Assembly (NCBI RefSeq): GCF_003030345.1
Contig: NZ_CP028158.1
Location: forward strand, 3,720,001-3,784,000
Length of the DNA stretch: 64,000 bases
Source of the DNA: Plantactinospora sp. BC1
GTDB taxonomy: Bacteria; Actinomycetota; Actinomycetes; Mycobacteriales; Micromonosporaceae
Reading direction: 5' to 3'
Positions 1-64,000 of the stretch are shown here, in pieces (within the stretch, counting starts at the first letter, position 1; every line of letters starts with the position of its first letter). Under the pieces are notes generated by a model, which saw only the letters and a program-made list of their open reading frames with translations, did not search any database and had not been told where the DNA came from. The position numbers and the translations under genes were made by a program.

Positions 1-41
1 ATCGGCGTCTCCTTGGTCCGGCTCCGGGGTGGGACGCGAAG

Positions 42-57
42 TGTGACCGGCGTCACG
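42..57. promoter_or_regulatory. CRP-like binding site 1
   Basis: TGTGA, six bases, then TCACG: matches the CRP/GlxR-family half-site pattern TGTGA-N6-TCACA at nine of ten positions. It lies about 230 bp upstream of the first gene, with a second similar site 70 bp further on. Binding by a Crp-type regulator is inference. Confidence 0.4.
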
Positions 58-111
58 CCTCTGTCCGAGATCGTGCGCCTCCCGAAGATCCACGTCAACC
101 GATGCCGGCCG

Positions 112-127
112 GGTGACCGAGATCACG
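112..127. promoter_or_regulatory. CRP-like binding site 2
   Basis: GGTGA, six bases, then TCACG: a second CRP-like palindrome with the same N6 spacing as the site at 42-57. The pair suggests catabolite-type control of the gene starting at 286, although the distance of about 160 bp from the start is long for direct activation. Confidence 0.35.
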
Positions 128-285
128 CTTCCGCCCAGGGCGTCGAGCCGGCCATTCGAAGAAGTCTTCGACTGCTCGTATGCGGGTTCCGCCGTACCAG
201 GCCAAGGTCGAGTCCCGACAGCACCGCGGCGTGTCAGCACTTGATTTCGGCAATATCATCCGGGGTTTCGGCTAGGTTTTCCCGC

Positions 286-990
286 ATGAGCTTGCTGGGT
301 GACGCGGTGGCGGTGCTGGACGAGAGGGGCGTGCTGGACCGGCTGGGACGGCTGATCCAGCAGGTCTACCGGCGCGCGGCCGACCGGCACGAGCCGGAAC
401 TCGGCGACGACGCGATGAGCTTCGGCACCACCGTGTGGCGCAACCTGACCAACCTCGGCAAGGCCGAGTTCGAGGGGCTGGACGGCATCCGGGTCCGGCT
501 GGAGGACAACTCGCTGGAGATCCTCTGCGCCGGCTACGTCGTCCGGCTCTACTCGTTGCAGGGCGGGATCGAGTCGATCCGCTGGGAGGGCAGCGAGGCC
601 CGGCTCGGCGGCGCGGTGGAGAACAGCCGCGACGGGCAGCTCGCCTTCGACGACGAGGGGCAGTTCCCCGAGGTCTTCGCCGAGGTGGTGCCGCCGAAAC
701 GGCACATCCGGATCGCGCACACCGGCGACATCGTCACCGGCGAGGCGGTCGCCTACATCGGGCTGCCCCGGGACAACCGGGACAGCGGCTCCCCCTGGTT
801 CGAGGTACGCCTCTGGTTCGGTGAGCCGGCCACCACCGGGGCGCCACTGCCGGTGGTCGAGGGGACGGTGCCGCAGCCCCGCACCGACGAGCTGCCGATC
901 CCCGAACTCGACCTGCTCGCCCTCCAGCCCGGCGACCCGGGAAGCGGGTTCGGCGCCGCGTTCGGCCGTCCGGCCGAGCGGTCGGCGTGA
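286..990 (+). CDS. hypothetical protein coupled to an ImmA-type regulator
   Basis: This encodes 234 residues of unknown function. There is no signal peptide or membrane segment. It looks soluble and acidic, with a helical N-terminus (about 1-45), a beta-rich middle and a proline-rich C-terminal tail after about residue 190. The start is the ATG at 286. It has no Shine-Dalgarno sequence, but a TAGGTT box at 273-278 ends 7 nt before it, which fits a leaderless transcript; an upstream in-frame extension looks non-coding. Its stop overlaps the start of the XRE/ImmA gene (GTGA, 987-990), so the two are probably co-translated. The coupling suggests a regulatory target or partner of that protein. 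No family recognised. Confidence 0.75.
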   Translation: MSLLGDAVAVLDERGVLDRLGRLIQQVYRRAADRHEPELGDDAMSFGTTVWRNLTNLGKAEFEGLDGIRVRLEDNSLEILCAGYVVRLYSLQGGIESIRWEGSEARLGGAVENSRDGQLAFDDEGQFPEVFAEVVPPKRHIRIAHTGDIVTGEAVAYIGLPRDNRDSGSPWFEVRLWFGEPATTGAPLPVVEGTVPQPRTDELPIPELDLLALQPGDPGSGFGAAFGRPAERSA

Positions 991-2099
991 CGGGCCGGCT
1001 CCGACCGCCGGTACCCGCCGCCGCAGCCGCCGCAGCGTTCGCGCCGCACGCCCTCGCCCTGGCCCGCCGGTGGCGGCGGATGCGCAAGAACGAGCTGGCC
1101 CGGCAGGTCGGGGTCACCGCGGCGGCGGTCAGCCAGTACGAGCTGGGCCAGGCCCGTCCGTCGGCGGCGACACTGGCCCGGCTGGCCCTGGCCCTCTCCA
1201 TGCCGGTCGAGTTCTTCGCCGCCGGCTTCGGCGTGCCGGTCACCTCGGGACAGGCGCACTTCCGCAGCCTGCGCACCACCAGCCAGGCCGAACGGGACCA
1301 GGCGGAGGCGTTCGGCGAACTCGCCTGGCGGGTGGTGGAGGTGGTCGAGCGGCAACTCCGGCTGCCCCGGCTCCGGTTGCCGCACCTGGAGCTGGCCGAG
1401 CCGACCGGCCCGGACGACGTACGCGCCGCCGCCGTCACCGCCCGGGACGCGTTCGGCCTGGGGGCCGCCCCGGTGCCGCACATGGTGCGGCTGCTGGAGT
1501 CGGCCGGGGTGATCGTGCTCGCACTGCCGGACGTCTCCGAGCGGGTCGACGCCTTCTCGCACTGGTACGGCCAGCGTCCGTTCGTCTTCCTCAACCCGGG
1601 TAAGGACGACAAGGCCCGGTCCCGGATGGACGCCGCGCACGAGCTGGGCCACCTGCTGATGCACCACGACGCCGAGCCGGGCAGCCAGCTGCTGGAACGC
1701 CAGGCCACCGCCTTCGCCTCGGAGTTCCTGGCCCCGAGCACGGCACTGCGCGACGAACTGCCGCCCCGGCTCGACTTCGACCGGCTGCACGAGCTCAAGC
1801 GCCGCTGGGGGATCAGCCTGAAGGCGCTGGTCTATCGGGGCCACGACCTCGGCGTCTACCGGGAGCACACCTACCGGCGCGGGATGGCGCTGCTCGCCCA
1901 GTGGGGCTTTCCGGAGCCGGGCGACCTCGGCCCCCGCGAGCAGCCGTCGCTGCTCGGCAAGGCCGTCGAACTCCTCGGCCGGCAGCAGGTCACCGTCGGC
2001 CGGTTGGCGACCCTGGCCGGACTGCCGGCCGGGCTCACCACGGCGGTGCTGGCCGCCGGCACCGAGCACGTGCCCGAGCTGGAGATCGCCGCCACCTGA
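987..2099 (+). CDS. XRE helix-turn-helix / ImmA-IrrE metallopeptidase
   Basis: This encodes 370 residues. An N-terminal XRE-type helix-turn-helix (about residues 30-85, including NELARQVGVTAAAVSQYELG) is followed by an ImmA/IrrE (COG2856) zinc metallopeptidase domain. The HEXXH motif is HELGH at residues 218-222. Family members usually cleave a cognate repressor or act as DNA-binding stress regulators; ImmA of ICEBs1 and IrrE of Deinococcus are examples. The GTG start overlaps the stop of the preceding unknown gene by 4 nt, implying translational coupling. A target is not identifiable here; the coupled partner is the obvious candidate. No mobile element is visible around it. Confidence 0.88.
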   Translation: MTGRLRPPVPAAAAAAAFAPHALALARRWRRMRKNELARQVGVTAAAVSQYELGQARPSAATLARLALALSMPVEFFAAGFGVPVTSGQAHFRSLRTTSQAERDQAEAFGELAWRVVEVVERQLRLPRLRLPHLELAEPTGPDDVRAAAVTARDAFGLGAAPVPHMVRLLESAGVIVLALPDVSERVDAFSHWYGQRPFVFLNPGKDDKARSRMDAAHELGHLLMHHDAEPGSQLLERQATAFASEFLAPSTALRDELPPRLDFDRLHELKRRWGISLKALVYRGHDLGVYREHTYRRGMALLAQWGFPEPGDLGPREQPSLLGKAVELLGRQQVTVGRLATLAGLPAGLTTAVLAAGTEHVPELEIAAT

Positions 2100-2475
2100 G
2101 CTGCTCGGACCCGCCCGCACCGGGCGCGTCGACGCCGGTAATTGCCTTGCCGAGCCGCCCTTCCGGTCGCATGATTCAAGGCGTGACATGGCAGGAACCG
2201 CACACCGCACGCCGCCGCTGTCGGCGTGCCGGGTCCCTGGCCTGACCGGACGACATCGCGCGCGATCTCGGCGCGCCGGTCCGGCGACCGCCGGACCCGA
2301 GGGCCCCGCCCGGGGCCCGACGCCGGGTTCTCGGACAACCCGGCCTCCCGCGGCGGCGCGGGGCGCGGTCACCTCTCTCATCGGGTACGACGCAGGTCGT
2401 GCCAGCGCCCGCCCCGCGCCGCCGCACCACACCCGCGCCGACCGGCCGTGACCATCCCGACCCGTCCGGCCGCCC
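2100..2475. other. non-coding gap between convergent genes with GC hairpin
   Basis: This is 376 bp with no supportable gene; the open frames here have no family resemblance. The visible element is an inverted repeat at 2301-2318 (GGGCCCCG / CGGGGCCC), a plausible bidirectional terminator between the convergent ImmA and DUF456 genes. There is no U-tract, as is usual in this GC range. Confidence 0.5.
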
Positions 2476-2979
2476 TCAGGTGAGGACGAGGCCGACCAGC
2501 CAGACGCCGGTGATGCCGAGCGCCGCCGCCAACTCGACCAGCAGGGCGAGCCCGACCGCCGAGAGCGCGTGCCGGGTGGACGGCCACGCCTGCTTCGCGT
2601 CTCCGAGCCGGGCCAGTTCGGCGAGCCAGAGCCCGAGTACGAAGCCGAGCACCAGCCCGACCACCGGCACCACGAAGAACCCGACCAGCCCGAGTACGCC
2701 CCCGGCGAGCAGCGACATCGTCGGTACCCCGCTGCGCTTGAGGTTCCGCCCCGGCCAGAGGTACTTGATCGTGGTGCCGAGTACGGCGATCACGGTGGCG
2801 AGGCCGAGCACCACCCAGCGGCCGAACCCCTCGCCGTCGCCGAAGAACGACCAGACCACCACGCCCAGCCAGCACAGGATCAGCCCGGGGATGATCGGCA
2901 CGATCACCCCGCAGACGCCGATCACGATCGTCACGCCACACAGGAGGGTCACCACGGACTCGGTGTCGGTCATGTCCAC
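2476..2979 (-). CDS. DUF456 family membrane protein
   Basis: This encodes a 167-residue integral membrane protein with four to five hydrophobic segments (about 10-32, 33-50, 53-75, 90-130, 140-166). Its glycine-rich loops and the PIIPG motif near the N-terminus are typical of the DUF456 family. The start is ATG (MDMTDTES). The function of the family is unknown; a small-molecule or envelope role is only guessed. It stands alone: the next gene on the same strand ends 115 bp upstream, separated by a 21-bp tandem repeat. Confidence 0.8.
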   Translation of the reverse strand: MDMTDTESVVTLLCGVTIVIGVCGVIVPIIPGLILCWLGVVVWSFFGDGEGFGRWVVLGLATVIAVLGTTIKYLWPGRNLKRSGVPTMSLLAGGVLGLVGFFVVPVVGLVLGFVLGLWLAELARLGDAKQAWPSTRHALSAVGLALLVELAAALGITGVWLVGLVLT

Positions 2980-3055
2980 GTCCTCCAGGGTGCCCTACCG
3001 GCTCGACCCGCACCGCATCCGCCACCCCGGGTCGGACGGGCACGCTCCGTCACCG

Positions 3056-3108
3056 GACGGCACCCTGGCAGCGTCAGACGGCACCCTGGCAGCGTCAGAC
3101 GGCACCCT
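3056..3108. repeat. 21-bp tandem repeat spanning a stop codon
   Basis: Two full 21-bp copies (3056-3076 and 3077-3097) and an 11-bp partial copy (3098-3108). The repeated unit contains the last codons and the TGA stop of the GGDEF/EAL gene (stop 3095-3097). Because 21 is a multiple of three, the second copy supplies another in-frame stop. Confidence 0.9.
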
Positions 3109-5263
3109 CGCGGCGGCGCTGTGCGCGGGCGGCCAACCACCGGGTGATCTCGTCCTCCGGGGCCGGCGCGGCGAAGTACCGGCCCTGGGCGGCGTCGCAG
3201 CCCAGCGCCCGGAGCTGGTCCGCCTGGCCGAGCGTCTCCACCGCCTCGGCGGTGACGGTCAACCCGAGCGCGTGGGCCAGCCGCACCAGCGCGTCGACGA
3301 TCCGCCCGTCCACCAGGCCCTGCCGGTCGCTGGACCGGATCCCCTCGACGAACGGCCCGGCGAGCTTGAGGTTGTGGATCGGCAGCCGGCGCAGGTACGC
3401 CAGGTTGGAGTAGCCGGTGCCGAAGTCGTCGATCGCCAGCCGTACCCCCAGGGCGGCCAGCCGGCGCAGTGCCGGCAGCGGCTCCCCCGCCGTGGCCATC
3501 ACGGCGCTCTCGGTCAGTTCGAGTTGCAGCAGGTCGGCCGGGAGTTCCGTCTGGCGCAGCACCTCCGAGACCGTGCCGACGATCTCCGGGTCGCGGGCCT
3601 GCCGGGCGGCCAGGTTGACGCTGACCACCAGCCGGGCGTCGGTGAACTCCCGGTGCCACCGGCTGGCCGCCTCGCAGGCCCGGGTCAGCACCCAGCGGCC
3701 GAGGTCGACGATCAGCCCGGTCTCCTCGGCCAGGCCGATGAACTCGTCCGGGCCGAGCAGCCCCAGCTCCGGATGCCGCCACCGGACCAGCGCCTCCACC
3801 GCGCAGATCGTCTCGTCGGCCAGGGTCACGATCGGCTGGTAGTCGACAGTGAACTCGCCCCGGGCCAGCCCCGCCGACATGCCGGCGACCAGGGCCGACC
3901 GGGTCTGCTCCCGGGCCCGCCGCGCCGGGTCGTAGCTCACCCACCGGCTCCGGCCCTCGGCCTTGGCCCAGTAGAGGGTGACGTCCGCGGCCTTCATCAG
4001 CTCGCCGACCGAGGTGGTGGCGAGCGGCCCGGAGACCACGCCGATGCTGGCCGAGACCGACAGCCGGTGCTCGCCGATCTGCACCGGCTCGGCGACCGCC
4101 GCCAGCGCGAGGTCGGCCACCGCCTTGACCGCCCGGCAGCCGGCGTTGTGGTCGATCAGGATCACGAACTCGTCGCCGCCCATCCGGGCGACCAGGTGCC
4201 CCTGCCCGGCCACGCAGTCGGCGAGCCGCCGGGCGACGGTGACCAGCAGGTTGTCGCCGAGGTCGTGCCCGAGACTGTCGTTGACCGCCTTGAAGCCGTC
4301 GAGGTCGAGGAAGCAGATCCCGACCCGGTCGTCCGGCCCGCCGGTGGCGAAGACCTCGCCGAGCCGCTCGAAGAAGAGGGTACGGTTCGGCAGCCCGGTC
4401 AGCGGGTCGTGCGACGCCTGGTAGCGCAGCCGCTGCGCGAGCTCGTGCCGTTCGGTGATGTCCTCCACCATCGCCACGGTGAACCGGGGCCGCCCGTCGT
4501 CGTGCCGGATCAGCGACACCGCGAGGTCGGTCCAGACCGCGCTGCCGTCCTTGCGGTAGTAGCGCTTCTCGACCCGTACGGCGTCCTGCTTGCCCTCGAT
4601 CAGTTCCTGGTACAGCTCCCACATCCCGGCCGCGTCGTCGGGGTGGAACAGCGCGGCCACGTTGATCTCGCGCAGTTCGGCCACGGAATAGCCGAGCAGT
4701 TCGGCGAAGGCCCGGTTGACGTCGATGATCTGCCCGTCGAGGTCGGCGATGCCGATCCCGATCGCGGCGTCGACGAAGACCGCCCGGAACCGCGCCTCGC
4801 TGTCCCGCAGCGCCTGCTCGACCCTGTCCCGGGCCTCCCAGGCGGCCTGGCCGATCCGCTCCTGCTCGCGCAGTGTCCGCTGACGCAGCGCGGCGGCGAA
4901 CCCGGCCGACAGGGCACCCTGGAGGGCGGCGACCCGGGGTGCGGCCGTCGACTCGGGCAGGCCGGGCAGGACGACGGAGCGGAACTGCTCGCCGAGGGCG
5001 CGTACCGACCAGTCCAGTACGCCCGGCTCGGTGAGGTGGGCGTCGACCAGGGCCCGGCCGACGTCGTACCCGGGCTGGGCGGTGAACGGTTCGGCCAGGG
5101 TCGCCTCGGCGAGTCGTACGCTCTGCGCCAGCAGCAGCCGCTCGTTCTCGGGGGTACTCGTCGCCACGAAGCCGCACCGGGCCACCTCCCGGGCCCAGCG
5201 TCGCGCGTACAGCCGCGCACCGGACCCGTCGTACCCCGGCTCGGCGACGGAGGCGGACACCAC
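3095..5263 (-). CDS. PAS-GGDEF-EAL cyclic-di-GMP protein
   Basis: This encodes 722 residues. An uncharacterised helical N-terminal region (1-150) is followed by a PAS sensor (about 152-275), a GGDEF diguanylate cyclase domain (about 280-450, GGDEF at 362-366) and an EAL phosphodiesterase domain (about 465-715, EAL at 490-492; also DDFGTGYS and AEAVET). Both catalytic signatures look intact, so the protein may make and degrade c-di-GMP. LKID, the usual EAL motif, is LKLA here, keeping the lysine. There are no membrane segments. The start is GTG at 5263; its G is also the last base of the upstream methyltransferase TAG stop, so the two are co-translated. c-di-GMP controls development in Streptomyces relatives; a similar role here is inference. 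Confidence 0.93.
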   Translation of the reverse strand: MVSASVAEPGYDGSGARLYARRWAREVARCGFVATSTPENERLLLAQSVRLAEATLAEPFTAQPGYDVGRALVDAHLTEPGVLDWSVRALGEQFRSVVLPGLPESTAAPRVAALQGALSAGFAAALRQRTLREQERIGQAAWEARDRVEQALRDSEARFRAVFVDAAIGIGIADLDGQIIDVNRAFAELLGYSVAELREINVAALFHPDDAAGMWELYQELIEGKQDAVRVEKRYYRKDGSAVWTDLAVSLIRHDDGRPRFTVAMVEDITERHELAQRLRYQASHDPLTGLPNRTLFFERLGEVFATGGPDDRVGICFLDLDGFKAVNDSLGHDLGDNLLVTVARRLADCVAGQGHLVARMGGDEFVILIDHNAGCRAVKAVADLALAAVAEPVQIGEHRLSVSASIGVVSGPLATTSVGELMKAADVTLYWAKAEGRSRWVSYDPARRAREQTRSALVAGMSAGLARGEFTVDYQPIVTLADETICAVEALVRWRHPELGLLGPDEFIGLAEETGLIVDLGRWVLTRACEAASRWHREFTDARLVVSVNLAARQARDPEIVGTVSEVLRQTELPADLLQLELTESAVMATAGEPLPALRRLAALGVRLAIDDFGTGYSNLAYLRRLPIHNLKLAGPFVEGIRSSDRQGLVDGRIVDALVRLAHALGLTVTAEAVETLGQADQLRALGCDAAQGRYFAAPAPEDEITRWLAARAQRRREGAV

Positions 5264-6081
5264 TAGCCCGCGCCGCGGTCGTGCCGGCCCACGCCGCCGA
5301 ACGCCCCGAGCCGCTCCGGATGCTCCCCCGGGTCGGTCGGTTCGTCGGGTCGCCAGAGCGGCATGTGCACGACACCCGGTTCGACGATGGTGAAGTCGCC
5401 GAAGAAGGCGGTGATCTCGGCCCGGGAGCGGAGGGTGATCTCGGTCGACGTCCGGGCGGAGAGCCGCTGCGCGTCGAGCATCTCCCTGGGCTGGTCCTCG
5501 TGGGTCGAGTGGGAGAGCAGCAGGTAGCTGCCGGGGACCGTGGCGGCGCGCAGGGTCGCCAGGATCTCCTGCGGATGGTCCGAGTCCGGGACGAAGTGCA
5601 CCACCCCGGCCAGGAGTACGGCGACCGGGCGGCTGAAGTCGATCACCCCGAGCTTCTCGGCCTCGGCGAGGATCCGCTCCGGCTCCCGCAGGTCGGCGTG
5701 GATCACCCCGGTGTACTCGTTGCCGGCCAGGATCGACCGGCTGTGCGCCACCGCCACCGGGTCGATGTCGACGTACGCGATCCGGGCGGTCGGGTTGAGC
5801 GCCTGGGCGACCTCGTGCACGTTGCCGACGGTGGGGATGCCCGAACCGATGTCGAGGAACTGGTCGATGCCCTCGCCGACCAGCATCCGTACGCCCCGGC
5901 GCAGGAACGCCCGACCGGCCCGCATCGTCTCGGCCAGGTTCGGTGTCATCCCGGCGATCTGCTCGGCGAGCTGCCGGTCGATCTCGAAGTTGTGCGCGCC
6001 GCCGAGGAAGTAGTCGTAGACCCGGGCGGCGCTGGGCCTGGTCAGATCGATGTCCGCGGGTAGCCCGTCCGGAAGTCGCAT
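5263..6081 (-). CDS. DUF574-type SAM-dependent methyltransferase
   Basis: This encodes 272 residues matching the actinobacterial S-adenosyl methyltransferase family (DUF574, Methyltransf_19). The early motif PSAARVYDYFLGG is near residues 16-28 and the SAM-binding FLDIGSGIPT is near 86-95. An acidic residue follows (YVDIDPVAV), and there is a conserved NLAETMRAGRAFL stretch. The substrates of the family are unknown. It is the first gene of a two-gene operon: its TAG stop shares one base with the GTG start of the GGDEF/EAL gene. The start is ATG at 6079-6081. The coupling to a c-di-GMP protein is unusual and hints at a shared signalling role, unproven. Confidence 0.9.
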   Translation of the reverse strand: MRLPDGLPADIDLTRPSAARVYDYFLGGAHNFEIDRQLAEQIAGMTPNLAETMRAGRAFLRRGVRMLVGEGIDQFLDIGSGIPTVGNVHEVAQALNPTARIAYVDIDPVAVAHSRSILAGNEYTGVIHADLREPERILAEAEKLGVIDFSRPVAVLLAGVVHFVPDSDHPQEILATLRAATVPGSYLLLSHSTHEDQPREMLDAQRLSARTSTEITLRSRAEITAFFGDFTIVEPGVVHMPLWRPDEPTDPGEHPERLGAFGGVGRHDRGAG

Positions 6082-6236
6082 GTCCGCCTCAGCTCGTCAC
6101 TCCGGCCCGTGCAGGGGCTGGTCGGCCACGACCTGCACCCGGCAGGAAGCGCCGACGAACCCGGCGGGGTCGTGGTGATCGACCCACACTTTAGGGCCTG
6201 CCCAGCGGATCTTCTACCGGCCGTACGGTGGCGGGA

Positions 6237-6242
6237 TAGGTT
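6237..6242 (+). promoter_or_regulatory. candidate -10 box for a leaderless transcript
   Basis: TAGGTT ends 7 nt before the ATG at 6250, exactly the same box and spacing as at 273-278 before the ATG at 286. No good -35 is visible. Confidence 0.4.
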
Positions 6243-6249
6243 TGGCCGC

Positions 6250-6366
6250 ATGGCGCAGGCGGCGGTCGTCCGGGAGATCGGCATCGATGGTCCGGTCGTC
6301 CGACCGGCCGGCCGGTGCGGCGACCGGATCGGCGCTCCGGCCCGGCCCCAACCCGTCCGGAGGTGA
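6250..6366 (+). CDS. short leader ORF upstream of DUF998 gene
   Basis: This is a 38-codon ORF starting at an ATG 7 nt after a TAGGTT box and ending in a TGA at 6364-6366. That TGA is embedded in a Shine-Dalgarno-like GGAGGTGA (6359-6366) and overlaps a GTG that opens the DUF998 frame. The peptide is arginine/proline-rich and resembles nothing known. It could be a translated leader coupling to the membrane protein gene, or chance; the promoter placement and overlap are the only support. Confidence 0.35.
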   Translation: MAQAAVVREIGIDGPVVRPAGRCGDRIGAPARPQPVRR

Positions 6367-7112
6367 CGCGCCGCGAGGTGACCCGCCCGGAGCTGGTGGG
6401 TACCGCTGTCACCGCGGCCCGGCGGCCCGCCGTCGCGTTCGCCTCGGCGGCCTGCACGCTGCTCGGTACGGTCGCGGTGGCTCTCGCCGTGTTCGTCGGC
6501 CCGGCCCCGGAACTCGCCGCGTACGTCAGCGAGACCGGCGCCTCGGGCGGTGCCACCGTCTGGGCGTACCGGATCGGCCTGCTGGCCGCCGCCGCCGGGC
6601 AGATACTGCTCGGCGCGGCCCTGCCCACCGTGTCGCGGCTGGCGACCGGGCTGCTGGTGGCGAGCGCGGCCGCCACGGTGCTCTCGGCCGGGGTGAGTTG
6701 TCGCGCCGCCTGCCCGCTGCCGCCCTTCGACCGGGTGACCCTGGCCGACCTGGTGCACGGCGGGGCCAGCATCGCGGCGGTGGCCGGCACCGTCTTCGCG
6801 ATGCTGGCGGTGGCCGGGACGACCGGCGCGCCCCGGACGCTGCGCGGGATCTCGGCGGCCGCCGCCGCGGTCGCGCTGCCGCTGTCGGCGGTTGCCGGGC
6901 TCGCCCTGCTGCTGGTCGGCCGGAGCGTCCTGATGGGCGCGGTCGAGCGGCTTCTCCTGCTCGACCTGGCCGCCTGGGTGATCGCCACCGCGCTCACCCT
7001 CGGGCTGCCCCGGGCCGCCGCCGGGGCGGCGCCAGCGGGCGAACCTGCGGGTGCGCCGGCCCGAGGCCGGCGTGCCGGGCCGGCGGGCCGGGGAGGCACG
7101 GGCCGCCTGTAA
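6363..7112 (+). CDS. DUF998 family membrane protein
   Basis: This encodes about 249 residues with six hydrophobic segments (roughly 17-40, 55-78, 83-105, 125-150, 160-185, 195-220) and the overall pattern of DUF998 proteins. The C-terminal 30 residues are Gly/Ala/Pro/Arg-rich and cytoplasmic-like. Function unknown; a transport or envelope role is possible. The start is uncertain. GTG at 6363 overlaps the TGA of the short upstream ORF, GTG at 6378 lies downstream of the GGAGGTGA at 6359-6366, and an earlier GTG at 6315 is in frame. The gene is monocistronic apart from the leader ORF. Confidence 0.72.
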   Translation: MTRREVTRPELVGTAVTAARRPAVAFASAACTLLGTVAVALAVFVGPAPELAAYVSETGASGGATVWAYRIGLLAAAAGQILLGAALPTVSRLATGLLVASAAATVLSAGVSCRAACPLPPFDRVTLADLVHGGASIAAVAGTVFAMLAVAGTTGAPRTLRGISAAAAAVALPLSAVAGLALLLVGRSVLMGAVERLLLLDLAAWVIATALTLGLPRAAAGAAPAGEPAGAPARGRRAGPAGRGGTGRL

Positions 7113-7336
7113 GGCGCCTCACGACGGTCCGTCCTTTCATTACCGGCCCGGGCGTCGTATCGTCTCTTGACGATGACCAATGTCTGGTTCCTGACCGTGC
7201 GCCTGTATGTCGACCTCCGACTACAGGCCAGCGGCTGTTGTCGCGGCTGACGCGTTCTCCGCCGACCACAGACCGCCAATCCGGCGTACCCCCCGGTCAC
7301 CAACCGCCCGCCGGATCCAGACCCTGGGACTTCCCT

Positions 7337-8650
7337 ATGATTTCGGCTCTTCGCAAGATCCCCTTCTCGGCACAGATCCTCGCCGGCCTGGTCCTCGGCG
7401 TCGCGCTGGGCTACCTCGCCCGGGCCGCCGACCTCTCCTGGCTCGGCACCACCCTCGACCAGATCGGCAGCATCTTCGTCCAACTGCTGCGGCTCGCCGT
7501 ACCCCCGCTGGTCTTCACCGCCCTGGTGGTCAGCGTGGTCAGCCTGCGCGGAGTGGCGAACGCCGCCCGGCTGGCGCTGAAGACCCTGCTCTGGTTCGGC
7601 ATCACCGCGCTGATCGCGGTCGGCGTCGGCATCGGGCTCGGCCTGCTGGTCGACCCCGGCCGGGGCGTCACCCTGGACATCGCCGGGGCCAAGGCGCCCG
7701 AGCGGACCGGCTCGTGGACCGACTTCCTCACCGGCATCATCCCGGAGAACCCGGTCGGCGCCTTCGTCGAGAACAACGTGCTCCAGATCGTCTTCCTGGC
7801 CGTGGTCGCCGGGATCGCGTCGCTGCTGGTCGGCGCCGCCGCCGAGCCGTTCGTCAACTTCAACCGGGCACTGCTGGCGATCACCCAGAAGGCGCTCTGG
7901 TGGCTGATCCGGCTCGCCCCGATCGGCACGCTGGGCCTGATCGGCCACGCCGTCGAGGCGTACGGGTGGGACCTGCTGGCGCCGCTGGCCAAGTTCACCA
8001 CCGCGGTCTACGTCGGCTGCGCGATCGTGCTGCTGGTGGTCTACCCGCTGGTGCTGATCGTCGGCGGCAGGCTGAACCCGCTGCGTTTCTACGCCGGCAC
8101 CTGGCCGGCGATCGAGCTGGCCTTCGTGTCCCGCTCGTCGGTCGGCACCATGCCGGTGACCCAGCGCTCGGTGGAGCAGATCGGCGTGCCCCGCGAGTAC
8201 GCCTCGTTCGCGGTGCCGTTCGGCGCGACCACGAAGATGGACGGTTGCGCGGCGATCTACCCGGCGCTGGCCGCGATCTTCGTCGCCCAGGTCTTCGGGG
8301 TCAGCCTGAGCCCGCTGGACTACCTGCTGATCGCCTTCGTCTCGGTGGTCGGTTCGGCCGCCACCGCCGGGCTGACCGGTGCGCTGGTGATGCTGACGCT
8401 GACCCTGAGCACGCTGGGGCTGCCGCTGGCCGGGGCGGGTCTGCTGCTCGCCATCGACCCGATCCTGGACATGATCCGCACCGCCACCAACGTCGCCGGG
8501 CAGGCGCTGGTGCCGACCGTGGTCGCCGCCCGGGAGGGCGTACTCGACCGGGCCGCGTACGACTCGGCCGGCCGGCGCGAGATCATCGACGAGGAGCCTC
8601 CGGCCGAACAGCCGGCCCGGGACCGCGAGCCGGCCCCGCAACCGGCCTGA
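7337..8650 (+). CDS. dicarboxylate/amino acid:cation symporter (DAACS family)
   Basis: This encodes 437 residues, close to the GltP/DctA family length. It starts MISALRKIPFSAQIL, followed by eight hydrophobic stretches. The serine-rich loop is SRSSVGTMPVT (about 270-280) and the TM7 region PFGATTKMDGCAA (about 297-309) replaces the usual NMDGT with KMDGC. The C-terminal half-helix region ends in DMIRTATNVAGQ. It should import acidic amino acids or C4-dicarboxylates with Na+ or H+ in the cytoplasmic membrane. The last 25 residues are Pro/Glu-rich and charged. The start is ATG at 7337; 220 bp of upstream DNA probably carries its promoter. No linked two-component system is seen, and the substrate is not predictable. 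Confidence 0.92.
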   Translation: MISALRKIPFSAQILAGLVLGVALGYLARAADLSWLGTTLDQIGSIFVQLLRLAVPPLVFTALVVSVVSLRGVANAARLALKTLLWFGITALIAVGVGIGLGLLVDPGRGVTLDIAGAKAPERTGSWTDFLTGIIPENPVGAFVENNVLQIVFLAVVAGIASLLVGAAAEPFVNFNRALLAITQKALWWLIRLAPIGTLGLIGHAVEAYGWDLLAPLAKFTTAVYVGCAIVLLVVYPLVLIVGGRLNPLRFYAGTWPAIELAFVSRSSVGTMPVTQRSVEQIGVPREYASFAVPFGATTKMDGCAAIYPALAAIFVAQVFGVSLSPLDYLLIAFVSVVGSAATAGLTGALVMLTLTLSTLGLPLAGAGLLLAIDPILDMIRTATNVAGQALVPTVVAAREGVLDRAAYDSAGRREIIDEEPPAEQPARDREPAPQPA

Positions 8651-8687
8651 CGTTACCGTGACCGTGGTCTCCTGCCAGCTCCAGTAG

Positions 8688-9818
<1,131 letters not shown>

Positions 9819-9843
9819 GCCGGCGGCCGGCCCTCGCCGCCGT

Positions 9844-10683
9844 TCAGAAGAGCACGGTGGCGAAGGTGCCGACCGAACGGAACCCGCACCGCTCGTAGAC
9901 CCGGCGGGCCGGGGCGTTGTAGTCGTTGACGTAGAGGCTCACCGTGGGCGCCACCCGGGCCAGCGCGTCCCGGACCACCGCCGCCATGGCGGCGACGCCG
10001 ATCCCCCGCCCCCGCCAGGCCGGGTCGACCCAGACCCCCTGGATCTGCGCGGTGCGCCGGGTGACGACCGCCAGCTCGGCCTTGAAGATCACCTGGCCGT
10101 CGACGATCCGGGCGTACGCCCGGCGGGCCCGGACCAGTTCGGCGACCCGCTGCCGGTACGCCCGGCCGCCATCCTCGGCCAGCGGCGACACCCCCACCTC
10201 CTCGGTGTACATGGCCACCGCCGCCGGGAATAGCGCGTCGATCTCGCCCGCGCGTACCGGATGCACGTCCGGGTCCGGCGCCACCGGCGGCGCCGCCCCG
10301 GTCGCCAGCAGCGGCTGGTTCGGGCGTACGTCCCGGGCCGGTCCCCACCGGCCGGAGAGCCGCTCCCAGAGCCCGAGCACCCCGTCCGCCCGGCCGACGA
10401 TCGACGAGCAGGTGCGTTCCTCGGCGCCGAGTGCCTCGGCGAAGGCGGCGATCGCCGGCCGGCCGGCGCAGACCGGGGTGACCTGGCCGCCCAGCCAGCA
10501 GAGCGATTCGAGGTTGTCCCGGGTGCCGTAGCCGAGCACCCGCCCGTCCGCCCGCCACCAGGACAGGCCGTTCGCGGCGATCCGCTCGGCCACCTGCGCG
10601 GCGGCGTACGGGTCGAGGTCGAGGATCCGCTCCACCGCGCCGCGTTCGGCCTCTCCGAGCTGGCGTACCGGCACCATCAGCAC
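9844..10683 (-). CDS. DUF4081 / GNAT acetyltransferase
   Basis: This encodes 279 residues. The N-terminal DUF4081 domain (about 5-130, with a GLSWWRADGRVLGYG segment) precedes a GNAT fold (about 140-279). The acetyl-CoA loop is near VDPAWRGRGIGVAAM and the C-terminus is SLYVNDYNAPARRVYERCGF. This architecture is typical of the actinobacterial protein usually encoded beside ispG (Rv2867c in M. tuberculosis). Here it is about 15 kb from ispG, so the usual linkage is broken. The start is ATG at 10683. The substrate is unknown. Confidence 0.88.
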   Translation of the reverse strand: MLMVPVRQLGEAERGAVERILDLDPYAAAQVAERIAANGLSWWRADGRVLGYGTRDNLESLCWLGGQVTPVCAGRPAIAAFAEALGAEERTCSSIVGRADGVLGLWERLSGRWGPARDVRPNQPLLATGAAPPVAPDPDVHPVRAGEIDALFPAAVAMYTEEVGVSPLAEDGGRAYRQRVAELVRARRAYARIVDGQVIFKAELAVVTRRTAQIQGVWVDPAWRGRGIGVAAMAAVVRDALARVAPTVSLYVNDYNAPARRVYERCGFRSVGTFATVLF

Positions 10684-10765
10684 GCCTACCAGCGTGCCAG
10701 ATCATCGGCCGGGGGACGGGCCGGATCACCGCGCCGGCTCCGGGCGGGTCCGGACATCCCGACCG

Positions 10766-11800
10766 TTACGCGGACTCCCGGACGACCAGCTCGGTGGGGA
10801 GGATGACCGCCGCGTGCGAGTCGCCGGCCAGGTGTCCGAGGAGCAGCCGGACCATCTCGGCGCTGATCCGCTCCCACGGCTGCCGGATGGTGGTCAGTCG
10901 CGGTACGGAGGTGCTGGCCACCTTCGAGTCGTCGAAGCCGCCGACCGCGACGTCGTCGGGGATCCGCTTGCCGGCCTTGCGCAGCGCGGCCATCGCGCCG
11001 GTGGCCATCAGGTCGGAGCTGACGAAGACGGCGTCCAGCTCCGGCACCTGGCGCAGCAGCCGCTCCATCGCCGCCTCGCCGCTGTCGAAGGTGTAGTCGC
11101 CGGTCACCACCAGCCGGGGATCGGCCTCGCCGAGCACGTCGTGGTAGCCGGCGAGCCGGTCCACCCCGCCGGAGGTGTCCAGCGGGCCGGTGATGGTGCC
11201 GATCCTGCGGTGCCCCCGGGAGCGCAGGTAACTGACCATCTGCCGGGCGCCGCCCCGGTCGTCGGCGGCGACGTAGCTGACGTCGCGGTCCCGGCCGAGC
11301 GGGCGGCCGACGGCGACGAAGGGCAGGCCCCGCTCGTCCAGCTCGTCCAGGAGCGGGCTGCCGGCGTGGGAGGAGATCACCAGTGCGCCGTCCACGTGCC
11401 CGGCGGTGACGTACCGGCCGACCCGCTTGCGGTCCTCCTGGGTACCGGCGATGGTCAGCAGCAGCGTGATGTCGTGCTCGGCCAGCTCCTGGGTGCAGCC
11501 CCGGAGCAGGATGTTGAAGTTCGGGTCCTCGAAGAGCCGGTCCTGTGGCTCGGAGAGGATGAACGCCACCGAGTCCGAGCGCTGGGTGACCAGGCTCCGG
11601 GCGTGCTGGTTGAGCACGTACCCGGTCTTGCGGATCGCCCGCCGGACGGCCTCCAGCGCCGGGCCGCTGACGTTGTGCCCGCCGTTGAGCACCCGGGAGA
11701 CGGTGCCCCGGGAGACGCCGGCCACCGCCGCCACGTCGTCCATGGTCGGGCGGGGTCTCGTCCGGCGGGTACGGCTACGGCTGCGGTCGGGCGCGGTCAC
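10766..11800 (-). CDS. LacI family repressor of the galactan locus
   Basis: This encodes 344 residues. The LacI helix-turn-helix MDDVAAVAGVSRGTVSRVLN (about 20-39) is followed by a hinge and a periplasmic-binding-protein-like ligand domain (about 80-340). It is the last gene of the binding protein-permease-permease operon, 60 bp after the second permease. It is the natural owner of the four 14-bp operators at 15136, 15236, 17531 and 17610, which resemble the CebR palindrome TGGGAGCGCTCCCA. The inducer is presumably a galacto-oligosaccharide, by analogy with Bacillus GanR. The start is GTG at 11800; a start at the ATG beginning MDDVAAV is also possible. Role in the regulon is inferred from context. 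Confidence 0.92.
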   Translation of the reverse strand: MTAPDRSRSRTRRTRPRPTMDDVAAVAGVSRGTVSRVLNGGHNVSGPALEAVRRAIRKTGYVLNQHARSLVTQRSDSVAFILSEPQDRLFEDPNFNILLRGCTQELAEHDITLLLTIAGTQEDRKRVGRYVTAGHVDGALVISSHAGSPLLDELDERGLPFVAVGRPLGRDRDVSYVAADDRGGARQMVSYLRSRGHRRIGTITGPLDTSGGVDRLAGYHDVLGEADPRLVVTGDYTFDSGEAAMERLLRQVPELDAVFVSSDLMATGAMAALRKAGKRIPDDVAVGGFDDSKVASTSVPRLTTIRQPWERISAEMVRLLLGHLAGDSHAAVILPTELVVRESA

Positions 11801-11860
11801 GCTGTCATTGTCCCCGGGTCGGCTGCCAGCGGCGGCATCGGAGCTTGTGACACACCTCGC

Positions 11861-12772
11861 CTACGCCTTGACCGAGCCGGAGATCAGGTCCACCCGCCAG
11901 TACCGCTGGAGGGAGAGGAAGAGGGCCACCAGCGGAATGATCGACAGGAGTGAGCCGATGATCACCAGCCGGTAGAGCGCGGGCTCGGTCGAGCCCCGGT
12001 TGAGCAGCGTGTAGAGCCCGAGCGTGACCGGGAACCGGTCGTCGTCGGCGAGCATGATGAACGGCAGCAGGAAGTTGTTCCAGATGGCCACGAACTGGAA
12101 CAGGAACACGGTGATCAGTCCGGGGACCATCATCGGCATCGCCACCCGGCGGAAGATCCCCAACTCGCTCGCGCCGTCCACCCGGGCCGCCTCGATCACC
12201 GAGTCCGGCACCGCCGAGGCGGCGTAGATCCGGGCCAGGTAGATGCCGTACGGGCTGACGATGCTGGGCAGCAGCACCGACCAGTACGTGTCGGTGAGCC
12301 CGACCTTCGCCAGCAGCAGGTACTGCGGGACGGCCAGGATGATCCCCGGCACCAGCACCCCGGCGAGCAGGACGTTGAACACCGCCGACCGGCCGGCGAA
12401 CCGGTATTTGGCCAGGGTGTAGCCGGTCAGCCCGGAGACCAGCGCGGAGAGCACCCCGCCGACCCCGGCGTAGAACGCGGTGTTGAGCATCCACCGCCAG
12501 AAGATCCCGTCCGCGTACGTCGACAGGTCGGTCAGGTTCTCCAGCATCGAGGTGCTCGGGGCGAAGGTGAAGCTGGTGAAGAGCGTCGACCCGCTCTTCG
12601 TCGACGCCACCAGCACCCAGACCACCGGCAGCAGGCAGTACACCGCCCCGATCAGCAGTACGGCGGTGGGCACCACCTGCGGCCAGCGGGACCGGTCCGG
12701 CCCGCCGGCCGCTCCGCTCGCGGTGGCCGGCGCCCGGTCCGGGGTGCGGATCTCGGCGGTTCTGGTCGCCAT
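11861..12772 (-). CDS. sugar ABC transporter permease (MalG/GanQ type)
   Basis: This encodes a 303-residue carbohydrate ABC permease of the MalG class with six transmembrane segments. The EAA loop for ATPase docking is EAARVDGASELGIFRRVAMP, around residue 210. The hydrophilic Ala/Pro-rich N-terminus (1-35) precedes the first membrane segment. The gene follows the MalF-type gene with TGAGATG, a one-base gap, so the pair is co-translated and must form a heterodimer. No ATPase gene is present; in actinomycetes one MsiK ATPase serves many such importers. The substrate is inferred to be galactan oligosaccharides from the flanking GH42 and GH53 genes. Confidence 0.93.
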   Translation of the reverse strand: MATRTAEIRTPDRAPATASGAAGGPDRSRWPQVVPTAVLLIGAVYCLLPVVWVLVASTKSGSTLFTSFTFAPSTSMLENLTDLSTYADGIFWRWMLNTAFYAGVGGVLSALVSGLTGYTLAKYRFAGRSAVFNVLLAGVLVPGIILAVPQYLLLAKVGLTDTYWSVLLPSIVSPYGIYLARIYAASAVPDSVIEAARVDGASELGIFRRVAMPMMVPGLITVFLFQFVAIWNNFLLPFIMLADDDRFPVTLGLYTLLNRGSTEPALYRLVIIGSLLSIIPLVALFLSLQRYWRVDLISGSVKA

Positions 12773-12773
12773 C

Positions 12774-13706
12774 TCAGCGCTCCTCCTGTCCGAATGCCCG
12801 GTTCTGCACCAGCCGCAGGAAGCCGAAGGAGAGCACCAGGGTGACCGCCGCGATCAGCACCGAGGTGGCCGCGGCGGCGTACGGGTCGTCGGTGGCGAAG
12901 GCGTCCCGGTAGACCTTCATCAGCGGCGTCCAGGCCGACGAGATCGAGTTGGTCAGCGGTCGGAGCGCCATCGGTTCGATGAAGACCTGAAGGGTGGCGA
13001 TCATGCTGAACACCGTGGTCATCACGAGCGCCGGTACCAGCAGCGGGATCTTGATCCGCAGCGCGATCTGCGCCTCGGAGCAGCCGTCGAGCCGGGCCGA
13101 CTCGTACAGCTCGGCGGGGATCGCCCGGAGCGCGGTGTACAGCACGATCATGTTGAAGCCGACGCCGCCCCAGAGCGCGATGTTGACCACCGCGAAGAAG
13201 ACGGAGTCCCGGCCGAGAAGGTCCGGTTCGGGCAGCCCGACCCAGGCCAGCAGGTCGTTGACCGGGCTGGTCGCCGGCAGGTAGAGGAACCCCCAGAGCA
13301 GGCTGGCGATGATCGCCGGCACCGCGTACGGGAGGAAGATGGCGGTCCGGGCGAACCTGCCGTAGCGGACCCGGGGCCGGTCCAGCAGCAGGGCGAGGAG
13401 CAGGGCCAGACCGAGCATGGTCGGCACCAGCAGTGCCCCGTAGCCGAGCACCCGCAACCCGCCGGACCAGAGTTCCGGGTCACCGATCGCGTCGCGGTAG
13501 TTCTCCAGGCCGGCGAAGATCTCCCGCCGGGCGGCCCGGCCGAGCCCGAGCCCGCTCACCTGCACCTTGCGCAGGCTCAGGTATCCCGCGTAGCCGATCG
13601 GCAGGATGACGAAGAGGAGGAAGAGGATCACCGCCGGGGCGAGGAAGGCGTACGGGGCTGCCGTACGCCTTCCCCGGCGGCCGACCCGGGTGGTGGCCGT
13701 GGACAT
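12774..13706 (-). CDS. sugar ABC transporter permease (MalF/GanP type)
   Basis: This encodes a 310-residue carbohydrate ABC permease with six membrane segments and the EAA-type loop ESARLDGCSEAQIALRIKIP, around residue 215. The start was set at the ATG 13704-13706 because GGAG lies five bases upstream. An ATG 33 bp earlier is in frame but lacks a ribosome site. It sits between the lipoprotein binding-protein gene (77 bp upstream) and the MalG-type gene (one base downstream). Together the three make the importer of the galactan locus. Confidence 0.93.
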   Translation of the reverse strand: MSTATTRVGRRGRRTAAPYAFLAPAVILFLLFVILPIGYAGYLSLRKVQVSGLGLGRAARREIFAGLENYRDAIGDPELWSGGLRVLGYGALLVPTMLGLALLLALLLDRPRVRYGRFARTAIFLPYAVPAIIASLLWGFLYLPATSPVNDLLAWVGLPEPDLLGRDSVFFAVVNIALWGGVGFNMIVLYTALRAIPAELYESARLDGCSEAQIALRIKIPLLVPALVMTTVFSMIATLQVFIEPMALRPLTNSISSAWTPLMKVYRDAFATDDPYAAAATSVLIAAVTLVLSFGFLRLVQNRAFGQEER

Positions 13707-13783
13707 CGACGCTCCGTTCGGTCGGCCGGTTGTCGTCATTGCACCGCACCGGCCGCGACGCGCGGCCCGGTGCGCAGGGCGGC

Positions 13784-15082
13784 TCAGCCGGCGACGGTGA
13801 AGCCGTTCTTGCGCATGTCGGCCACCGTCGCCGCCTGCATCGCCTCGACGGCGGTGCTGAACGGCGCCCGTGCCGTGATCGCCTTGGCGAACTCGTCCTG
13901 GTAGGCCTGGTAGGTGACGTTCACGTTCGGTCCCCAGGTGACCCCGGCGGCGGTATCGGCGATCTGCTTGGCCACCGGGTAGAAGTCGGCCTGCCCGGCG
14001 AAGAAGTCCGGCGGCTGGGCCAGCGCCGGGCCGGCCTGGGCGTCCCGGGCGGCCGGGTAGACCGCGCACTCCCGGACCAGCATGGTGGTGGCGGCCGGGT
14101 CGGTGTTCAGCCAACTCGCGAACTTGACCGCCGCCGCCTTGTGCTTCGACGCGGCGGTCACCCCGGTGGAGGAGCCGCCCCAGTTGCCGGTCCTGTTCTC
14201 GCCGGCGCTCCACTGTGGCAGCGGGGCCATCGCCCACTTCCCCTTGGTCTCCGGCGCGTTGCCGCTCAGCACGCCGGGTCCCCAGACGGCTCCCGGCCAG
14301 GCCAGCAGGCTGCCGTCGTTGAGCGACTTGTTCCACTCCGGGGTGTACATCGGCTTGCCGTCGACGACGCCCTCGGCGACCAGGCCGCTCCAGTAGTCGG
14401 CGACCTTCTTCGTCGCCGCGTCGTTGACGCTCACCCGCCAGGACTCGCCGTCGATTCCCCACCAGGAGGCTCCGGCCTGCTGGGCGAGGCCGGCGAACCA
14501 TCCGGGGTCGGTGGCGGAGAAGGTGGTCAGGTGGTGCTTGGTGCTCTTGCTCCGCAGCGTACGCGCGGTCTGGGCGAACTCCTCCCAGGTCTTCGGCACG
14601 GTCAGGCCGAACTGCCGGAACAGGTCGGTCCGGTAGTAGAGCATCATCGGCGCGGCGTCCTGCGGGATCGCGTAGACGGCGTCGGTGCCGAGGGTGACCT
14701 GCTGCCAGGTGCCCTCGGCGAACTTCTCCTTCAGCGGCTTGGCCTGCTCGGCGATGTCGGCGAGGACGTCGTTGCTGACCAGCGTCGGCAGGGCCTGGTA
14801 TTCCACCTGGGCCAGGTCCGGCGGGTTGCCCGCCTTGGCCGCGGTGAGCAGCTTGGTGATGATGTCCGCGCCCCCGGCCTGCCGGCTCAGCGTCACCTTG
14901 ATGTCCGGGTTGTCGGCGTTCCACCGGTCGACGAGCGTCTCGATCTTGGGAGCCCAGGACCAGAAGGAGAGCTCGACCGGCCCGGTGGCCTCCGGCTCGT
15001 CGTCCGAGTTCGAGGTGCAGGCGGCGAGGAGACTGGCGCCGAGCACCAACGCCAGGACCTTCGCGCCGAGCGAACGGGTCAT
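13784..15082 (-). CDS. extracellular sugar-binding lipoprotein (family 1 SBP)
   Basis: This encodes a 432-residue solute-binding protein. The signal sequence has a positive MTRSLGAK start, a hydrophobic core and the lipobox LAAC, with Cys22 as the lipidated residue. The mature part begins with a Ser/Asp/Glu-rich linker and then the family 1 core, with PVELSFWSWAP near 37-47 and many aromatic residues typical of sugar sites. It is the first gene of the transporter operon, divergent from the GH42 gene. A TTGACA-17-AAGACT promoter and a LacI operator lie just upstream. The ligand is inferred to be beta-1,4-galacto-oligosaccharides. Confidence 0.93.
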   Translation of the reverse strand: MTRSLGAKVLALVLGASLLAACTSNSDDEPEATGPVELSFWSWAPKIETLVDRWNADNPDIKVTLSRQAGGADIITKLLTAAKAGNPPDLAQVEYQALPTLVSNDVLADIAEQAKPLKEKFAEGTWQQVTLGTDAVYAIPQDAAPMMLYYRTDLFRQFGLTVPKTWEEFAQTARTLRSKSTKHHLTTFSATDPGWFAGLAQQAGASWWGIDGESWRVSVNDAATKKVADYWSGLVAEGVVDGKPMYTPEWNKSLNDGSLLAWPGAVWGPGVLSGNAPETKGKWAMAPLPQWSAGENRTGNWGGSSTGVTAASKHKAAAVKFASWLNTDPAATTMLVRECAVYPAARDAQAGPALAQPPDFFAGQADFYPVAKQIADTAAGVTWGPNVNVTYQAYQDEFAKAITARAPFSTAVEAMQAATVADMRKNGFTVAG

Positions 15083-15135
15083 CTCAACCTCACAGTTTTC
15101 GCTGTGTCATCTGCTGTTGATCGGACAGAAACAAC

Positions 15136-15149
15136 TGGGAGCGCTCACA
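15136..15149. promoter_or_regulatory. LacI operator 1 (transporter promoter)
   Basis: TGGGAGCGCTCACA, a near-perfect palindrome matching the CebR-type operator. It begins directly after the -10 of the leftward promoter (TTGACA at 15177-15172, 17-bp spacer, AAGACT at 15154-15149), a position suited to repression of the binding-protein operon. Confidence 0.8.
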
Positions 15150-15177
15150 GTCTTGGACCCACGATCGATCATGTCAA
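15149..15177 (-). promoter_or_regulatory. promoter of the sugar ABC operon
   Basis: On the minus strand TTGACA (15177-15172) is followed after 17 bp by AAGACT (15154-15149). The -35 is a consensus hexamer, rare in this GC-rich DNA, and the -10 overlaps the edge of operator 1 by one base. Confidence 0.6.
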
Positions 15178-15235
15178 GGGACTCTTTAGTGCTTGTTCTC
15201 CTTGTAGATCCGTGTGCAATCATGCGCACTACCAT

Positions 15236-15249
15236 TGGGAGCGCGCACA
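15236..15249. promoter_or_regulatory. LacI operator 2 (GH42 promoter)
   Basis: TGGGAGCGCGCACA, one base from the palindromic consensus, 15 bp before the GH42 start codon and exactly 100 bp from operator 1. A TACCAT hexamer at 15230-15235 directly in front is a possible -10. One repressor could bridge both sites. Confidence 0.75.
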
Positions 15250-15264
15250 GTTCGGAGATCCCGC

Positions 15265-17340
15265 ATGAGTCAGACCCCGCATCTGGTGGTAACCGCGACG
15301 GACGCACCGGGGCAGGCCGGGCCGTTGCCCCGGCTCGACCGGCTGGCGTACGGCGGGGACTACAACCCCGAGCAGTGGCCCGAGCACGTCTGGGCCGAGG
15401 ACGTCGAGTTGATGCGTACCGCCGGGGTGAACCTGGTCAGCGTCGGGATCTTCTCCTGGGCCCTGCTGGAGCCCGCCGAGGGGAGCTTCGACTTCGGCTG
15501 GCTCGACCGGCTCCTCGACCGGCTGCACGACGGCGGGATATCCGTCGACCTGGCCACCCCGACCGCGGTACCCCCGGCCTGGTTCCGCCGGCGCCACCCG
15601 GAGGCCCGGTTGGTCGATCGGCACGGCGTAGCGCTGGGCGGCGGAGCGCGGCAGTCCTTCTGCCCCAGCTCACCCGCGTACGCCGAGGCCAGCGCCCGGA
15701 TCACCGAGGCGCTGGCCCGGCGCTACGCCGAGCACCCGGCGCTGGTGCTGTGGCACTCGCACAACGAGTACGGCGGGGTCAACGCGCTCTGCTACTGCGC
15801 CACCTCGGCGGCCGCGTTCCGGGACTGGCTGCGCGACCGGTACGGCGACCTGCCCCGCCTCAACGACGCCTGGGGCACCACCTTCTGGGGCCAGCGGTAC
15901 GGCGACTGGGCCGAGATCGAGCCGCCGCTCGCCGCGCCGACCGCGGTCAACCCGGCCCAGCAGCTCGACTTCCTGCGCTTCTCCTCCGACGCGCACCTGG
16001 ACAACTTCCGCCGGGAGCGGGACATCCTGCACCGGCTCTGCCCCGGCGTACCGGTGACCACCAACTTCATGCTGGCCAACTGCAAGACCATCGACTACTG
16101 GCGCTGGGCCGACGAGGTGGACGTGGTCTCCAACGACCACTACCTGCGGGCCGAGGAGCCGGACAACCACATCGAGCTGGCGATGTGCGCCGACCTGACC
16201 CGGGCGGTCGCCCGGGGCCGGCCCTGGCTGCTGATGGAACACTCCACCTCGGCGGTGAACTGGCAGCCGCGCAACATCGCCAAGCGCCCCGGCGAACTGC
16301 GCCGCAACAGCCTGACCCACCTGGCCCGGGGCGCCGAGTCGGTGCTCTTCTTCCAGTGGCGGGCCGCCCGGTTCGGCGCGGAGAAGTTCCACTCCGCGAT
16401 GCTGCCGCACGGCGGCACCGAGACCCGGATCTGGCGCGAGGTGGTGGCGCTCGGCGCCGAGCTGCCCGCCCTGGAACCGCTGCGCGGGACCCGGGTGGTC
16501 GCCGACGTCGCGGTGCTCTGGGACTGGGAGTCCTGGTGGGCCGTCGAGCTGGACTGGCGCCCCTCGGTCGACCTGGACTACCGGGAGCGGATGGCGGCGT
16601 ACTACGAACGACTCTGGCGGGACCGGCTCACCGTCGACTTCGCCCACCCGGAACGGCCGCTGGACGACTACCGGCTGGTCGTGGTGCCGAGCCTGTACCT
16701 GACCACCCCGGCCGCCGCCGAGAACCTCCGCCGGTACGTCGCCGGAGGCGGCACGCTGCTGGTCTCGTACTTCTCCGGGATCGCGGACGCCGACGACGCC
16801 GTACATCCGGGGGGTTATCCGGGGGCGCTGCGGGACCTGCTCGGCCTGACCGTCGAGGAGTTCCTGCCGCTGCGCTCCGGCGAGACGCTGCGCCTCGGTC
16901 CGGCCACCGGGGACGCCTCGGAGACCGGGGCCGCCCCGCTGACCGGGGACGTCTGGGCCGAGGCGGTGCTGCCGCACGGGGCGGAGCCGGTGCTGCGCTA
17001 TCTGGACGGTCCGGCCGCCGGTGGTCCCGCCGTCACCCGACACTCCCTCGGCGCCGGCCACGCCTGGTACGTCTCCACCCGGCTGGACGCGGCCGGGCTG
17101 GCCCCGGTGCTCCGGGCGGCGTACCGGGACGCCGGCCTGGTCCCGCCGGACGGGGTGCCGGACGGGGTCGAGCTGCTCCGGCGGGCGGGTGCGGACGGGA
17201 GCCGGTTCCTGATCGCTATCAACCACGCCGACCGGGACGCGGAGCTGCCGGCCACCGGCACCGACCTGGTGGACGGCAGCGTCCACGATGGAGTGCTCCG
17301 GGTGCCGGCCGGCGGCGTACGGGTGCTGCGCACCGGCTGA
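15265..17340 (+). CDS. GH42 beta-galactosidase
   Basis: This encodes a 691-residue glycoside hydrolase family 42 enzyme. The (beta/alpha)8 catalytic barrel spans about 20-400, starting at LAYGGDYNPEQWP. The acid/base is Glu168 in HSHNEYGG and the nucleophile is Glu325 in LLMEHSTSAVNW. A trimerisation Rossmann-like domain (about 410-610) and a small C-terminal beta domain follow. There is no signal peptide, so it acts in the cytoplasm on imported galacto-oligosaccharides. The start is ATG at 15265 with GGAG seven bases upstream. It is divergent from the transporter operon and controlled by operator 2. It equates functionally to GanA of Bacillus; beta-1,4-galactan specificity is inferred from context. 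Confidence 0.95.
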   Translation: MSQTPHLVVTATDAPGQAGPLPRLDRLAYGGDYNPEQWPEHVWAEDVELMRTAGVNLVSVGIFSWALLEPAEGSFDFGWLDRLLDRLHDGGISVDLATPTAVPPAWFRRRHPEARLVDRHGVALGGGARQSFCPSSPAYAEASARITEALARRYAEHPALVLWHSHNEYGGVNALCYCATSAAAFRDWLRDRYGDLPRLNDAWGTTFWGQRYGDWAEIEPPLAAPTAVNPAQQLDFLRFSSDAHLDNFRRERDILHRLCPGVPVTTNFMLANCKTIDYWRWADEVDVVSNDHYLRAEEPDNHIELAMCADLTRAVARGRPWLLMEHSTSAVNWQPRNIAKRPGELRRNSLTHLARGAESVLFFQWRAARFGAEKFHSAMLPHGGTETRIWREVVALGAELPALEPLRGTRVVADVAVLWDWESWWAVELDWRPSVDLDYRERMAAYYERLWRDRLTVDFAHPERPLDDYRLVVVPSLYLTTPAAAENLRRYVAGGGTLLVSYFSGIADADDAVHPGGYPGALRDLLGLTVEEFLPLRSGETLRLGPATGDASETGAAPLTGDVWAEAVLPHGAEPVLRYLDGPAAGGPAVTRHSLGAGHAWYVSTRLDAAGLAPVLRAAYRDAGLVPPDGVPDGVELLRRAGADGSRFLIAINHADRDAELPATGTDLVDGSVHDGVLRVPAGGVRVLRTG

Positions 17341-17504
17341 CCCTGACCCGGCCGCGAACGCCAGCCGGCTCCGCCGCCCGCCGGGGTACGGGACGGCGGC
17401 GCACCCGCCCGTCGTCCCCGCCGCCCCGGTCGTCCGACCGCCTCGCCGTCGTCCCGCCGCCCGGCCGTGCCCGTGCGGCGGCGGTGTCGGCGGCGGCCGG
17501 CCTC

Positions 17505-17533
17505 TTGACATCGTTCGACGCGGATGGTTCTGT
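17505..17533 (+). promoter_or_regulatory. candidate promoter of the GH53 gene
   Basis: Consensus -35 TTGACA at 17505-17510, 17-bp spacer, then TTCTGT at 17528-17533, a weak -10 overlapping operator 3. The arrangement mirrors the leftward transporter promoter, where the operator also abuts the -10. Confidence 0.45.
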
Positions 17534-17544
17534 GAGCGCTCACA
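17531..17544. promoter_or_regulatory. LacI operator 3
   Basis: TGTGAGCGCTCACA, a perfect 14-bp palindrome and the most symmetric of the four operators, overlapping the candidate -10 of the galactanase gene. Confidence 0.8.
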
Positions 17545-17609
17545 GCAACAATCGCTCACCAGACGCCTAAGTTGAGCGTTACCGCAGCTAGCACCGGTCC
17601 TCTTCGAGT

Positions 17610-17623
17610 TGTGAGCGCTCCCA
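17610..17623. promoter_or_regulatory. LacI operator 4
   Basis: TGTGAGCGCTCCCA, the exact reverse complement of operator 1, placed 79 bp downstream of operator 3 in the galactanase leader. Paired operators suggest repression by looping or roadblock. Confidence 0.8.
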
Positions 17624-17705
17624 ACCGTGGCGCCGGTGGGCGAGATTGGTGCCCTGGCGGAGCCGCCTGGGCACCCTGGTCGAGTCCACCGAGGAGCGTT
17701 TGTCG

Positions 17706-19295
17706 ATGCAGCAGAGAAGACTCGGGTTCGGGGCCGTCGCGCTGGTCGCCGCCGTCGTCGTGGCCCAGCCGACCCCGGCGGTCGCCGGGACCGGCGGCGG
17801 GGTTCCGGCGCCGACCGGCACCGTGCGGAACCCCGGTTTCGAGACCGCCGGTCCGGACGGCTCACCCGCCGGCTGGTCCGAGCGCGGTCAGCGGTCCGCC
17901 AGCTACGTCGAGCCGGGCGGCCGGTCCGGCGGGAACCGGCTCACCCACTCGGCCGACCACTCGTACCGGGTGGCGACCGTCCAGCGGCTCACCGGGCTGC
18001 GCCCCGGCGACCACACCCTGCGGGTGGCGGTACGCGCCAGCGGCGGCCAGCGCGACGCGTACGTGGCGCTCAGCGGCTGCGGCGGGCCGACCCGCCGGGT
18101 CGAACTGCCGCGCACCGGCGCACAGTGGTGGGTCGAGGTGGCGCTGACCACGAGGGTCCGCTCCGGGCACTGCACGGTCGAGCTGGTCTCGGACGGCAAC
18201 GCCGGGGACTGGGCACACTTCGACGACCTCACGCTCCGCCCGGCCACCCGACCGGCCGGCGCCCCCGCACTGCGGATCGCCGGGGCCGACGTCTCGCACC
18301 TGACCAAGAACGAGCACCACGGCGCGGTCTACCGCGACCGCGTCGGACGGCCCGGCGACGCGCTGCGGATCCTCGCCGACAACGGCGTCAACTACGCCCG
18401 GGTGAAGGTCTGGGTGAACCCGGCCGACGGCTTCAGCGACAAGGCGGACGTACTGGCCAAGGCGCGCCGGGCGAAGGCGCTCGGCATGGGCCTGCTGATC
18501 GACTTCCACTACTCCGACACCTGGGCCGACCCGGGCAAGCAGTTCAAGCCGGCCGCCTGGGCCGACCTCCCCTTCGACCAGCTCCGGCAGGCGCTCTACG
18601 ACCACACCTACGACGTGGTGTCGAGCCTGCGCCGGCAGGGCACCCCGGCCGACATGGTGCAGATCGGCAACGAGATCAACGGCGGGATGCTCTGGCCGGA
18701 CGGGCGCTGGGACAACTGGGACGGGCTGGCCGCGCTGCTCACCGCCGCCAGTACCGCGGTCACCGACGCCTCGCCGCGCAGCAGGGTCGCGCTGCACCTG
18801 GCCGAGGGCGGCGACAACGACGGCCACCGGTGGTGGTTCGACAACGCGGTCAGCCGGGGCGTGCCGTTCGACCTGATCGCCGTCTCGCACTACACGTACT
18901 GGCACGGCCCGCTCGGCTCGCTCCAGGCCAACCTCCTCGACCTGACCGCCCGGTACGGCAAGCCGGTGATGGTGGTGGAGACCGGGTACGGCTTCACGCT
19001 GGCCGAACAGGACCACGAGGCCAACATCTTCAACGCCTCGCTGCAACAGGTCGCCGGCTATCCGGCCACCCCGGCGGGTCAGGCCGAGGCGATCCGCGAC
19101 ATGGTCACCACCGTCTCCGCCGTACCCGGTGCGCTCGGGATCTTCTACTGGGAACCGACCTGGACCGCGGTCGACGGAGCCGGTTGGGATCCGGCCGACC
19201 CGACCTCCGGGGACGGCTGGGAGAACCAGGCGCTCTTCGACTACTCCGGACGGGCCCTGCCCGGACTGCGGGTACTCGGCGACGCCGCCCGATAG
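17706..19295 (+). CDS. secreted GH53 endo-beta-1,4-galactanase (copy 1)
   Basis: This encodes 529 residues. A Sec signal peptide (1-28, ending AVAG) is followed by a beta-sandwich carbohydrate-binding domain (about 40-190). It starts NPGFE and contains paired cysteines, and resembles the CBM61 or CBM4/9-type modules found on galactanases. The GH53 barrel spans about 200-525. The acid/base is Glu323 in QIGNEING and the nucleophile is Glu425 in VVETGYGF. It cleaves beta-1,4-galactan outside the cell for the adjacent importer. The start is ATG at 17706 with GAGGAG nine bases upstream; an upstream GTG lacks a ribosome site. Operators 3 and 4 precede it. Confidence 0.95.
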   Translation: MQQRRLGFGAVALVAAVVVAQPTPAVAGTGGGVPAPTGTVRNPGFETAGPDGSPAGWSERGQRSASYVEPGGRSGGNRLTHSADHSYRVATVQRLTGLRPGDHTLRVAVRASGGQRDAYVALSGCGGPTRRVELPRTGAQWWVEVALTTRVRSGHCTVELVSDGNAGDWAHFDDLTLRPATRPAGAPALRIAGADVSHLTKNEHHGAVYRDRVGRPGDALRILADNGVNYARVKVWVNPADGFSDKADVLAKARRAKALGMGLLIDFHYSDTWADPGKQFKPAAWADLPFDQLRQALYDHTYDVVSSLRRQGTPADMVQIGNEINGGMLWPDGRWDNWDGLAALLTAASTAVTDASPRSRVALHLAEGGDNDGHRWWFDNAVSRGVPFDLIAVSHYTYWHGPLGSLQANLLDLTARYGKPVMVVETGYGFTLAEQDHEANIFNASLQQVAGYPATPAGQAEAIRDMVTTVSAVPGALGIFYWEPTWTAVDGAGWDPADPTSGDGWENQALFDYSGRALPGLRVLGDAAR

Positions 19296-19343
19296 CTCCA
19301 GGTAGGCCGGCGTCCCGGAGGAGGTGACGGCGGCCCGCCTGGC

Positions 19344-19375
19344 TGGCCGGCGTACCAGCGCGGGTACGCCGGCCA
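19344..19375. terminator. hairpin between the two galactanase genes
   Basis: A perfect 13-bp inverted repeat, TGGCCGGCGTACC (19344-19356) and its complement (19363-19375), with a 6-nt loop. It is probably an intrinsic terminator or attenuator after the first GH53 gene; no U-tract follows. Confidence 0.6.
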
Positions 19376-19403
19376 CCCATCCCCCTCGACGGAAGGAACC
19401 CCC

Positions 19404-20993
19404 ATGAGCGGTCCGTCCCATCCGCTCCGTACGGCCGCCGCCGCTCTCGGCGCCGTACTGCTCGCCGCCGGCCTGGTCGCCGGCCCCGCCCCGAGTGCGG
19501 TCCGCGCCGCCGCCACCGTCACCAACCCGGGCTTCGAGTCCTCCGGCGCCGGCCAGAGCCCGACGGGCTGGTCCGAGTCGTCCAGCTCCGGACAGCAGAG
19601 TGCCAGCTTCACCGAGGCCGGCGGGCGATCCGGCAACTACCGCCTGTCGCACTGGGCCTCCGGCGCCTACCGGGTGGAGACCCACCAGCAGCTCACCGGG
19701 TTGGCCGCCGGGGCGTACACGTTGCGGGCCTGGGTCCGCTCCGGCGGCGGCCAGGTCGCCGCGTACCTGGCGCTGCGCGGCTGCGGTGGCGCCGAGCAGC
19801 GGGCCGCCATCCCGACCGCGTCGAGCTGGACCCAGGTGTCGGTGACCGCCCAGGTGACCGGCGGGCAGTGCACGGTCGCGGTGGTCTCCGACGCCCAGGC
19901 CGGCAACTGGATCAACGTCGACGACGTCGAGTTCACCGGCGGCGGTGGCACCAACCCGGGTGCGGCCGTCCCGATCCGCGGTGTCGACATCTCCACCCTG
20001 CTCAAGAGCCAGGACCGGGGCGGCGTCTACCGGGACGCGGCCGGCACCCAGCGGGACCCGTTGCAACTGCTCACCGCGAACGGGGTCAACTACGCCCGGC
20101 TGAAGGTCTGGGTCAACCCGGCCGACGGATACAACAACCGGGCCCGGGTGCTGACCATGGCCAGTCGGATCAAGGCACAGGGGATGCGGCTGCTGGTCGA
20201 CTTCCACTACTCGGACAGCTGGGCCGACCCGGGCAAGCAGAACAAGCCCGCCGCCTGGAGCGGCTACAACTTCAACCAGCTCCGGGACGCGGTCTACAAC
20301 CACACGTACGACGTGCTCAACGCGCTGAAGGCGCAGGGTACGACGGCCGACATGGTGCAGGTCGGCAACGAGATCAACGACGGCATGCTCTGGCCGGACG
20401 GGCGGAGCAACAACTGGGCGAACCTGGCCGCCCTGCTCACCGCCGGCAGCAACGCGGTGAAGGCGGTGAACAGCTCGACCCAGGTGATGCTGCACCTGGC
20501 CGAGGGCGGCAACAACTCGCAGCACCGGTGGTGGTTCGACCAGGCCACCTCCCGAGGCGTGCCGTTCGACGTGATCGGGGTGTCGCACTACCTCTACTGG
20601 CACGGCTCGCTGGGCAGCCTCCAGGCGAACCTGAACGACCTCGCCGCCCGGTACGGCCGGCCGGTGGTGGTCGCCGAGACCGCGTACGGCTTCACCCTGA
20701 ACGCCGACGACAGCGAGCCGAACATCTTCAACTCCTCGTTGCAGTCGGCCGGCGGCTACCCGGCCACCCCGCAGGGTCAGGCCGACGCGCTGCGGGCGGT
20801 CTTCAACGTCGTCCGGTCGGTGCCGAACGGTCGGGGCCTCGGCGTCTTCTACTGGGAGCCCACCTGGACGGCGGTGCCCGGCAACGGCTGGGACCCGACC
20901 AACCCCTCCTCGGGCAACGGCTGGGAGAACCAGGCGCTCTTCGACTACGGCGACCGGGCGCTGCCGGGCCTGGCGGTCTTCGGCTCGGTGTAA
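19404..20993 (+). CDS. secreted GH53 endo-beta-1,4-galactanase (copy 2)
   Basis: This encodes 529 residues, the same length and layout as the upstream gene. The signal peptide is 1-36, the NPGFE-type carbohydrate-binding domain about 40-178, a short Gly-rich linker (GGGGTNPG) comes next, and the GH53 barrel follows. Catalytic Glu323 (QVGNEIND) and Glu425 (VAETAYGF) fall at the same positions as in copy 1. The two are clear tandem paralogs, diverged enough to suggest different chain-length or branching preference. ATG has GGAAGGAA upstream. A strong hairpin separates it from copy 1, and no LacI operator is visible in the 108-bp gap. It may be transcribed by read-through. Confidence 0.95.
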   Translation: MSGPSHPLRTAAAALGAVLLAAGLVAGPAPSAVRAAATVTNPGFESSGAGQSPTGWSESSSSGQQSASFTEAGGRSGNYRLSHWASGAYRVETHQQLTGLAAGAYTLRAWVRSGGGQVAAYLALRGCGGAEQRAAIPTASSWTQVSVTAQVTGGQCTVAVVSDAQAGNWINVDDVEFTGGGGTNPGAAVPIRGVDISTLLKSQDRGGVYRDAAGTQRDPLQLLTANGVNYARLKVWVNPADGYNNRARVLTMASRIKAQGMRLLVDFHYSDSWADPGKQNKPAAWSGYNFNQLRDAVYNHTYDVLNALKAQGTTADMVQVGNEINDGMLWPDGRSNNWANLAALLTAGSNAVKAVNSSTQVMLHLAEGGNNSQHRWWFDQATSRGVPFDVIGVSHYLYWHGSLGSLQANLNDLAARYGRPVVVAETAYGFTLNADDSEPNIFNSSLQSAGGYPATPQGQADALRAVFNVVRSVPNGRGLGVFYWEPTWTAVPGNGWDPTNPSSGNGWENQALFDYGDRALPGLAVFGSV

Positions 20994-21048
20994 ACGCGGG
21001 GCCCGACCCGTCCGGCGTGGTACGCCGGCCGGTGTGCCACTGCCGCGG

Positions 21049-21081
21049 CGGCCTCGGCCCGGACCCTGCGGGCCGGGGCCG
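21049..21081. terminator. terminator after the galactan locus
   Basis: A 13-bp GC-rich stem with one wobble pair (arms 21049-21061 and 21069-21081) and a 7-nt loop, 55 bp after the second GH53 stop. It marks the end of the galactan locus. Confidence 0.6.
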
Positions 21082-21104
21082 TCGCCGGCTGGGCGACAGC
21101 ACGC

Positions 21105-21145
21105 ACATAAGATTGGCAGACGTAAATAAAACCTGTTACAAGCTG
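21105..21145 (+). promoter_or_regulatory. AT-rich promoter region of the VTC/CotH cluster
   Basis: This is a conspicuously AT-rich stretch in a GC-rich window. It contains TTGGCA (21113-21118) followed after 17 bp by TTACAA (21136-21141), and TAAGAT at 21108. It lies about 105 bp before the DUF4956 gene and is the only plausible promoter for the three-gene set. Confidence 0.4.
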
Positions 21146-21247
21146 TTAGCGACAGCCGCGGCTCAGGATCGATGTCCTTCAATGTAATCTGGTAGACGGC
21201 GTCCGTTTACCCACCGGCCACCGGATGTAACCAGGAGGACAGGACCC

Positions 21248-21850
21248 ATGCCCCAACTCGCCCTCTTTGCGGCGGACATCGTCGCAGTGACCCTGCTCGT
21301 GTTCGGGCTCTACTTTCCACGCCACCGGCGTCGAGACCTCGTCGCCGCGTACCTCGGCGTCAACATCGGGGTGATGGCGGTGGCGAGTTCGCTCGGCACC
21401 AGCAGCGCCGGCACCGGCCTGGGTCTCGGTCTGGCGCTCTTCGGGGTGCTCTCCATCATCCGGCTCCGCTCCACCGAACTCGACCAGCACGAGGTGGCGT
21501 ACTACTTCTCGGCGCTGGCCCTCGGCATCCTCTCCGCCCTCGGCGGCGGCCCGGCCTGGCAGGTACCGACCATGATGGCCCTGATCCTGGTGGTCATGTT
21601 CGTCGGCGACCACCCCCGGCTGTTCCGCAGCTACCAGCGGCAGAGCATGTTCCTCGACTCGGCCATCACCGACCACGTCGCACTCGTCGCCTACCTCGAA
21701 CAGAAGCTCGGCGCCCGGGTGCACTCGGCCAGCGTCCAGCGCCTCGACCTGGTCAACGACACCACCCTGGTCGACGTGCGCTACTCGCACCCGTCGGTGC
21801 AGCGGGCTGTCCGCAACGTCACGGTCTCCACCGGTGGGGTGCCCCGATGA
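21248..21850 (+). CDS. DUF4956 membrane protein
   Basis: This encodes 200 residues. Three to four hydrophobic segments (about 5-22, 33-55, 58-72, 85-118) are followed by a soluble C-terminal domain (120-200). The SIIRLRSTELDQHEVAYYF segment is typical of DUF4956. Family proteins frequently neighbour VTC-domain and CotH genes, as here. It is the first gene of the set and overlaps the VTC gene by ATGA (21847-21850). The start is ATG with AGGAGGA upstream. Function unknown; a membrane partner for the cytoplasmic VTC domain is a reasonable inference. Confidence 0.85.
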   Translation: MPQLALFAADIVAVTLLVFGLYFPRHRRRDLVAAYLGVNIGVMAVASSLGTSSAGTGLGLGLALFGVLSIIRLRSTELDQHEVAYYFSALALGILSALGGGPAWQVPTMMALILVVMFVGDHPRLFRSYQRQSMFLDSAITDHVALVAYLEQKLGARVHSASVQRLDLVNDTTLVDVRYSHPSVQRAVRNVTVSTGGVPR

Positions 21851-22713
21851 CCAGCACCGCCGTTGACTGCGCCCTGCCGGGGCACCTGGACCCGATCGGG
21901 CTGGACGAACTCACCGAACGCGCCGCGTTGCAGACCCGGGTGGACCGCAAGTACGTGCTGCCGCTGCACGAGGCGCGGGCGGTCGTCGCACAGGTCGGTC
22001 CGGACACCCTGGCCCTGGAGATCGACGGACGCCGCTCCTTCGAGTACCGGTCGGTCTACTTCGACACCCCGGAACTGACCAGCTATCTGCTCACCGCCCA
22101 GCGCCGGCGGCGCCGGTTCAAGGTGCGCACCCGGACCTATCTCGACTCGGCGGAATGCTGGCTGGAGGTGAAGACGCAGGGTCCCCGGGGCAACACCGTG
22201 AAGGACCGGCTGCCGTACCGGGCGGACGACGAGACCAGCCTCTCCCCCGGACGGCAGTTCGTCGACGGCGTACTCGCGCGGGAGTCGATCGAGATCGGCG
22301 ACCGGGTCTTCGCCCCCGTCCTCGTCACCAGGTACCGGCGCAGCACCCTCTTCCTGGCCGCGACGGTGAGCCGGGTGACCATCGACACCGAGCTGACCTG
22401 GGAGGGGGACGACGGGCCGCTCCAGTTGCCGGGACTGGCCGTGGTCGAGACCAAGACCGGGTCGACCGCGTCCTGGGTGGACCGCCTGCTCTGGGCCCGG
22501 GGCCACCGGCCGACACGGATCTCCAAGTACGCCACCGGGCTGGCCGCGCTCCGACCGGACCTGCCGTCCGCACCCTGGCGCCGCACCCTGCGCCGGCACT
22601 TCACCTTCATCGGGGCCACCGACGGCCACCGGTCCCACCTCGACGTCGACCGGTCCGGCCTCAGCCTCGTGGCGAGTGCGGTCCGTCCCGCGAACAGCTC
22701 TGGAACGGAGTAG
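21847..22713 (+). CDS. VTC domain protein (polyphosphate polymerase-like)
   Basis: This encodes 288 residues forming a VTC-type triphosphate-tunnel domain, as in the polyphosphate-synthesising subunit Vtc4 of yeast. Tunnel motifs visible are RVDRKYVLP (about 32-40), FEYRSVYFDT (about 65-74), RFKVRTRTY (about 91-99), WLEVKTQG, VTRYRR and the C-terminal VVETKTGS plus ISKYATG. These supply the basic and acidic residues that bind phosphate chains and metal. No membrane segment is present, so it should act at the inner face with DUF4956. The ATGA overlap makes it co-translated with DUF4956, and the CotH gene starts 5 bp after its stop. Enzymatic activity is inferred. Confidence 0.88.
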   Translation: MTSTAVDCALPGHLDPIGLDELTERAALQTRVDRKYVLPLHEARAVVAQVGPDTLALEIDGRRSFEYRSVYFDTPELTSYLLTAQRRRRRFKVRTRTYLDSAECWLEVKTQGPRGNTVKDRLPYRADDETSLSPGRQFVDGVLARESIEIGDRVFAPVLVTRYRRSTLFLAATVSRVTIDTELTWEGDDGPLQLPGLAVVETKTGSTASWVDRLLWARGHRPTRISKYATGLAALRPDLPSAPWRRTLRRHFTFIGATDGHRSHLDVDRSGLSLVASAVRPANSSGTE

Positions 22714-22718
22714 GGAAG

Positions 22719-24806
22719 ATGCGCACACTCGGCTACTACCTGGCGGGCGTCCTGGTCGCCGCGGCGATCGGCCCGGCGGCGGGGCCCGCTCCGGGATGGG
22801 GCGACGGCTCCGACCGTCCGGCGTCGGTCGCCCAGGAGACGGCGGCCCAGACCGGCGGCGAGGCCGCCGCCGGGGCGGCGGGCGGCAGCACCGACGCGGC
22901 GGCGGAGGCCCAGGCGGACCCGACCGGCGACATCACGTTCTCGGTGCCGAGCGGCACCTTCCAGGGCGAGGTCTCGGTCGCGCTGGGCAGCACGGTGAGC
23001 GGGGCGGAGGTGCGGTACACCACCGACGGCCAGCCGCCGAGCGCCAGTTCGCCGGTCTACTCCGGCACTCCGCTGCGGTTCACCCGTACCACGCAGGTGC
23101 GGGCCCAGGCGTACCTGAGCGGCGCCCCGACCGGCGAGCCCGGCACCGCGATGTACGTCGCCCGCGCGGTGAACACCGCGCACGACCTGCCGGTACTGCT
23201 GCTCGACGCGTACGGGCGGGGCGCACCGGGGCGGGACTACATCGACACCGCCGTCATGCAGTTCTCCCCGGTGAACGGGACGACCTCGCTCTCCGCCGCG
23301 CCCAGCCTGGTCAGCCGGGGCGGCTTCCACCTGCGCGGGCAGTCCAGCGCGATGTTCCCGAAGACGCCGTACCGGCTGGAGCTGCGGGACAACGCCGACG
23401 ACGACGTCGACCTGCCGCTGCTGGGCATGCCGGCCGACTCCGACTGGGTACTGCGCGGCCCGTACAGCGACAAGGCGCTGATCCGGGACGCCTTCATGCA
23501 CGGCCTGGGCCAGGACATGGGCCTGTACGCCCCGCGCTACGCCTTCGCCGAGGTGTACGTGAACACCGACGCGAACCCGGTCGCCGCGAACGACTACCTC
23601 GGGGTCTACCTGATCGTCGAGACCATCAAGAACTCGAAGAACCGGCTCGACCTGAAGCAGCTCGACGAGGACGACGTCACGCTGCCGAAGCTGACCGGCG
23701 GATACATCTTCAAGTTCGAGTGGATGGCGGCGGAGGAGCCGACCCTGCCCTGCCAGGGCGCGGACGCGACCTGCTGGCACTACCTGGAGGTGGTCGACCC
23801 GGACCCGCTGCAACCCGCGCAGGCGGAGTGGCTGCGGCAGCACATCCAACAGTTCCACGACCTGTTGCGCAGTCCCGGATTCGCCGATCCGGTGACGGGA
23901 TATTCGTCCTTCATCGACGTCGACTCCTTCGTCGACCAGCTCATCATCAACGAGTTCGGTCGGGGCATGGACGCCTACCTGCGCAGCGCGTACTTCCACA
24001 AGGACCGGGACAGCAAGATCGTCGCCGGTCCGCTCTGGGACTTCGACCTGACCTTCGGGGTGGGCGGCTTCTTCCAGAACGACCAGATCGCCGGCTGGCA
24101 GCACCAGCAGACCCGTACCCCGAGCGCGAACGACTGGTTCCAGCGGCTGCTCCAGGATCCGGCCTTCGTCAACCGGGTCAAGGTCCGCTGGCAGCAGCTC
24201 CGCCAGGGGGTACTCTCCAACGCCCAGCTCCAGGCCCGGATCGACCGGTTGACCGCCCCGCTGACCGCCGCCGCGCAGCGGAACTTCCAGCGCTGGCCGA
24301 ACCTCAGCACCCGGATGGTCGGCCCGTTCATCACGCCGACCTCGCCGACCTGGCAGGGACAGGTGCAGTTCATGCGGGACTGGATGTTCCAGCGGGCGGC
24401 GTGGCTGGACACCACCGGCGGCTGGGGCTCCGGCGGGACCAACCCGACCACTCCGCCGACCACCAGGCCGCCGACCCCGCCGGCCAGCACCCCGCCGGCC
24501 ACCGGCCCGACGTGTACGGCCGCCTACAGCGTCACCGGTCAGTGGACCGGCGGCTTCCAGGCCAGCGTACGGGTCACCGCCGGTTCGGCCGCGATCACCG
24601 GCTGGCGGGTCAACTGGACGTACGCCAACGGGCAGACGGTCAGCCAGTCCTGGGAGGCGACCGTGACCAGCAGCGGTGCGACGGTGACCGCGACCAATGC
24701 CGCGCACAACGGGGCGCTCGGCGCCGGGGCGAGCACCACCTTCGGGTTCCTCGGCACCTGGAACGGCACGAACAGCCTGCCCACACCCACCTGTACGGCG
24801 TCCTGA
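22719..24806 (+). CDS. secreted CotH kinase family protein with CBM2
   Basis: This encodes 695 residues. The order is a signal peptide (1-25), an Ala/Gly-rich linker, an Fn3/chitobiase-like beta domain (about 68-140, with VRYTTDGQPPSASSPVY), a CotH kinase domain (about 145-560), a Pro/Thr linker and a C-terminal CBM2 (about 595-695) with paired cysteines. CotH proteins are atypical protein kinases that phosphorylate secreted or coat proteins in Bacillus spores. Here GPLWDFDLTFG carries the characteristic DFD metal-binding element and RGQSS(A)MFPK the nucleotide-loop region. The CBM2 implies attachment to cellulose or chitin-like polymer outside the cell. ATG has TAGGGAAG upstream. It ends the DUF4956-VTC-CotH cluster. 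Its target is unknown. Confidence 0.9.
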   Translation: MRTLGYYLAGVLVAAAIGPAAGPAPGWGDGSDRPASVAQETAAQTGGEAAAGAAGGSTDAAAEAQADPTGDITFSVPSGTFQGEVSVALGSTVSGAEVRYTTDGQPPSASSPVYSGTPLRFTRTTQVRAQAYLSGAPTGEPGTAMYVARAVNTAHDLPVLLLDAYGRGAPGRDYIDTAVMQFSPVNGTTSLSAAPSLVSRGGFHLRGQSSAMFPKTPYRLELRDNADDDVDLPLLGMPADSDWVLRGPYSDKALIRDAFMHGLGQDMGLYAPRYAFAEVYVNTDANPVAANDYLGVYLIVETIKNSKNRLDLKQLDEDDVTLPKLTGGYIFKFEWMAAEEPTLPCQGADATCWHYLEVVDPDPLQPAQAEWLRQHIQQFHDLLRSPGFADPVTGYSSFIDVDSFVDQLIINEFGRGMDAYLRSAYFHKDRDSKIVAGPLWDFDLTFGVGGFFQNDQIAGWQHQQTRTPSANDWFQRLLQDPAFVNRVKVRWQQLRQGVLSNAQLQARIDRLTAPLTAAAQRNFQRWPNLSTRMVGPFITPTSPTWQGQVQFMRDWMFQRAAWLDTTGGWGSGGTNPTTPPTTRPPTPPASTPPATGPTCTAAYSVTGQWTGGFQASVRVTAGSAAITGWRVNWTYANGQTVSQSWEATVTSSGATVTATNAAHNGALGAGASTTFGFLGTWNGTNSLPTPTCTAS

Positions 24807-24831
24807 CCACCCGCCGCGGGTAGCGGTACTC

Positions 24832-24865
24832 CTGCCGGCGTCGGCCTCCTGGCCGGCGCCGGCAG
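24832..24865. terminator. terminator after the CotH gene
   Basis: A long stem: CTGCCGGCG (24832-24840) pairs with CGCCGGCAG (24857-24865), and inside it GGCC pairs with GGCC around a TCCT loop. It lies 26 bp after the CotH stop. Confidence 0.65.
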
Positions 24866-24912
24866 TGTGTTCCGGGTCACCCCGAGGAATCATCCGTGGC
24901 TACGGACGTGTT

Positions 24913-24954
24913 GTCGTCGATAGTTTCCCGATATATCGTTGAGCTATCAACGAC
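24913..24954. promoter_or_regulatory. large palindromic operator before the PadR gene
   Basis: A 42-bp imperfect palindrome in which 16 of 21 arm positions match, centred on TATA, with a perfect inner repeat CGTTGA-GCTA-TCAACG at 24937-24952. It is AT-rich and covers the likely promoter, 18 bp before the PadR start. PadR regulators commonly repress their own promoters through such sites. Confidence 0.6.
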
Positions 24955-24972
24955 AGTCTGAAGGAGGCCCAC

Positions 24973-25560
24973 GTGGGTTTTCACCGAGGGTTCCACGCGA
25001 TGCACGAGGCCCGGATGCGCGGCTTCGGCTTCCCGCCCGGCGGCTACGGCCACGGAGGCGGCCACGGCCGGGGTGGCGGCCGGGGACGCGGCGGCGGCCG
25101 GGGACGGCGACCGAACGTCCGCGCCGCCGTACTCGCCCTGCTGACCGAGCGCCCGATGCACGGCTACGAGATGATCCAGGAGCTGGACTCGCGTACCGGC
25201 GGCGCCTGGCGGCCGAGCCCGGGGTCCATCTATCCGACCCTGCAACTCCTGGAGGACGAGGGCCTGATCGCGGCCAGCACCGAGTCGAGCGGCGGCCGAC
25301 GCCGCTTCGGGCTCACCGAGGCCGGGCAGGCGGAGGCCACTCAGGCGGCCGCGCAGCCGCCGTGGGCCGAGTTCGCCCAGGACACCATCAACAGTTGGCA
25401 CGACATCCGGGAAGCCGGCTTCCAGGCGATGAACGCGCTGCGTCAGGTGATGATGACCGGCACCGACGACCAGCGGGAACGGGCCGCCCAGGTGCTCGAC
25501 GAGACCCGGCGCAAGCTCTACGCCATCCTCGCCGAGTCGGATTCCGAGTCGGCGGAGTGA
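24973..25560 (+). CDS. PadR family transcriptional regulator
   Basis: This encodes 195 residues. The unusual N-terminal extension (1-45) is rich in Gly, His and Arg, with repeated GGG(R/H)G blocks. The PadR winged helix (about 48-125) contains LLTERPMHGYEMIQEL, SPGSIYPTLQLLEDEGL and GRRRFGLTEAG. The C-terminal helix for dimerisation is about 135-190. The start is GTG at 24973 with AAGGAGG upstream. No obvious target gene is adjacent on the same strand; autoregulation through the palindrome at 24913-24954 is likely. The His/Gly-rich tail could bind metal, a guess. Confidence 0.9.
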   Translation: MGFHRGFHAMHEARMRGFGFPPGGYGHGGGHGRGGGRGRGGGRGRRPNVRAAVLALLTERPMHGYEMIQELDSRTGGAWRPSPGSIYPTLQLLEDEGLIAASTESSGGRRRFGLTEAGQAEATQAAAQPPWAEFAQDTINSWHDIREAGFQAMNALRQVMMTGTDDQRERAAQVLDETRRKLYAILAESDSESAE

Positions 25561-25614
25561 GCCGAAGCTCGGCCGGGCCGGCGGTTCCGCGCCGCGCCCG
25601 GCCGAGCGCAACGC

Positions 25615-25678
25615 TCAGCGCACCGTCACGATCGGCCTGGCGACGGTCAGTGCACCGTCACGATGGGCTTGGCGACCA
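25615..25678. repeat. 32-bp tandem duplication of the ispG 3' end
   Basis: Two 32-bp copies (25615-25646 and 25647-25678) match at 27 positions. On the minus strand the second copy in reading order, downstream of the ispG stop, still reads V-A-R-P-I-V-T-V-R-stop versus V-A-K-P-I-V-T-V-H-stop in the gene. It lies in a shifted frame because 32 is not a multiple of three. Confidence 0.9.
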
Positions 25679-26819
25679 GGTCGCGCAGCTCCTCGGGCAG
25701 TTCGGCACCCATCTCGTCGGCGAGCCGGACGGCCTCCTCGATCAGGGTCTCCACGATCTGCCCCTCGGGCACAGTCTTGATGACCTGGCCCTTGACGAAG
25801 ATCTGCCCCTTGCCGTTGCCGGAGGCCACCCCGAGATCCGCTTCCCGCGCCTCGCCGGGACCGTTGACCACGCAGCCCATCACCGCCACCCGCAACGGCA
25901 CCGGCAGCCCCTCCAGGCCGGCGGTGACCTCCTCGGCCAGCTTGTAGACGTCGACCTGGGCCCGGCCGCAGGACGGACAGGAGACGATCTCCAGGCCGCG
26001 CTCGCGCAGCCCGAGCGACTCCAGGATGGCGGCGCCGACCTTGATCTCCTCGACCGGTGGCGCGGAGAGCGAGACCCGGATGGTGTCGCCGATCCCCTCC
26101 GCGAGCAGCGCCCCGAAGGCGACCGCCGACTTGACGGTGCCCTGGAACGCCGGGCCCGCCTCGGTCACCCCGAGGTGCAGCGGATAGTCGCACTGCTCGG
26201 CCAACTGCCGGTACGCCCGGATCATCACCACCGGGTCGTTGTGCTTGACCGAGATCTTGATGTCCCGGAAGCCGTGCTCCTCGAAGAGCGAGCACTCCCA
26301 GAGCGCCGACTCGACCAGCGCCTCGGCGGTGGCCTTGCCGTACTTCGCCAGCAGGCGCTTGTCCAGCGAGCCGGCGTTCACCCCGATCCGGATCGGTATC
26401 CCGGCCGCCGAGGCCGCCGCAGCGATCTCCTTGACCTTGTCGTCGAACTGCCGGATGTTGCCCGGGTTCACCCGGACCGCCGCGCAGCCGGCGTCGATCG
26501 CCGCGAAGACGTACTTCGGCTGGAAGTGGATGTCGGCGATCACCGGGATCTGCGACTTCTTCGCAATCGCCGGCAGCGCCTCCACGTCGTCCTGGGACGG
26601 CACCGCCACCCGGACGATCTGGCAGCCGGAGGCGGTCAGCTCGGCGATCTGCTGGAGCGTCGAGTTGACGTCGGCGGTCAGGGTGGTGGTCATCGACTGC
26701 ACGGAGACCGGGGCGCCGCCGCCGACCAGCACGGAACCGACCTTGATCTGCCGGCTGGCCCGCCGGGTCGCCAGCGGTGGCGGCGGTACGGCGGGCATGC
26801 CGAGGCTGACGGCGGTCAC
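25647..26819 (-). CDS. ispG: 4-hydroxy-3-methylbut-2-enyl diphosphate synthase
   Basis: This encodes 390 residues, the size of bacterial GcpE/IspG. The TIM barrel (about 25-265) includes [38 protein letters not shown] and GVNAGSLD. The C-terminal [4Fe-4S] domain has SCPSCGR and [10 protein letters not shown] supplying three cysteines. It performs the penultimate step of the MEP isoprenoid pathway, converting MEcPP to HMBPP. It is third in the dxr-rip-ispG operon, 7 bp after rip. The start is probably the ATG/GTG opening MTAVSLGMP. dxr in the same operon catalyses an earlier step of the same pathway. Confidence 0.97.
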
Positions 26820-26826
26820 TCTGTCT

Positions 26827-28068
26827 TCACCTCTGGATCAGGGTTATCGGATTGACCACGTCGGCGGTGATGGTGAGCAGCGTGAACGCGCCGCCGATCA
26901 GGATCAAAGCGTACGTTACGGGCATCAGCTTGAAGTAGTCGACCCGCCCGGGGTCGGGCTTGCCGAGTCGGGCGAAGAGCCAGGACCGGGCCCGTTCGAA
27001 CCAGGCGATGGCGATGTGTCCACCGTCCATCGGCAGCAGCGGGAGCAGGTTGAAGACGCCGATGAAGAAGTTCAGCGAGATGAAGAGGAGGACGAAGACC
27101 TCCCAGAGGCCGTGCTGGACCGCCTCGCCGCCGAGCCGGCTCGCCCCGACCACGCTGATCGGGGTGTCGATGTCCCGCTCCTCGCCGGTGATCGACGCCC
27201 AGAGGGCCGGAACCTTCTGCGGGATCCGTTGCAGCGCCTTGACGGTGTTGACCGCCATCTCGCCGGTGAAGTCGGCGGTGGCGCCGAAGGCACCGATCGG
27301 GCTGTAGGTGATCGTCGGCGGGGTACCGAGCCCGACGCCGAGAGCCGAAACCGGACCGGCCGGCCCGTCCGCCTGGTCCTGCGGCGGGCGCTGCACCTCG
27401 GCCAGGTTGACCTGGGCCTTCTGGGTCGCGCCGTCCCGCAGGTAGGTCACCTCCACCGGGCCGGGCTTGGTCGCCCGCACCGCGTCCAGCATCTGACCCC
27501 AGTTGGCCACCGGGATGGTGCCGATGCCGGTGATCACGTCACCGTCGCGCAGGCTGGCCTGGCCCGCCGGGCTCGCCGGGTCGCCGGCCTGGCAGGCCCG
27601 GGCCGCGTTCTCCTTGACCACGCAGGGCGCGATCTCGATCCGGGCCGGCTCGTTGCGGATCTCGGCGGTGGTGGTCGGATAGTCGGGGTTGGGCAGCCCC
27701 ATGAAGATGGCGGCGAACCAGAGGGTGACGATGGCGAGGGTGAAGTGCGCCACCGAGCCGGCGGCCATCACCGCGGTCCGCTTCCAGAGCGGGTACCGCC
27801 ACATCACCCGGGGCTCGTCCGCCGGGTCGACGTCGTCGTCCTGCGGCGTCATGCCGACGATCTTGCAGAAGCCACCCAGCGGGATCGCCTTGATGCCGTA
27901 TTCGGTCTCACCTCGCCGGAACGACCAGACGGTGGGGCCGAAGCCGACGAAGTAGCGGGTGACCTTCATCCCGAACCGCTTGGCCACGAGCATGTGCCCG
28001 GCCTCGTGCAGGCTCACCGAGATCAGGATCCCCAGGGCGAACGCCACCACCCCGAGCAGATACAGCAT
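26827..28068 (-). CDS. rip1: site-2 (RIP) intramembrane metalloprotease
   Basis: This encodes 413 residues of the RseP/Rip1 type. The first membrane helix carries HEAGH at 21-25. A second segment surrounds [11 protein letters not shown], and an extracytoplasmic PDZ domain (about 130-220, [14 protein letters not shown]) follows. The last helices carry [13 protein letters not shown] with the third zinc ligand Asp. It cleaves anti-sigma factors and other membrane proteins inside the membrane. Its ATG overlaps the dxr stop by one base (TGATG). The order dxr-rip-ispG is the same as in M. tuberculosis (Rv2870c-Rv2869c-Rv2868c). Substrates are not encoded nearby. Confidence 0.95.
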
Positions 28069-29279
28069 CAGGCTCCTTCCACCGCTTCCGCGATGATCTC
28101 CTGGGCGTGCGCCCGCGCCCAGGACTCGGCGGCGAGCACCTCCTCGACGTTACCCGGTTCGGCAAAATCCGGGGCCGCCTCCAACACCCGCTCCAGCGTG
28201 TCGACGATGCCGAGGAACGGCAACCGGCCGGCGAGGAAGGCGGCGACGCACTCCTCGTTCGCCGCGTTGTAGATCGCCGGGCGGCAGCGGCCGGCCGCAC
28301 CGGCCTGCTTCGCCAGGCGTACGGCCGGGAACGCCGACTCGTCCAGCGGCTCGAAGCGCCAGCTCTGGGCCGCCGTCCAGTCGACTGCCGGAGTGGCCCC
28401 GCCGACCCGGTCCGGCCAGCCGAGGGCGAGCGCGATCGGCAGCCGCATGTCGGGCGGGCTGGCCTGGGCCAGCGTCGAGCCGTCGACGAACTCGACCATC
28501 GAGTGGATCATCGACTGCGGGTGCACCACCACGTCGATCTGGTCGTACGGCACGCCGAACAGCTCGTGGGTCTCGATCACCTCCAGCGCCTTGTTCACCA
28601 GGTTGGCGCAGTTGATCGTGACCACCGGCCCCATGTTCCAGGTCGGGTGCGCGAGCGCCTGCTCGGGGGTGACGGCGGTCAGTTCCTCCCGCCGCTGTCC
28701 CCGGAACGGCCCGCCGCTGGCGGTGAGGATCAGCCGGCGCACCTCGGCCCGGCTGCCGCCGCGCAGGCACTGGGCCAGCGCCGAGTGCTCGGAGTCGACC
28801 GGCACGATCTGGTCCGCTCGCTGGAGGGCGGCCCGGACCACCGGACCTCCGGCCACCAGCGACTCCTTGTTGGCCAGCGCGAGGGTACGCCCGGCGCGCA
28901 GCGCGGCCAGCGTCGGCGCCAGCCCGAGGGAACCGACGACACCGTTGAGCACGATGTCGCAGGGCCACTCGGCCAACTCGGTCATCGCGGCCGGACCGGC
29001 AACGATCTTGGGAAGCTTGAAGTCGCCGCTGGCCCAGCCGCGCTTGGCGGCCTCGGCGTAGAAGGCGAGTTGCAGGTCCTGCGCGGCGGATGCCTTGGCG
29101 ACGCCGACCGCCTCCACCCGGAGTTCCAGGGCCTGGGCGGCGAGCTGGGCCACGTTGCCGCCGCCGGCGCCGAGCGCGACCACCCGGAACCGGTCGGGGT
29201 TGCGCCGGACGATGTCGATCGCCTGGGTACCGATCGAGCCGGTCGAACCGAGCAGGACGATCTCGCGGGGAGAACTCAC
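28068..29279 (-). CDS. dxr: 1-deoxy-D-xylulose 5-phosphate reductoisomerase
   Basis: This encodes 403 residues. The NADPH-binding [16 protein letters not shown] is at about 7-22. The central domain contains [29 protein letters not shown] and [13 protein letters not shown]. The flexible catalytic loop region is [10 protein letters not shown], and HPTWNMGP and [12 protein letters not shown] follow. It converts DXP to MEP, the committed step of the MEP pathway. The start was placed at GTG 29279 because GGGAG lies nine bases upstream and the family N-terminus begins there. An upstream in-frame extension of 26 codons looks non-coding. It heads the dxr-rip-ispG operon. Confidence 0.96.
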
Positions 29280-29353
29280 CCGGCCATTCTCCCTGACCGG
29301 TCCTGGACGTCCGCTGGGAGCCTTGGCTTTCCCGGTGTCAGGTCCTCCCGGTG

Positions 29354-29686
29354 TCACGCCCCGTCGGCCCGACGACCGTCGACAGCGAGGGCCGGCGTCG
29401 GCCCGCCGCCCGTCTCACCCGGGAGCAGCCCCCGGTCGATCAGGAAGCGGGTCAGCTCGTCGGCCTGCCCGTCGGTCAGGCCAGCCCGTGGAATGTCCCA
29501 ACACGTCAGGCCACCGGCCTGCCAGAGCACGAAGCCGAAGGGACAGCTCCGGGCCCGCGCGACCAGGTCCCAGCTCAGCGCCGTCCGCGCCTGCGCCGAG
29601 TGCCAGGCCAACTCGTCGTCGGTCAACCGGAAGGTCCGATCCGCGTACCAGGCCACGGGCAACCGGGCCACCACCTGGCGGGCCAT
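29354..29686 (-). CDS. hypothetical protein
   Basis: This encodes 110 residues with no recognised domain. It contains a basic, aromatic N-terminus ([22 protein letters not shown]), two cysteines (SCPFGF and LTCWD) and a C-terminal helix ([13 protein letters not shown]). There is no signal peptide or membrane segment. It lies between the DUF397 gene and dxr on the same strand, 63 bp after the DUF397 stop, and could be part of that accessory group. The start is ATG; no clear ribosome site. Codon bias supports a real gene, but function is unknown. Confidence 0.55.
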
Positions 29687-29749
29687 GACGAACGGCTTGA
29701 TCAGCCAGCAGATTCCCAGCCCCCGGCCGGACAGGGACGCCGAAGGCGG

Positions 29750-29938
29750 TCAGCGAGCCCTGAGGGTACGCACAAAGGAGCGCCAGGCCGGCGGCGCGAA
29801 GGTCAACACCGGGCCGGCCGGGTCCTTGCTGTCCCGCACCCCGACCACGCCCGGCAGGTTTCCCGCCACCTCCACGCACTCGCCGCCGTGGCCGTTGCTG
29901 CGGCTGCTCTTGCGCCAGAGAGCACCGTTCAGTTCCAT
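29750..29938 (-). CDS. DUF397 domain protein
   Basis: This encodes 62 residues, the usual length of the actinobacterial DUF397 family. LWRKSSRSN (about 7-15), CVEVA (20-24), VGVRDSKDP (32-40) and W(R)SFV near the end are hallmarks. DUF397 proteins pair with XRE/DUF5753 regulators, as in WhiJ-type and BldB-linked systems of Streptomyces. The ATG lies 10 nt inside the end of the XRE gene, so the two are co-translated. It is probably a small partner that modulates the DNA-binding protein. Confidence 0.9.
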   Translation of the reverse strand: MELNGALWRKSSRSNGHGGECVEVAGNLPGVVGVRDSKDPAGPVLTFAPPAWRSFVRTLRAR

Positions 29939-30741
29939 GACTCCGCCACTTCCCGGATCATCTCGATCGACTGCTGATGGGACAGTGCCTCGGCCCGGAC
30001 CGAGTCCCAGAGCTGCTGGACGGTCTTGACGTCCCCGGCTCGCTCGACGAACCGCCCGTCGAGCTGGTCGTCGAGGTAGGCGACGTCGTCGCCGCCGGGA
30101 TGGGTCACGATCACGAAGGGGCCGTTCAGGCCAGCGTACGCGCCGACGCTGGTCGGGACGACCTGGATCCGGACCCGGGGCTGCTCGGCGCAGAGCTTGA
30201 CGATGTGCCGGAGCTGGTCGCGCATCACCTCGGCGCCGCCGACCGGCTGGTGCAGGACCCGTTCGTCCAGCACGGCGGTGAACATCGGCGGGTCGGGCCG
30301 GCTCAGGATCTCCTGCCGGGCCAGCCGCGTCGCCACCTGCTCCTCCACCTGCTCGGCGGTGAGCAGACCGCCGCTGGCCAGCAGCGCCCGGGCGTACGCC
30401 TCGGTCTGCAACAACCCCGGAATCACCGACAGTTGGAAGCAGCGGATGTCGGTGGCCTCCTGTTCGGCGATTACCCAGTGCCGGAACCACGGCATCACCG
30501 GCCCCGGGCCGAGCACGGCCTGGATGCGTTCCAGCAGGCCACCGGTGTCGAGCACGCCGTCGCAGCGCTTGGCGAACTCCCGCGTCGGGCGGCGCTGACA
30601 CAGCTCGATCTTCGCCACCAGCGCGGAGGAGAAATTGATCCGGTGTGCCAGGCCGTCCTGGGAGAGCCCGGCCACGCCGCGAAATCGGCGTAACTCTCCG
30701 GCGAACAGACCGAGTGTCGTGGGTGTGCCAGCTTCGGCCAC
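29929..30741 (-). CDS. XRE helix-turn-helix / DUF5753 regulator (WhiJ-like)
   Basis: This encodes 270 residues. The XRE helix-turn-helix (about 13-70, ELRRFRGVAGLSQDGLAHRI) is followed by the DUF5753 domain (about 80-265), with FQLSVIPGLLQTEAYARALL and VLDERVLHQPVGG. The start was chosen at GTG 30739-30741 because AAGGAG lies seven bases upstream; two earlier in-frame starts lack ribosome sites. It overlaps the DUF397 gene by 10 nt and is divergent from a coupled pair of small cysteine-motif genes. Such pairs affect development in Streptomyces. Target DNA is unknown. Confidence 0.92.
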   Translation of the reverse strand: MAEAGTPTTLGLFAGELRRFRGVAGLSQDGLAHRINFSSALVAKIELCQRRPTREFAKRCDGVLDTGGLLERIQAVLGPGPVMPWFRHWVIAEQEATDIRCFQLSVIPGLLQTEAYARALLASGGLLTAEQVEEQVATRLARQEILSRPDPPMFTAVLDERVLHQPVGGAEVMRDQLRHIVKLCAEQPRVRIQVVPTSVGAYAGLNGPFVIVTHPGGDDVAYLDDQLDGRFVERAGDVKTVQQLWDSVRAEALSHQQSIEMIREVAESWN

Positions 30742-30967
30742 GGACAGGCTCCTTACCTGCGGATTGTGCATCCCGGACAACGGGCCGGGTGCTCGGCTCG
30801 ACACTTCCGAGAGTAGTCATCCGATCACCAGACTGGAACCCGGGAAACGCGCCCGACGGCAGACCGGGACCCCCGACCCGGTGGGCGCCCCGCCCCGGGG
30901 ACCGGCTCGCAACTCGTCCTTGCCCGAGCCGGTCCCCGGGTTCCCAGCCCGAGGAGGTCGCGGTCCG

Positions 30968-31315
30968 ATGTGGTCACCGTTCCGACGCCAACCCCAGCCC
31001 ATCCGGTACGCCCCGGTGCACCGGCGCAACTGGCGGCGCCTCTGGTGGCGGCACTGCCGTTGTGGTGACCGGTGGCCGTGCCCGGACCGGTTCAACCCGC
31101 CGCCGCTGGTCCCGCCGTACCCGTCGGGGCCTCGGACGTACCCGTCGGGGCCTCGGATCGGCGCGAACCTGCCGCCCCCGCGTCCCCCCGAGCGTCCGAC
31201 GAACCGGGGACCGATCTGGAGGTCCGATCGGCTCCGGAGCGTGGCCAACGGCTCCGAACGCCACCGACCCGGAGTCGGCCCGCCGTCCGCCTGGCCAGAG
31301 CAGTTTCAGACGTGA
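30968..31315 (+). CDS. small Arg/Pro-rich protein with CxCGxxWPC motif
   Basis: This encodes 115 residues, very basic and proline-rich. The N-terminal MWSPFRRQP is followed by a tryptophan/cysteine cluster WRHCRCGDRWPCPD (about 27-40). Imperfect YPSGPR repeats come next, and the rest looks disordered. ATG has AGGAGG ten bases upstream. Its TGA overlaps the GTG of the next gene (GTGA, 31312-31315), and both proteins share a C-G-x-x-W-P-C element. Function unknown; such genes recur beside XRE/DUF397 pairs in Micromonosporaceae, from family knowledge. Confidence 0.65.
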   Translation: MWSPFRRQPQPIRYAPVHRRNWRRLWWRHCRCGDRWPCPDRFNPPPLVPPYPSGPRTYPSGPRIGANLPPPRPPERPTNRGPIWRSDRLRSVANGSERHRPGVGPPSAWPEQFQT

Positions 31316-31587
31316 ACCCGGCGACGCGTCCGCCGTCCGCCCGGCCGCACCTGCCGTTGCGTCCATTGTGGATATGCCGGACCTGCGGCCAGCCATGGCC
31401 GTGCGCGGTGGCACGGCTGACGTTGCTGGCCGACTACCGCGACGACCTGGTCGGACTGCACGTGTACCTCGGTGCGGCGCTCTTTGCCGCCACCGCCGAC
31501 CTGTACCGGCTCAACCCACACCCCGGCCCCGACCCGGCAGCCCTGTTCGCCCGGTTCCTCGGCTGGGCCCGGCCGCACCGAAGCTGA
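31312..31587 (+). CDS. small protein with CxxCGxPWPC motif
   Basis: This encodes 91 residues. LWICRTCGQPWPCAVARLTLL (about 19-39) holds three cysteines in a pattern shared with the preceding protein. A conserved-looking LLADYRDDLVGLHVYLGAALFAATADL helix region and a C-terminal LFARFLGWARP follow. Homologs are sometimes labelled flavin reductase, but no flavin or nucleotide motif is visible, so that name should not be trusted. The GTG start is coupled to the previous gene by a 4-nt overlap. The 3' end, including the stop, is repeated in a 21-bp tandem array. Confidence 0.7.
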   Translation: MNPATRPPSARPHLPLRPLWICRTCGQPWPCAVARLTLLADYRDDLVGLHVYLGAALFAATADLYRLNPHPGPDPAALFARFLGWARPHRS

Positions 31588-31622
31588 ACTCGGCCGCACC
31601 GAGGCTGACCCCGGCCGCACCG
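31570..31622. repeat. 21-bp tandem repeat spanning a stop codon
   Basis: Copies at 31570-31590 and 31591-31611 plus an 11-bp partial at 31612-31622. The first copy contains the TGA stop (31585-31587) of the preceding gene, and the second carries another TGA in the same frame. Confidence 0.9.
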
Positions 31623-31670
31623 CACAGACCGGGGCCCGACCCGGGACCGGTCACGATGGGACCGAACCGG

Positions 31671-32213
31671 TCATTGGCGGCTGAGCCGAAAGGTCTCCAA
31701 CTCCTCGCCGCCGTACCAGTCGGTGCGCCGGCCGACCGAGGCCATGCCGATCCGCCGGGCGACCGCCATCGACGCCTCGTTGCCGGGGGCCACCACGGCG
31801 TAGATCTCCGGCACCCCGGCGGCGAAGCCCCGCTCGACCGCGCCCCGGGCCGCCTCGGTGGCGTAGCCGTGCCCCCACGAGTCGGGGTGCAGGTGCCAGC
31901 CGACCTCGATGTCGTCGGTCAGCTTCGTCTCGTCGCGTCCGGGCAACGGCTTCAACATCACCGTGCCGACCACCAGGCCGTCCTCCCGGCGCTGCGCCGC
32001 CCAGATGCCGTACCCCGCGCCGAAGGTGGCGTTGCGGGCGTGCCACCGGCGTACCGTCTCGGCGGCGTCGGCCGGCTCGCGGAGCGGGAAGATGGGCGCG
32101 CCGAGGAACCGCACCACCTCCGGCCGGGAGTACGTGTCGAAGACCCGGGCCAGGTCATCGGGCTCCAGCGTCCAGTCGCGGACCACCAGCCGCTCGGTCT
32201 CGTAGATCGTCAC
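31671..32213 (-). CDS. RimJ/RimL-type GNAT acetyltransferase
   Basis: This encodes 180 residues. The N-terminal TERLVVRDW is typical of the RimJ/RimL-like GNAT subfamily (Acetyltransf_3). The acetyl-CoA site is around HPDSWGHGYATEAARGAVE (about 103-121), and the late motif is PGNEASMAVARRIGM. Substrate unknown: it could modify a protein N-terminus or a small molecule. The GTG start has no ribosome site, but a TAGCAT box on the minus strand ends 8 nt upstream, consistent with a leaderless transcript. It faces the metallophosphoesterase gene divergently. Confidence 0.9.
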   Translation of the reverse strand: MTIYETERLVVRDWTLEPDDLARVFDTYSRPEVVRFLGAPIFPLREPADAAETVRRWHARNATFGAGYGIWAAQRREDGLVVGTVMLKPLPGRDETKLTDDIEVGWHLHPDSWGHGYATEAARGAVERGFAAGVPEIYAVVAPGNEASMAVARRIGMASVGRRTDWYGGEELETFRLSRQ

Positions 32214-32487
32214 GCGGCCGGATGCTAGTCACCCGGTACCCGGTCAGCCAGCCATTTGCGACCCAGGGCAGCCGTATCCGGCCCCACCGCAGGCTCAGCG
32301 TCAGCCCTCGTTGTTGCCGAATGTAGGTGTCCGGGTGGCCTCCATCGAAGGCGGCAGCGGCGAGGGTGACCTGCTCGTCGTGGTCGTTACGTTCCAGAGG
32401 CCATGTAGGCGGCGGGGATGTGGTTGGGGCGTCGGTCGAAAGTCCCCACCTTGCTACCGAGTGCGGGCAGCGACGATGATGTGCTCC

Positions 32488-33231
32488 ATGTCGATCATCG
32501 CACATATCAGCGACACCCACTTCGACGGCAGTGAACGCGCATTGGCTCGCTCTCGGCGGATTATGGCTTACCTGCGCGGTTGTGACGTCGACGTGATCCT
32601 GGTGACCGGTGATCTCACAGACAATGGTGATGTCAAAGAATATGAGCAGGTCAAGACCGAACTCGTGGCTGACGTCCCGGTCCTGCTGCTACCCGGCAAC
32701 CATGACGACCGGGCTGCCTATCGCAAGGTTCTGCTCGACGACGACGGTACGGCGCCAATCAACCAGCTGCACCGAGCGGGCGGTATGTCATTCGCGCTAT
32801 GTGACTCCACCATTCCCGGGCAGCACGAGGGCCTGCTCGCGCCCGAGACCCTCGATTGGCTGCAAGGCGTCCTCGCCGAAGCCGAGGAGCCGGTCTTCAT
32901 CTGTCTCCACCACCATCCGATCCGGTTGAACCATCCACTCCTCGACAGCATTCGGCTCCGCAACCCCGAGGAACTCGCCGCGGTGGTGAGCGCATCGTCA
33001 ACAGCGACCGCGGTCCTGTGCGGACACGCGCACGCCGCCGCTACGGGAACGTTCGCCGGCCTGCCATTGATCGCGGCACCCGGCATCTTCTCCACCACCC
33101 GCCTGCCGTGGACCACGACCGACGAGCTCACCTGGTCGAACACTTTCGACCGCGATGACGTTCCTGGCCTGGTGTTCCACGTTCTGGAGGACGGCCAACT
33201 GACAAGCCACTTCCGCAGCGTCGCCGCGTGA
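32488..33231 (+). CDS. calcineurin-like metallophosphoesterase (CpdA/Icc type)
   Basis: This encodes about 247 residues. The full set of dinuclear metal motifs is present: ISDTHF (D9, H11), VTGDLTDNG, LLPGNHDD, LHHHPI and LCGHAHAAATG. This fits class III cyclic-nucleotide phosphodiesterases of the CpdA group, which hydrolyse cAMP or other phosphodiesters in the cytoplasm. Start ambiguous: ATGs at 32476, 32479 and 32488 are in frame; the last gives the usual family N-terminus. Third-position GC is visibly lower than in the neighbours, as in the next gene, suggesting recent acquisition. Confidence 0.9.
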   Translation: MSIIAHISDTHFDGSERALARSRRIMAYLRGCDVDVILVTGDLTDNGDVKEYEQVKTELVADVPVLLLPGNHDDRAAYRKVLLDDDGTAPINQLHRAGGMSFALCDSTIPGQHEGLLAPETLDWLQGVLAEAEEPVFICLHHHPIRLNHPLLDSIRLRNPEELAAVVSASSTATAVLCGHAHAAATGTFAGLPLIAAPGIFSTTRLPWTTTDELTWSNTFDRDDVPGLVFHVLEDGQLTSHFRSVAA

Positions 33232-33340
33232 CATCGTCGCCGTCAGATTGGCGCCCGAGGGAGGGTGCGCCACGCGGCCGCAGGATCGGTCGCACCGGCT
33301 CTCGTACGGTCACGACCAGCAGTGGTCGTAGTGTGGCCGC

Positions 33341-34054
33341 ATGACCGGAATGAACAACGGGTCGCTCCATACGGCCGAAGCCAACGGAATCCTTCTGGCA
33401 TACCGGGTTGCCGGTGACCCGGCTCGCCCGCCGATGGTGCTGCTGCATGGCCTCGGTGACGACGAGCGAGACTGGCAGGATGTACTGCCCCACCTCGCCG
33501 AGGACCACCGGGTGTACGCGCTTGACCTTCGGGGTCACGGCCGCAGTGCGCGCCCTGGCCACTATTCGTTCGAGTTGATGTGCAACGACGTGATCAGCTT
33601 CCTCGACGTCATCGGCATTGAACGCTGTGTGCTGATCGGCCACTCCATGGGAGCGGTAGTGGCGACCCTCGTGGCTCAGACCGCCGCGCACCGACTCACC
33701 CATCTCGTCCTGGAGGACGCGACGCCACCGCGCCCAGGGGATCTGGCGCGTCCTCCGCTGGCTGCGCCGGACGAGCCAACCCCCTACGACTTCGCCGCGG
33801 TCAACGCGGTACGCAAGCAACTCGACGACCCTGACCCGGCCTGGTGGGACGGCACCGCGGTCGTCAATGTCCCCACCCTGATAGTTGGCGGGGCGCACAG
33901 CAGCATCCCGCAGAGCCTGCTCGCGGCAACGGCGGATCGGATGCCCGACGCCACCCTGGTCACCATCGCTGCTGGCCATTACGTACATCAGGAGCGTCCG
34001 GCAGAGTTCCTTGCCGCCGTCGACGGCTTTCTCGCCGCCCGCCCGGTCAAATGA
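33341..34054 (+). CDS. alpha/beta hydrolase
   Basis: This encodes 237 residues of the alpha/beta-hydrolase fold. The oxyanion region is VLLHGLGDDERDW (about 31-43), a DLRGHGRSARPGHYS segment follows, and the nucleophile elbow GHSMGA has Ser102. The likely catalytic histidine is in AAGHYVHQERP near the C-terminus and an aspartate lies in the loop before it. Substrate unknown; it resembles esterases and haloperoxidase-like hydrolases. No ribosome site is visible, but TAGTGT at 33329-33334 ends 6 nt before the ATG (leaderless type). Codon usage is less GC-biased, as in the preceding phosphoesterase gene. Confidence 0.9.
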   Translation: MTGMNNGSLHTAEANGILLAYRVAGDPARPPMVLLHGLGDDERDWQDVLPHLAEDHRVYALDLRGHGRSARPGHYSFELMCNDVISFLDVIGIERCVLIGHSMGAVVATLVAQTAAHRLTHLVLEDATPPRPGDLARPPLAAPDEPTPYDFAAVNAVRKQLDDPDPAWWDGTAVVNVPTLIVGGAHSSIPQSLLAATADRMPDATLVTIAAGHYVHQERPAEFLAAVDGFLAARPVK

Positions 34055-34289
34055 ATCCGCACTCATGCCTGGCGTCGCATCGCCACGTCGTCGACGGTGC
34101 GCCTCGGTCGTGAGCTACGGCAGGCAACGACCTTCACCGCGATCGGTGGCAACGGCACACATTCAGCCGTGCCGCCACGGCACAGCTCGTGGCCGTGGGT
34201 CGGCCGCTCTCTCACCCGCGCTCTTCGGCATGAGCGCAGCCCCAGCCGGCAGCATCGGCAGCCGCGGCCGTTACGCACCGGCAAGCGAA

Positions 34290-36506
34290 TCAGGCTGTGG
34301 TGGGTCGAGTCGGGGCCGTCTCGGTGGCACCCAGTTCATCCGGCACAGCCGCCGGCGAGGTCGGCCGTGACTCGCGGATGCCGTACCGGCGGTAGACCCG
34401 GGCCAGCGGAGCCGGCGCCCACCAGTTCCACCGGCCCAGCAGCCGCATCGTGGCCGGTACCAGCAGCGCCCGCACCAGCGTCGCGTCGACCACGATCGCC
34501 ACGATCATCCCGATCCCGATCAGCTTGACGAAGACCACGCCACCGGTGGCGAAGCCGGCGACCACGACGATCAGCAGCAGCGCGGCGGCGGTGATGATCC
34601 GACCGGTGTGCTGGAGTCCGGTGGCCACCGAGGCGGTGTTGTCACCGGTGGCGTCCCACTCCTCGCGTACCCGGGAGAGCAGGAAGACCTCGTAGTCGGT
34701 GGCGAGCCCGAAGAGCACCGCCAGCATCAGGATCGGATTGCTCGGTTCGATGAAGCCGGTCGGGGTGAAGTCGAGCCAGTCGGCGAGGTGCCCGTCCTGG
34801 AAGATCCAGACCACCACGCCGAACGACGCGCCGATCGAGACCAGGTTCATCAGCACCGCCTTGATCGGCAGCAGCACCGACCCGAAGGCGAGGAAGAGCA
34901 GTACCAGGGTTGCCGACGCCATGATCAGGGCCATCAACGGCAGCCGCGAGGTGAGACTCTCCAGCAGGTCCACGTCGAAGGCGGGCCGGCCGCCGACGAG
35001 TACCTCCGCGCCGGGCGGTGCCGGCATGTCCCGGACCAGCCGTACCACCCGCTCCGCCACCGGACCGGTCGGTTCGCCGGGATAGGTCAGCGACAGCAGC
35101 GTGGAATCGCCCCGGTTCGCGGTTACCTGCACCCCGGTCACCCCGGAGACCCGGGTCAGCTCGTCGGCGAAGCGCTGCGTGTCGGCGGCGGAGGCACCGG
35201 AGACGAGTACCTCGATCGGGCCGACGCTGCCGCCCGGGAAGTCCGACTCGATCCGCTCGGCCACCATCCGGGGCACCGCGTCGGCCGGCAGTACCCGCTC
35301 GTCGAAGCCGCCGGCCTCCATCCGCACCGAGGGGGCGGCGAGGACCGCGAGGACCGCGAGGACGCCGAGCAGGTAGAGCACCGGTCGACGCATCACGCTG
35401 CGGGCCAGCCGGGCCCAGGCGCCGGAGCCGCCGACGCCCGCCGCGCCGACCGGGTCGGCTCCGTCCCGCCGCCGCTGCCACGGCAGGCGTACGGCCAGCG
35501 AGTTGATCCGCGGTCCGAGTACCGCGAGCAGCGCGGGCAGTACGGTCAACGCGGCGAGCATGGCGACCAGGACGGCGGCCATCCCACCCAGCCCCATCGA
35601 GCGGAGGAACGACTGCGGGAAGATCAGCAGACTGGCCAGGGCGGTGGCGATGGTGAGCCCGGAGACCATCACGGTCCGGCCGGCGGTACTCATGGTGCGC
35701 CGGATCGCCTCGGGGCTCGAACGGCCGGCGGCGAGTTCCTCCCGGAACCGGCTGACGACGAAGAGCGCGTAGTCGACGGCCATGCCGAGGCCGATCAGCG
35801 TGATGATGTTGATGGCGAAGACGGAGACGTCGGTGACCATGCCGAGCAGCCGGACGGCCACAAAGGCGCCGAGGATGGCGAGACCGCCGACCAGCAGCGG
35901 CGTCGCGGCGGCGGCCAGGCCACGGAAGATCAGGATGAGCAGTACCAGCAGCACCGGCAGGGAGAGCGTCTCCGCCCGGGTGATGTCCTTCTTGCTCTGC
36001 TCGTTCGCCTCGGCGAGGAAGGCCACGGTGCCGCCGGCCTCGGTGGTCACCCCGGGCGCGTCCAGGGCCGGCCGCAGTTTCTGGTACGCCTCGGCCTGCT
36101 CGTCCGGGTCGGTCGCCCGCAGCCGCACCGCCGCGTAGGTGGCGTGCCGGTCCGTGGAGAGCAGGGCCGGGGCCTGCGTCTCGTACCAGCTCGTCACGGC
36201 CGCGACCTCGGGATGCTGGCGGAGCCGGTCGAGGGTGCCGGTTACCGGGTCCCGGAACGCCGGCTGGTCGACGGTGCTGGTCGGGCTGGAGTAGAGGACG
36301 AGCAGGTCCGCGCCCTGGTTGCCGAGTTCGGCGGTGATCCGCTCCTGGGTACGGACCGACTCGCTGCCCGGATCCTCGAAGCCCCCGCCGGTCAGCGAGC
36401 CGAAGACCCCGGTCCCCCAGGTCGCCCCGACCGCGACCAGCACCAGGCCGGCGGCGAGCACGACCCACCGGAGTCGGACCACCGCCCTACCCCACCACGC
36501 GAACAT
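34290..36506 (-). CDS. MMPL/RND family transporter
   Basis: This encodes 738 residues. The RND-like topology has TM1 at about 11-30, a large extracytoplasmic loop (35-165) and TM2-6 (about 170-340, with the GLGMAVDYALFVVSRFREE motif bearing the proton-relay Asp). TM7 follows, then a second loop (385-530) and TM8-12, with FGLATDYEVFLLSRVREEW. It probably exports lipids, glycolipids or drugs by proton motive force, as MmpL and ActII-3 proteins do. The start is the ATG at 36504-36506 with AGGAGAG upstream; an upstream in-frame extension is not credible. A palindrome at 36560-36574 may bind a TetR-type repressor encoded elsewhere. Confidence 0.95.
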   Translation of the reverse strand: MFAWWGRAVVRLRWVVLAAGLVLVAVGATWGTGVFGSLTGGGFEDPGSESVRTQERITAELGNQGADLLVLYSSPTSTVDQPAFRDPVTGTLDRLRQHPEVAAVTSWYETQAPALLSTDRHATYAAVRLRATDPDEQAEAYQKLRPALDAPGVTTEAGGTVAFLAEANEQSKKDITRAETLSLPVLLVLLILIFRGLAAAATPLLVGGLAILGAFVAVRLLGMVTDVSVFAINIITLIGLGMAVDYALFVVSRFREELAAGRSSPEAIRRTMSTAGRTVMVSGLTIATALASLLIFPQSFLRSMGLGGMAAVLVAMLAALTVLPALLAVLGPRINSLAVRLPWQRRRDGADPVGAAGVGGSGAWARLARSVMRRPVLYLLGVLAVLAVLAAPSVRMEAGGFDERVLPADAVPRMVAERIESDFPGGSVGPIEVLVSGASAADTQRFADELTRVSGVTGVQVTANRGDSTLLSLTYPGEPTGPVAERVVRLVRDMPAPPGAEVLVGGRPAFDVDLLESLTSRLPLMALIMASATLVLLFLAFGSVLLPIKAVLMNLVSIGASFGVVVWIFQDGHLADWLDFTPTGFIEPSNPILMLAVLFGLATDYEVFLLSRVREEWDATGDNTASVATGLQHTGRIITAAALLLIVVVAGFATGGVVFVKLIGIGMIVAIVVDATLVRALLVPATMRLLGRWNWWAPAPLARVYRRYGIRESRPTSPAAVPDELGATETAPTRPTTA

Positions 36507-36559
36507 CGCCCGCTCTCCTGTCGGCCGCCCGGGTCCCGGCTTTCCGACACCCTGATCAG

Positions 36560-36574
36560 GTGAACAGCATTCAC
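36560..36574. promoter_or_regulatory. candidate operator upstream of MMPL gene
   Basis: GTGAA-CAGCA-TTCAC: perfect 5-bp arms around a 5-bp centre, next to the perfect decamer palindrome CCTGATCAGG (36551-36560), 54 bp before the MMPL start codon. The size and symmetry suit a TetR-family operator, but no such regulator is adjacent. Confidence 0.4.
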
Positions 36575-36669
36575 TATCGCAACGGCGGTACTTCCCCAGC
36601 CTGTGGGCCTCACACCGGCACCGGCCAAGCGCGCACCGGGCCGGCCGGATCGAACTAGGCTTCCCGAGC

Positions 36670-38337
36670 ATGACCGCCGAGCTACCCTCCCGCGCCGACG
36701 TCGTGATCGTCGGCGCCGGCCACAACGGCCTGGTTTCCGCGATCCTGCTGGCCCGGGCCGGCCTCGACGTGCTGGTGCTGGAGGGCTCCGACACGATCGG
36801 CGGAGCCGCCCGCACCGAGAACCCGTTCCCCAGGGTCCCGGAGCTGCGGCACTCCACCGGCTCCTACCTGCTCGGCCTGATGCCACCGGAGCTGATCCGG
36901 CTGCTCGACGTGAGGCTGCCGGTGCTGCGCCGGGACCCGCACTACTTCCTGCCCACCCCGGGCGGCCCCGGCTCGCCGTACCTGCTCTTCGGCGCCGACC
37001 GGGAGGTGACCCGGCAGCAGATGGAACGGTTCTTCTCCCGGGCCGACGTGGCGGCCGACGACGCGATGCAGGCCGAACTCGCCGCGCTCCGCGACGACCT
37101 GGCGCCGGCCTGGCTGGCCGAGCCGCTGCCGGTGCCGGAGACCGCCGACCGCTACATCCGGCCCGCGCTGCGCCAGGTCTTCGTCGACCTGGTACGCGGC
37201 TCGGTCGCCGACTACCTCGCCCGGTTCGACTTCCGCTCCGAGCTGCTGGTCTCGATGTACGCGGTCACCGACGGCCTCTCCGGGCTGAACGCCGGGCCGG
37301 ACGACCCGGGTACCGGCCACAACTTCCTGGCGCACAACATGTGCCGGCTCCCCGGGGCGGGCGGCACCTGGATGATCGTGGCCGGCGGCATGGGCACCGT
37401 CAGCCGCACCTTCGCCGACGCCGCCCGGACCGCCGGGGCGAAGCTGTTGTCCGGTACCCCGGTCACCGCGATCACCCTGGACGGCGGCGCGGTCAGCGGC
37501 GTCGTACTCGACGACGGGCGGAGCGTCGCCACCGAGGTGGTGCTCGGCGCCGGTGACCCGTACCGGCTGATGGAGCTGGTGCCCGACGGCGCGCTGCCGG
37601 CCGCGCTCACCGAGCGGATGGCGGCGGTCCGGCGCACCGGCACCACCCTCAAGGTCAACCTGGCGCTCGCCGGGCTACCGGACTTCTCCTGCCTGCCCGA
37701 GGGGGCACCGAGCCCGTTCGGCGCCACCATCCACCTGCTGCCCGGCTCGGCGGCGCTGCTGCCCGGCTCGGTCGGCTCTGGCGGCTCGGTCGGCTCGGTC
37801 GGCTCTGCCAGCTCGGCCGGCTCGGTCGGCGACGCGCCGATGGCGGCGTTGCGCGGCATGTGGGCGGACGTCCAGGCCGGCCGGCTGCCGGAGGAGCCGA
37901 CCATCGAGTGGTACCTGCACACCACCGTCGACCCGTCGCTGCGCGACGCGGCCGGGCACCACTCGTCGGCGCTCTTCGTGCAGTCCGTCCCGTACGCCCC
38001 GACCGGCGGCTCCTGGGACGAGCTGCTGCCCGGGTACGTGGCCCGGCTGCTGGAGATCTGCGACCGGTACGCCCCCGGCACCAGCGAGCTGGTCGCCGAC
38101 GCGGTGCCGCTGACCCCGCCCGGCATCGAGGCACACTTCGGGATCACCGGCGGGCACATCCACCACGTCGACAACACCGTCTCGTTCACCGACCGGATGC
38201 CGTACGCGACCGGCGTCGACGGGCTCTACGCCGGCAGTGCGGGCTGCCACCCCGCCGGCAGTGTGATCGGTGCCGCCGGGCACAACGCGGCCCGGCGCAT
38301 CCTCACCGACCTCGGTCGGGTCGGCCCGGCCGCCTGA
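36670..38337 (+). CDS. FAD-dependent oxidoreductase (phytoene dehydrogenase-like)
   Basis: This encodes 555 residues. The N-terminal dinucleotide-binding motif VVIVGAGHNGLVSAILLARAG (10-30) is followed by GGAARTE. The C-terminal FAD motif around GLYAGSAGCHPAGSVIGAAGHNAA (about 518-541) is typical of the CrtI/amine-oxidase superfamily NAD(P)/FAD oxidoreductases. Substrate unknown; no carotenoid genes are nearby, so desaturase activity should not be assumed. Residues about 360-388 form a Gly/Ser/Val low-complexity insert made of near-identical VGS codon blocks. The start is ATG at 36670 after TAGGCT (36656-36661), leaderless in style. Its 3' end is repeated in 21-bp units. Confidence 0.9.
   Translation: MTAELPSRADVVIVGAGHNGLVSAILLARAGLDVLVLEGSDTIGGAARTENPFPRVPELRHSTGSYLLGLMPPELIRLLDVRLPVLRRDPHYFLPTPGGPGSPYLLFGADREVTRQQMERFFSRADVAADDAMQAELAALRDDLAPAWLAEPLPVPETADRYIRPALRQVFVDLVRGSVADYLARFDFRSELLVSMYAVTDGLSGLNAGPDDPGTGHNFLAHNMCRLPGAGGTWMIVAGGMGTVSRTFADAARTAGAKLLSGTPVTAITLDGGAVSGVVLDDGRSVATEVVLGAGDPYRLMELVPDGALPAALTERMAAVRRTGTTLKVNLALAGLPDFSCLPEGAPSPFGATIHLLPGSAALLPGSVGSGGSVGSVGSASSAGSVGDAPMAALRGMWADVQAGRLPEEPTIEWYLHTTVDPSLRDAAGHHSSALFVQSVPYAPTGGSWDELLPGYVARLLEICDRYAPGTSELVADAVPLTPPGIEAHFGITGGHIHHVDNTVSFTDRMPYATGVDGLYAGSAGCHPAGSVIGAAGHNAARRILTDLGRVGPAA
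37755..37835. repeat. in-frame Gly-Ser-Val codon repeats
   Basis: This is a run of near-identical 6- to 12-bp blocks (ggctcggtc and variants) inside the FAD oxidoreductase gene, adding a flexible Gly/Ser/Val loop of about 27 residues. It is likely replication slippage in a tolerated surface loop. Confidence 0.75.
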
Positions 38338-38380
38338 CGCCACAGCCCGGCCGCGTGACGCCACAGCCCGGCAGCCTGAC
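38325..38380. repeat. 21-bp tandem repeat spanning a stop codon
   Basis: Copies at 38325-38345 and 38346-38366 and a 14-bp partial at 38367-38380. The TGA at 38335-38337 ends the FAD oxidoreductase gene, and the same TGA recurs in frame in the next copy and again in the partial one. Confidence 0.9.
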
Positions 38381-38401
38381 CGGAGCGCCCTTCCGGGCGC
38401 C

Positions 38402-39988
38402 TCAGCCGGCGGTCTCGGACTCGGCGGCGGGCGCCGGGGCCTCGCCGACCCGGTGCGCCCGGATCGAGTGCCCGACGCTGGTCAGGCAGCGCCCGCTGGC
38501 CAGGTCGAAGCGCCAGCCGTGCAACTGGCAGGTGAGCTGGTTCTCCTCGACGATGCCGAACCGGGTCAGATCCGCCTTCAGGTGCGGGCAGCGCCGCTGC
38601 ACCACCCAGTCGCCGAGGGTGATGTCCTCGGCGTCGGTGGCCCGCTCGTGCTCGTCGTACCAGCCCTCGGCGTACTGGAGGCGCTCCTCGGAGAGGCACT
38701 TGAAGAAGGCGTAGACGAACTCGTTGTACTGGCCGATCCGGGCCGCCGAGAAGCGGCAGGAGAGGAAGAGGGAGTTGACCCAGTCCACCTCCTCGATGTG
38801 CAGCAGGTGCTCGACCAGCGCCCGCTCGGTACGGAACCGGTAGCGGACCTTCTCGTCCGCGTACGGCCGGACCTCCTTGCCCGGGAAGTCCACCAGGATG
38901 GATTCGACGGTCTCCCCGTCGTAGCCGACCAGGTCGAACCGGACCGGCCCGCCGACGCCCTTGGCGAGATAGATCGACTCGTCGAGCAGCGGCTCGATCC
39001 GGCGCTTCATCTCGGCCAGTACGTCGATCTCCGGGTGCCGCCAGGACGCCTTCGCCGCCTCGATCACCGGCCGCGCCCGCTTCTGGTACTCCCGCAGGTG
39101 CTCTTCCTTCTGCTCGAAGAACTCCCGCACGTCCGGCACCGGGTGGGTGGTGTGCACGCTCTCCGTGCCGATCTCGGAGACGCTGCCGGGGAGCAGGATC
39201 ACCCCGTTGTCGTAGCCGAGGCTGTTGTAGTGGTCGAGGAAGACCTGCTGGTCGGGGAAGATGTTCCCCTCGTCGCCGTGGATGTCGTTGAACTGCCACA
39301 GCTCGTCGTCGAGGAAGCAGGGCGGGCCGGCGATCGGGAAGACCCAGGACGCCTTGAGGTCGTCGATGTAGCGGATCGTCCGGTCCATCTGCCGGTCCCG
39401 CTTCTGCTTGCCGAACGCGGTCTTCGCCGCGCTGGGCAGCTCGTAGACCATCGGGTACCAGATCGCGCCGGAGAACTGGAGCAGGTGCGCGTGCACGTGC
39501 CCCAGCTCGGCGAAGACGCCGAGATCGGTCGGGCGGGCGTCGTTCTGGTTCAGCAGCCGTACGCCGTCGTACTCCACCCAGAGCGAGGAGTCGCCGATCG
39601 GGCCGTCGGTGGGACTGGTCAGCGCCTGGATCATCACCTTGAGGCCGCCGTCCAGCTCGACGACCTCGTCACTCCTGGTCCGCAGGAAGCTGGTGAAGCC
39701 GAGTTCCCGCAGCTCGTCCTCCAGCTCCGAGGTCGGGTACTCCGGCAGCAGCACGGTCGCCTTCTTCGAGATGAAGCGCTTGAGGTGCGCCGCGTCGAAG
39801 TGGTCCCGGTGCAGGTGGGAGACGTAGAGGTAGTCGACGTCGCCGAGCGTCTCCCAGTCGAGCTGTGAATTGTCCGGGAAAGGGAACCATGAGGCGAAGT
39901 AGGCCGGGTTGACCCACGGGTCGCACAGGATGCTGCCCGCACCGGTGTCGATCCGCATGCTCGCGTGCCCCGTACCGGTCAAACGCAC
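38402..39988 (-). CDS. MBL-fold / Rieske [2Fe-2S] fusion protein
   Basis: This encodes 528 residues. The N-terminal metallo-beta-lactamase domain (about 1-240) contains the metal motif HLHRDHFD (around residue 58). A middle region of unknown fold follows (about 250-420), then a C-terminal Rieske domain with CPHLKADL and CQLHGWRF, a CxH plus CxxH cluster set. The combination recalls CMP-Neu5Ac hydroxylase, where the two domains occur in the opposite order. It is probably a hydroxylase or redox enzyme; substrate unknown. The start was set at GTG 39988, because GGAGGGGGA lies seven bases upstream, rather than the GTG at 40030. It converges on the FAD oxidoreductase gene. Confidence 0.88.
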   Translation of the reverse strand: MRLTGTGHASMRIDTGAGSILCDPWVNPAYFASWFPFPDNSQLDWETLGDVDYLYVSHLHRDHFDAAHLKRFISKKATVLLPEYPTSELEDELRELGFTSFLRTRSDEVVELDGGLKVMIQALTSPTDGPIGDSSLWVEYDGVRLLNQNDARPTDLGVFAELGHVHAHLLQFSGAIWYPMVYELPSAAKTAFGKQKRDRQMDRTIRYIDDLKASWVFPIAGPPCFLDDELWQFNDIHGDEGNIFPDQQVFLDHYNSLGYDNGVILLPGSVSEIGTESVHTTHPVPDVREFFEQKEEHLREYQKRARPVIEAAKASWRHPEIDVLAEMKRRIEPLLDESIYLAKGVGGPVRFDLVGYDGETVESILVDFPGKEVRPYADEKVRYRFRTERALVEHLLHIEEVDWVNSLFLSCRFSAARIGQYNEFVYAFFKCLSEERLQYAEGWYDEHERATDAEDITLGDWVVQRRCPHLKADLTRFGIVEENQLTCQLHGWRFDLASGRCLTSVGHSIRAHRVGEAPAPAAESETAG

Positions 39989-40354
39989 CGCACAGTCCCC
40001 CTCCACATAGCCAATCCCGTCCCTCGCCACAGGCGATCAAAGGCGTACCCCCAAACGCTACCGGAGGCCCCGTACCGGCCGACCCGCGACGCCGGGTTGC
40101 GCGCCCGATCGCACCCGGGTTCGGTCTTCGGCCGCGCCCGGAGAGCGCCCCGTCGGCCAGGTGGTCCGCCCGCGCCGCCGCCACGGCAGCACCGGCCGGA
40201 GCGCCGCCCCCGGGCGGACCGACCCGACCGTCGCCTCCGACGGGACGCGACCCGGTCCGGGGCCGGGCCGGGCTACGACCGAAGCCCCGGCCCGTGCGCC
40301 GTACCCCGCGCGTGCCAGACTTACCAGCATCCGATCGTGAGGAAGGACCGGAAA
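39989..40354. other. divergent intergenic region
   Basis: 366 bp between the MBL-Rieske gene and the small DUF2631 gene. It must contain both promoters, but no clear -35/-10 pair is visible. A ribosome site for the leftward gene lies at its left edge. No gene or structured RNA recognised. Confidence 0.4.
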
Positions 40355-40579
40355 GTGGCTGGAAGCGAGCCGGTGACGTCACCCGACCAACGCAAGCCCG
40401 GCAACCGCAGGGCGGGCCAGATCGGCGCGATCATCTCCGCCGCGGCGCTGGTGCTGATGATGTTCAACAACAACGAGGTCAGCGGTACGGCGAAGATCTG
40501 GCTCGGTGCGATCGCCGCTGCGCTGGTGCTCGCCGTCGTCGGTGACGTGATCCTGCGCCGCAACGGCCTGCGCTCCTGA
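40355..40579 (+). CDS. small membrane protein, DUF2631-like
   Basis: This encodes 74 residues. The hydrophilic start MAGSEPVTSPDQ is followed by two membrane helices (about 23-40 and 47-66) and a basic end RRNGLRS. The pattern fits DUF2631, an actinobacterial family commonly found near dxr/cdsA. The GTG start has GGAAGGA upstream. Function unknown. Confidence 0.75.
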   Translation: MAGSEPVTSPDQRKPGNRRAGQIGAIISAAALVLMMFNNNEVSGTAKIWLGAIAAALVLAVVGDVILRRNGLRS

Positions 40580-40683
40580 CCCTCACCCACAGCGTTTCCG
40601 CCCCTCGACGCGGCGCCGGGCAGCATGCCCGGCGCGCTCGGGCGTCCCGGTGTTCGAGCCCGGCGGCCGGCCGGTAGGGACCA

Positions 40684-40780
40684 GTCGAGGATTTCGCCGG
40701 CAGGGCCGGGCCGAGGATTTGGCCGGGCAGGGCCAAGTTGGGGATCTCGCCGGCAGGGCCGGGGCGAGGACGTCGAGCCG
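40684..40780. repeat. imperfect 26-28 bp intergenic repeats
   Basis: Three degenerate units of the form gaggattt-cgccggcagggccggg lie head to tail between the convergent DUF2631 and DivIVA-like genes. They may be remnants of an expanded terminator or slippage; no coding potential. Confidence 0.6.
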
Positions 40781-40800
40781 GTCGAGATGGCGGCCGTCCG

Positions 40801-40829
40801 TCATCCGGCCCCGTGACGGGGCCGGATGA
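40801..40829. terminator. terminator of the DivIVA-like gene
   Basis: TCATCCGGCCCCG pairs with its complement across a 3-nt TGA loop, a perfect 13-bp stem ending 25 bp from the DivIVA-like stop. It is probably bidirectional, serving the convergent DUF2631 gene too. Confidence 0.75.
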
Positions 40830-40853
40830 GCGTCGGCGGCGGACCGGTTCGGG

Positions 40854-42209
40854 TCACTGGCCGAGCAGCAGGTCCTTGACCTCCTTGAGCGCGGCGTCGA
40901 CCTCGGCCTCGAAGTAGCCGCCGGGGACAAGTCCGAACCGGGTGGTGTCGAGGTCGGACGGATTGACCGGCATCGGGCCCCGCCCCGCCATGCTGCCGAG
41001 GATTCCCTCGAACAACCGGTCGACCTGGTCCGGGTCGTAGCCGCTGCCGAACCGGCGGACCTGGAACGAGCGCCGGATGTGGTCGATCCGGGCCATGTCG
41101 CTACCGGGCGGCCCCATCAACGGCGGACCGCCGAGCCCCGGGCCGCCGGGCGGTGGGCCCCCCATCGGCGGTCCACCCATCGGCGGTCCGCCGGCCGGGG
41201 CGGGCATCGGCGGCAGGGCGTCGCCCATACCGCGTCCGGAGCCGCGAGGGTCGCGGTCCGGCATCCGGATCTCGGCCGTCATGTCCGCCCGGCTGGGCCG
41301 GCCCGCGTCGAACCCGTCGAAGCGCTCGTTCGCCCCGAATCCTCCGGGCGGACCGCCCGGACCGCTGGGCGTACGCGGCGGAAGTGGTGCCCCCGGCCCG
41401 CGCTGCGGGTCGAACCCGCCCCGCTGCGGATCGAAGCCACCCCGCTGCGGCTCCATCCCACCCCGCTGCGGGTCGAAGCCACCGCGCTGAGGCTCGAAAC
41501 CGCCCCGCTGCGGGTCGAACCCGCCGCGCTGAGGCTCGAAGCCACCCCGCTGCGGCTCCATCCCACCCCGCTGCGGGTCGAAGCCACCACGCTGGGGCTC
41601 GAAACCGCCCCGCTGCGGGTCGAAGCCACCCCGCTGCGGCTCCATCCCACCCCGCTGCGGATCGAAGCCGCCACGCTGGCCGCCGAAGCCGCCGCCGAAG
41701 GTGCCGGTGGGCTCGTCGTACTGGCCGTAGGGGTCGTTGGGCGGACCGGCCTGGGCCGGCATCGGCCGCCCGGGAAGCTGGCCGGGCGGAAGGCCCCGGT
41801 CGTCCCGCATCGGCGGCCCCATCCGGTCCGGCGGCCCCATCCGGTCGGGGGGTCCCATCCGGTCCGGTGGGCCGAGCCGATCCGGCGGGCCCATCCGGTC
41901 GGGCGGGCCCATCCGGTCCGGCGCACCCCGGTCGGACAGCCTCGGGTCCCCGCCCCGACCGCCGCCGCGTTCCTCCAGCTCGGCGATCTGCCGCTCCACC
42001 CGGTCGAGGTGCAGGTCCACCTGCCACTCGTCGTACCCGCCGAAGCGCACCCGGAAGACGACGTCGTGCACTTCCTGGGAGGCGACGGGCGCGCCCAGCG
42101 GCTCACCGGCGAGCGTGGCCTCGACACGATCCAGGAACGTGTCCACCTCATCGACCTTGTAGCCCCGCCGGAGCGCCTTGCGCCGGAAACGCTGACCCTG
42201 ACTCGCCAC
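40854..42209 (-). CDS. DivIVA-domain protein with heptad repeats
   Basis: This encodes 451 residues. The N-terminal DivIVA-like module (about 5-85, FRRKALRRGYKVDEVDTFLDRVEATL, with a second FGGYDEWQVDLHLDRVERQIAELEE) is followed by a PDRMGP hexapeptide array (about 95-130). Thirteen heptads (F/M)(D/E)PQRGG (about 182-272) and a Pro/Gly-rich linker follow. A C-terminal DivIVA-like module (about 370-450, FQVRRFGSGYDPDQVDRLFEGIL) closes the protein. It probably belongs to the polar or septal scaffold set; the disordered middle may drive self-association. The start was placed at GTG 42209 with GGAG five bases upstream, in place of an unlikely longer ORF. Short DivIVA modules at both ends around a repeat linker are unusual. 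Confidence 0.85.
   Translation of the reverse strand: MASQGQRFRRKALRRGYKVDEVDTFLDRVEATLAGEPLGAPVASQEVHDVVFRVRFGGYDEWQVDLHLDRVERQIAELEERGGGRGGDPRLSDRGAPDRMGPPDRMGPPDRLGPPDRMGPPDRMGPPDRMGPPMRDDRGLPPGQLPGRPMPAQAGPPNDPYGQYDEPTGTFGGGFGGQRGGFDPQRGGMEPQRGGFDPQRGGFEPQRGGFDPQRGGMEPQRGGFEPQRGGFDPQRGGFEPQRGGFDPQRGGMEPQRGGFDPQRGGFDPQRGPGAPLPPRTPSGPGGPPGGFGANERFDGFDAGRPSRADMTAEIRMPDRDPRGSGRGMGDALPPMPAPAGGPPMGGPPMGGPPPGGPGLGGPPLMGPPGSDMARIDHIRRSFQVRRFGSGYDPDQVDRLFEGILGSMAGRGPMPVNPSDLDTTRFGLVPGGYFEAEVDAALKEVKDLLLGQ
41394..41666. repeat. thirteen 21-bp coding repeats
   Basis: Thirteen consecutive 21-bp units encode (F/M)(D/E)PQRGG heptads in the DivIVA-like protein. Adjacent units differ mainly at the F/M and D/E codons. 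A second array of 18-bp PDRMGP units spans about 41813-41926. Confidence 0.9.
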
Positions 42210-42311
42210 TATGTCTCCTGGTTCGCTCGCTCGCTTCGCTCGCTCACGCCGCCGCCCCGTCACACGCGTCGGCGCCGCAAGCGGCACTACTAAGCCTGTT
42301 GACCCGGTCGC
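42210..42311. promoter_or_regulatory. upstream region of DivIVA-like gene with cgctcg runs
   Basis: A run of GCTCGCTCGCTTCGCTCGCTC (42225-42245 region) can fold back on itself and resembles the tetranucleotide-rich intergenic motif common in this family. The promoter lies here, but no hexamers stand out. Confidence 0.3.
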
Positions 42312-43445
42312 TCACCGCGTCACCGCCGCGGCGGCCAGTTGGCCGCACGCACCGTCGATTTCGCGCCCCCGGGTGTCCCGAACGGTCGTCGAGACACCGG
42401 CCGCGCGCAGCCGCCGGACGAACTCCCGCTCTACCGGCTTAGGGCTCGCGTCCCAGCGGCTCCCCGGAGTCGGGTTGAGCGGGATCAGGTTCACGTGGGT
42501 CAGTCGACCGGCCAGCAGCCGACCGAGGAGGTCGGCACGCCACGGCTGGTCGTTCACATCTCGAATCATCGCGTATTCAATGGACACGCGACGCCCCGTA
42601 CGCTCCGCGTAGTGCCACGCGGCGTCCAGCACCTCGGCAACCTTCCACCGCTGGTTGACCGGAACCAGTTCGTCGCGCAGCTCATCATCGGGCGCATGCA
42701 GCGACAACGCAAGAGTCACCGAGAGTCCCTCGTCGGCCAGCCGGCGCATCGCAGGCACCAGGCCGACAGTGGAGACGGTGACGTGCCGCTGCGAGAGGCC
42801 GAGCCCCTCCGGGGCCGGAGCGGTCAGCCGCCGGACGGCGGAGACCACCCGCGCGTAGTTGGCCAGCGGCTCGCCCATGCCCATGAAGACCACGTGGGAC
42901 AGCCGGGACGGGGAGCCGGCGATCGCGCCGGACGCGGCGACCCCGGCGAGGTACACGGCCTGGTCGACGATCTCGGCGGTGGAGAGGTTGCGGGTCAGCC
43001 CGGCCTGACCGGTGGCGCAGAACGGGCAGGCCATGCCGCAGCCGGCCTGGCTGGAGATGCAGACGGTGACCCGGTCCGGGTAACCCATCAGCACGCTCTC
43101 CACCAGTGACCCGTCGTGCAGCCGCCACAGCGCCTTGCGGGTCGCGCCGTCGTCGGTGGCGACCTCGCGTACCGGGGTGAGCAGGCTCGGCAGCAGCTCG
43201 GTCGCGATCCGGTCCCGGGCGGCGGCCGGCAGGTCGGTCATCCGCGCCGGATCCCTGACGAGCCGCCCGAAGTAGTGCGTGGAGACCTGTCGGGCCCGGA
43301 ACGCGGGCTCACCCAGCTCGGCCACGGCCGCCTGCCGGGCGGGCAGGTCGAGGTCGGCGAGGTGTCGGGGCGGCATCGCCGCGCGACGCGACGGTGACCC
43401 GGTCGAATCGTCCGGCGTGATCTGGATCAAGGGCAGGCTCGTCAT
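42312..43445 (-). CDS. rlmN: 23S rRNA (adenine2503-C2)-methyltransferase
   Basis: This encodes a 377-residue radical-SAM enzyme. The RlmN/Cfr N-terminal domain is about 25-100. The cluster motif GCGMACPFC (CxxxCxxC, about 135-143) follows, with [16 protein letters not shown]-type strands and the C-terminal ECxx-like region ending [11 protein letters not shown], with the catalytic cysteine. It methylates A2503 of 23S rRNA and A37 of some tRNAs through a methyl-Cys intermediate. ATG start. It lies between the DivIVA-like gene and cdsA, the conserved order also seen in mycobacteria. Confidence 0.97.
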
Positions 43446-43548
43446 GGCCTGTCCAGTCTCCCACGTCGGCGCGACAGCGCACCTGGCCGGCGGCGCCGAG
43501 GCCCTGACCAGGCACGCGGCTCGCGGTTGTGTGGGCTCATCTCACCTC

Positions 43549-45024
43549 TCAGCCGGCCGGGGCGAAGATCGCCAGCAGTAGGTAGGCGGTCGGCACCGCG
43601 AAGAGGATCGAGTCGAGCCGGTCCATCAGCCCGCCGTGCCCCGGCAGCAGGTTGCTCATGTCCTTGACCTTGAGATCCCTCTTGATCATGGATTCGGCGA
43701 GGTCGCCGAGGACCGCCGCGATCGAGACCGCCACCCCGAAGAGGGCGCCCCACCACAACTCCACGTCGAGCAGGTACGCCAGCAGCAGCGAGCTGCCGAC
43801 GGCGGCCGCCAGCACCGAGCCGGCAAAGCCCTCCCAGGACTTCTTCGGGCTCACCGAGGGCGCCATCGGGTGCTTGCCGAAGGCCACCCCGGCGGCGTAC
43901 CCGCCGGTGTCGGAGAGGACCACCGCGGCCAGGGTGGCCAGCACCCGCAGGTCACCGTCGACCGGCTCGGCGGCGAGCAGCGCCGCGAAGCCGCCGAGGA
44001 ACGGCACGTAGACCGCGATCAGGGTGGCGGCGGTCATGTCCCGCTGGTAGCCGGCCGGCCCGTCCCCGAGCCGCCACACCATCGTGGCCAGCACGGTCAC
44101 CAACAATCCCAGGCTGAGCGCGTCCGGCCCGGCCCACCAGGCCAGCCCGACCATCAGGAGTCCGCCGGCGACCAGCGGCACGAGCGGCGGGCGCATCCCG
44201 GCGGGGCGTACCGCCCGGGTCATCTCCCAGATGCCGACGCTGACCGCGAGCGCCACCACGAGCAGGAATGCCGGGCGGAGGAGGAAGAGCGGCACGACGA
44301 TCGCCGCGCCGAGCCCGAGCCCGACGCCGATCGCGGCCGGCAGGTTCCGGCCGGCCCGGGACTGCCCGGCAGGCTTGCCGGAGCGGGTCGCCCGGCGCCG
44401 GCCCCGGCCGGGCCGGGCCGACGACGCCGGATCGGCAGCCGGTTGCGGATCCGGGTCGACGAGCGGCCAGCCGACCGGGTTGGTCGGGGCGTCCGCCGCC
44501 GGCTCGGCGCCGGGGTGGTCGGTCCGATCGCGGTACACCGCCGCGTCCTCCTCGGGACCCGCCGGACCACCGGCCGGCTCGGGAGAACGCCACGGAGAAC
44601 GCCACTGTGCCGTGGAATCCGGTACGTCCCCGGCGGGCTGGCCGTTGCGTTGCCCGGTCGCCCCGCCCGGCCCCCGGTCGACGCCGGAGAAGCCGTCGGC
44701 AGCCGTACCCGGGTAGCCGTTCGGTGCGCCCCGGTACGCGTCCGCCGGGGACGGGTACGCCTCCGGGGACGGGTACGCCTCCGGAGCGGCCGGATAGGAG
44801 TCCGAGGCGACCGGGTACGAGTCCGTCGGGGCCGAATAGGCGTCGGGCGCGGCACCGCCGTGCCGCGCCCGAGCCCAGGCGTCGTCGTCGCCGGCCGGCC
44901 GCTGTCGGCCCGAGGGCCCGTCCGGGTACCCCGGGCCACGGGACCACTCCGGGCCACGCGCTTGTTCCGGCCGCTGCCGGCCACGCGGCTCCGCGGTACC
45001 GCCGTAGGGGTCGACGTGGGACAT
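43549..45024 (-). CDS. cdsA: phosphatidate cytidylyltransferase
   Basis: This encodes 491 residues. A long hydrophilic, disordered N-terminus (1-225) rich in Pro, Ser, Tyr and Gly contains short AYPSPE repeats and a basic stretch (GRGRRRATRSGKPAG). An eight-helix membrane domain follows. The family signatures SDTGGYAAGVAFGKHPMAP, SPKKSWEG and GDLAESMIKRDLKVKD-(N)LLPGHGGLMDRLDS are complete. It makes CDP-diacylglycerol for phospholipids. The start is ATG at 45022-45024, overlapping the frr stop by one base (TGATG). Typical bacterial CdsA is about 280-300 residues, so the N-terminal extension is the odd part. Confidence 0.96.
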   Translation of the reverse strand: MSHVDPYGGTAEPRGRQRPEQARGPEWSRGPGYPDGPSGRQRPAGDDDAWARARHGGAAPDAYSAPTDSYPVASDSYPAAPEAYPSPEAYPSPADAYRGAPNGYPGTAADGFSGVDRGPGGATGQRNGQPAGDVPDSTAQWRSPWRSPEPAGGPAGPEEDAAVYRDRTDHPGAEPAADAPTNPVGWPLVDPDPQPAADPASSARPGRGRRRATRSGKPAGQSRAGRNLPAAIGVGLGLGAAIVVPLFLLRPAFLLVVALAVSVGIWEMTRAVRPAGMRPPLVPLVAGGLLMVGLAWWAGPDALSLGLLVTVLATMVWRLGDGPAGYQRDMTAATLIAVYVPFLGGFAALLAAEPVDGDLRVLATLAAVVLSDTGGYAAGVAFGKHPMAPSVSPKKSWEGFAGSVLAAAVGSSLLLAYLLDVELWWGALFGVAVSIAAVLGDLAESMIKRDLKVKDMSNLLPGHGGLMDRLDSILFAVPTAYLLLAIFAPAG

Positions 45025-45581
45025 CAGACCTCGAGCAACTCGGTTTCCTTGTGTTTCACCAACTCGTCGACGTGCGAGACGTACTTGTGGGTGAGGTCGT
45101 CGAGTTCCTTCTCGGCCCGCCGGCCGTCGTCCTCGCCCGCCTCGCCGTCCTTGACGATGCGGTCGAGTTCCTCCTTGCCACGGCGACGGATGTTCCGGAT
45201 CGCCACCTTGGCTTCCTCGCCCTTGTGCCGGGCCACCTTGATCATGTCCCGGCGCCGCTCCTCGGTCATCTGCGGCAGCAGGATGCGTAGCTGGTTGCCC
45301 TCGTTGTTGGGGTTCACGCCGAGATCGGAGTCGCGGATCGCCTTCTCCATGGCGTGCAGCTGCGACGCGTCGTACGGCTTGATGATCGCCATCCGCGGCT
45401 CGGGCACCCCGACGGAGGCCATCTGGGTCAGCGGGGTCGGACTGCCGTAGTAGTCGATTATGATCTTGGAGAACATCGCCGGAGTGGCCCGCCCGGTACG
45501 GATGGCGCCAAACTCCTCCTTGGCGTGCTCGACCGCGCGCTCCATCTTCTCCTCGGCCTCGAGGAGGGTGTCGTCGATCAC
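45024..45581 (-). CDS. frr: ribosome recycling factor
   Basis: This encodes 185 residues, the standard RRF length. The two helices of the three-helix bundle bracket a small beta domain. Signatures are [51 protein letters not shown] and [17 protein letters not shown]. It splits post-termination ribosomes together with EF-G. The GTG start has AAGGAG three bases upstream, a short spacing. The order pyrH-frr-cdsA matches other actinobacteria, and the stop overlaps the cdsA start. Confidence 0.98.
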
Positions 45582-45664
45582 CTGCTCCTTCGCCTCCCTC
45601 TGCTGCTACTGCTCCCGAAATACTCCACCCGGCCCCCACCCGTCGGCCCGGGACCCTGCCCGAC

Positions 45665-46432
45665 TCACGTCGTGATCAATGTGCCGATCGGCTCGCCGGC
45701 GACCGCCCGGATGATGGTGTCGTCGCCCTCGGCGCCGAACACCAGCATCGGCAGGCCATTCTCCTCACAGAGGCTGAACGCGGCGGCGTCGGCGACCCGG
45801 AGGCCGCGACGCAGCACCTCGGAAAAGGTGATCTTGTCGAGCTTGCTGGCGTCGGGGTCGGTACGCGGATCGGCGGTGTAGACGCCGTCCACCCCGTTCT
45901 TGCTCATCAGCACCACGTCGGCGCGGATCTCCAGGGCCCGCTGCGCGGCGACGGTGTCGGTGGAGAAGTACGGCATGCCGGCACCCGCGCCGAAGATCAC
46001 CACACGGCCCTTCTCCAGGTGCCGGATGGCCCGCAGCGGGATGTAGGGCTCGGCGACCTGGGCCATCGTGATCGCACTCTGCACCCGGGTCTCGATCCCC
46101 TCCTTCTCCAGGAAGTCCTGGAGCGCGAGGCAGTTCATCACGGTGCCGAGCATCCCCATGTAGTCGGCCCGGGCCCGGTCCATGCCGCGCTTCTGCAACT
46201 CGGCGCCACGGAAGAAGTTCCCGCCGCCCACCACGACCGAGACCTGCACGCCCCGGCGTACCACGGTTGCGATCTGCCGGGCGATGGCCTGGACGACGTC
46301 CGGATCGACGCCGATCGCCCCACCGCCGAAGACCTCGCCGGAGAGCTTGAGCACCACCCGGCGGGCCCGCCCGGGCGGCGGTGCTGTCGGATCGTCCGCC
46401 GCCAGGGTCCGGTCACTCACAACCTGCGTCAT
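45665..46432 (-). CDS. pyrH: uridylate kinase
   Basis: This encodes a 255-residue amino-acid-kinase-fold UMP kinase. The phosphate-binding [12 protein letters not shown] is at about 26-37. [11 protein letters not shown], the [16 protein letters not shown] region and [32 protein letters not shown] follow. It converts UMP to UDP for RNA, DNA and sugar-nucleotide synthesis. The N-terminal 20 residues form a short extension. ATG start at 46430-46432. frr follows 83 bp downstream; a terminator hairpin separates pyrH from tsf upstream. Confidence 0.98.
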
Positions 46433-46507
46433 CCGACCCGCCTTTCCCGCGCCGGTGCGCCGGCGCCCAGTTCAGCCAACCTGCCGCTGCTGACCCTACG
46501 TGACGAG

Positions 46508-46543
46508 GAGGCCGCGGTGTCCGTCACGTACACCTGCGGCCTC
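46508..46543. terminator. terminator after tsf
   Basis: GAGGCCGC-GGTGT pairs with ACACC-T-GCGGCCTC across a 9-nt loop, a 13-bp stem with one bulge. It lies 59 bp beyond the tsf stop and upstream of pyrH, ending the rpsB-tsf transcript. Confidence 0.75.
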
Positions 46544-46601
46544 CCGTCCGTGTCGACTCCGCCGGGGCCCGGTTCGCGGCGATCCGGGCGATGGCGACGG
46601 C

Positions 46602-47432
46602 TCAGGCCTGGCCGACCTCGAACCGGACGAACCGGGTCACCTCGATGCCGGCCTCGGCCAGCACCTGCTTGACCGACTTCTTGTTGTCGGCGACCGAAGC
46701 CTGCTCGATCAGGACGTAGTCCTTGAAGAACGCGTTGACCCGACCCTCGATGATCTTCGGCAGGGCGGCCTCCGGCTTGCCCTCCTCGCGGGCGGTCTGC
46801 TCGGCGATGCGCCGCTCGGAGGCGACGGTCTCGGCCGGCACCTCGTCCCGGGTCAGGTACTTCGGACGCATCGCGGCGATCTGCATGGCGACAGCGCGCG
46901 CGTCGGCGTCGCCCGCCTCGTCGGCCTTGCCGGTGTACTCCACCAGCACGCCGACCTGCGGCGGCAGGTCCTGCGCCTTGCGGTGCAGGTAGACCGCGGC
47001 GGTACCGTCCACCGCGGCGAAGCGGTTGAGCACCAGCTTCTCGCCGATCTTGGCGGACTGCTCCTGTACGGCGTCGGCGACGGTCCGGCCGTCCGGCAGC
47101 GTGCTGCCGAGCAGCGCCTCCGCGTCGGCGACCCCGGCCTGCGCACCGTGCTCCACCAGGAGCTGTGCGAAGGCGATGAAGTCGCTGTTCTTGGCGACGA
47201 AGTCCGTCTCGCAGTTGAGTTCGAGCAGGGCCTTGCCGGAGTGCGCCACCAGACCGTTGGCGGCCGTCCGGCCAGCCCGCTTGCCGACGTCCTTGACGCC
47301 CTTGACGCGCAGGACCTCGACAGCCTTGTCGAAGTCGCCCTCGGCCTCGGTGAGGGCCTTCTTGCAGTCCATCATGCCGGCGCCGGTGAGGTCCCGGAGC
47401 TTCTTGACGTCCGCGGCGGTGAAGTTGGACAT
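46602..47432 (-). CDS. tsf: elongation factor Ts
   Basis: This encodes 276 residues. The N-terminal UBA-like domain is [23 protein letters not shown] (about 5-27), followed by the core with [14 protein letters not shown] (about 70-83) and the two EF-Tu-binding subdomains. It exchanges GDP for GTP on EF-Tu. The start is ATG. It follows rpsB in the usual order with a 131-bp spacer holding two hairpins; a terminator lies downstream. Confidence 0.98.
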
Positions 47433-47521
47433 GACTCTCTCTTCGGTGTGTAACGCGGCTGATTCGTGGTCTTCTGCGGACTACCCCGTCGGGGTCCGCC
47501 GTGCCTCGTACCGGATCGGGC

Positions 47522-47548
47522 CCGCCGGCTGCGACGACCAGCCGGCGG
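47522..47548 (-). terminator. rpsB-tsf intergenic hairpin
   Basis: CCGCCGGCTG (47522-47531) pairs perfectly with CAGCCGGCGG (47539-47548) across 7 nt. A second hairpin follows at about 47476-47499 (GCGGAC/GTCCGC with CCCC/GGGG). As rpsB and tsf are normally co-transcribed, these are probably partial terminators or processing sites that set the S2:EF-Ts ratio. Confidence 0.55.
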
Positions 47549-47563
47549 TACCCGACACAGCGG

Positions 47564-48415
47564 TCACTCGGCGGCGACGCCCGCCGGCTCGCCGGCCTTC
47601 TGCTCCGCCTCGCCGGCCGCCTTCTTCTCGGTGTCCTCGATCAGCTCGCGCTCCCACTCGGCGAGCGGCTCGTCGGCGCCGACCACACCCGGCTCGGGCT
47701 TCTCGTCGGTGCCACGGCGCTTGCCGGAACGGGCGATCAGACCGTCACCGACGGCCGCCGCGATGACCTTGGTCAGCAGCTCGGCGGAGCGGATCGCGTC
47801 GTCGTTACCCGGGATCGGGAAGTCGACCTCGTCCGGGTCACAGTTGGTGTCGAGCACGGCGATCACCGGGATGCCCAGCTTGCGGGCCTCGTCGACGGCG
47901 ATGTGCTCCTTCTTGGTGTCGACCACCCAGATCGCGGCCGGGACCTTCTGCATGTCCCGCAGGCCACCGAGGGTGCGGGTCAGCTTGTCCTTCTCGCGGG
48001 AGAGCTGGAGGGTCTCCTTCTTGGTGTAGCCCTGCGCGGTGCCCGACAGGTCGCCGAGGGCCTCCAGCTCCTTCATCCGCTGGAGCCGCTTGTAGACCGT
48101 CTGGAAGTTGGTCAGCATGCCACCCAGCCAGCGGTGGTTCACGAACGGCTGGCCGACCCGGGTCGCCTGCTCGGCGATCGCCTCCTGGGCCTGCTTCTTC
48201 GTACCCACGAAGAGGATGCTGCCGCCCTCGGCGACGGTCCCGCGCACGAACTCGTACGCCTTCTCGATGTAGTCGAGAGTCTGCCGCAGGTCGATGATGT
48301 AGATGCCGTTACGCTCGGTGAAGATGAAGCGCTTCATCTTCGGGTTCCAGCGCCGGGTCTGGTGCCCGAAGTGGACACCGCTCTCCAGCAGCTGACGCAT
48401 GGTCACTACGGCCAT
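47564..48415 (-). CDS. rpsB: 30S ribosomal protein S2
   Basis: This encodes 283 residues. The family signatures are [22 protein letters not shown] (about 3-24), [28 protein letters not shown] (about 96-109), [22 protein letters not shown] and [19 protein letters not shown]. The C-terminal 45 residues form an acidic Ala/Glu-rich tail common in actinobacteria. ATG start with GAGGAG nine bases upstream. It heads the rpsB-tsf operon. The leader contains two hairpins that may mediate S2 autoregulation. Confidence 0.98.
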
Positions 48416-48499
48416 GGTGGGGTGCTCCTCAGTTGTCCCTGGTTGTCACGCCGGGCCGGCGGCCTGGCGTCCTGGCGCCTGATCGCCGGCCATGACGGA

Positions 48500-48551
48500 C
48501 CCGATGGGAATCGGGACCAGGGGGCCGTCGCTCCACGGACGGACCGTGGAG
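48500..48551 (-). promoter_or_regulatory. rpsB leader hairpin pair
   Basis: There are two neighbouring perfect stems in the rpsB 5' region: CCCGAT/ATCGGG with a GGGA loop (48500-48515) and CTCCACGG/CCGTGGAG with a 5-nt loop (48531-48551). A TACACT -10-like box on the minus strand at 48600-48595 would start a transcript containing both. Autoregulation by S2, known in other bacteria, is inferred. Confidence 0.4.
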
Positions 48552-48600
48552 AGGGCACGCGAGGTCGACCGCGCGGGGCGGTCGCCAATCGCCAAGTGTA

Positions 48601-49020
48601 CGCCCCGCCGCACCCAGCGGCACACAAACCCCCACCCACCACCGCCCACCGGCAGATCCGGTCAACCGGACCCGCCCGCAGCCGGGCGGTCGTCCGGTAA
48701 CCGGTTGTTCTCGGCCGGCGTCCCGTCCGGTTCGGCCCGTCCCGTTGCGCACCGCCTGTCCCGCTGGCCGCCGGGTGTCCGGCGGCCGCGAGGTTTCGCA
48801 CCGCCTGGCCCGCTGCCGCCGGGTGTCCGGCCGCCGCCGGGTGTCCGGCTGCCGCCGGTCGTGAAACGCGACGGCTTGCCGAGCCCGGCGGGTCGCCGAG
48901 CCTGACGGGTCGTTGGGCCCGACGGGTCGCCGAGCACGACGTTGCCGAGCACGACGTTGCCGAGCACCTGTCGGCACCCGGCGGAGTGCCGCCGGGGTGC
49001 CGTTGAGCAGGCGGTGTGCG
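48601..49020. repeat. repeat-rich intergenic stretch
   Basis: 420 bp without a credible gene. It contains repeated ccgccgggtgtccgg blocks (about 48760-48860) and two and a half copies of the 15-bp unit gccgagcacgacgtt (48929-48943, 48944-48958, partial to 48967). Probably slippage-derived; the rpsB promoter sits at its left end. Confidence 0.6.
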
Positions 49021-50577
49021 TCAGCCGGCGGCGAGTGCCGCCGCGACGAAGAGCACGAGGCCGATGGTGAGGTAGCCGGTCGGCGGGCGCAGCCAGGCCC
49101 GGGCCGGGTCGGCCAGGGCGGCGGCGCTGGTCGCGAGGCCGTACAGGCCGGCGGCGAAGATCGGCAACCCCAACACCAGGAAGGTCCCGGAGAGCACCGC
49201 CGACGGCAGGACCGGGTCGCCGAGCGCGCCGTCGAGAAGCAGGCGTACCGCCGGCACCTCGAAGACCACCGCGAGCAGCGCCAGGACCACGGCCAGCGCC
49301 GGCCGGCGGGTCCGGTACACGCCGTCGCCGGCCGGCAGGCCGAGTCCCCCGGGCAGCCCCGCCGGACCCGAGCCCGGCTGTCCGGGCGGCGCGGCGGTGG
49401 TCGGCCGCAGCGCCGCCGTCCGATCGATCGACTCGCCGTGCTGCCCCGACGGATCAACACCCACCGGTACGCCACCCGTGCCGGCGCGCGGATCGACCTG
49501 TGGCACCAGGTTGGTCGGCTGGTCCAGCGCGCCACCCCGGTCGGTGCCGTGTCCCGGCTGCCCGACCTCAGCACCACGCCCCGACTGGACGGCCTCAGCG
49601 CCACGCCCCGACTGGACGGCCTCACCGGCGCGTCCCGGCTGGGCGGCGCCGCCAGCACGTCCCGGCTCGCCGCCAGGTGCCGGCGGGCCGGCCTCGCCCG
49701 GATGCCCGGCCTCCGCGATCCGCGCCGGCTGGACGATCGGGTACCCGGACAGCGGCGACCGCCCCGGGTCGACGGACATGGACGGGTGCCCGGAGTCGGT
49801 GACCGTGCCAACCGGCTGTCCAGGTTCGGCCGCCGCGACGCTGTGCCGGCCCGCACCCCAGCCCTCGTCCGACCCGAGCGGGCCGGCATCATGCCGCCCG
49901 CCCAGCCGACCCTCCGCCACGGCCGACGCGGCACCGTGCCACCCGCCGACCCGAGCCTCGTCCGGGGCCGCATCGTGCCCGGTCGGCGCGGCACCGTGCC
50001 ACCCGCCGGCCCGAGCCTCGTCCGAGCCGTTCGGGCCGGCCGCGACGGCATCGTGCCCCGTCCCGACGGGAAGGTGACTCGGGCCCTCGGTGGACTGGAC
50101 CGGACCGGTGGCGTCGGCGGCGCCGGTCGCTGTGACGCCGCGCTGCGTGGTCGGGTCCGTCGCCCACCCGCTCGACGGATACCCGGCTCCGGCGCCGGTC
50201 GGAGCGGCGCCGAAGCTCGGCAACGGGACCTCCAGGGAGGGCGGGGCCGGATCGGCAGGACCCGCCGGTACGAAGCCGGGGAATCCGCCGCCCGGCGGGT
50301 TCCCGCCGTGCGGGTCCGGCGCGTACGGGGCCGGTCCGGCGGAACGCTCCGGTACGCCGAACCGGGGCGGATCGGCGTACCGCCCGGTGCCGGCGTCGAC
50401 AGGCTGGCCGTACGGACGGTCAGGTGCCGGGCCGCCGAGCGGGGCCGGTGCCGCCGGCTGCTCCGTACCGGGGTAGCGGTCTTCGCCGACGCCGTGCCAG
50501 CGCTGGTCGGGGTAGCCACGGTCGTCGGGCCGCCAGCCGGACCGCTGCTCTTCCGGGAAGTTGCGTTGCTGCTCCAC
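49021..50577 (-). CDS. Pro/Gly-rich protein with C-terminal membrane domain
   Basis: This encodes about 518 residues with no recognised family. Residues 1-420 are low-complexity, with Pro, Gly, Ala and Gln, and contain recurring GGWHGAA and [12 protein letters not shown] blocks. The C-terminal 95 residues hold three membrane helices (about 430-452, 465-488, 498-516). It resembles the many actinobacterial proteins with a cytoplasmic proline-rich tail on a small membrane anchor. The start was placed at GTG 50577, where a minus-strand TACGGT box ends 8 nt upstream; other in-frame starts exist. It lies between rpsB and yraN. Function unknown. Confidence 0.6.
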
Positions 50578-50906
50578 GGCCACGCACCGTATGTGACCTG
50601 CCCGGGTACCCGCCAGTCGAGCGCACCGCCGCCGCTCGGCGGGTTGCCCGGCAGCGGACCATCCGGAGGCGTTGGGCTGGATTTCGACGCGAGCGACCTC
50701 GTCGTCGCCGTCGTGGCCCGGACCGCCGCGTTGTGCCCCGACCAGCGCCACCTCCCGCTCGGCGTCCACCTCCGGGCGCGGGCGCCAAAGTGGCTCGCAT
50801 AGCAGCCGAAGGGCTTGATCGTCCGGCCGTCCACAGCGCCCCCGGATATCCACAACCGCGTCCTTCGCGGGTTGTCCCGGGCGTCGGCCGGGGGCAGGGT
50901 CCGGCC
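50578..50906. other. divergent gap upstream of yraN
   Basis: 329 bp between the Pro-rich membrane protein gene and yraN. It contains the DnaA-box-like repeat at 50814-50858 and, beside it, an inverted repeat around 50851-50874 (ACAACCGCG with CGCGGGTTGT) in the yraN leader. No gene is supported in the remainder. Confidence 0.45.
50814..50858. repeat. 45-bp direct repeat, copy A, with DnaA-box-like sites
   Basis: 45 bp that recur at 52641-52685 with 40 identical positions. Each copy carries two nonamers ending TCCACA; here CCGTCCACA and ATATCCACA. The second differs from the E. coli DnaA box TTATCCACA at one base. It lies about 50 bp upstream of yraN. Confidence 0.8.
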
Positions 50907-51266
50907 ATGACAGCGGCGAGACAGGCGGTCGGGGCGTACGGGGAGCGGTGTGCCGTACGGCACCTGGTCGAGGCGGGACTGCGAGTCGTGGTCCGGAACT
51001 GGCGATGTGCCCACGGCGAGATCGACATCATCGCGTGGGAGGGGAACGTCCTCGCCTTCTGCGAGGTCAAGACCCGGCGGAGTGACGCGTTCGGCACCCC
51101 GGCCGAGGCGGTGGTCGGCCGCAAGGCGGGCCGGTTGCGCCGGTTGGCCGCCGAATGGCTGCGGACCAGCGGGGTGCATCCGGAGCAGATCCGGTTCGAC
51201 GTCGTCGAGGTGTACCCGGCGCGTAGCGGGCCGGCCCGCGTCGAGCACCTGCGAGCGGCATTCTGA
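50907..51266 (+). CDS. yraN: UPF0102 (YraN) endonuclease-like protein
   Basis: This encodes 119 residues, the usual UPF0102 length. The family pattern is [12 protein letters not shown] (about 9-20), [32 protein letters not shown] (about 27-58, resembling a PD-(D/E)xK nuclease core) and a C-terminal [10 protein letters not shown]. It is probably a nuclease linked to DNA uptake or repair; it is usually encoded next to comM/yifB and dprA. Here a threonine aldolase gene separates it from yifB. The start is ATG at 50907. Confidence 0.93.
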
Positions 51267-51317
51267 GTACGCCCTGATCTTGTTGCCACAGATTGGCAGG
51301 AAGACCAGACTCCTTGC

Positions 51318-52427
51318 ATGCCCTCGTCCGAGTCCCGCGCGCACCCCGCTACCGCCTCGTCGATCCGACGCTCCCTGTTCCTGCACGCACCGATCCACCG
51401 GATGCCCCGGGCGGTCCTGCACGAGATGCTCGACCAGCTCGACGACGACACCCCGCCGGGCGGACCCGATGCCCCGGTCGCCCGAATGGAGCGGCGGATC
51501 GCCGACCTGTTCGGTACGGAGTCGGCGCTCTTCTTCCCGACCGGCACGATGGCACAGCAGGTGGCGTTGCGGATCCATGCCGAACGTCGCGGCCGGCACG
51601 CGTTCGCCGCACATCCGCAGAGCCACCTGGACGTCTGGGAGCAGCGGGGCTACCACGTCGTGCACGGGCTGCGGTTCCACCCCGTCGGGGACCGCCACGC
51701 GCTGATGACCGACGCCGCGCTGGCGGCGATCGGGGAACCGCTGGCCGCAGTGGTCTGGGAGCTGCCGCAGCGGGACATCGGCGGGCAGCTTCCCGAGTGG
51801 GACGAGCTGCGCGAGCAGGTCGCGGCCGTCCGCGCCCGAGGTGCGGCGGCACACCTGGACGGCGCCCGGATCTGGGAGGCGCAGACCTACTACCGCCGCC
51901 CGTTCGCGGAGATCGCCGGGCTGTTCGACACCGTCTACACCTCGCTCTACAAGGCCCTGCTCGGCATCCGGGGTGCCGTCCTCGCCGCCGACGCCGCGAC
52001 CATCGCCGAGGCGACGGTGTGGCGGAGCCGGCTGGGCGGAGCGATCCACGATGCCTGGCCGTTGGCGCTGGCCGGCCTCGCCGGCCTGGACAGGCTGCTG
52101 CCGCAGATGCCGGCGTTCCGGGAGCACGCGATCGCGATCGCCACCGCGATCAACAGCGACGGTGTGGCGCTGGCCTGGCCGGATCCGCCGCAGACGCCGA
52201 TTTTCCACGTCCACCTGCCGGCGTCGAGACAGGACGTCGAACGGGCCGGCGAGGAGATGATCGCCGAACATGGCGTACAGCTGTTTCCACGGGTGCGCTC
52301 CGCTGCGGACCCGACGAGATGCAGCTTCGAGGTCACGGTGGGCGAGCAGGCCATGGCGTTCTCCCCGGACGAGGTGGTCGCGCTCCTGCACGAACTGCTC
52401 GACCGGGCGGGCGGGCGCCAGCCGTAA
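51318..52427 (+). CDS. PLP-dependent beta-eliminating lyase / threonine aldolase
   Basis: This encodes 369 residues of the fold-type I aldolase group. A Thr/Gly loop around TESALFFPTGTMAQQVALRI (about 67-86) is followed by AHLDGARIWEA (about 178-188, aspartate for the PLP pyridine) and SLYKALLGIRGAV, with Lys212 as the Schiff-base residue. It should split beta-hydroxy amino acids such as threonine into glycine and an aldehyde. The N-terminal 15 residues are an extension. The start is ATG at 51318. It interrupts the normally contiguous yraN-yifB pair and is followed by a repeat of the yraN upstream DNA, so it may be a later insertion. Confidence 0.9.
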   Translation: MPSSESRAHPATASSIRRSLFLHAPIHRMPRAVLHEMLDQLDDDTPPGGPDAPVARMERRIADLFGTESALFFPTGTMAQQVALRIHAERRGRHAFAAHPQSHLDVWEQRGYHVVHGLRFHPVGDRHALMTDAALAAIGEPLAAVVWELPQRDIGGQLPEWDELREQVAAVRARGAAAHLDGARIWEAQTYYRRPFAEIAGLFDTVYTSLYKALLGIRGAVLAADAATIAEATVWRSRLGGAIHDAWPLALAGLAGLDRLLPQMPAFREHAIAIATAINSDGVALAWPDPPQTPIFHVHLPASRQDVERAGEEMIAEHGVQLFPRVRSAADPTRCSFEVTVGEQAMAFSPDEVVALLHELLDRAGGRQP

Positions 52428-52771
52428 CCGGGACGGACCAAGCCGCGCAGCACCTGGATCGCCTCGAGCCGCGGTGTGCTGGCCTCGACCGCCGTCTCGG
52501 TGGCGACACGCTGCTTGCCCAGCCGCAGCGGGTCCAGGCTCCGGTAACCGGGGAGCTGAACCCGGGCACAGGTCCCGGTCGGAGCAGTCGACTCCGTCGT
52601 CAGCTGGAGCGGGCGGTCGCGGCACATAGCACGGTCATCCCTTGATCGTCCGGCTGTCCACAGGGCCCCCGGTTGTCCACAGCCGAGGGTCTCGGGCCAT
52701 TCCGTCGAAGGCGTCCGGGGCACGGTCGAGACCATGCCGATGCCGCGAGACAGCTTTGCCGGGCCCCGCCG
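52428..52771. other. gap upstream of yifB/comM
   Basis: 344 bp without a supportable gene. It holds copy B of the 45-bp repeat with two DnaA-box-like nonamers. No promoter hexamers stand out; the region probably carries the yifB-dprA promoter. Confidence 0.5.
52641..52685. repeat. 45-bp direct repeat, copy B, with DnaA boxes
   Basis: Second copy of the repeat found at 50814-50858. Its nonamers are CTGTCCACA and TTGTCCACA; the latter is the consensus DnaA box of GC-rich actinobacteria. It lies 87 bp before the yifB start codon. Confidence 0.8.
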
Positions 52772-54292
52772 ATGAGTTACGCCAAGGTGCTCTGCGTCGG
52801 ACTGGTCGGGGTCACCGGGCACGTCGTCGAGGTCGAGGCCGACCTGGCCACCGGGCTGCCCACCGTCGTACTGTCCGGGCTTCCCGACACCGCCCTCAAC
52901 GAGGCCCGGGATCGGGTACGTGCCGCGATCGTCAACTCCGGTCAGCGCTGGCCGAACCGCCGGATCACCGTCAACCTGTTGCCGGCGACGCTGCCGAAGC
53001 ACGGCTCCGCGTTCGACCTCGCCATCGCGGCGGCGTTACTCGGCGGCTCGGGCGAGATGCCGCTCGCCCCGCTGGACCGGGTCGCCGTCCTCGGCGAGTT
53101 GGGTCTCGACGGTACGGTCCGGCCGGTCCGGGGCGTACTGCCGATGGTCGTGGCGGCGGTCCGGGCCGGCATCACCCGGGTGGTCGTACCACTCGACAAC
53201 GCCGCCGAGGCGTCGGTCGTACCCGGGGTCCGGGTCCGGGCGGTCGACACCCTGCACCGGCTGGTGGCCTTCATCCGGGACGGTACGCCGCTGCTCGATC
53301 CGCCGTCCCCACCGGCGACGTCGCCCCGCCCCGGGCCCGACCTCGCCGATGTCGCCGGGCAGGGGCTCGGACGGCGCGCCCTGGAGGTGGCCGCCGCCGG
53401 CGGTCACCACCTGGCTCTGTTCGGGCCCCCGGGGGCCGGCAAGACGATGCTGGCCGAGCGCCTCCCCTCGATCCTGCCCGAACTGGACGACGAGGGCGCT
53501 CTGGAAGTGACCGCGTTGCACTCGATAGCCGGTCTGCTGCCTCCGGACGGGCAACTGCTGCGCCGACCGCCGTTCCAGGCCCCGCACCATACGGCGACCA
53601 TCGCCTCGCTGGTCGGAGGCGGATCGGGGCTGGCCCGGCCCGGCGCGGTCTCGTTGGCGCATCGAGGGGTGCTCTTTCTCGACGAGGCTCCCGAATTCGT
53701 CCGGGGTGCGCTGGAGGCACTGCGTCAACCGTTGGAGAGCGGCCGGATCGTGCTGGCCCGGTCCCGTGGCGGCACCGAATATCCCGCCCGGGTGCAACTG
53801 GTGGTGGCGGCGAATCCGTGCCCGTGCGCGAAACCCTCCGGGGATATCTCGTGTGAGTGCACGCCGCTGGCACGCCGCCGCTATCTCGGTCGGCTCTCCG
53901 GGCCCCTGCTGGACCGGCTGGACGTGCAGGTGCGGGTGAGTCCGCTGCGGGCGGCGGAACTGATGGCCGCCGAGCAGACCGTCGAGTCGTCCGCCGTCGT
54001 CGCCGAACGGGTCGGCAAGGCCCGAGCCGCCGCCGCTGCCCGGTGGGCTGCCGGCGGTTGGCGGGTCAACGCCGAGGTGCCGGGTCCGCAGCTGCGCCAT
54101 CCCCGGTGGCGGTTGCCGGCGAACGACACCCACGCGCTGCGCCGGCTGCTCGACAGCGGCGTCCTGTCCGCCCGTGGCTTCGACCGGGTGATCCGGCTGG
54201 CTTGGAGCATCGCCGACCTCGACGGTCGACAGCGCCCCGACGCCGGAGACGTGGACGAAGCGACCCAACTCCGCACCGGGAGCCTCGCATGA
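52772..54292 (+). CDS. comM: YifB/ComM family Mg-chelatase-like AAA+ ATPase
   Basis: This encodes 506 residues. The N-terminal Lon-like S5 domain (1-165) includes SYAKVLCVGLVG and VVLSGLPDTALNEARDRVRAA. The AAA+ core (about 190-400) has Walker A FGPPGAGKTMLAERL, Walker B GVLFLDEAPEF and NPCPC. A C-terminal Mg-chelatase helper domain follows. ComM is a hexameric helicase that promotes branch migration during natural transformation and repair. It is co-translated with dprA (ATGA overlap at 54289-54292). The start is ATG at 52772. Cysteines in CPCAKPSGDISCEC form a likely zinc site. Confidence 0.95.
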   Translation: MSYAKVLCVGLVGVTGHVVEVEADLATGLPTVVLSGLPDTALNEARDRVRAAIVNSGQRWPNRRITVNLLPATLPKHGSAFDLAIAAALLGGSGEMPLAPLDRVAVLGELGLDGTVRPVRGVLPMVVAAVRAGITRVVVPLDNAAEASVVPGVRVRAVDTLHRLVAFIRDGTPLLDPPSPPATSPRPGPDLADVAGQGLGRRALEVAAAGGHHLALFGPPGAGKTMLAERLPSILPELDDEGALEVTALHSIAGLLPPDGQLLRRPPFQAPHHTATIASLVGGGSGLARPGAVSLAHRGVLFLDEAPEFVRGALEALRQPLESGRIVLARSRGGTEYPARVQLVVAANPCPCAKPSGDISCECTPLARRRYLGRLSGPLLDRLDVQVRVSPLRAAELMAAEQTVESSAVVAERVGKARAAAAARWAAGGWRVNAEVPGPQLRHPRWRLPANDTHALRRLLDSGVLSARGFDRVIRLAWSIADLDGRQRPDAGDVDEATQLRTGSLA

Positions 54293-55662
54293 CCAGACCC
54301 GTACGCCCCGCTCCGGCCGTCCCGAGCCGTGACGCCGCACCACCGGCCACCCCGAGACGACCATCACGCCCCAGTTCGACGGCGGAGGATTCCAGCCAGC
54401 ACGACACCGGCCGCACCACGCCGTCGGCCGATCCGATTCCGGGGCTGGAAGAGCCGGTGACGATGGACGAGGAGAGGTTGGCACGCATCGCGTTGACCTG
54501 GCTCTTCGAGCCCGGCACCCGAGCGGTGGTCCGCCTGGTACGGGAGTTCGGGGCGGCCGGGGCGCTGCGCCACCTGCTCGCCGGCAAGGTCTCGGACCAC
54601 CGGCTACGGGCAACGGTCGAGTCCCGACTGGCCGCCGGGGACCCGTGGCAGGTCGCCCTCGACGCCGCCGAGCAGACCGAACGGCTCGGTGCACGGGTGG
54701 TGATTCCCACCGACCCCGAGTGGCCGACCCGGCTACGGAGCCTGGACCAGTTGACCCTGTCCGGTACCGACCGCAGGGTCGACCAGGAGACGGCACCGCC
54801 GCTCTGCTTCTGGGTGCGCGGTGCCTGGCCACTCGGCGAGGCGTTGCAACGATCGGTGGCCGTGGTCGGGTCCCGGGCCGCCACCCCGTACGGGCTGCAC
54901 GTCGCCACCGAGATCGCTTTCGGACTGGCGGAGCGGGACTGGACCGTCGTCTCCGGCGGTGCGTTCGGCATCGACGCGGCGGCGCACCGGGGCGCCCTGA
55001 ATGCCGGTGGCCTGACCGTGGCGGTACTCGCCTGCGGTGTCGATCGGCCCTATCCGGTGGGAAACACCGCCCTCTTCGACCGAATCGCCGACGTCGGCCT
55101 GCTGGTCAGCGAGTGGCCACCCGGGGCGGAGCCGCTGCGGCCCCGCTTCCTGATCCGCAACCGGGTGATCGCCGCCGCTACCGCCGGCACCCTGGTGGTC
55201 GAGGCGGCGGCCCGCAGCGGTGCGACGCAGACGCTGCGGCGGGCGATCGCGATGAAGCGGCCCTCGATGGTGGTGCCCGGACCGGTCACCTCCGCCATGT
55301 CGGTCGGGGCGCACGAACTGCTCCGCGAATATCCCGAGGCCCGACTCGTCACCGGCGTACCACACGTGCTCGAGGAGGTGGGGCGGATCGGGGCCGACCT
55401 CGCACCGCCGGTTCGTGGTCCCGAGAGGCCACAGGACGGGCTCGACGACGACTCCGCGCTGATCCTGGAGTCGGTTCCGCGACGCCGCCCGGCCGGCCCG
55501 GACGTCCTCGCCGCGCGGACCGGGCTCGACCTGCGTACCGCCCTGCGCAAGCTCTCCCTGCTGGAACAGCTCGGCCTGGTGCTCCGCCGCGATGACGGGT
55601 TCCTCCTCGCTCCGGCGGCGACCCGATCCGGCCGCGCAGCGTCTGCTCGGCCCGCCCGCTGA
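54289..55662 (+). CDS. dprA: DNA-processing protein DprA
   Basis: This encodes 457 residues. A disordered Pro/Ser/Thr-rich N-terminus (1-55) precedes a SAM-like helical region (60-130) and a Rossmann DprA domain (about 135-345). The domain has VAVVGSRAATPYG, TVVSGGAFGIDAAAHRGAL, VLACGVDRPYPVGN, RFLIRNRVIAA and ATAGTLVVEAAARSG. A C-terminal winged helix (about 385-445) follows. It loads RecA on incoming single-stranded DNA. The ATG overlaps the comM stop by 4 nt. The N-terminal extension is longer than in model DprA proteins. Confidence 0.95.
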   Translation: MTRPVRPAPAVPSRDAAPPATPRRPSRPSSTAEDSSQHDTGRTTPSADPIPGLEEPVTMDEERLARIALTWLFEPGTRAVVRLVREFGAAGALRHLLAGKVSDHRLRATVESRLAAGDPWQVALDAAEQTERLGARVVIPTDPEWPTRLRSLDQLTLSGTDRRVDQETAPPLCFWVRGAWPLGEALQRSVAVVGSRAATPYGLHVATEIAFGLAERDWTVVSGGAFGIDAAAHRGALNAGGLTVAVLACGVDRPYPVGNTALFDRIADVGLLVSEWPPGAEPLRPRFLIRNRVIAAATAGTLVVEAAARSGATQTLRRAIAMKRPSMVVPGPVTSAMSVGAHELLREYPEARLVTGVPHVLEEVGRIGADLAPPVRGPERPQDGLDDDSALILESVPRRRPAGPDVLAARTGLDLRTALRKLSLLEQLGLVLRRDDGFLLAPAATRSGRAASARPAR

Positions 55663-55711
55663 CCATCGCCGCGAGCGTGCCCGAGGTGAGCCGTCGACCT
55701 CGACCACAACG

Positions 55712-55831
55712 CCGGTGCCGGATAGGGCTGCGAGGAGCCGCCAACATCGGCCTGAGCGCCGGTGACGGGTAGGGCTGCGAGGAGCCGCCAACATCGTCCC
55801 GAGCGCTGGTGACGGGTAGAGCTGCGGCGAG
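55712..55831. repeat. 47-bp tandem repeat between dprA and xerC
   Basis: Two full copies (55712-55758 and 55759-55805) and a partial third (from 55806 to about 55831). Units are nearly identical around agggctgcgaggagccgcc. The array ends about 44 bp before the xerC start. Confidence 0.85.
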
Positions 55832-55874
55832 TTGGCTTGACGTGGTCGAGGTTCGGGGCCCACCGTCGCAGGTG

Positions 55875-56828
55875 ATGAGCGAGCCCAGTCGCAGCACCCG
55901 CGCCCGGCACGAGGCCCTGACACCGGCCTTCCGGGAGAGCGTCGACGACTTCGCGCAGCACCTCGCCTCGGTCGAGAACCGGTCGACGCACACCGTCCGG
56001 GCGTACGTCGCGGACGTGGTGTCGCTGCTCGACCATGCCGGCCGGATGGGTTGCACCGAGCCGGGAGAGCTGGACATCACCGTGTTGCGGAGCTGGCTGG
56101 CGAAACTGCGTACCCTGGGGGCCGCCCGCGCTTCGCTGGCCCGCCGCGCCGCGTCCGCCCGTACCTTCACCGGCTGGGCGCACCGGGCCGGGCTGGTGAA
56201 CACCGACATCGGTGCGCAACTCGCCAGTCCTCGGGCGCACCGGGAACTGCCGGCCGTGCTCCGGCCCGACCAGGCCAGCGAACTGGTCGACGCCCCCGGC
56301 GAGGTCGGATCCCCGGAATCGTCACGGGACCGGGTGGTGCTCGAACTCCTCTACGCCACCGGCATCCGGGTCGGCGAGCTGTGCGGCCTGGACCTCGGTG
56401 ACGTCGACCAGGCCCGGCGGGTGCTCCGGGTCCTCGGCAAGGGAGCCAAGGAACGCACCGTGCCCTACGGGCTGCCGGCGCAGCGGGCACTCGACGACTG
56501 GCTCCGGATCGGCCGGCCACACCTGGCCGGGCCGGAGAGCGGTACGGCGCTGCTGCTCGGGGTACGCGGCGGGCGGCTCCAGCCCACAGTGGTACGCCGG
56601 ATCGTCGCCGACTACGCCCGGGCCACGGGGCTGCCCCGGATCAGCCCGCACGGGCTGCGGCACTCGGCGGCCACCCATCTGCTGGAGGGCGGCGCCGACC
56701 TGCGTACGGTGCAGGAGCTTCTCGGGCATGCCACGCTGTCGAGCACACAGATCTACACCCATGTCTCGGTGGAACGGCTGCGAGCGGCGTACCGCCAGGC
56801 ACACCCTCGGGCCGACTCGCCGAGCTGA
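55875..56828 (+). CDS. xerC: XerC-type tyrosine recombinase
   Basis: This encodes 317 residues. The N-terminal SAM-like core-binding domain is about 15-110. The catalytic domain holds Arg165 (GIRVGELCG), a lysine in GKGAKERTVP, His259 and Arg262 (HGLRHSAATH), the GHATLSSTQIY histidine and nucleophile Tyr294. It resolves chromosome dimers at dif together with XerD. The start is ATG at 55875 with AGGTG directly upstream; an upstream in-frame extension overlaps the 47-bp repeats and is unlikely. Its position after dprA matches actinobacterial synteny. Confidence 0.95.
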   Translation: MSEPSRSTRARHEALTPAFRESVDDFAQHLASVENRSTHTVRAYVADVVSLLDHAGRMGCTEPGELDITVLRSWLAKLRTLGAARASLARRAASARTFTGWAHRAGLVNTDIGAQLASPRAHRELPAVLRPDQASELVDAPGEVGSPESSRDRVVLELLYATGIRVGELCGLDLGDVDQARRVLRVLGKGAKERTVPYGLPAQRALDDWLRIGRPHLAGPESGTALLLGVRGGRLQPTVVRRIVADYARATGLPRISPHGLRHSAATHLLEGGADLRTVQELLGHATLSSTQIYTHVSVERLRAAYRQAHPRADSPS

Positions 56829-56944
56829 CGTCCAGCGGCTGGCGCAGGGACCAGCGGCCAACGGCCAACGGCCAGCGGTCGCGGCCAACGGCCGGATCAC
56901 ACGTTCCCGGCGGTACCCGATCGACGCCGGGCTACGATCACCGA

Positions 56945-58135
56945 ATGAGCACCGCGGGGCCGCAGCCGCCCGTGCCGATCCCCGGCGCCCGACTGCTGTT
57001 CTCGCTGGACCCCGGCGTCGCCCACCTCAACCACGGCTCGTACGGGGCGGTGCCGATCGGCGTGCAGCGCGCCCAGCAGCGGCTGCGCGACGAGACCGAG
57101 GCCAACCCGATGCGGTTCTTCAACCGGGGACTCGTCGACCGGATCACGCACGCCCGTCGACACCTGGCCGGCTTCCTCGGTGCCGATCCGGACGGGACGG
57201 CCCTGGTCGGCAACGTCACTCTCGGCGCCGCCGTCGTGCTCCAGTCGCTGCGGCTCGAACCCGGCGACGAGGTGGTCGACACCGACCACGGGTACGGCTC
57301 GTTCGGCCTCTCCATCCAGCGGGAGGCACGCCGGACCGGTGCCGTCCGGCGCACCCTGACCGTTCCGCTGACCGCCACGGACGAGGAGATCGTCGAGATC
57401 GTGCGGGCCGGGATCCGACCCGGTCGTACCAAGCTGCTCATCGTCGACCAGCTCACCTCCGCCACCGCCCGGTTGTTCCCAGCGGCGGCGATCGCGGCGG
57501 TCGCCCGGGAACGCGATGTCCCGGTACTGGTCGACGGTGCACACGCGCCCGGAATGCTGTCGACTCCGGTGCAGAGCATCGGTGCCGACTTCTGGATCGG
57601 CAACCTGCACAAGTGGGGGTACGCCCCTCGGGGTACCGCCGCGCTGGTGGTCGCGCCCCGCTGGCGCAACCGGATCGAGCCGTTGGCCGTCTCCTGGGAG
57701 CAGGAGACCGGCTTTCCCACCCGGGTCGAATGGCAGGCGACGCTCGACTACACCCCCTGGCTCGCCGCACCGGTGGGCGTGTTCACGCTTCGTACGCTCG
57801 GGCTGGAGCGGGTCCGGGCGCACAACGCGGAACTGGCCGCGTACGGGCAGCGGGTGGTCGGGGCGGCTCTCGGGGTCGCGCCGGCCGATCTGGTCGACCC
57901 CGGCGGGCCGACGGTGTCCATGCGGATCCTTCCGCTGCCGCCCGGCGTCGCGACCACCTTTCCCGACGCGGTCGCGCTGCGGCAGCGGATCAGCGACGAG
58001 CTGGGCGCCGAGGTGAACGTCAACCCGTGGCGCGACCGGGGCTGGCTGCGGTTGTCCGGTCAGATCTACAACCGGGCGGAGGAGTACGACCGGCTCGCCG
58101 AGCGCCTGCCGGGCCTGCTCGGCACGCTCACCTGA
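56945..58135 (+). CDS. class V aminotransferase fold PLP enzyme
   Basis: This encodes 396 residues of the isopenicillin-N-epimerase/NifS-like group. HLNHGSYGAVP (about 27-37) and NVTLGAAVVLQSL are followed by VDGAHAPGM (about 196-204, aspartate binding PLP) and NLHKWGYAPRG, with Lys223 forming the Schiff base. It probably acts on an amino acid, as an epimerase, desulfurase or hercynylcysteine-type lyase; the exact reaction is not predictable. It has no ribosome site, but TACGAT at 56933-56938 ends 6 nt before the ATG, leaderless in style. It follows xerC by 116 bp on the same strand. Confidence 0.9.
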   Translation: MSTAGPQPPVPIPGARLLFSLDPGVAHLNHGSYGAVPIGVQRAQQRLRDETEANPMRFFNRGLVDRITHARRHLAGFLGADPDGTALVGNVTLGAAVVLQSLRLEPGDEVVDTDHGYGSFGLSIQREARRTGAVRRTLTVPLTATDEEIVEIVRAGIRPGRTKLLIVDQLTSATARLFPAAAIAAVARERDVPVLVDGAHAPGMLSTPVQSIGADFWIGNLHKWGYAPRGTAALVVAPRWRNRIEPLAVSWEQETGFPTRVEWQATLDYTPWLAAPVGVFTLRTLGLERVRAHNAELAAYGQRVVGAALGVAPADLVDPGGPTVSMRILPLPPGVATTFPDAVALRQRISDELGAEVNVNPWRDRGWLRLSGQIYNRAEEYDRLAERLPGLLGTLT

Positions 58136-58153
58136 CCGCCGGTCCGGACGCTG

Positions 58154-58960
58154 TCATCGACCGGCGGCACCGGCCGGAAAGGGGGCCGCCACCGGTAGCA
58201 GGCGGACCCGGCCGAGGCCGAGCAGCAGCAGGGGATCGAGGTATTCGTCGCCGCGGCGCAGGCCCCAGTGCAGGCAGACCGATCCGGCGGACAGGCAGCC
58301 CCGGTGGCCCGGCAGGAGCACGCCGAGCGGGTCTCCGGCCCGCACCGCGTCCCCGGCCGCCAGCCCGGACCGCACCGGCTCGTAGGTCGTGCGAAGTCCG
58401 TTGGCGTGGGCGACGCTGACCAGCGGGCGGCCGGCCACCATTCCGGCGAAGAACACGACCCCCGGCCCGGCGGCCCGCACGGTGGCGCCGGGCGGGGCGG
58501 CCAGATCGACGCCCCGATGTCCGGCCGCCCACGGTCGCGGCGGCGGGTCGAACCGGCGCACGACCGGCGGCACCCCGTCGAGCGGCCACCGGAACCTTCC
58601 CGGCACCGGCACCGGTACCGACACAGACGCCGACACCACGGCAGACACCGACACCGACACCGGCGCTGACACTGGCGCTGCCGCCGCAGGCGCTACCGCC
58701 GCAGGCGCTACCGCCGCAGACGCAGCCGCCGCCGCAGACGCGGACCAGCGGGACAGACCGGCGGTCCGAACCTGCGACCTCGCCCAAACCAGGCTCGGGC
58801 CTGTCGACGGCTGGTCCGCGCCGGTGATCGGGGCCGGGGCGCCGGCGCCCCGGATAGACCCGCCGGTCGGGGCGCCCCCGGCCGGTGGTGGCGGTGCCAG
58901 TGTCAGCAGCAACACCGAGAGCAGGATCGCCGGTCCCGCGCCGTGCCATCTCCTCGTCAT
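58154..58960 (-). CDS. secreted M23 family peptidase-like protein
   Basis: This encodes 268 residues. The signal peptide is 1-29 (LLSVLLLTLAPP core). A low-complexity Ala/Val/Ser/Pro spacer with repeated PVS/VSV units (about 70-120) precedes an M23 LytM-like domain (about 122-250). The first zinc motif GHRGVDLAAP (HxxxD) is present. The final motif reads SVCLHWGLRRG, with cysteine replacing the first histidine of the usual HxH. The orthologous position beside rpsB/xerC in M. tuberculosis is Rv2891. It may be a regulatory or altered endopeptidase acting on cell-wall cross-links. The start is ATG at 58960. Confidence 0.85.
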   Translation of the reverse strand: MTRRWHGAGPAILLSVLLLTLAPPPPAGGAPTGGSIRGAGAPAPITGADQPSTGPSLVWARSQVRTAGLSRWSASAAAAASAAVAPAAVAPAAAAPVSAPVSVSVSAVVSASVSVPVPVPGRFRWPLDGVPPVVRRFDPPPRPWAAGHRGVDLAAPPGATVRAAGPGVVFFAGMVAGRPLVSVAHANGLRTTYEPVRSGLAAGDAVRAGDPLGVLLPGHRGCLSAGSVCLHWGLRRGDEYLDPLLLLGLGRVRLLPVAAPFPAGAAGR

Positions 58961-59383
58961 GGTCGTGCAGCGTCGCGCCCCGCGTGCCCCCTCGCAACAC
59001 CCCGAGCCATGCGCTGTGCACAACCAGCACCCCTGTGGAAAACGCCCACGACCCTCGATAATCTGCTACGCCCGTCCCGGCGCCCGTCCCGGCGCCCGTC
59101 CCGGCGCCCGTCCCGGCGCCCGTCCCGGCGCCCGACCCGACGCCCGACCCGACGCCCGACCCGACGACCTGATGGTCGACGATTTCGGAACCCAGGCGGC
59201 TGCGCCGAGCGTCGGAACGAGCGGCAACGTCGTGCCGGGTACGGAATCGGACATCCTGTGGCGCCGTCGAGGCCCGACGTCCACCCCTGAGCTGGGCGGC
59301 TCCGGCTCCGTTCAGCCGGCTCGCCTAGGCTGGACGGCCGGAGGCGGGGCCCCACCCACCGCCGGAACGACGAAGGAGCGGCG
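58961..59383. other. divergent gap between M23 and sulfite-oxidase-like genes
   Basis: 423 bp without a gene. Near the M23 side are TGTGCACAA and TGTGGAAAA, the latter the complement of TTTTCCACA, a DnaA-box-like nonamer. The 12-bp minisatellite at 59071-59166 follows. A ribosome site AAGGAG directly precedes the rightward gene. Confidence 0.5.
59071..59166. repeat. 12-bp minisatellite, eight units
   Basis: Five exact copies of cccgtcccggcg (59071-59130) followed by three exact copies of the variant cccgacccgacg (59131-59166). The block structure of variants shows successive expansion by slippage. Confidence 0.95.
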
Positions 59384-60625
59384 ATGACCACAGTGGACGA
59401 CGTGAGCCGGCCTTCCCGGTTGGCCGATCCCGACGAGGGCATCAGCATCGAGGAGCTGGGACTCGCCGCGCGTAACCACGCGCTGCCGCTGGAAGCGCTC
59501 CGCTACGACGTCACCCCGGTGGGCCTGCACTACCTGCTCATCCACTACGACATCCCGGACCTGGACCCGGGCCGGCACCTGCTGACCGTCGACGGCCAGG
59601 TCGACCGCCCGCTGACCCTCGATCTCGCCGCTCTGCGGGAGCGGCCCAGGGTCACCCGGCGGGTCACCCTGGAGTGCGCCGGCAACGGCCGGGCCCTGTT
59701 GACACCCCGACCGGTCAGCCAACCGTGGCTCTCCGAGGCGGTCGGCACCGCCGAATGGACCGGCACGCCACTCGCTCCGCTGCTGCGGGAGGCGGGGCTC
59801 GGCTCGGACGCCGTCGACGTGGTGTTCACCGGCGCCGACCACGGGGTGGAGCGCGGCATCGAGCAGGACTACCAGCGCGGCCTGCCGGTGGCCGAGGCAC
59901 TGCGCGAGGAGGTGCTGCTGGCGTACGAGATGAACGGCCTTCCACTGCTCCCCCAGCATGGCGCGCCGCTGCGCCTGGTGGTGCCCGGCTGGTACGGCAT
60001 GGCACACGTCAAGTGGCTGACCCGGATCACGGTGTTGGACCGGGAGTTCGACGGCTATCAGAACGCGGTGGCCTACCGGCTGCGCACCTCGGCCGACGAC
60101 CCGGGCGTCCCGGTCACCCGGATCGAGCCCCGGGCGCTGGTCCAGCCGCCCGGCTTTCCGGACTTCATGTCGCGGACCCGGGTGCTACGTCCCGGATTGT
60201 GCACGGTGGAGGGCCGGGCCTGGTCCGGGCACGCTCCGGTGACCGCCGTCGAGGTGACCACCGACGGCGGTCTCAGCTGGGCGCCCGCCACCCTCGAACC
60301 GGCCACCGGGGCGGCGGAGTTGGTCAACGGAGCGGACCCGGATTCGGCGGGACAGCAGGAGTCGGCGGGACAGCGGGAGTCGGCGGGACAGCGGGAGTCG
60401 GCGGGACAGCGGGAGTCGGCGGCGCGGGGACCGGCCGTGGACGAGCGCTGGGCGTGGCGCCGCTGGCGGTACGAGTGGCCGGCGACTCCCGGCCGGTACA
60501 CGCTCGGTGCCCGGGCGACCGACGCGTCCGGGCGCACCCAGCCGATCGAGCAGCCGTGGAACCGGGGTGGGTTCGCGAACAATCTGGTGCAGCGGGTGGA
60601 GGTCGTGGTCACCGAGGACCACTAG
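59384..60625 (+). CDS. sulfite oxidase-like molybdopterin oxidoreductase
   Basis: This encodes 413 residues. The SUOX-type molybdopterin domain (about 40-245) has Cys98 in TLECAGNGR as the Mo ligand, and LVVPGWYGMAHVKWLTRI. The Mo-cofactor dimerisation domain (about 255-410) has VTAVEVTTDGGLSWAPA and ends with a WRRWRYEW region. There is no signal peptide or heme domain, so electrons probably go to a separate acceptor. Residues about 321-346 carry four SAGQ(Q/R)E hexads encoded by 18-bp repeats, an insertion in the dimerisation domain. ATG has AAGGAG upstream. Confidence 0.92.
   Translation: MTTVDDVSRPSRLADPDEGISIEELGLAARNHALPLEALRYDVTPVGLHYLLIHYDIPDLDPGRHLLTVDGQVDRPLTLDLAALRERPRVTRRVTLECAGNGRALLTPRPVSQPWLSEAVGTAEWTGTPLAPLLREAGLGSDAVDVVFTGADHGVERGIEQDYQRGLPVAEALREEVLLAYEMNGLPLLPQHGAPLRLVVPGWYGMAHVKWLTRITVLDREFDGYQNAVAYRLRTSADDPGVPVTRIEPRALVQPPGFPDFMSRTRVLRPGLCTVEGRAWSGHAPVTAVEVTTDGGLSWAPATLEPATGAAELVNGADPDSAGQQESAGQRESAGQRESAGQRESAARGPAVDERWAWRRWRYEWPATPGRYTLGARATDASGRTQPIEQPWNRGGFANNLVQRVEVVVTEDH
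60344..60422. repeat. 18-bp coding repeats in the sulfite oxidase-like gene
   Basis: Four 18-bp units (60344-60415) plus a 7-bp partial encode SAGQ(Q/R)E hexads. The last three units are identical, pointing to recent expansion. Confidence 0.9.
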
Positions 60626-60959
60626 GCCATCGGGCTCCGCCGGGTACCCGGGCGTGCGCTGCGGTGCCGCTGGCGCGCTGCGGTAGCCCCGGCCCGGCCT
60701 GCGCTGCCGTATCCCCGGCGTGCGCTGCGGTGCCGCTGGCGTGCGCTGCGGCGCGGCTACCGGAGGATCGGCCGCCGGGCGTGCCAGTGTTCGGCGGCCG
60801 CCGGCCTGCCCGGCGTCCCCGGCTCAGGCGGAGACCCGGCCGACGACGCGACCAGGAGAGCAGTGGATCTTGCTAGTTGCAGCGGGGCGGCGGTCAGCCT
60901 CCGCGACGGGGCCGGTGGTCAGCCGTCGACTCCGGGAGCCGTCGGAATGCTGATGATCA
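60626..60959. other. repeat-containing gap between convergent genes
   Basis: 334 bp without a credible gene. The first part has recurring tgcgctgcggtgccgctggcg-type blocks (about 60653-60760). The rest shows nothing recognisable. No clear terminator hairpin stands out. Confidence 0.5.
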
Positions 60960-61283
60960 TCAACCGCCGAATCCAGAATCAGCGGGAAGGGAGATGTCCG
61001 GCTTTTCGAGTTCTTCGACGTTGACATCCTTGAAGGTCATTACTCGGACATTTTTCACGAAGCGCGCCGGCCTGTACATATCCCAGACCCAGGCGTCGTG
61101 CATTTCCACCTCGAAGTAGACCTCGCCGTCGGAGTTGCGGACGTGCAGATCAACCTGGTTCGCCAGATAGAACCGCCGCTCGGTCTCCACGACGTAGGAG
61201 AACTGGCGAACGATGTCGCGGTACTCCCGATAGAGCTGCAGCTCCATCTCGGTCTCGTACTTCTCGAGATCTTCCGCGCTCAT
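60960..61283 (-). CDS. DUF2469 family protein
   Basis: This encodes 107 residues, matching the conserved actinobacterial DUF2469 family (Rv2901c in M. tuberculosis). [20 protein letters not shown] is followed by [19 protein letters not shown] and an acidic, aromatic C-terminal half. Function unknown. Its ATG overlaps the rnhB stop by 4 nt (ATGA), so it is co-translated with rnhB. Codons here are less GC-biased than the neighbours, as is usual for strongly conserved small genes. Confidence 0.92.
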
Positions 61284-62092
61284 CCCACTCCGCCTTCCAT
61301 GGCCACATCTTCCCCCACCAACGTTGACGGCCGTAGCCGCTCGCCCAACGCCACGCCGACGGTACCCCCTGCCCGGCCCCCGTGCGCCATCGACTCGATC
61401 CCACCCAGCTGCGCCGGACGCCGGGAGCGCGGCGGCCGACCGACCCGGCCGGAGACGGTCGCGACGTTGACGTACGAGAAGCGATGTTCCGGACACGGAC
61501 CGTGACGCTCCAGTGCGGCGCTGTGCTCGGCGGTGATGTATCCCTTGTGCTCGGCGAAGCCGTACCCGGGGTACTGGTCGTGCAACTCCACCATGATCCG
61601 GTCCCGGGTGACCTTGGCCAGCACGCTCGCCGCCGCCACGCAGGCGGCGACCTGGTCGCCCTTCCAGACCGCGAGCCCCGGCACGCCCAGCCCGTCCACC
61701 CCGAACCCGTCGGTCAGCACGTAGTCCGGCAGCACGGCGAGGGAGGCCAGCGCCCGGCGCATCGCCGCCAGGTTGCACACGTGCAGCCCCCGGGCGTCCA
61801 CCTCCGCCGCCGGGATGACCACCACGGCGTACGCCAGCGCCCGCGCCACCACCTCGGCGTAGATCCGCTCCCGGGTGGCCGGGGTGAGCAGCTTCGAGTC
61901 GGCCAGCCCCTCGATCTCGCCGCGCCGGCCGTCCGGCAGCACCGCCGCGGCGGCCACCAGCGGGCCGGCGCAGGCCCCCCGGCCGGCCTCGTCGGCCCCG
62001 GCGACCTGCGGAAATCCGCGTCGCCGCAGCGCGCGTTCCATGGCGTAGATGCCGCCCTCGCGGCGGATCACGGTACGGGGTGGGGTCAGCAC
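61280..62092 (-). CDS. rnhB: ribonuclease HII
   Basis: This encodes 270 residues. The RNase HII core is about 25-215, with the metal site [20 protein letters not shown] (Asp34, Glu35), [13 protein letters not shown] and YVLTDGF, and a later Asp in the [11 protein letters not shown] region. A C-terminal Gly/Arg-rich tail (about 220-270) extends beyond the family core. It removes RNA from RNA-DNA hybrids. GTG at 62092 lies 2 bp after the NUDIX stop with GGAGAG inside the NUDIX gene; an ATG at 62041 is an alternative start. It is downstream-coupled to DUF2469. Confidence 0.96.
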
Positions 62093-62094
62093 CG

Positions 62095-62553
62095 CTACTC
62101 GCTCTCCAGCGCCCGGCGCAACAGCTCGGGCAGGTCGGTCGGATAGAACCGTTCCGTCGTCCGCTCCAGCTCGTCGATCGACCACCAGCGGTGGGTGTCG
62201 ATCGTCTCCTGTTCGACCGCGTCGAACCCGGCCGTGTCCACCGCCCAGGCGGCGACCCGGACGAGGAAGAAGTGCTGTTCCTGGCGGAACCACCGGCCAC
62301 CGAAACTGAACTCGGTGGTCTCCTGCCAGACCGGCTCGCCGAACTCGGCCGGGCCGAGCCGCAGGCCGGTCTCCTCGGCCAGCTCGCGGGCGGCACCGGC
62401 CGCCGGGGTCTCGTCGGGATCCAGGCCGCCGCCGGGGGTGAACCAGTAGCGGTGTTCGGGGCGGGCCGGATCCCAACCGTGGAACAGCAGCACCCGACTG
62501 TCGGCGTCGACCAGGAGCACCCGGGCGGCCTGGCGGGGGCTGAACACGGTCAC
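62095..62553 (-). CDS. NUDIX hydrolase
   Basis: This encodes 152 residues. A beta-rich N-terminus ([16 protein letters not shown]) precedes the complete Nudix box G-x5-E-x7-REL-x2-EE-x-G, starting GGLDPDETP (about 43-65). It hydrolyses a nucleoside diphosphate linked to another group; the substrate is unknown. GTG start. Its TAG stop lies 2 bp before the rnhB start, so the two are coupled. It is inserted between lepB and rnhB, which are usually adjacent. Confidence 0.92.
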
Positions 62554-62607
62554 CCGGTCAGCCTAGCCGCGTCCGCGCCCGGCCCGCCGCCGGCCGCGCG
62601 CCGTCGG

Positions 62608-63255
62608 TCAGCCCTGCGGCTCCGGGATCGCGCCGTAGGAATCGGGTACGGAGAGCCAGGTGGCCCGGCCGACCGGCCAGAAGACGGTGAAGGCCCGTCC
62701 CACCACAGACTTCTCCGGAATCGTCGCCACCTGAATGTCCTTGCGGCTCTGCTGGTAGTGCTCCAGCGAGTCGCCGGAGGCGGAGCGGTGGTCGCCCATC
62801 ACCCAGAGTCGCCCCTCCGGGACGGTGATGTCGAACTCCTCGTCGGCCGCCGGATCCCGTACCCCGTTCTCGGTGAAGATGTACGGCTCGTCCAGCGACT
62901 GACCGTTGATCATCAGTCGGTCCTGCGGGTCGCAGCAGACGATTCGGTCGCCGCCGACGCCGATCACCCGCTTGATGAAGTCCTCACCCTTCGGATTGCC
63001 GGTCCACTGGGTGGGCGCCTTGAATACGATGATCTCGCCCCGGTGCGGCGACCGGAAGTCGTAGACCAGCTTGTTGACGAGCACCCGGTCGTAGATGTCG
63101 AGGGTGTGCTCCATCGACGGCGACGGGATGTAGAAGGTCTGCAGCACGAACGCCCGGACCAGCACCGCGACCAGGATGGCCACGCCCACCAGGATGGGCA
63201 GCTCCCGCCAGAACGAACTGCGGGGCTTGGACTTGTCGGTCTGCTCGTCAATCAC
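62608..63255 (-). CDS. lepB: signal peptidase I (downstream copy)
   Basis: This encodes 215 residues. A cytoplasmic N-terminus (1-17) and one membrane helix (about 18-38) precede the catalytic domain. The nucleophile Ser47 is in IPSPSMEHTL and the general base Lys95 is in DFIKRVIGVGGD; the GDHRSASGDS box is also present. It cleaves signal peptides of secreted proteins such as the GH53 and CotH proteins here. The GTG start overlaps the stop of the upstream lepB paralog (GTGA), so the two peptidases are co-translated. Confidence 0.96.
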   Translation of the reverse strand: MIDEQTDKSKPRSSFWRELPILVGVAILVAVLVRAFVLQTFYIPSPSMEHTLDIYDRVLVNKLVYDFRSPHRGEIIVFKAPTQWTGNPKGEDFIKRVIGVGGDRIVCCDPQDRLMINGQSLDEPYIFTENGVRDPAADEEFDITVPEGRLWVMGDHRSASGDSLEHYQQSRKDIQVATIPEKSVVGRAFTVFWPVGRATWLSVPDSYGAIPEPQG

Positions 63256-64000
63256 GGGTGGAGCCTACGGTGCCGAGTCCCGCGAAAGCGCCGGGAACGC
63301 GCGGTAGCGAGCAGAGAGCCCAAGATTGGCATAGCAATTGCTATTTCTCCCGTGTCTGCGCTGTTTTGCGGACTGTCGGCGGGCGCTTCACCGGGAGCGG
63401 ATGCCGCCGCCGGTTTCGGCAGTTTGTCGAAGCCGTCCGGCACCGGCAGCGAACTCCAGTGTCCGAACGGCCAGACGACCACGAAGGCCCGGCCGATCAC
63501 GTTCTCGATCGGTACCGGACCCTGGCAGCGCGCGTCCTGCGACACCAGTCGGTGGTCGCCCATCACGAAGATCTGGCCCGCCGGGACCACCACCTCGTCG
63601 AACCGCCGCGACCGGCATTCCTGGCGGTTGGGTGGGAGGTCCAGTGGGGAGTTCTCCAGCACGTACGGCTCGTCGATCGGGGCACCGTTGACGGTCACCC
63701 GACCCTGGTCGTCGCAGCACTGCACCCGGTCGCCGGGCAGCCCCACCACGCGCTTGATGAAGTCCTTCTCGCCGGGCCGGCTCACTCCGACCAGGTCTCC
63801 GATGGTGCGGCCGAGCTTGGCCACGAACCCCGGATCGGCCGCCTCGCGGACCTCGGGCGCCCAGGCCGCCGTACCCCGGAACACCACGATCTCGCCGCGG
63901 GCCGGGTCGCGCACGTCGTAGACGATTTTGTTGACCAGGACCCGGTCGCCGATCAGCAGGGTGTCCTCCATGGACCCCGAGGGGATGAAGAACGCCTGGA
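63252..64000 (-). CDS. lepB: signal peptidase I (upstream copy, partial)
   Basis: This is truncated by the window edge: the N-terminus and membrane anchor lie beyond 64000. The visible part starts ..FFIPSGSMEDTL, with the nucleophile serine in PSGSM. It continues through RVLVNKIVYD, the general-base segment KDFIKRVVGLPGD and the box MGDHRLVSQDAR. An insertion around WAPEVREAADPGF makes it longer than its downstream paralog. It is coupled to the downstream copy by a GTGA overlap. The C-terminal tail carries a hydrophobic stretch (AIAMPILGSLLA) followed by Arg-rich residues. Confidence 0.93.
   Translation of the reverse strand, partial: QAFFIPSGSMEDTLLIGDRVLVNKIVYDVRDPARGEIVVFRGTAAWAPEVREAADPGFVAKLGRTIGDLVGVSRPGEKDFIKRVVGLPGDRVQCCDDQGRVTVNGAPIDEPYVLENSPLDLPPNRQECRSRRFDEVVVPAGQIFVMGDHRLVSQDARCQGPVPIENVIGRAFVVVWPFGHWSSLPVPDGFDKLPKPAAASAPGEAPADSPQNSADTGEIAIAMPILGSLLATARSRRFRGTRHRRLHP

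Follow-up and report, generated by a model that had tools for sequence, protein, structure and literature searches.

The 64,000-nucleotide stretch of DNA analyzed here (the window) contains a tight operon of three genes, encoding a DUF4956 membrane protein, a VTC-type triphosphate tunnel enzyme, and a CotH-family kinase-like protein (Table 1). A Pfam scan and the gene coordinates agree with the families named in an earlier, sequence-only reading and with its gene junctions: DUF4956 and VTC overlap by ATGA (21847-21850), and a gap of 5 bp (22714-22718) separates VTC from CotH. We took the CotH start as 22719; the mechanical open reading frame (ORF) list opens the same frame at 22155. The near flanks of the operon are GH53, GH53, and PadR (Pfam scan). 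The proposed AT-rich promoter region held up as a dip in GC content (48% at 21100-21199, versus 59 to 84% across the remaining 100-base windows between 20800 and 21499), and positions 21080-21247 are alignable in four same-genus loci, but a consensus scan found no sigma-70-like promoter upstream of the operon. The suggested terminator corresponds to a strong G+C-rich hairpin past the CotH stop (−51.5 kcal/mol; z, −4.4; equally stable shuffles, 0 of 200), although it lacks a T run and was not listed by the consensus scan.

Table 1. Features of the DUF4956-VTC-CotH operon and its borders
Feature	Coordinates	Strand	Basis
AT-richer conserved 5' region, candidate promoter and untranslated leader	21080..21247	+	GC minimum, same-genus alignment
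DUF4956 membrane protein, 200 aa	21248..21850	+	ORF list, Pfam
VTC-type triphosphate tunnel enzyme, 288 aa	21847..22713	+	ORF list, Pfam, alignment
Probably secreted CotH-family kinase-like protein, 695 aa	22719..24806	+	Pfam, hydrophobic N-terminus
CHB_HEX_C_1 (chitobiase-like) domain of CotH protein, residues 77-135	22947..23123	+	Pfam
CotH kinase domain, residues 204-563; D418, D441	23328..24407	+	Pfam, alignments
CBM2 carbohydrate-binding module of CotH protein, residues 599-689	24513..24785	+	Pfam, solved CBM2 relatives
G+C-rich hairpin 3' of CotH stop, possible terminator without T run	24831..24866	+	Folding versus shuffles

The VTC protein matches its Pfam family with an E value of 2.2e-25 (90 bits; cut-off, 23). 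Its tunnel motifs, described as intact from the sequence alone, proved to be so on alignment to yeast Vtc4 and to family rows: K35, R94, R96, K109, K119, R165, R176, E201, K203, and K227, among others, are counterparts of Vtc4 residues. Numbered by counting along the printed alignment, K200, R264, R266, K281, K294, R361, R373, E426, and K458 of Vtc4 all have counterparts in the window protein, and we take K200, K281, K294, R361, and R373 to be tunnel residues. Among the Vtc4 residues, PMC9911596 names R264, R266, and E426, and PMC4641920 names K458. Catalytic residues are retained in the alignments of both VTC and CotH. The Vtc4-matching tunnel residues do not vary in any ungapped row of the 119-protein alignment, and the profile match is strongest for catalytic Vtc4 (3e-21), followed by Vtc2 (3.5e-12) and Vtc3 (2e-7); both results argue for the polyphosphate-making role developed below.

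A polymerase is expected to carry basic residues at the acidic-patch positions of hydrolytic tunnel enzymes, according to PMC4641920. Two of these three positions are basic in the window VTC (R31 and K203), and the third is acidic (D33). Because D33 and K35 align to E6 and K8 of YgiF, R31 falls at E4; K203 would fall at E162, with the alignment itself setting E201 two residues further on. Of 117 ungapped rows, 116 have E or D at the D33 position, as in hydrolytic relatives, which counts against polyphosphate synthesis, as does the fact that no bacterial VTC protein was described as active in the paper listings and passages searched. The Pfam scan found a VTC domain alone, with neither an SPX nor a DUF202-type membrane domain and with DUF4956 as the neighbor, and the protein is therefore filed as working like VTC4 and not as a eukaryotic-type VTC complex.

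The DUF4956 protein matches its own family, PF16316, at an E value of 9.8e-58 and was modeled with five helices at low confidence (pLDDT, 59); low confidence in the fold of the membrane part weighs against the polyphosphate reading. Y22, R72, and R74 are invariant in family rows. The R-x-R motif formed by the two arginines occurs in 119 of 119 proteins, which favors that reading, and basic pore residues are required for yeast VTC export (PMC9911596). Of 21 weak profile hits in DUF4956 family members, 8 were to MgtC (next family, 2). The best score was 21.8 bits (L140; E value, 2.5e-4) versus a Pfam cut-off of 31.4, so DUF4956 was not filed as an MgtC member, and the window protein itself had no MgtC match at an E value of 5 or better. 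Likeness to MgtC proteins (E. coli YhiD; M. tuberculosis C-domain, 2lqj) extends to the fold of one DUF4956 homologue, in which only the C-terminal domain was modeled confidently; it appears ACT-like and resembles the MgtC C-domain. A Vtc1-like identity for DUF4956 was rejected because no solved VTC subunit was among its sequence matches, and matches to ATP-synthase c (E value, 0.045) and a designed protein (E value, 0.37) were taken as chance. A scan with the window DUF4956 confirmed no relatives in viral contigs. MgtC proteins are not known as polymer channels, another point against the polyphosphate reading.

The MgtC likeness of DUF4956 members and the apparently ACT-like tail of the homologue, a fold frequent in regulation, would also suit a membrane energy or nucleotide sensor, in which VTC and DUF4956 control or mature the outer partner with no exported polymer. 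A kinase-regulator pair near 21 of the 72 loci examined in the leader-bearing set (see below) points the same way. We nevertheless regard a sensor as somewhat unlikely, given that all basic polymerase tunnel residues are invariant, beyond the needs of a binding-only role.

VTC and DUF4956 travel together in both genome samples, which is a new result: they occur in exactly the same genomes, 25 of 246 Actinomycetota and 18 of 139 Bacillota (Fisher test, 9e-35 and 5e-23, respectively, relatedness ignored). Where both genes were found at a locus, they were on the same strand in 118 of 118 cases and within 150 nt in 110 of those. Genomes with the pair also encode CotH or Cthe_2159 (18 of 18 Bacillota and 24 of 25 Actinomycetota). 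In Corynebacterium glutamicum, control searches recovered DUF4956, VTC, and CotH alike. The gene-neighborhood check proposed with the sequence-only reading thus revealed deep linkage that reaches beyond close relatives, and all of these counts favor the polyphosphate reading. Counting against it are a VTC-CotH locus with no DUF4956 detected (L139), two loci with neither partner next door (L123 and L147), and genomes without the pair that have CotH or Cthe_2159 above the cut-off (G157, G620, and G672; G012, G578, and G584).

The window CotH is probably secreted, judging from an 18-residue hydrophobic segment at its N-terminus (average hydropathy, 1.65) and from its carbohydrate-binding modules. 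Pfam matches were to the CotH domain (E value, 1.7e-62; 212 bits versus a cut-off of 23.8), CHB_HEX_C_1 (3.5e-13), and CBM_2 (4.2e-24). D251 is presumably the second catalytic aspartate of the solved CotH. In the window protein, D418 and D441 have the same spacing, 23 residues, as in solved B. cereus CotH (5jd9), and by counting this spacing, we equated D418 with the catalytic D228 named in PMC7821199. Both residues are invariant in a 23-sequence alignment; in a 60-sequence alignment, D441 is invariant and D418 is retained in at least 90%. Bacillus spore CotH (5jd9/5jda), which shares the family and both catalytic aspartates, acts on coat proteins (PMC7821199), whereas the window protein has the hydrophobic N-terminus and binding modules described above.

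CotH is not obligatory, because an unrelated beta-helix protein, Cthe_2159 (PF14262), occupies its position at 31 loci out of 80 in one set and at 13 out of 40 in the other; the surface phosphorylation originally proposed therefore cannot be what the family as a whole does. Cthe_2159 is a reported binder of cellulose and polygalacturonate. The genome of the window carries it as a solitary gene ∼435 kb from the operon. Beyond the relatives of the window, the main clade sampled has a ∼35-residue N-terminal membrane leader common to both partners; the window CotH is without it. Because this leader makes the Cthe_2159 profile match CotH proteins (43 were labeled as both), partner labels were assigned after removal of the first 60 residues, and a quick tree then gave 12 partner exchanges, at least 9 of them on supported branches (13 changes, at least 7 forced, with labels from full sequences). 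Both the exchanges and the common leader favor a constant VTC-DUF4956 pair serving different outer proteins.

All strong matches to the leader lay in third genes of this operon, and an N-terminal hydrophobic segment is present in 65 of 65 complete partners of the leader-bearing set. Such a segment, with the same leader on two unrelated partners, could indicate that VTC and DUF4956 serve specifically to export, anchor, or modify the partner itself, the leader docking on DUF4956 and the partner being (poly)phosphorylated. We think this quite improbable, since the window CotH has no such leader and several partners in other Actinomycetota resemble lipoproteins by eye. Swapping of the third gene at a fixed place makes recombination through the leader plausible, and the leader might then have no function and simply record that genes replaced one another at a single locus. 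That, too, appears unlikely: among 36 chosen leaders (20 CotH and 16 Cthe_2159), cross-family identity (0.48) matches that within CotH (0.46), and codon-position identities of 0.55/0.75/0.39, with position 2 inflated by hydrophobic codons, indicate that the protein sequence was kept while third positions drifted.

Calling the system undescribed was too strong, because the trio appears in PMC7112168 and VTC with CotH in PMC2879425. The former describes CotH, a polyphosphate polymerase (PPP), and DUF4956 beside Gram-positive Pel operons, as accessory genes with no tested function. These CotH-PPP-DUF4956(-DUF4832) clusters bring together the same three families; unlike them, the window operon has GH53 and PadR as near neighbors, with no contiguous Pel genes in the Pfam scan of the near flanks, and its CotH bears a CBM2. 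In the VTC-“tubulin”-CotH arrangement of C. perfringens NELoc-2 (PMC2879425), VTC genes also lie near CotH, but the intervening genes are annotated tubulin/FtsZ rather than DUF4956; our guess is that they are DUF4956. The C. perfringens locus includes a chitin-synthase-like gene (PMC2879425), which, with the Pel-adjacent trios, would fit an accessory of Pel-type exopolysaccharide production. The tallies of neighbor families weaken this idea, and we consider it very unlikely: no polysaccharide synthase family was prominent among the best 25 families of the 98 and 99 neighbors scanned, although glycosyltransferase families 1 and 2 were matched by 4 and 2 of 98 neighbors, respectively, and the window's near flanks are of other families.

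Overall, the polyphosphate-making, membrane-crossing machine of yeast appears to have its bacterial equivalent in these three genes. They share with yeast VTC (Vtc4 plus Vtc1 membrane subunits) the tunnel residues, including R264, R266, E426, and K458, and an enzyme whose membrane-protein partner has invariant basic residues; they differ in having DUF4956, no SPX or DUF202-type domain, an extra outer partner, and a bacterial host. We put the probability at roughly 0.5 that the operon is a bacterial VTC-like envelope system, in which a VTC-like polyphosphate synthase and its membrane partner serve an interchangeable outer protein. Sequence comparison establishes the parts (Vtc4 tunnel residues, a weakly MgtC-like DUF4956, and usually a CotH or Cthe_2159 partner), from which we infer polymer synthesis, export, and use. 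Of the earlier proposal that VTC and DUF4956 may make or export a phosphate polymer, the enzyme with a membrane partner still seems the best reading, whereas the part given to CotH and the claim of novelty were overstated.

In the envelope system, VTC would polymerize phosphate from ATP into polyphosphate at the inner face, and DUF4956, as its membrane partner, would either move the growing chain outward or gate the enzyme; the invariant R-x-R recalls the basic residues lining the yeast VTC pore. The polymer would arrive at the outer face and be handled there by the partner protein. CotH would transfer phosphate or polyphosphate to a target that its carbohydrate-binding modules hold, and Cthe_2159 would retain the polyanion at the wall. 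Because the window partner is a CotH with a CBM2, the likely target is a surface resembling cellulose or chitin, or something attached to such a surface. A rather improbable extension is that the exported polyphosphate is itself the phosphate donor for the extracellular kinase: CotH, acting where extracellular ATP is scarce, would draw on polymer delivered at the membrane, with alternative partners docking via the common leader in the leader-bearing clade, for modular polymer-powered surface modification.

The trio itself was already in print; new here are the co-occurrence, the tunnel invariance over VTC rows, the R-x-R motif and weak MgtC likeness of DUF4956, and the swapped partner with a common leader. 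The VTC-DUF4956 plus CotH/Cthe_2159 rule and the shared leader make the system testable. If the envelope-system reading is right, a polyphosphate system coupled to the membrane and separate from PPK1 and PPK2, the standard polyphosphate enzymes, would be widespread in bacteria, which would explain why VTC and DUF4956 travel together in every pair genome of both samples. DUF4956 would gain a function, CotH and Cthe_2159 would share a common purpose, and the phosphate supply of a secreted bacterial kinase would have a possible answer.

Rereading the window sequence bore out the gene boundaries first given for the DUF4956-VTC-CotH operon, with its ATGA overlap between DUF4956 and VTC and 5 bp between the VTC stop and the CotH start, and a Pfam scan of the window proteins placed DUF4956, VTC, CotH, CHB_HEX_C_1, and CBM_2 each over its cut-off. 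The trio is real. The flanking elements proposed by the sequence-only reading stood in part: GC dips to 48% directly upstream of the operon, in a region that can be aligned among four loci of the same genus, but a consensus promoter scan of this region found none, and the proposed terminator is a stable hairpin 3' of the operon but has no T run.

Coordinates of the operon genes, their surroundings, and individual loci
Feature	Position	Strand	Observation
DUF4956	window 21248-21850	+	
VTC	window 21847-22713	+	
CotH with CBM2	window 22719-24806	+	
Putative GH42	window 15214-17340		5' of both GH53 genes
GH53	window 17646-19295		upstream of operon
GH53	window 19404-20993		upstream of operon
GTAAATAAAACCTGTTACAAGCTGTTAGCG stretch	window 21122-21151		CTGTTA repeated; kept in part across genus; perhaps an operator
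Locus L139	~9411-12490		VTC then CotH; DUF4956 match absent alongside
Locus L147	12534-14462		other protein after DUF4956-VTC, probably secreted, weak Big_1; possibly a third partner type
Locus L172	9331-10719 (G000:C1, ~4178 kb)		lone Cthe_2159 in the window's genome, ~435 kb off, not adjoining VTC/DUF4956

The claimed linkage of the families is deep, as judged from evenly drawn genome samples, 246 from Actinomycetota and 139 from Bacillota (the phylum of [Clostridium] aminophilum). Profile searches found DUF4956 in 25/246 Actinomycetota genomes, with VTC in the same 25, and both families in the same 18/139 Bacillota genomes (Fisher, 9e-35 and 5e-23, uncorrected for relatedness). Listed coordinates, read by eye, place a VTC match less than 1 kb from 27/27 Actinomycetota and 22/24 Bacillota DUF4956 matches; of the two exceptions, one has a CotH match between DUF4956 and VTC (G684) and the other has the two near the starts of two contigs (G610). 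VTC and DUF4956 share a strand at 118/118 loci with both found, taken from a clade set of 80 loci and an Actinomycetota set of 40; one locus (L089) starts at DUF4956, with a contig end close by. Among 14 control genomes, VTC and DUF4956 always occur together, in three (Bacteroides ihuae, Corynebacterium glutamicum, and Methanosarcina acetivorans), with CotH in C. glutamicum, M. acetivorans, and Bacillus subtilis, and the beta-helix protein Cthe_2159 (PF14262) in B. ihuae only. Within the window's own family, 155/300 genomes carry DUF4956, with up to 4 matches per genome.

At loci without CotH, the next gene usually encodes Cthe_2159. The clade set holds the best 80 of 570 relatives of one DUF4956 clade used as query and is skewed toward it (almost every title names a Bacillota member; L045 comes from the actinobacterium Atopobium, and L112 has no title beyond “bacterium”), and some genomes contribute two or three of the Actinomycetota loci. 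Partners were labeled without a distance limit and after the first 60 residues had been cut off, whereupon 0 ORFs match both families; Cthe_2159 labels come from Pfam at L045 and L141 and from an in-house profile elsewhere. The clade set has CotH at 47 loci, Cthe_2159 at 31, and neither at 2 (L123 and the truncated L121), and the Actinomycetota set has CotH at 24, Cthe_2159 at 13, both at 1 (L168), and neither at 2 (L147 and L158). L139 excluded, partners lie <400 nt from the pair except at L166 (652 nt) and for the L168 CotH (966 nt). At L168, a single cluster contains CotH, Cthe_2159, VTC, DUF4956, and a second Cthe_2159.

Genome-wide, CotH occurs in 19 Actinomycetota genomes (18 among the 25 with the pair) and 18 Bacillota genomes (16 among the 18 with the pair, including G544 by a short, weak match over the cut-off). 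Cthe_2159 occurs in 12 Actinomycetota genomes (11 pair bearing) and, over the cut-off, in 12 Bacillota genomes (10 pair bearing, with two sub-cut-off matches outside). Either partner is present somewhere in 18/18 pair-bearing Bacillota and 24/25 pair-bearing Actinomycetota genomes; the remaining genome (G224) has its DUF4956 at the end of a 5,885-base contig. On a quick VTC-DUF4956 tree of 118 loci (113 labeled; long branches flagged as unsure), the partner changes 12 times, at least 9 of them forced by supported branches, versus a shuffled mean of ~35, indicating that partners are clustered yet were exchanged many times.

In the clade set, CotH and Cthe_2159 proteins start alike, with a hydrophobic leader (consensus of 36 chosen rows, MSTHKxIDxIC...LLLTxLFMNGxxLGI). 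A profile of 46 CotH N termini matched 27/27 clustered Cthe_2159 proteins (E ≤8.6e-10), and one of 22 Cthe_2159 N termini matched 46/49 CotH entries (E ≤1e-3; three entries are pieces of one L070 gene). Leader identity is 0.48 across families, 0.46 within CotH, and 0.56 within Cthe_2159. When 2,722 ORF N termini were scanned, five others fell under 1e-3, every one directly 3' of DUF4956. Across the 139 whole Bacillota genomes, the sole strong leader matches were two operon third genes (7e-16 and 1.3e-9), with a third such gene at 0.056 and the other 15 matches at 0.0013 or worse; since the pair occurs in 18 of these genomes, the leader is a mark of one clade and not of all Bacillota operons. 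An N-terminal hydrophobic segment is present in 65/65 complete long clade-set partners, and 47/65 also have a C-terminal one. The window CotH does not carry the shared leader, and its N-terminal stretch is moderately hydrophobic (1.65 versus the 1.8 threshold used for membrane segments); several partners in other Actinomycetota appear lipoprotein-like by eye.

Residues D418 and D441 of the window CotH align with two Asp, 23 apart, in the solved Bacillus cereus-type CotH 5jd9. Among 60 CotH proteins, D441 never varies and D418 reaches at least 90% conservation; CHB_HEX_C_1 occurs in 12/60 and CBM_2 in 11/60, the latter being, by our own count (a tally without names), the window protein and near relatives.

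A 19-sequence VTC profile matched the solved structures of the yeast polyphosphate polymerase Vtc4 (3e-21), Vtc2 (3.5e-12), and Vtc3 (2e-7). The tunnel residues are intact, as had been proposed: counted along the printed alignment, 12 Vtc4 positions have window equivalents (K200=K35, R264=R94, R266=R96, E279=E107, K281=K109, K294=K119, R361=R165, R373=R176, D377=D180, E426=E201, K428=K203, and K458=K227), all invariant in every ungapped row of 119 (one or two rows gapped). PMC9911596 reports that R264A/R266A/E426N was used to inactivate Vtc4 and that vacuolar polyphosphate requires basic pore residues. PMC4641920 describes an acidic patch in hydrolytic tunnel enzymes where Vtc4 has basic residues; at these positions the window VTC has basic R31 and K203 and acidic D33.

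Operon neighbors vary between loci. The scan covered 98 of the 128 neighbors listed for the Actinomycetota set and 99 of the 136 listed for the clade set, leaving out proteins of <120 or >1,000 residues and 11 loci whose core genes the gene caller missed. Histidine kinases are the commonest clade-set neighbors (16/99), and a kinase-regulator pair lies near 21/72 loci of that set. In the window's genus, GH53 genes adjoin the operon; GH53 and GH42 recur among Actinomycetota-set neighbors. No polysaccharide synthase family is prominent in the top 25 neighbor families of both scanned sets, and glycosyltransferase families 1 and 2 match 4 and 2, respectively, of the 98 scanned Actinomycetota-set neighbors.

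PMC7112168 reports Pel genes with CotH, a polyphosphate polymerase, DUF4956, and DUF4832 next to them and suggests phosphorylation-based regulation, and PMC2879425 records genes for both VTC and CotH in C. perfringens. According to PMC6712302, CotH and Cthe_2159 are among the domains exclusive to anaerobic gut fungi within its comparison, and Cthe_2159 is said to bind cellulose and polygalacturonate. Our literature search, whose coverage left many subscription journals outside, found no publication on the CotH/Cthe_2159 exchange, the shared leader, or an MgtC resemblance. On our best reading of these sequences, the operon would synthesize polyphosphate in a VTC-like way, coupled to the envelope, and would work with an outer partner that can be exchanged.
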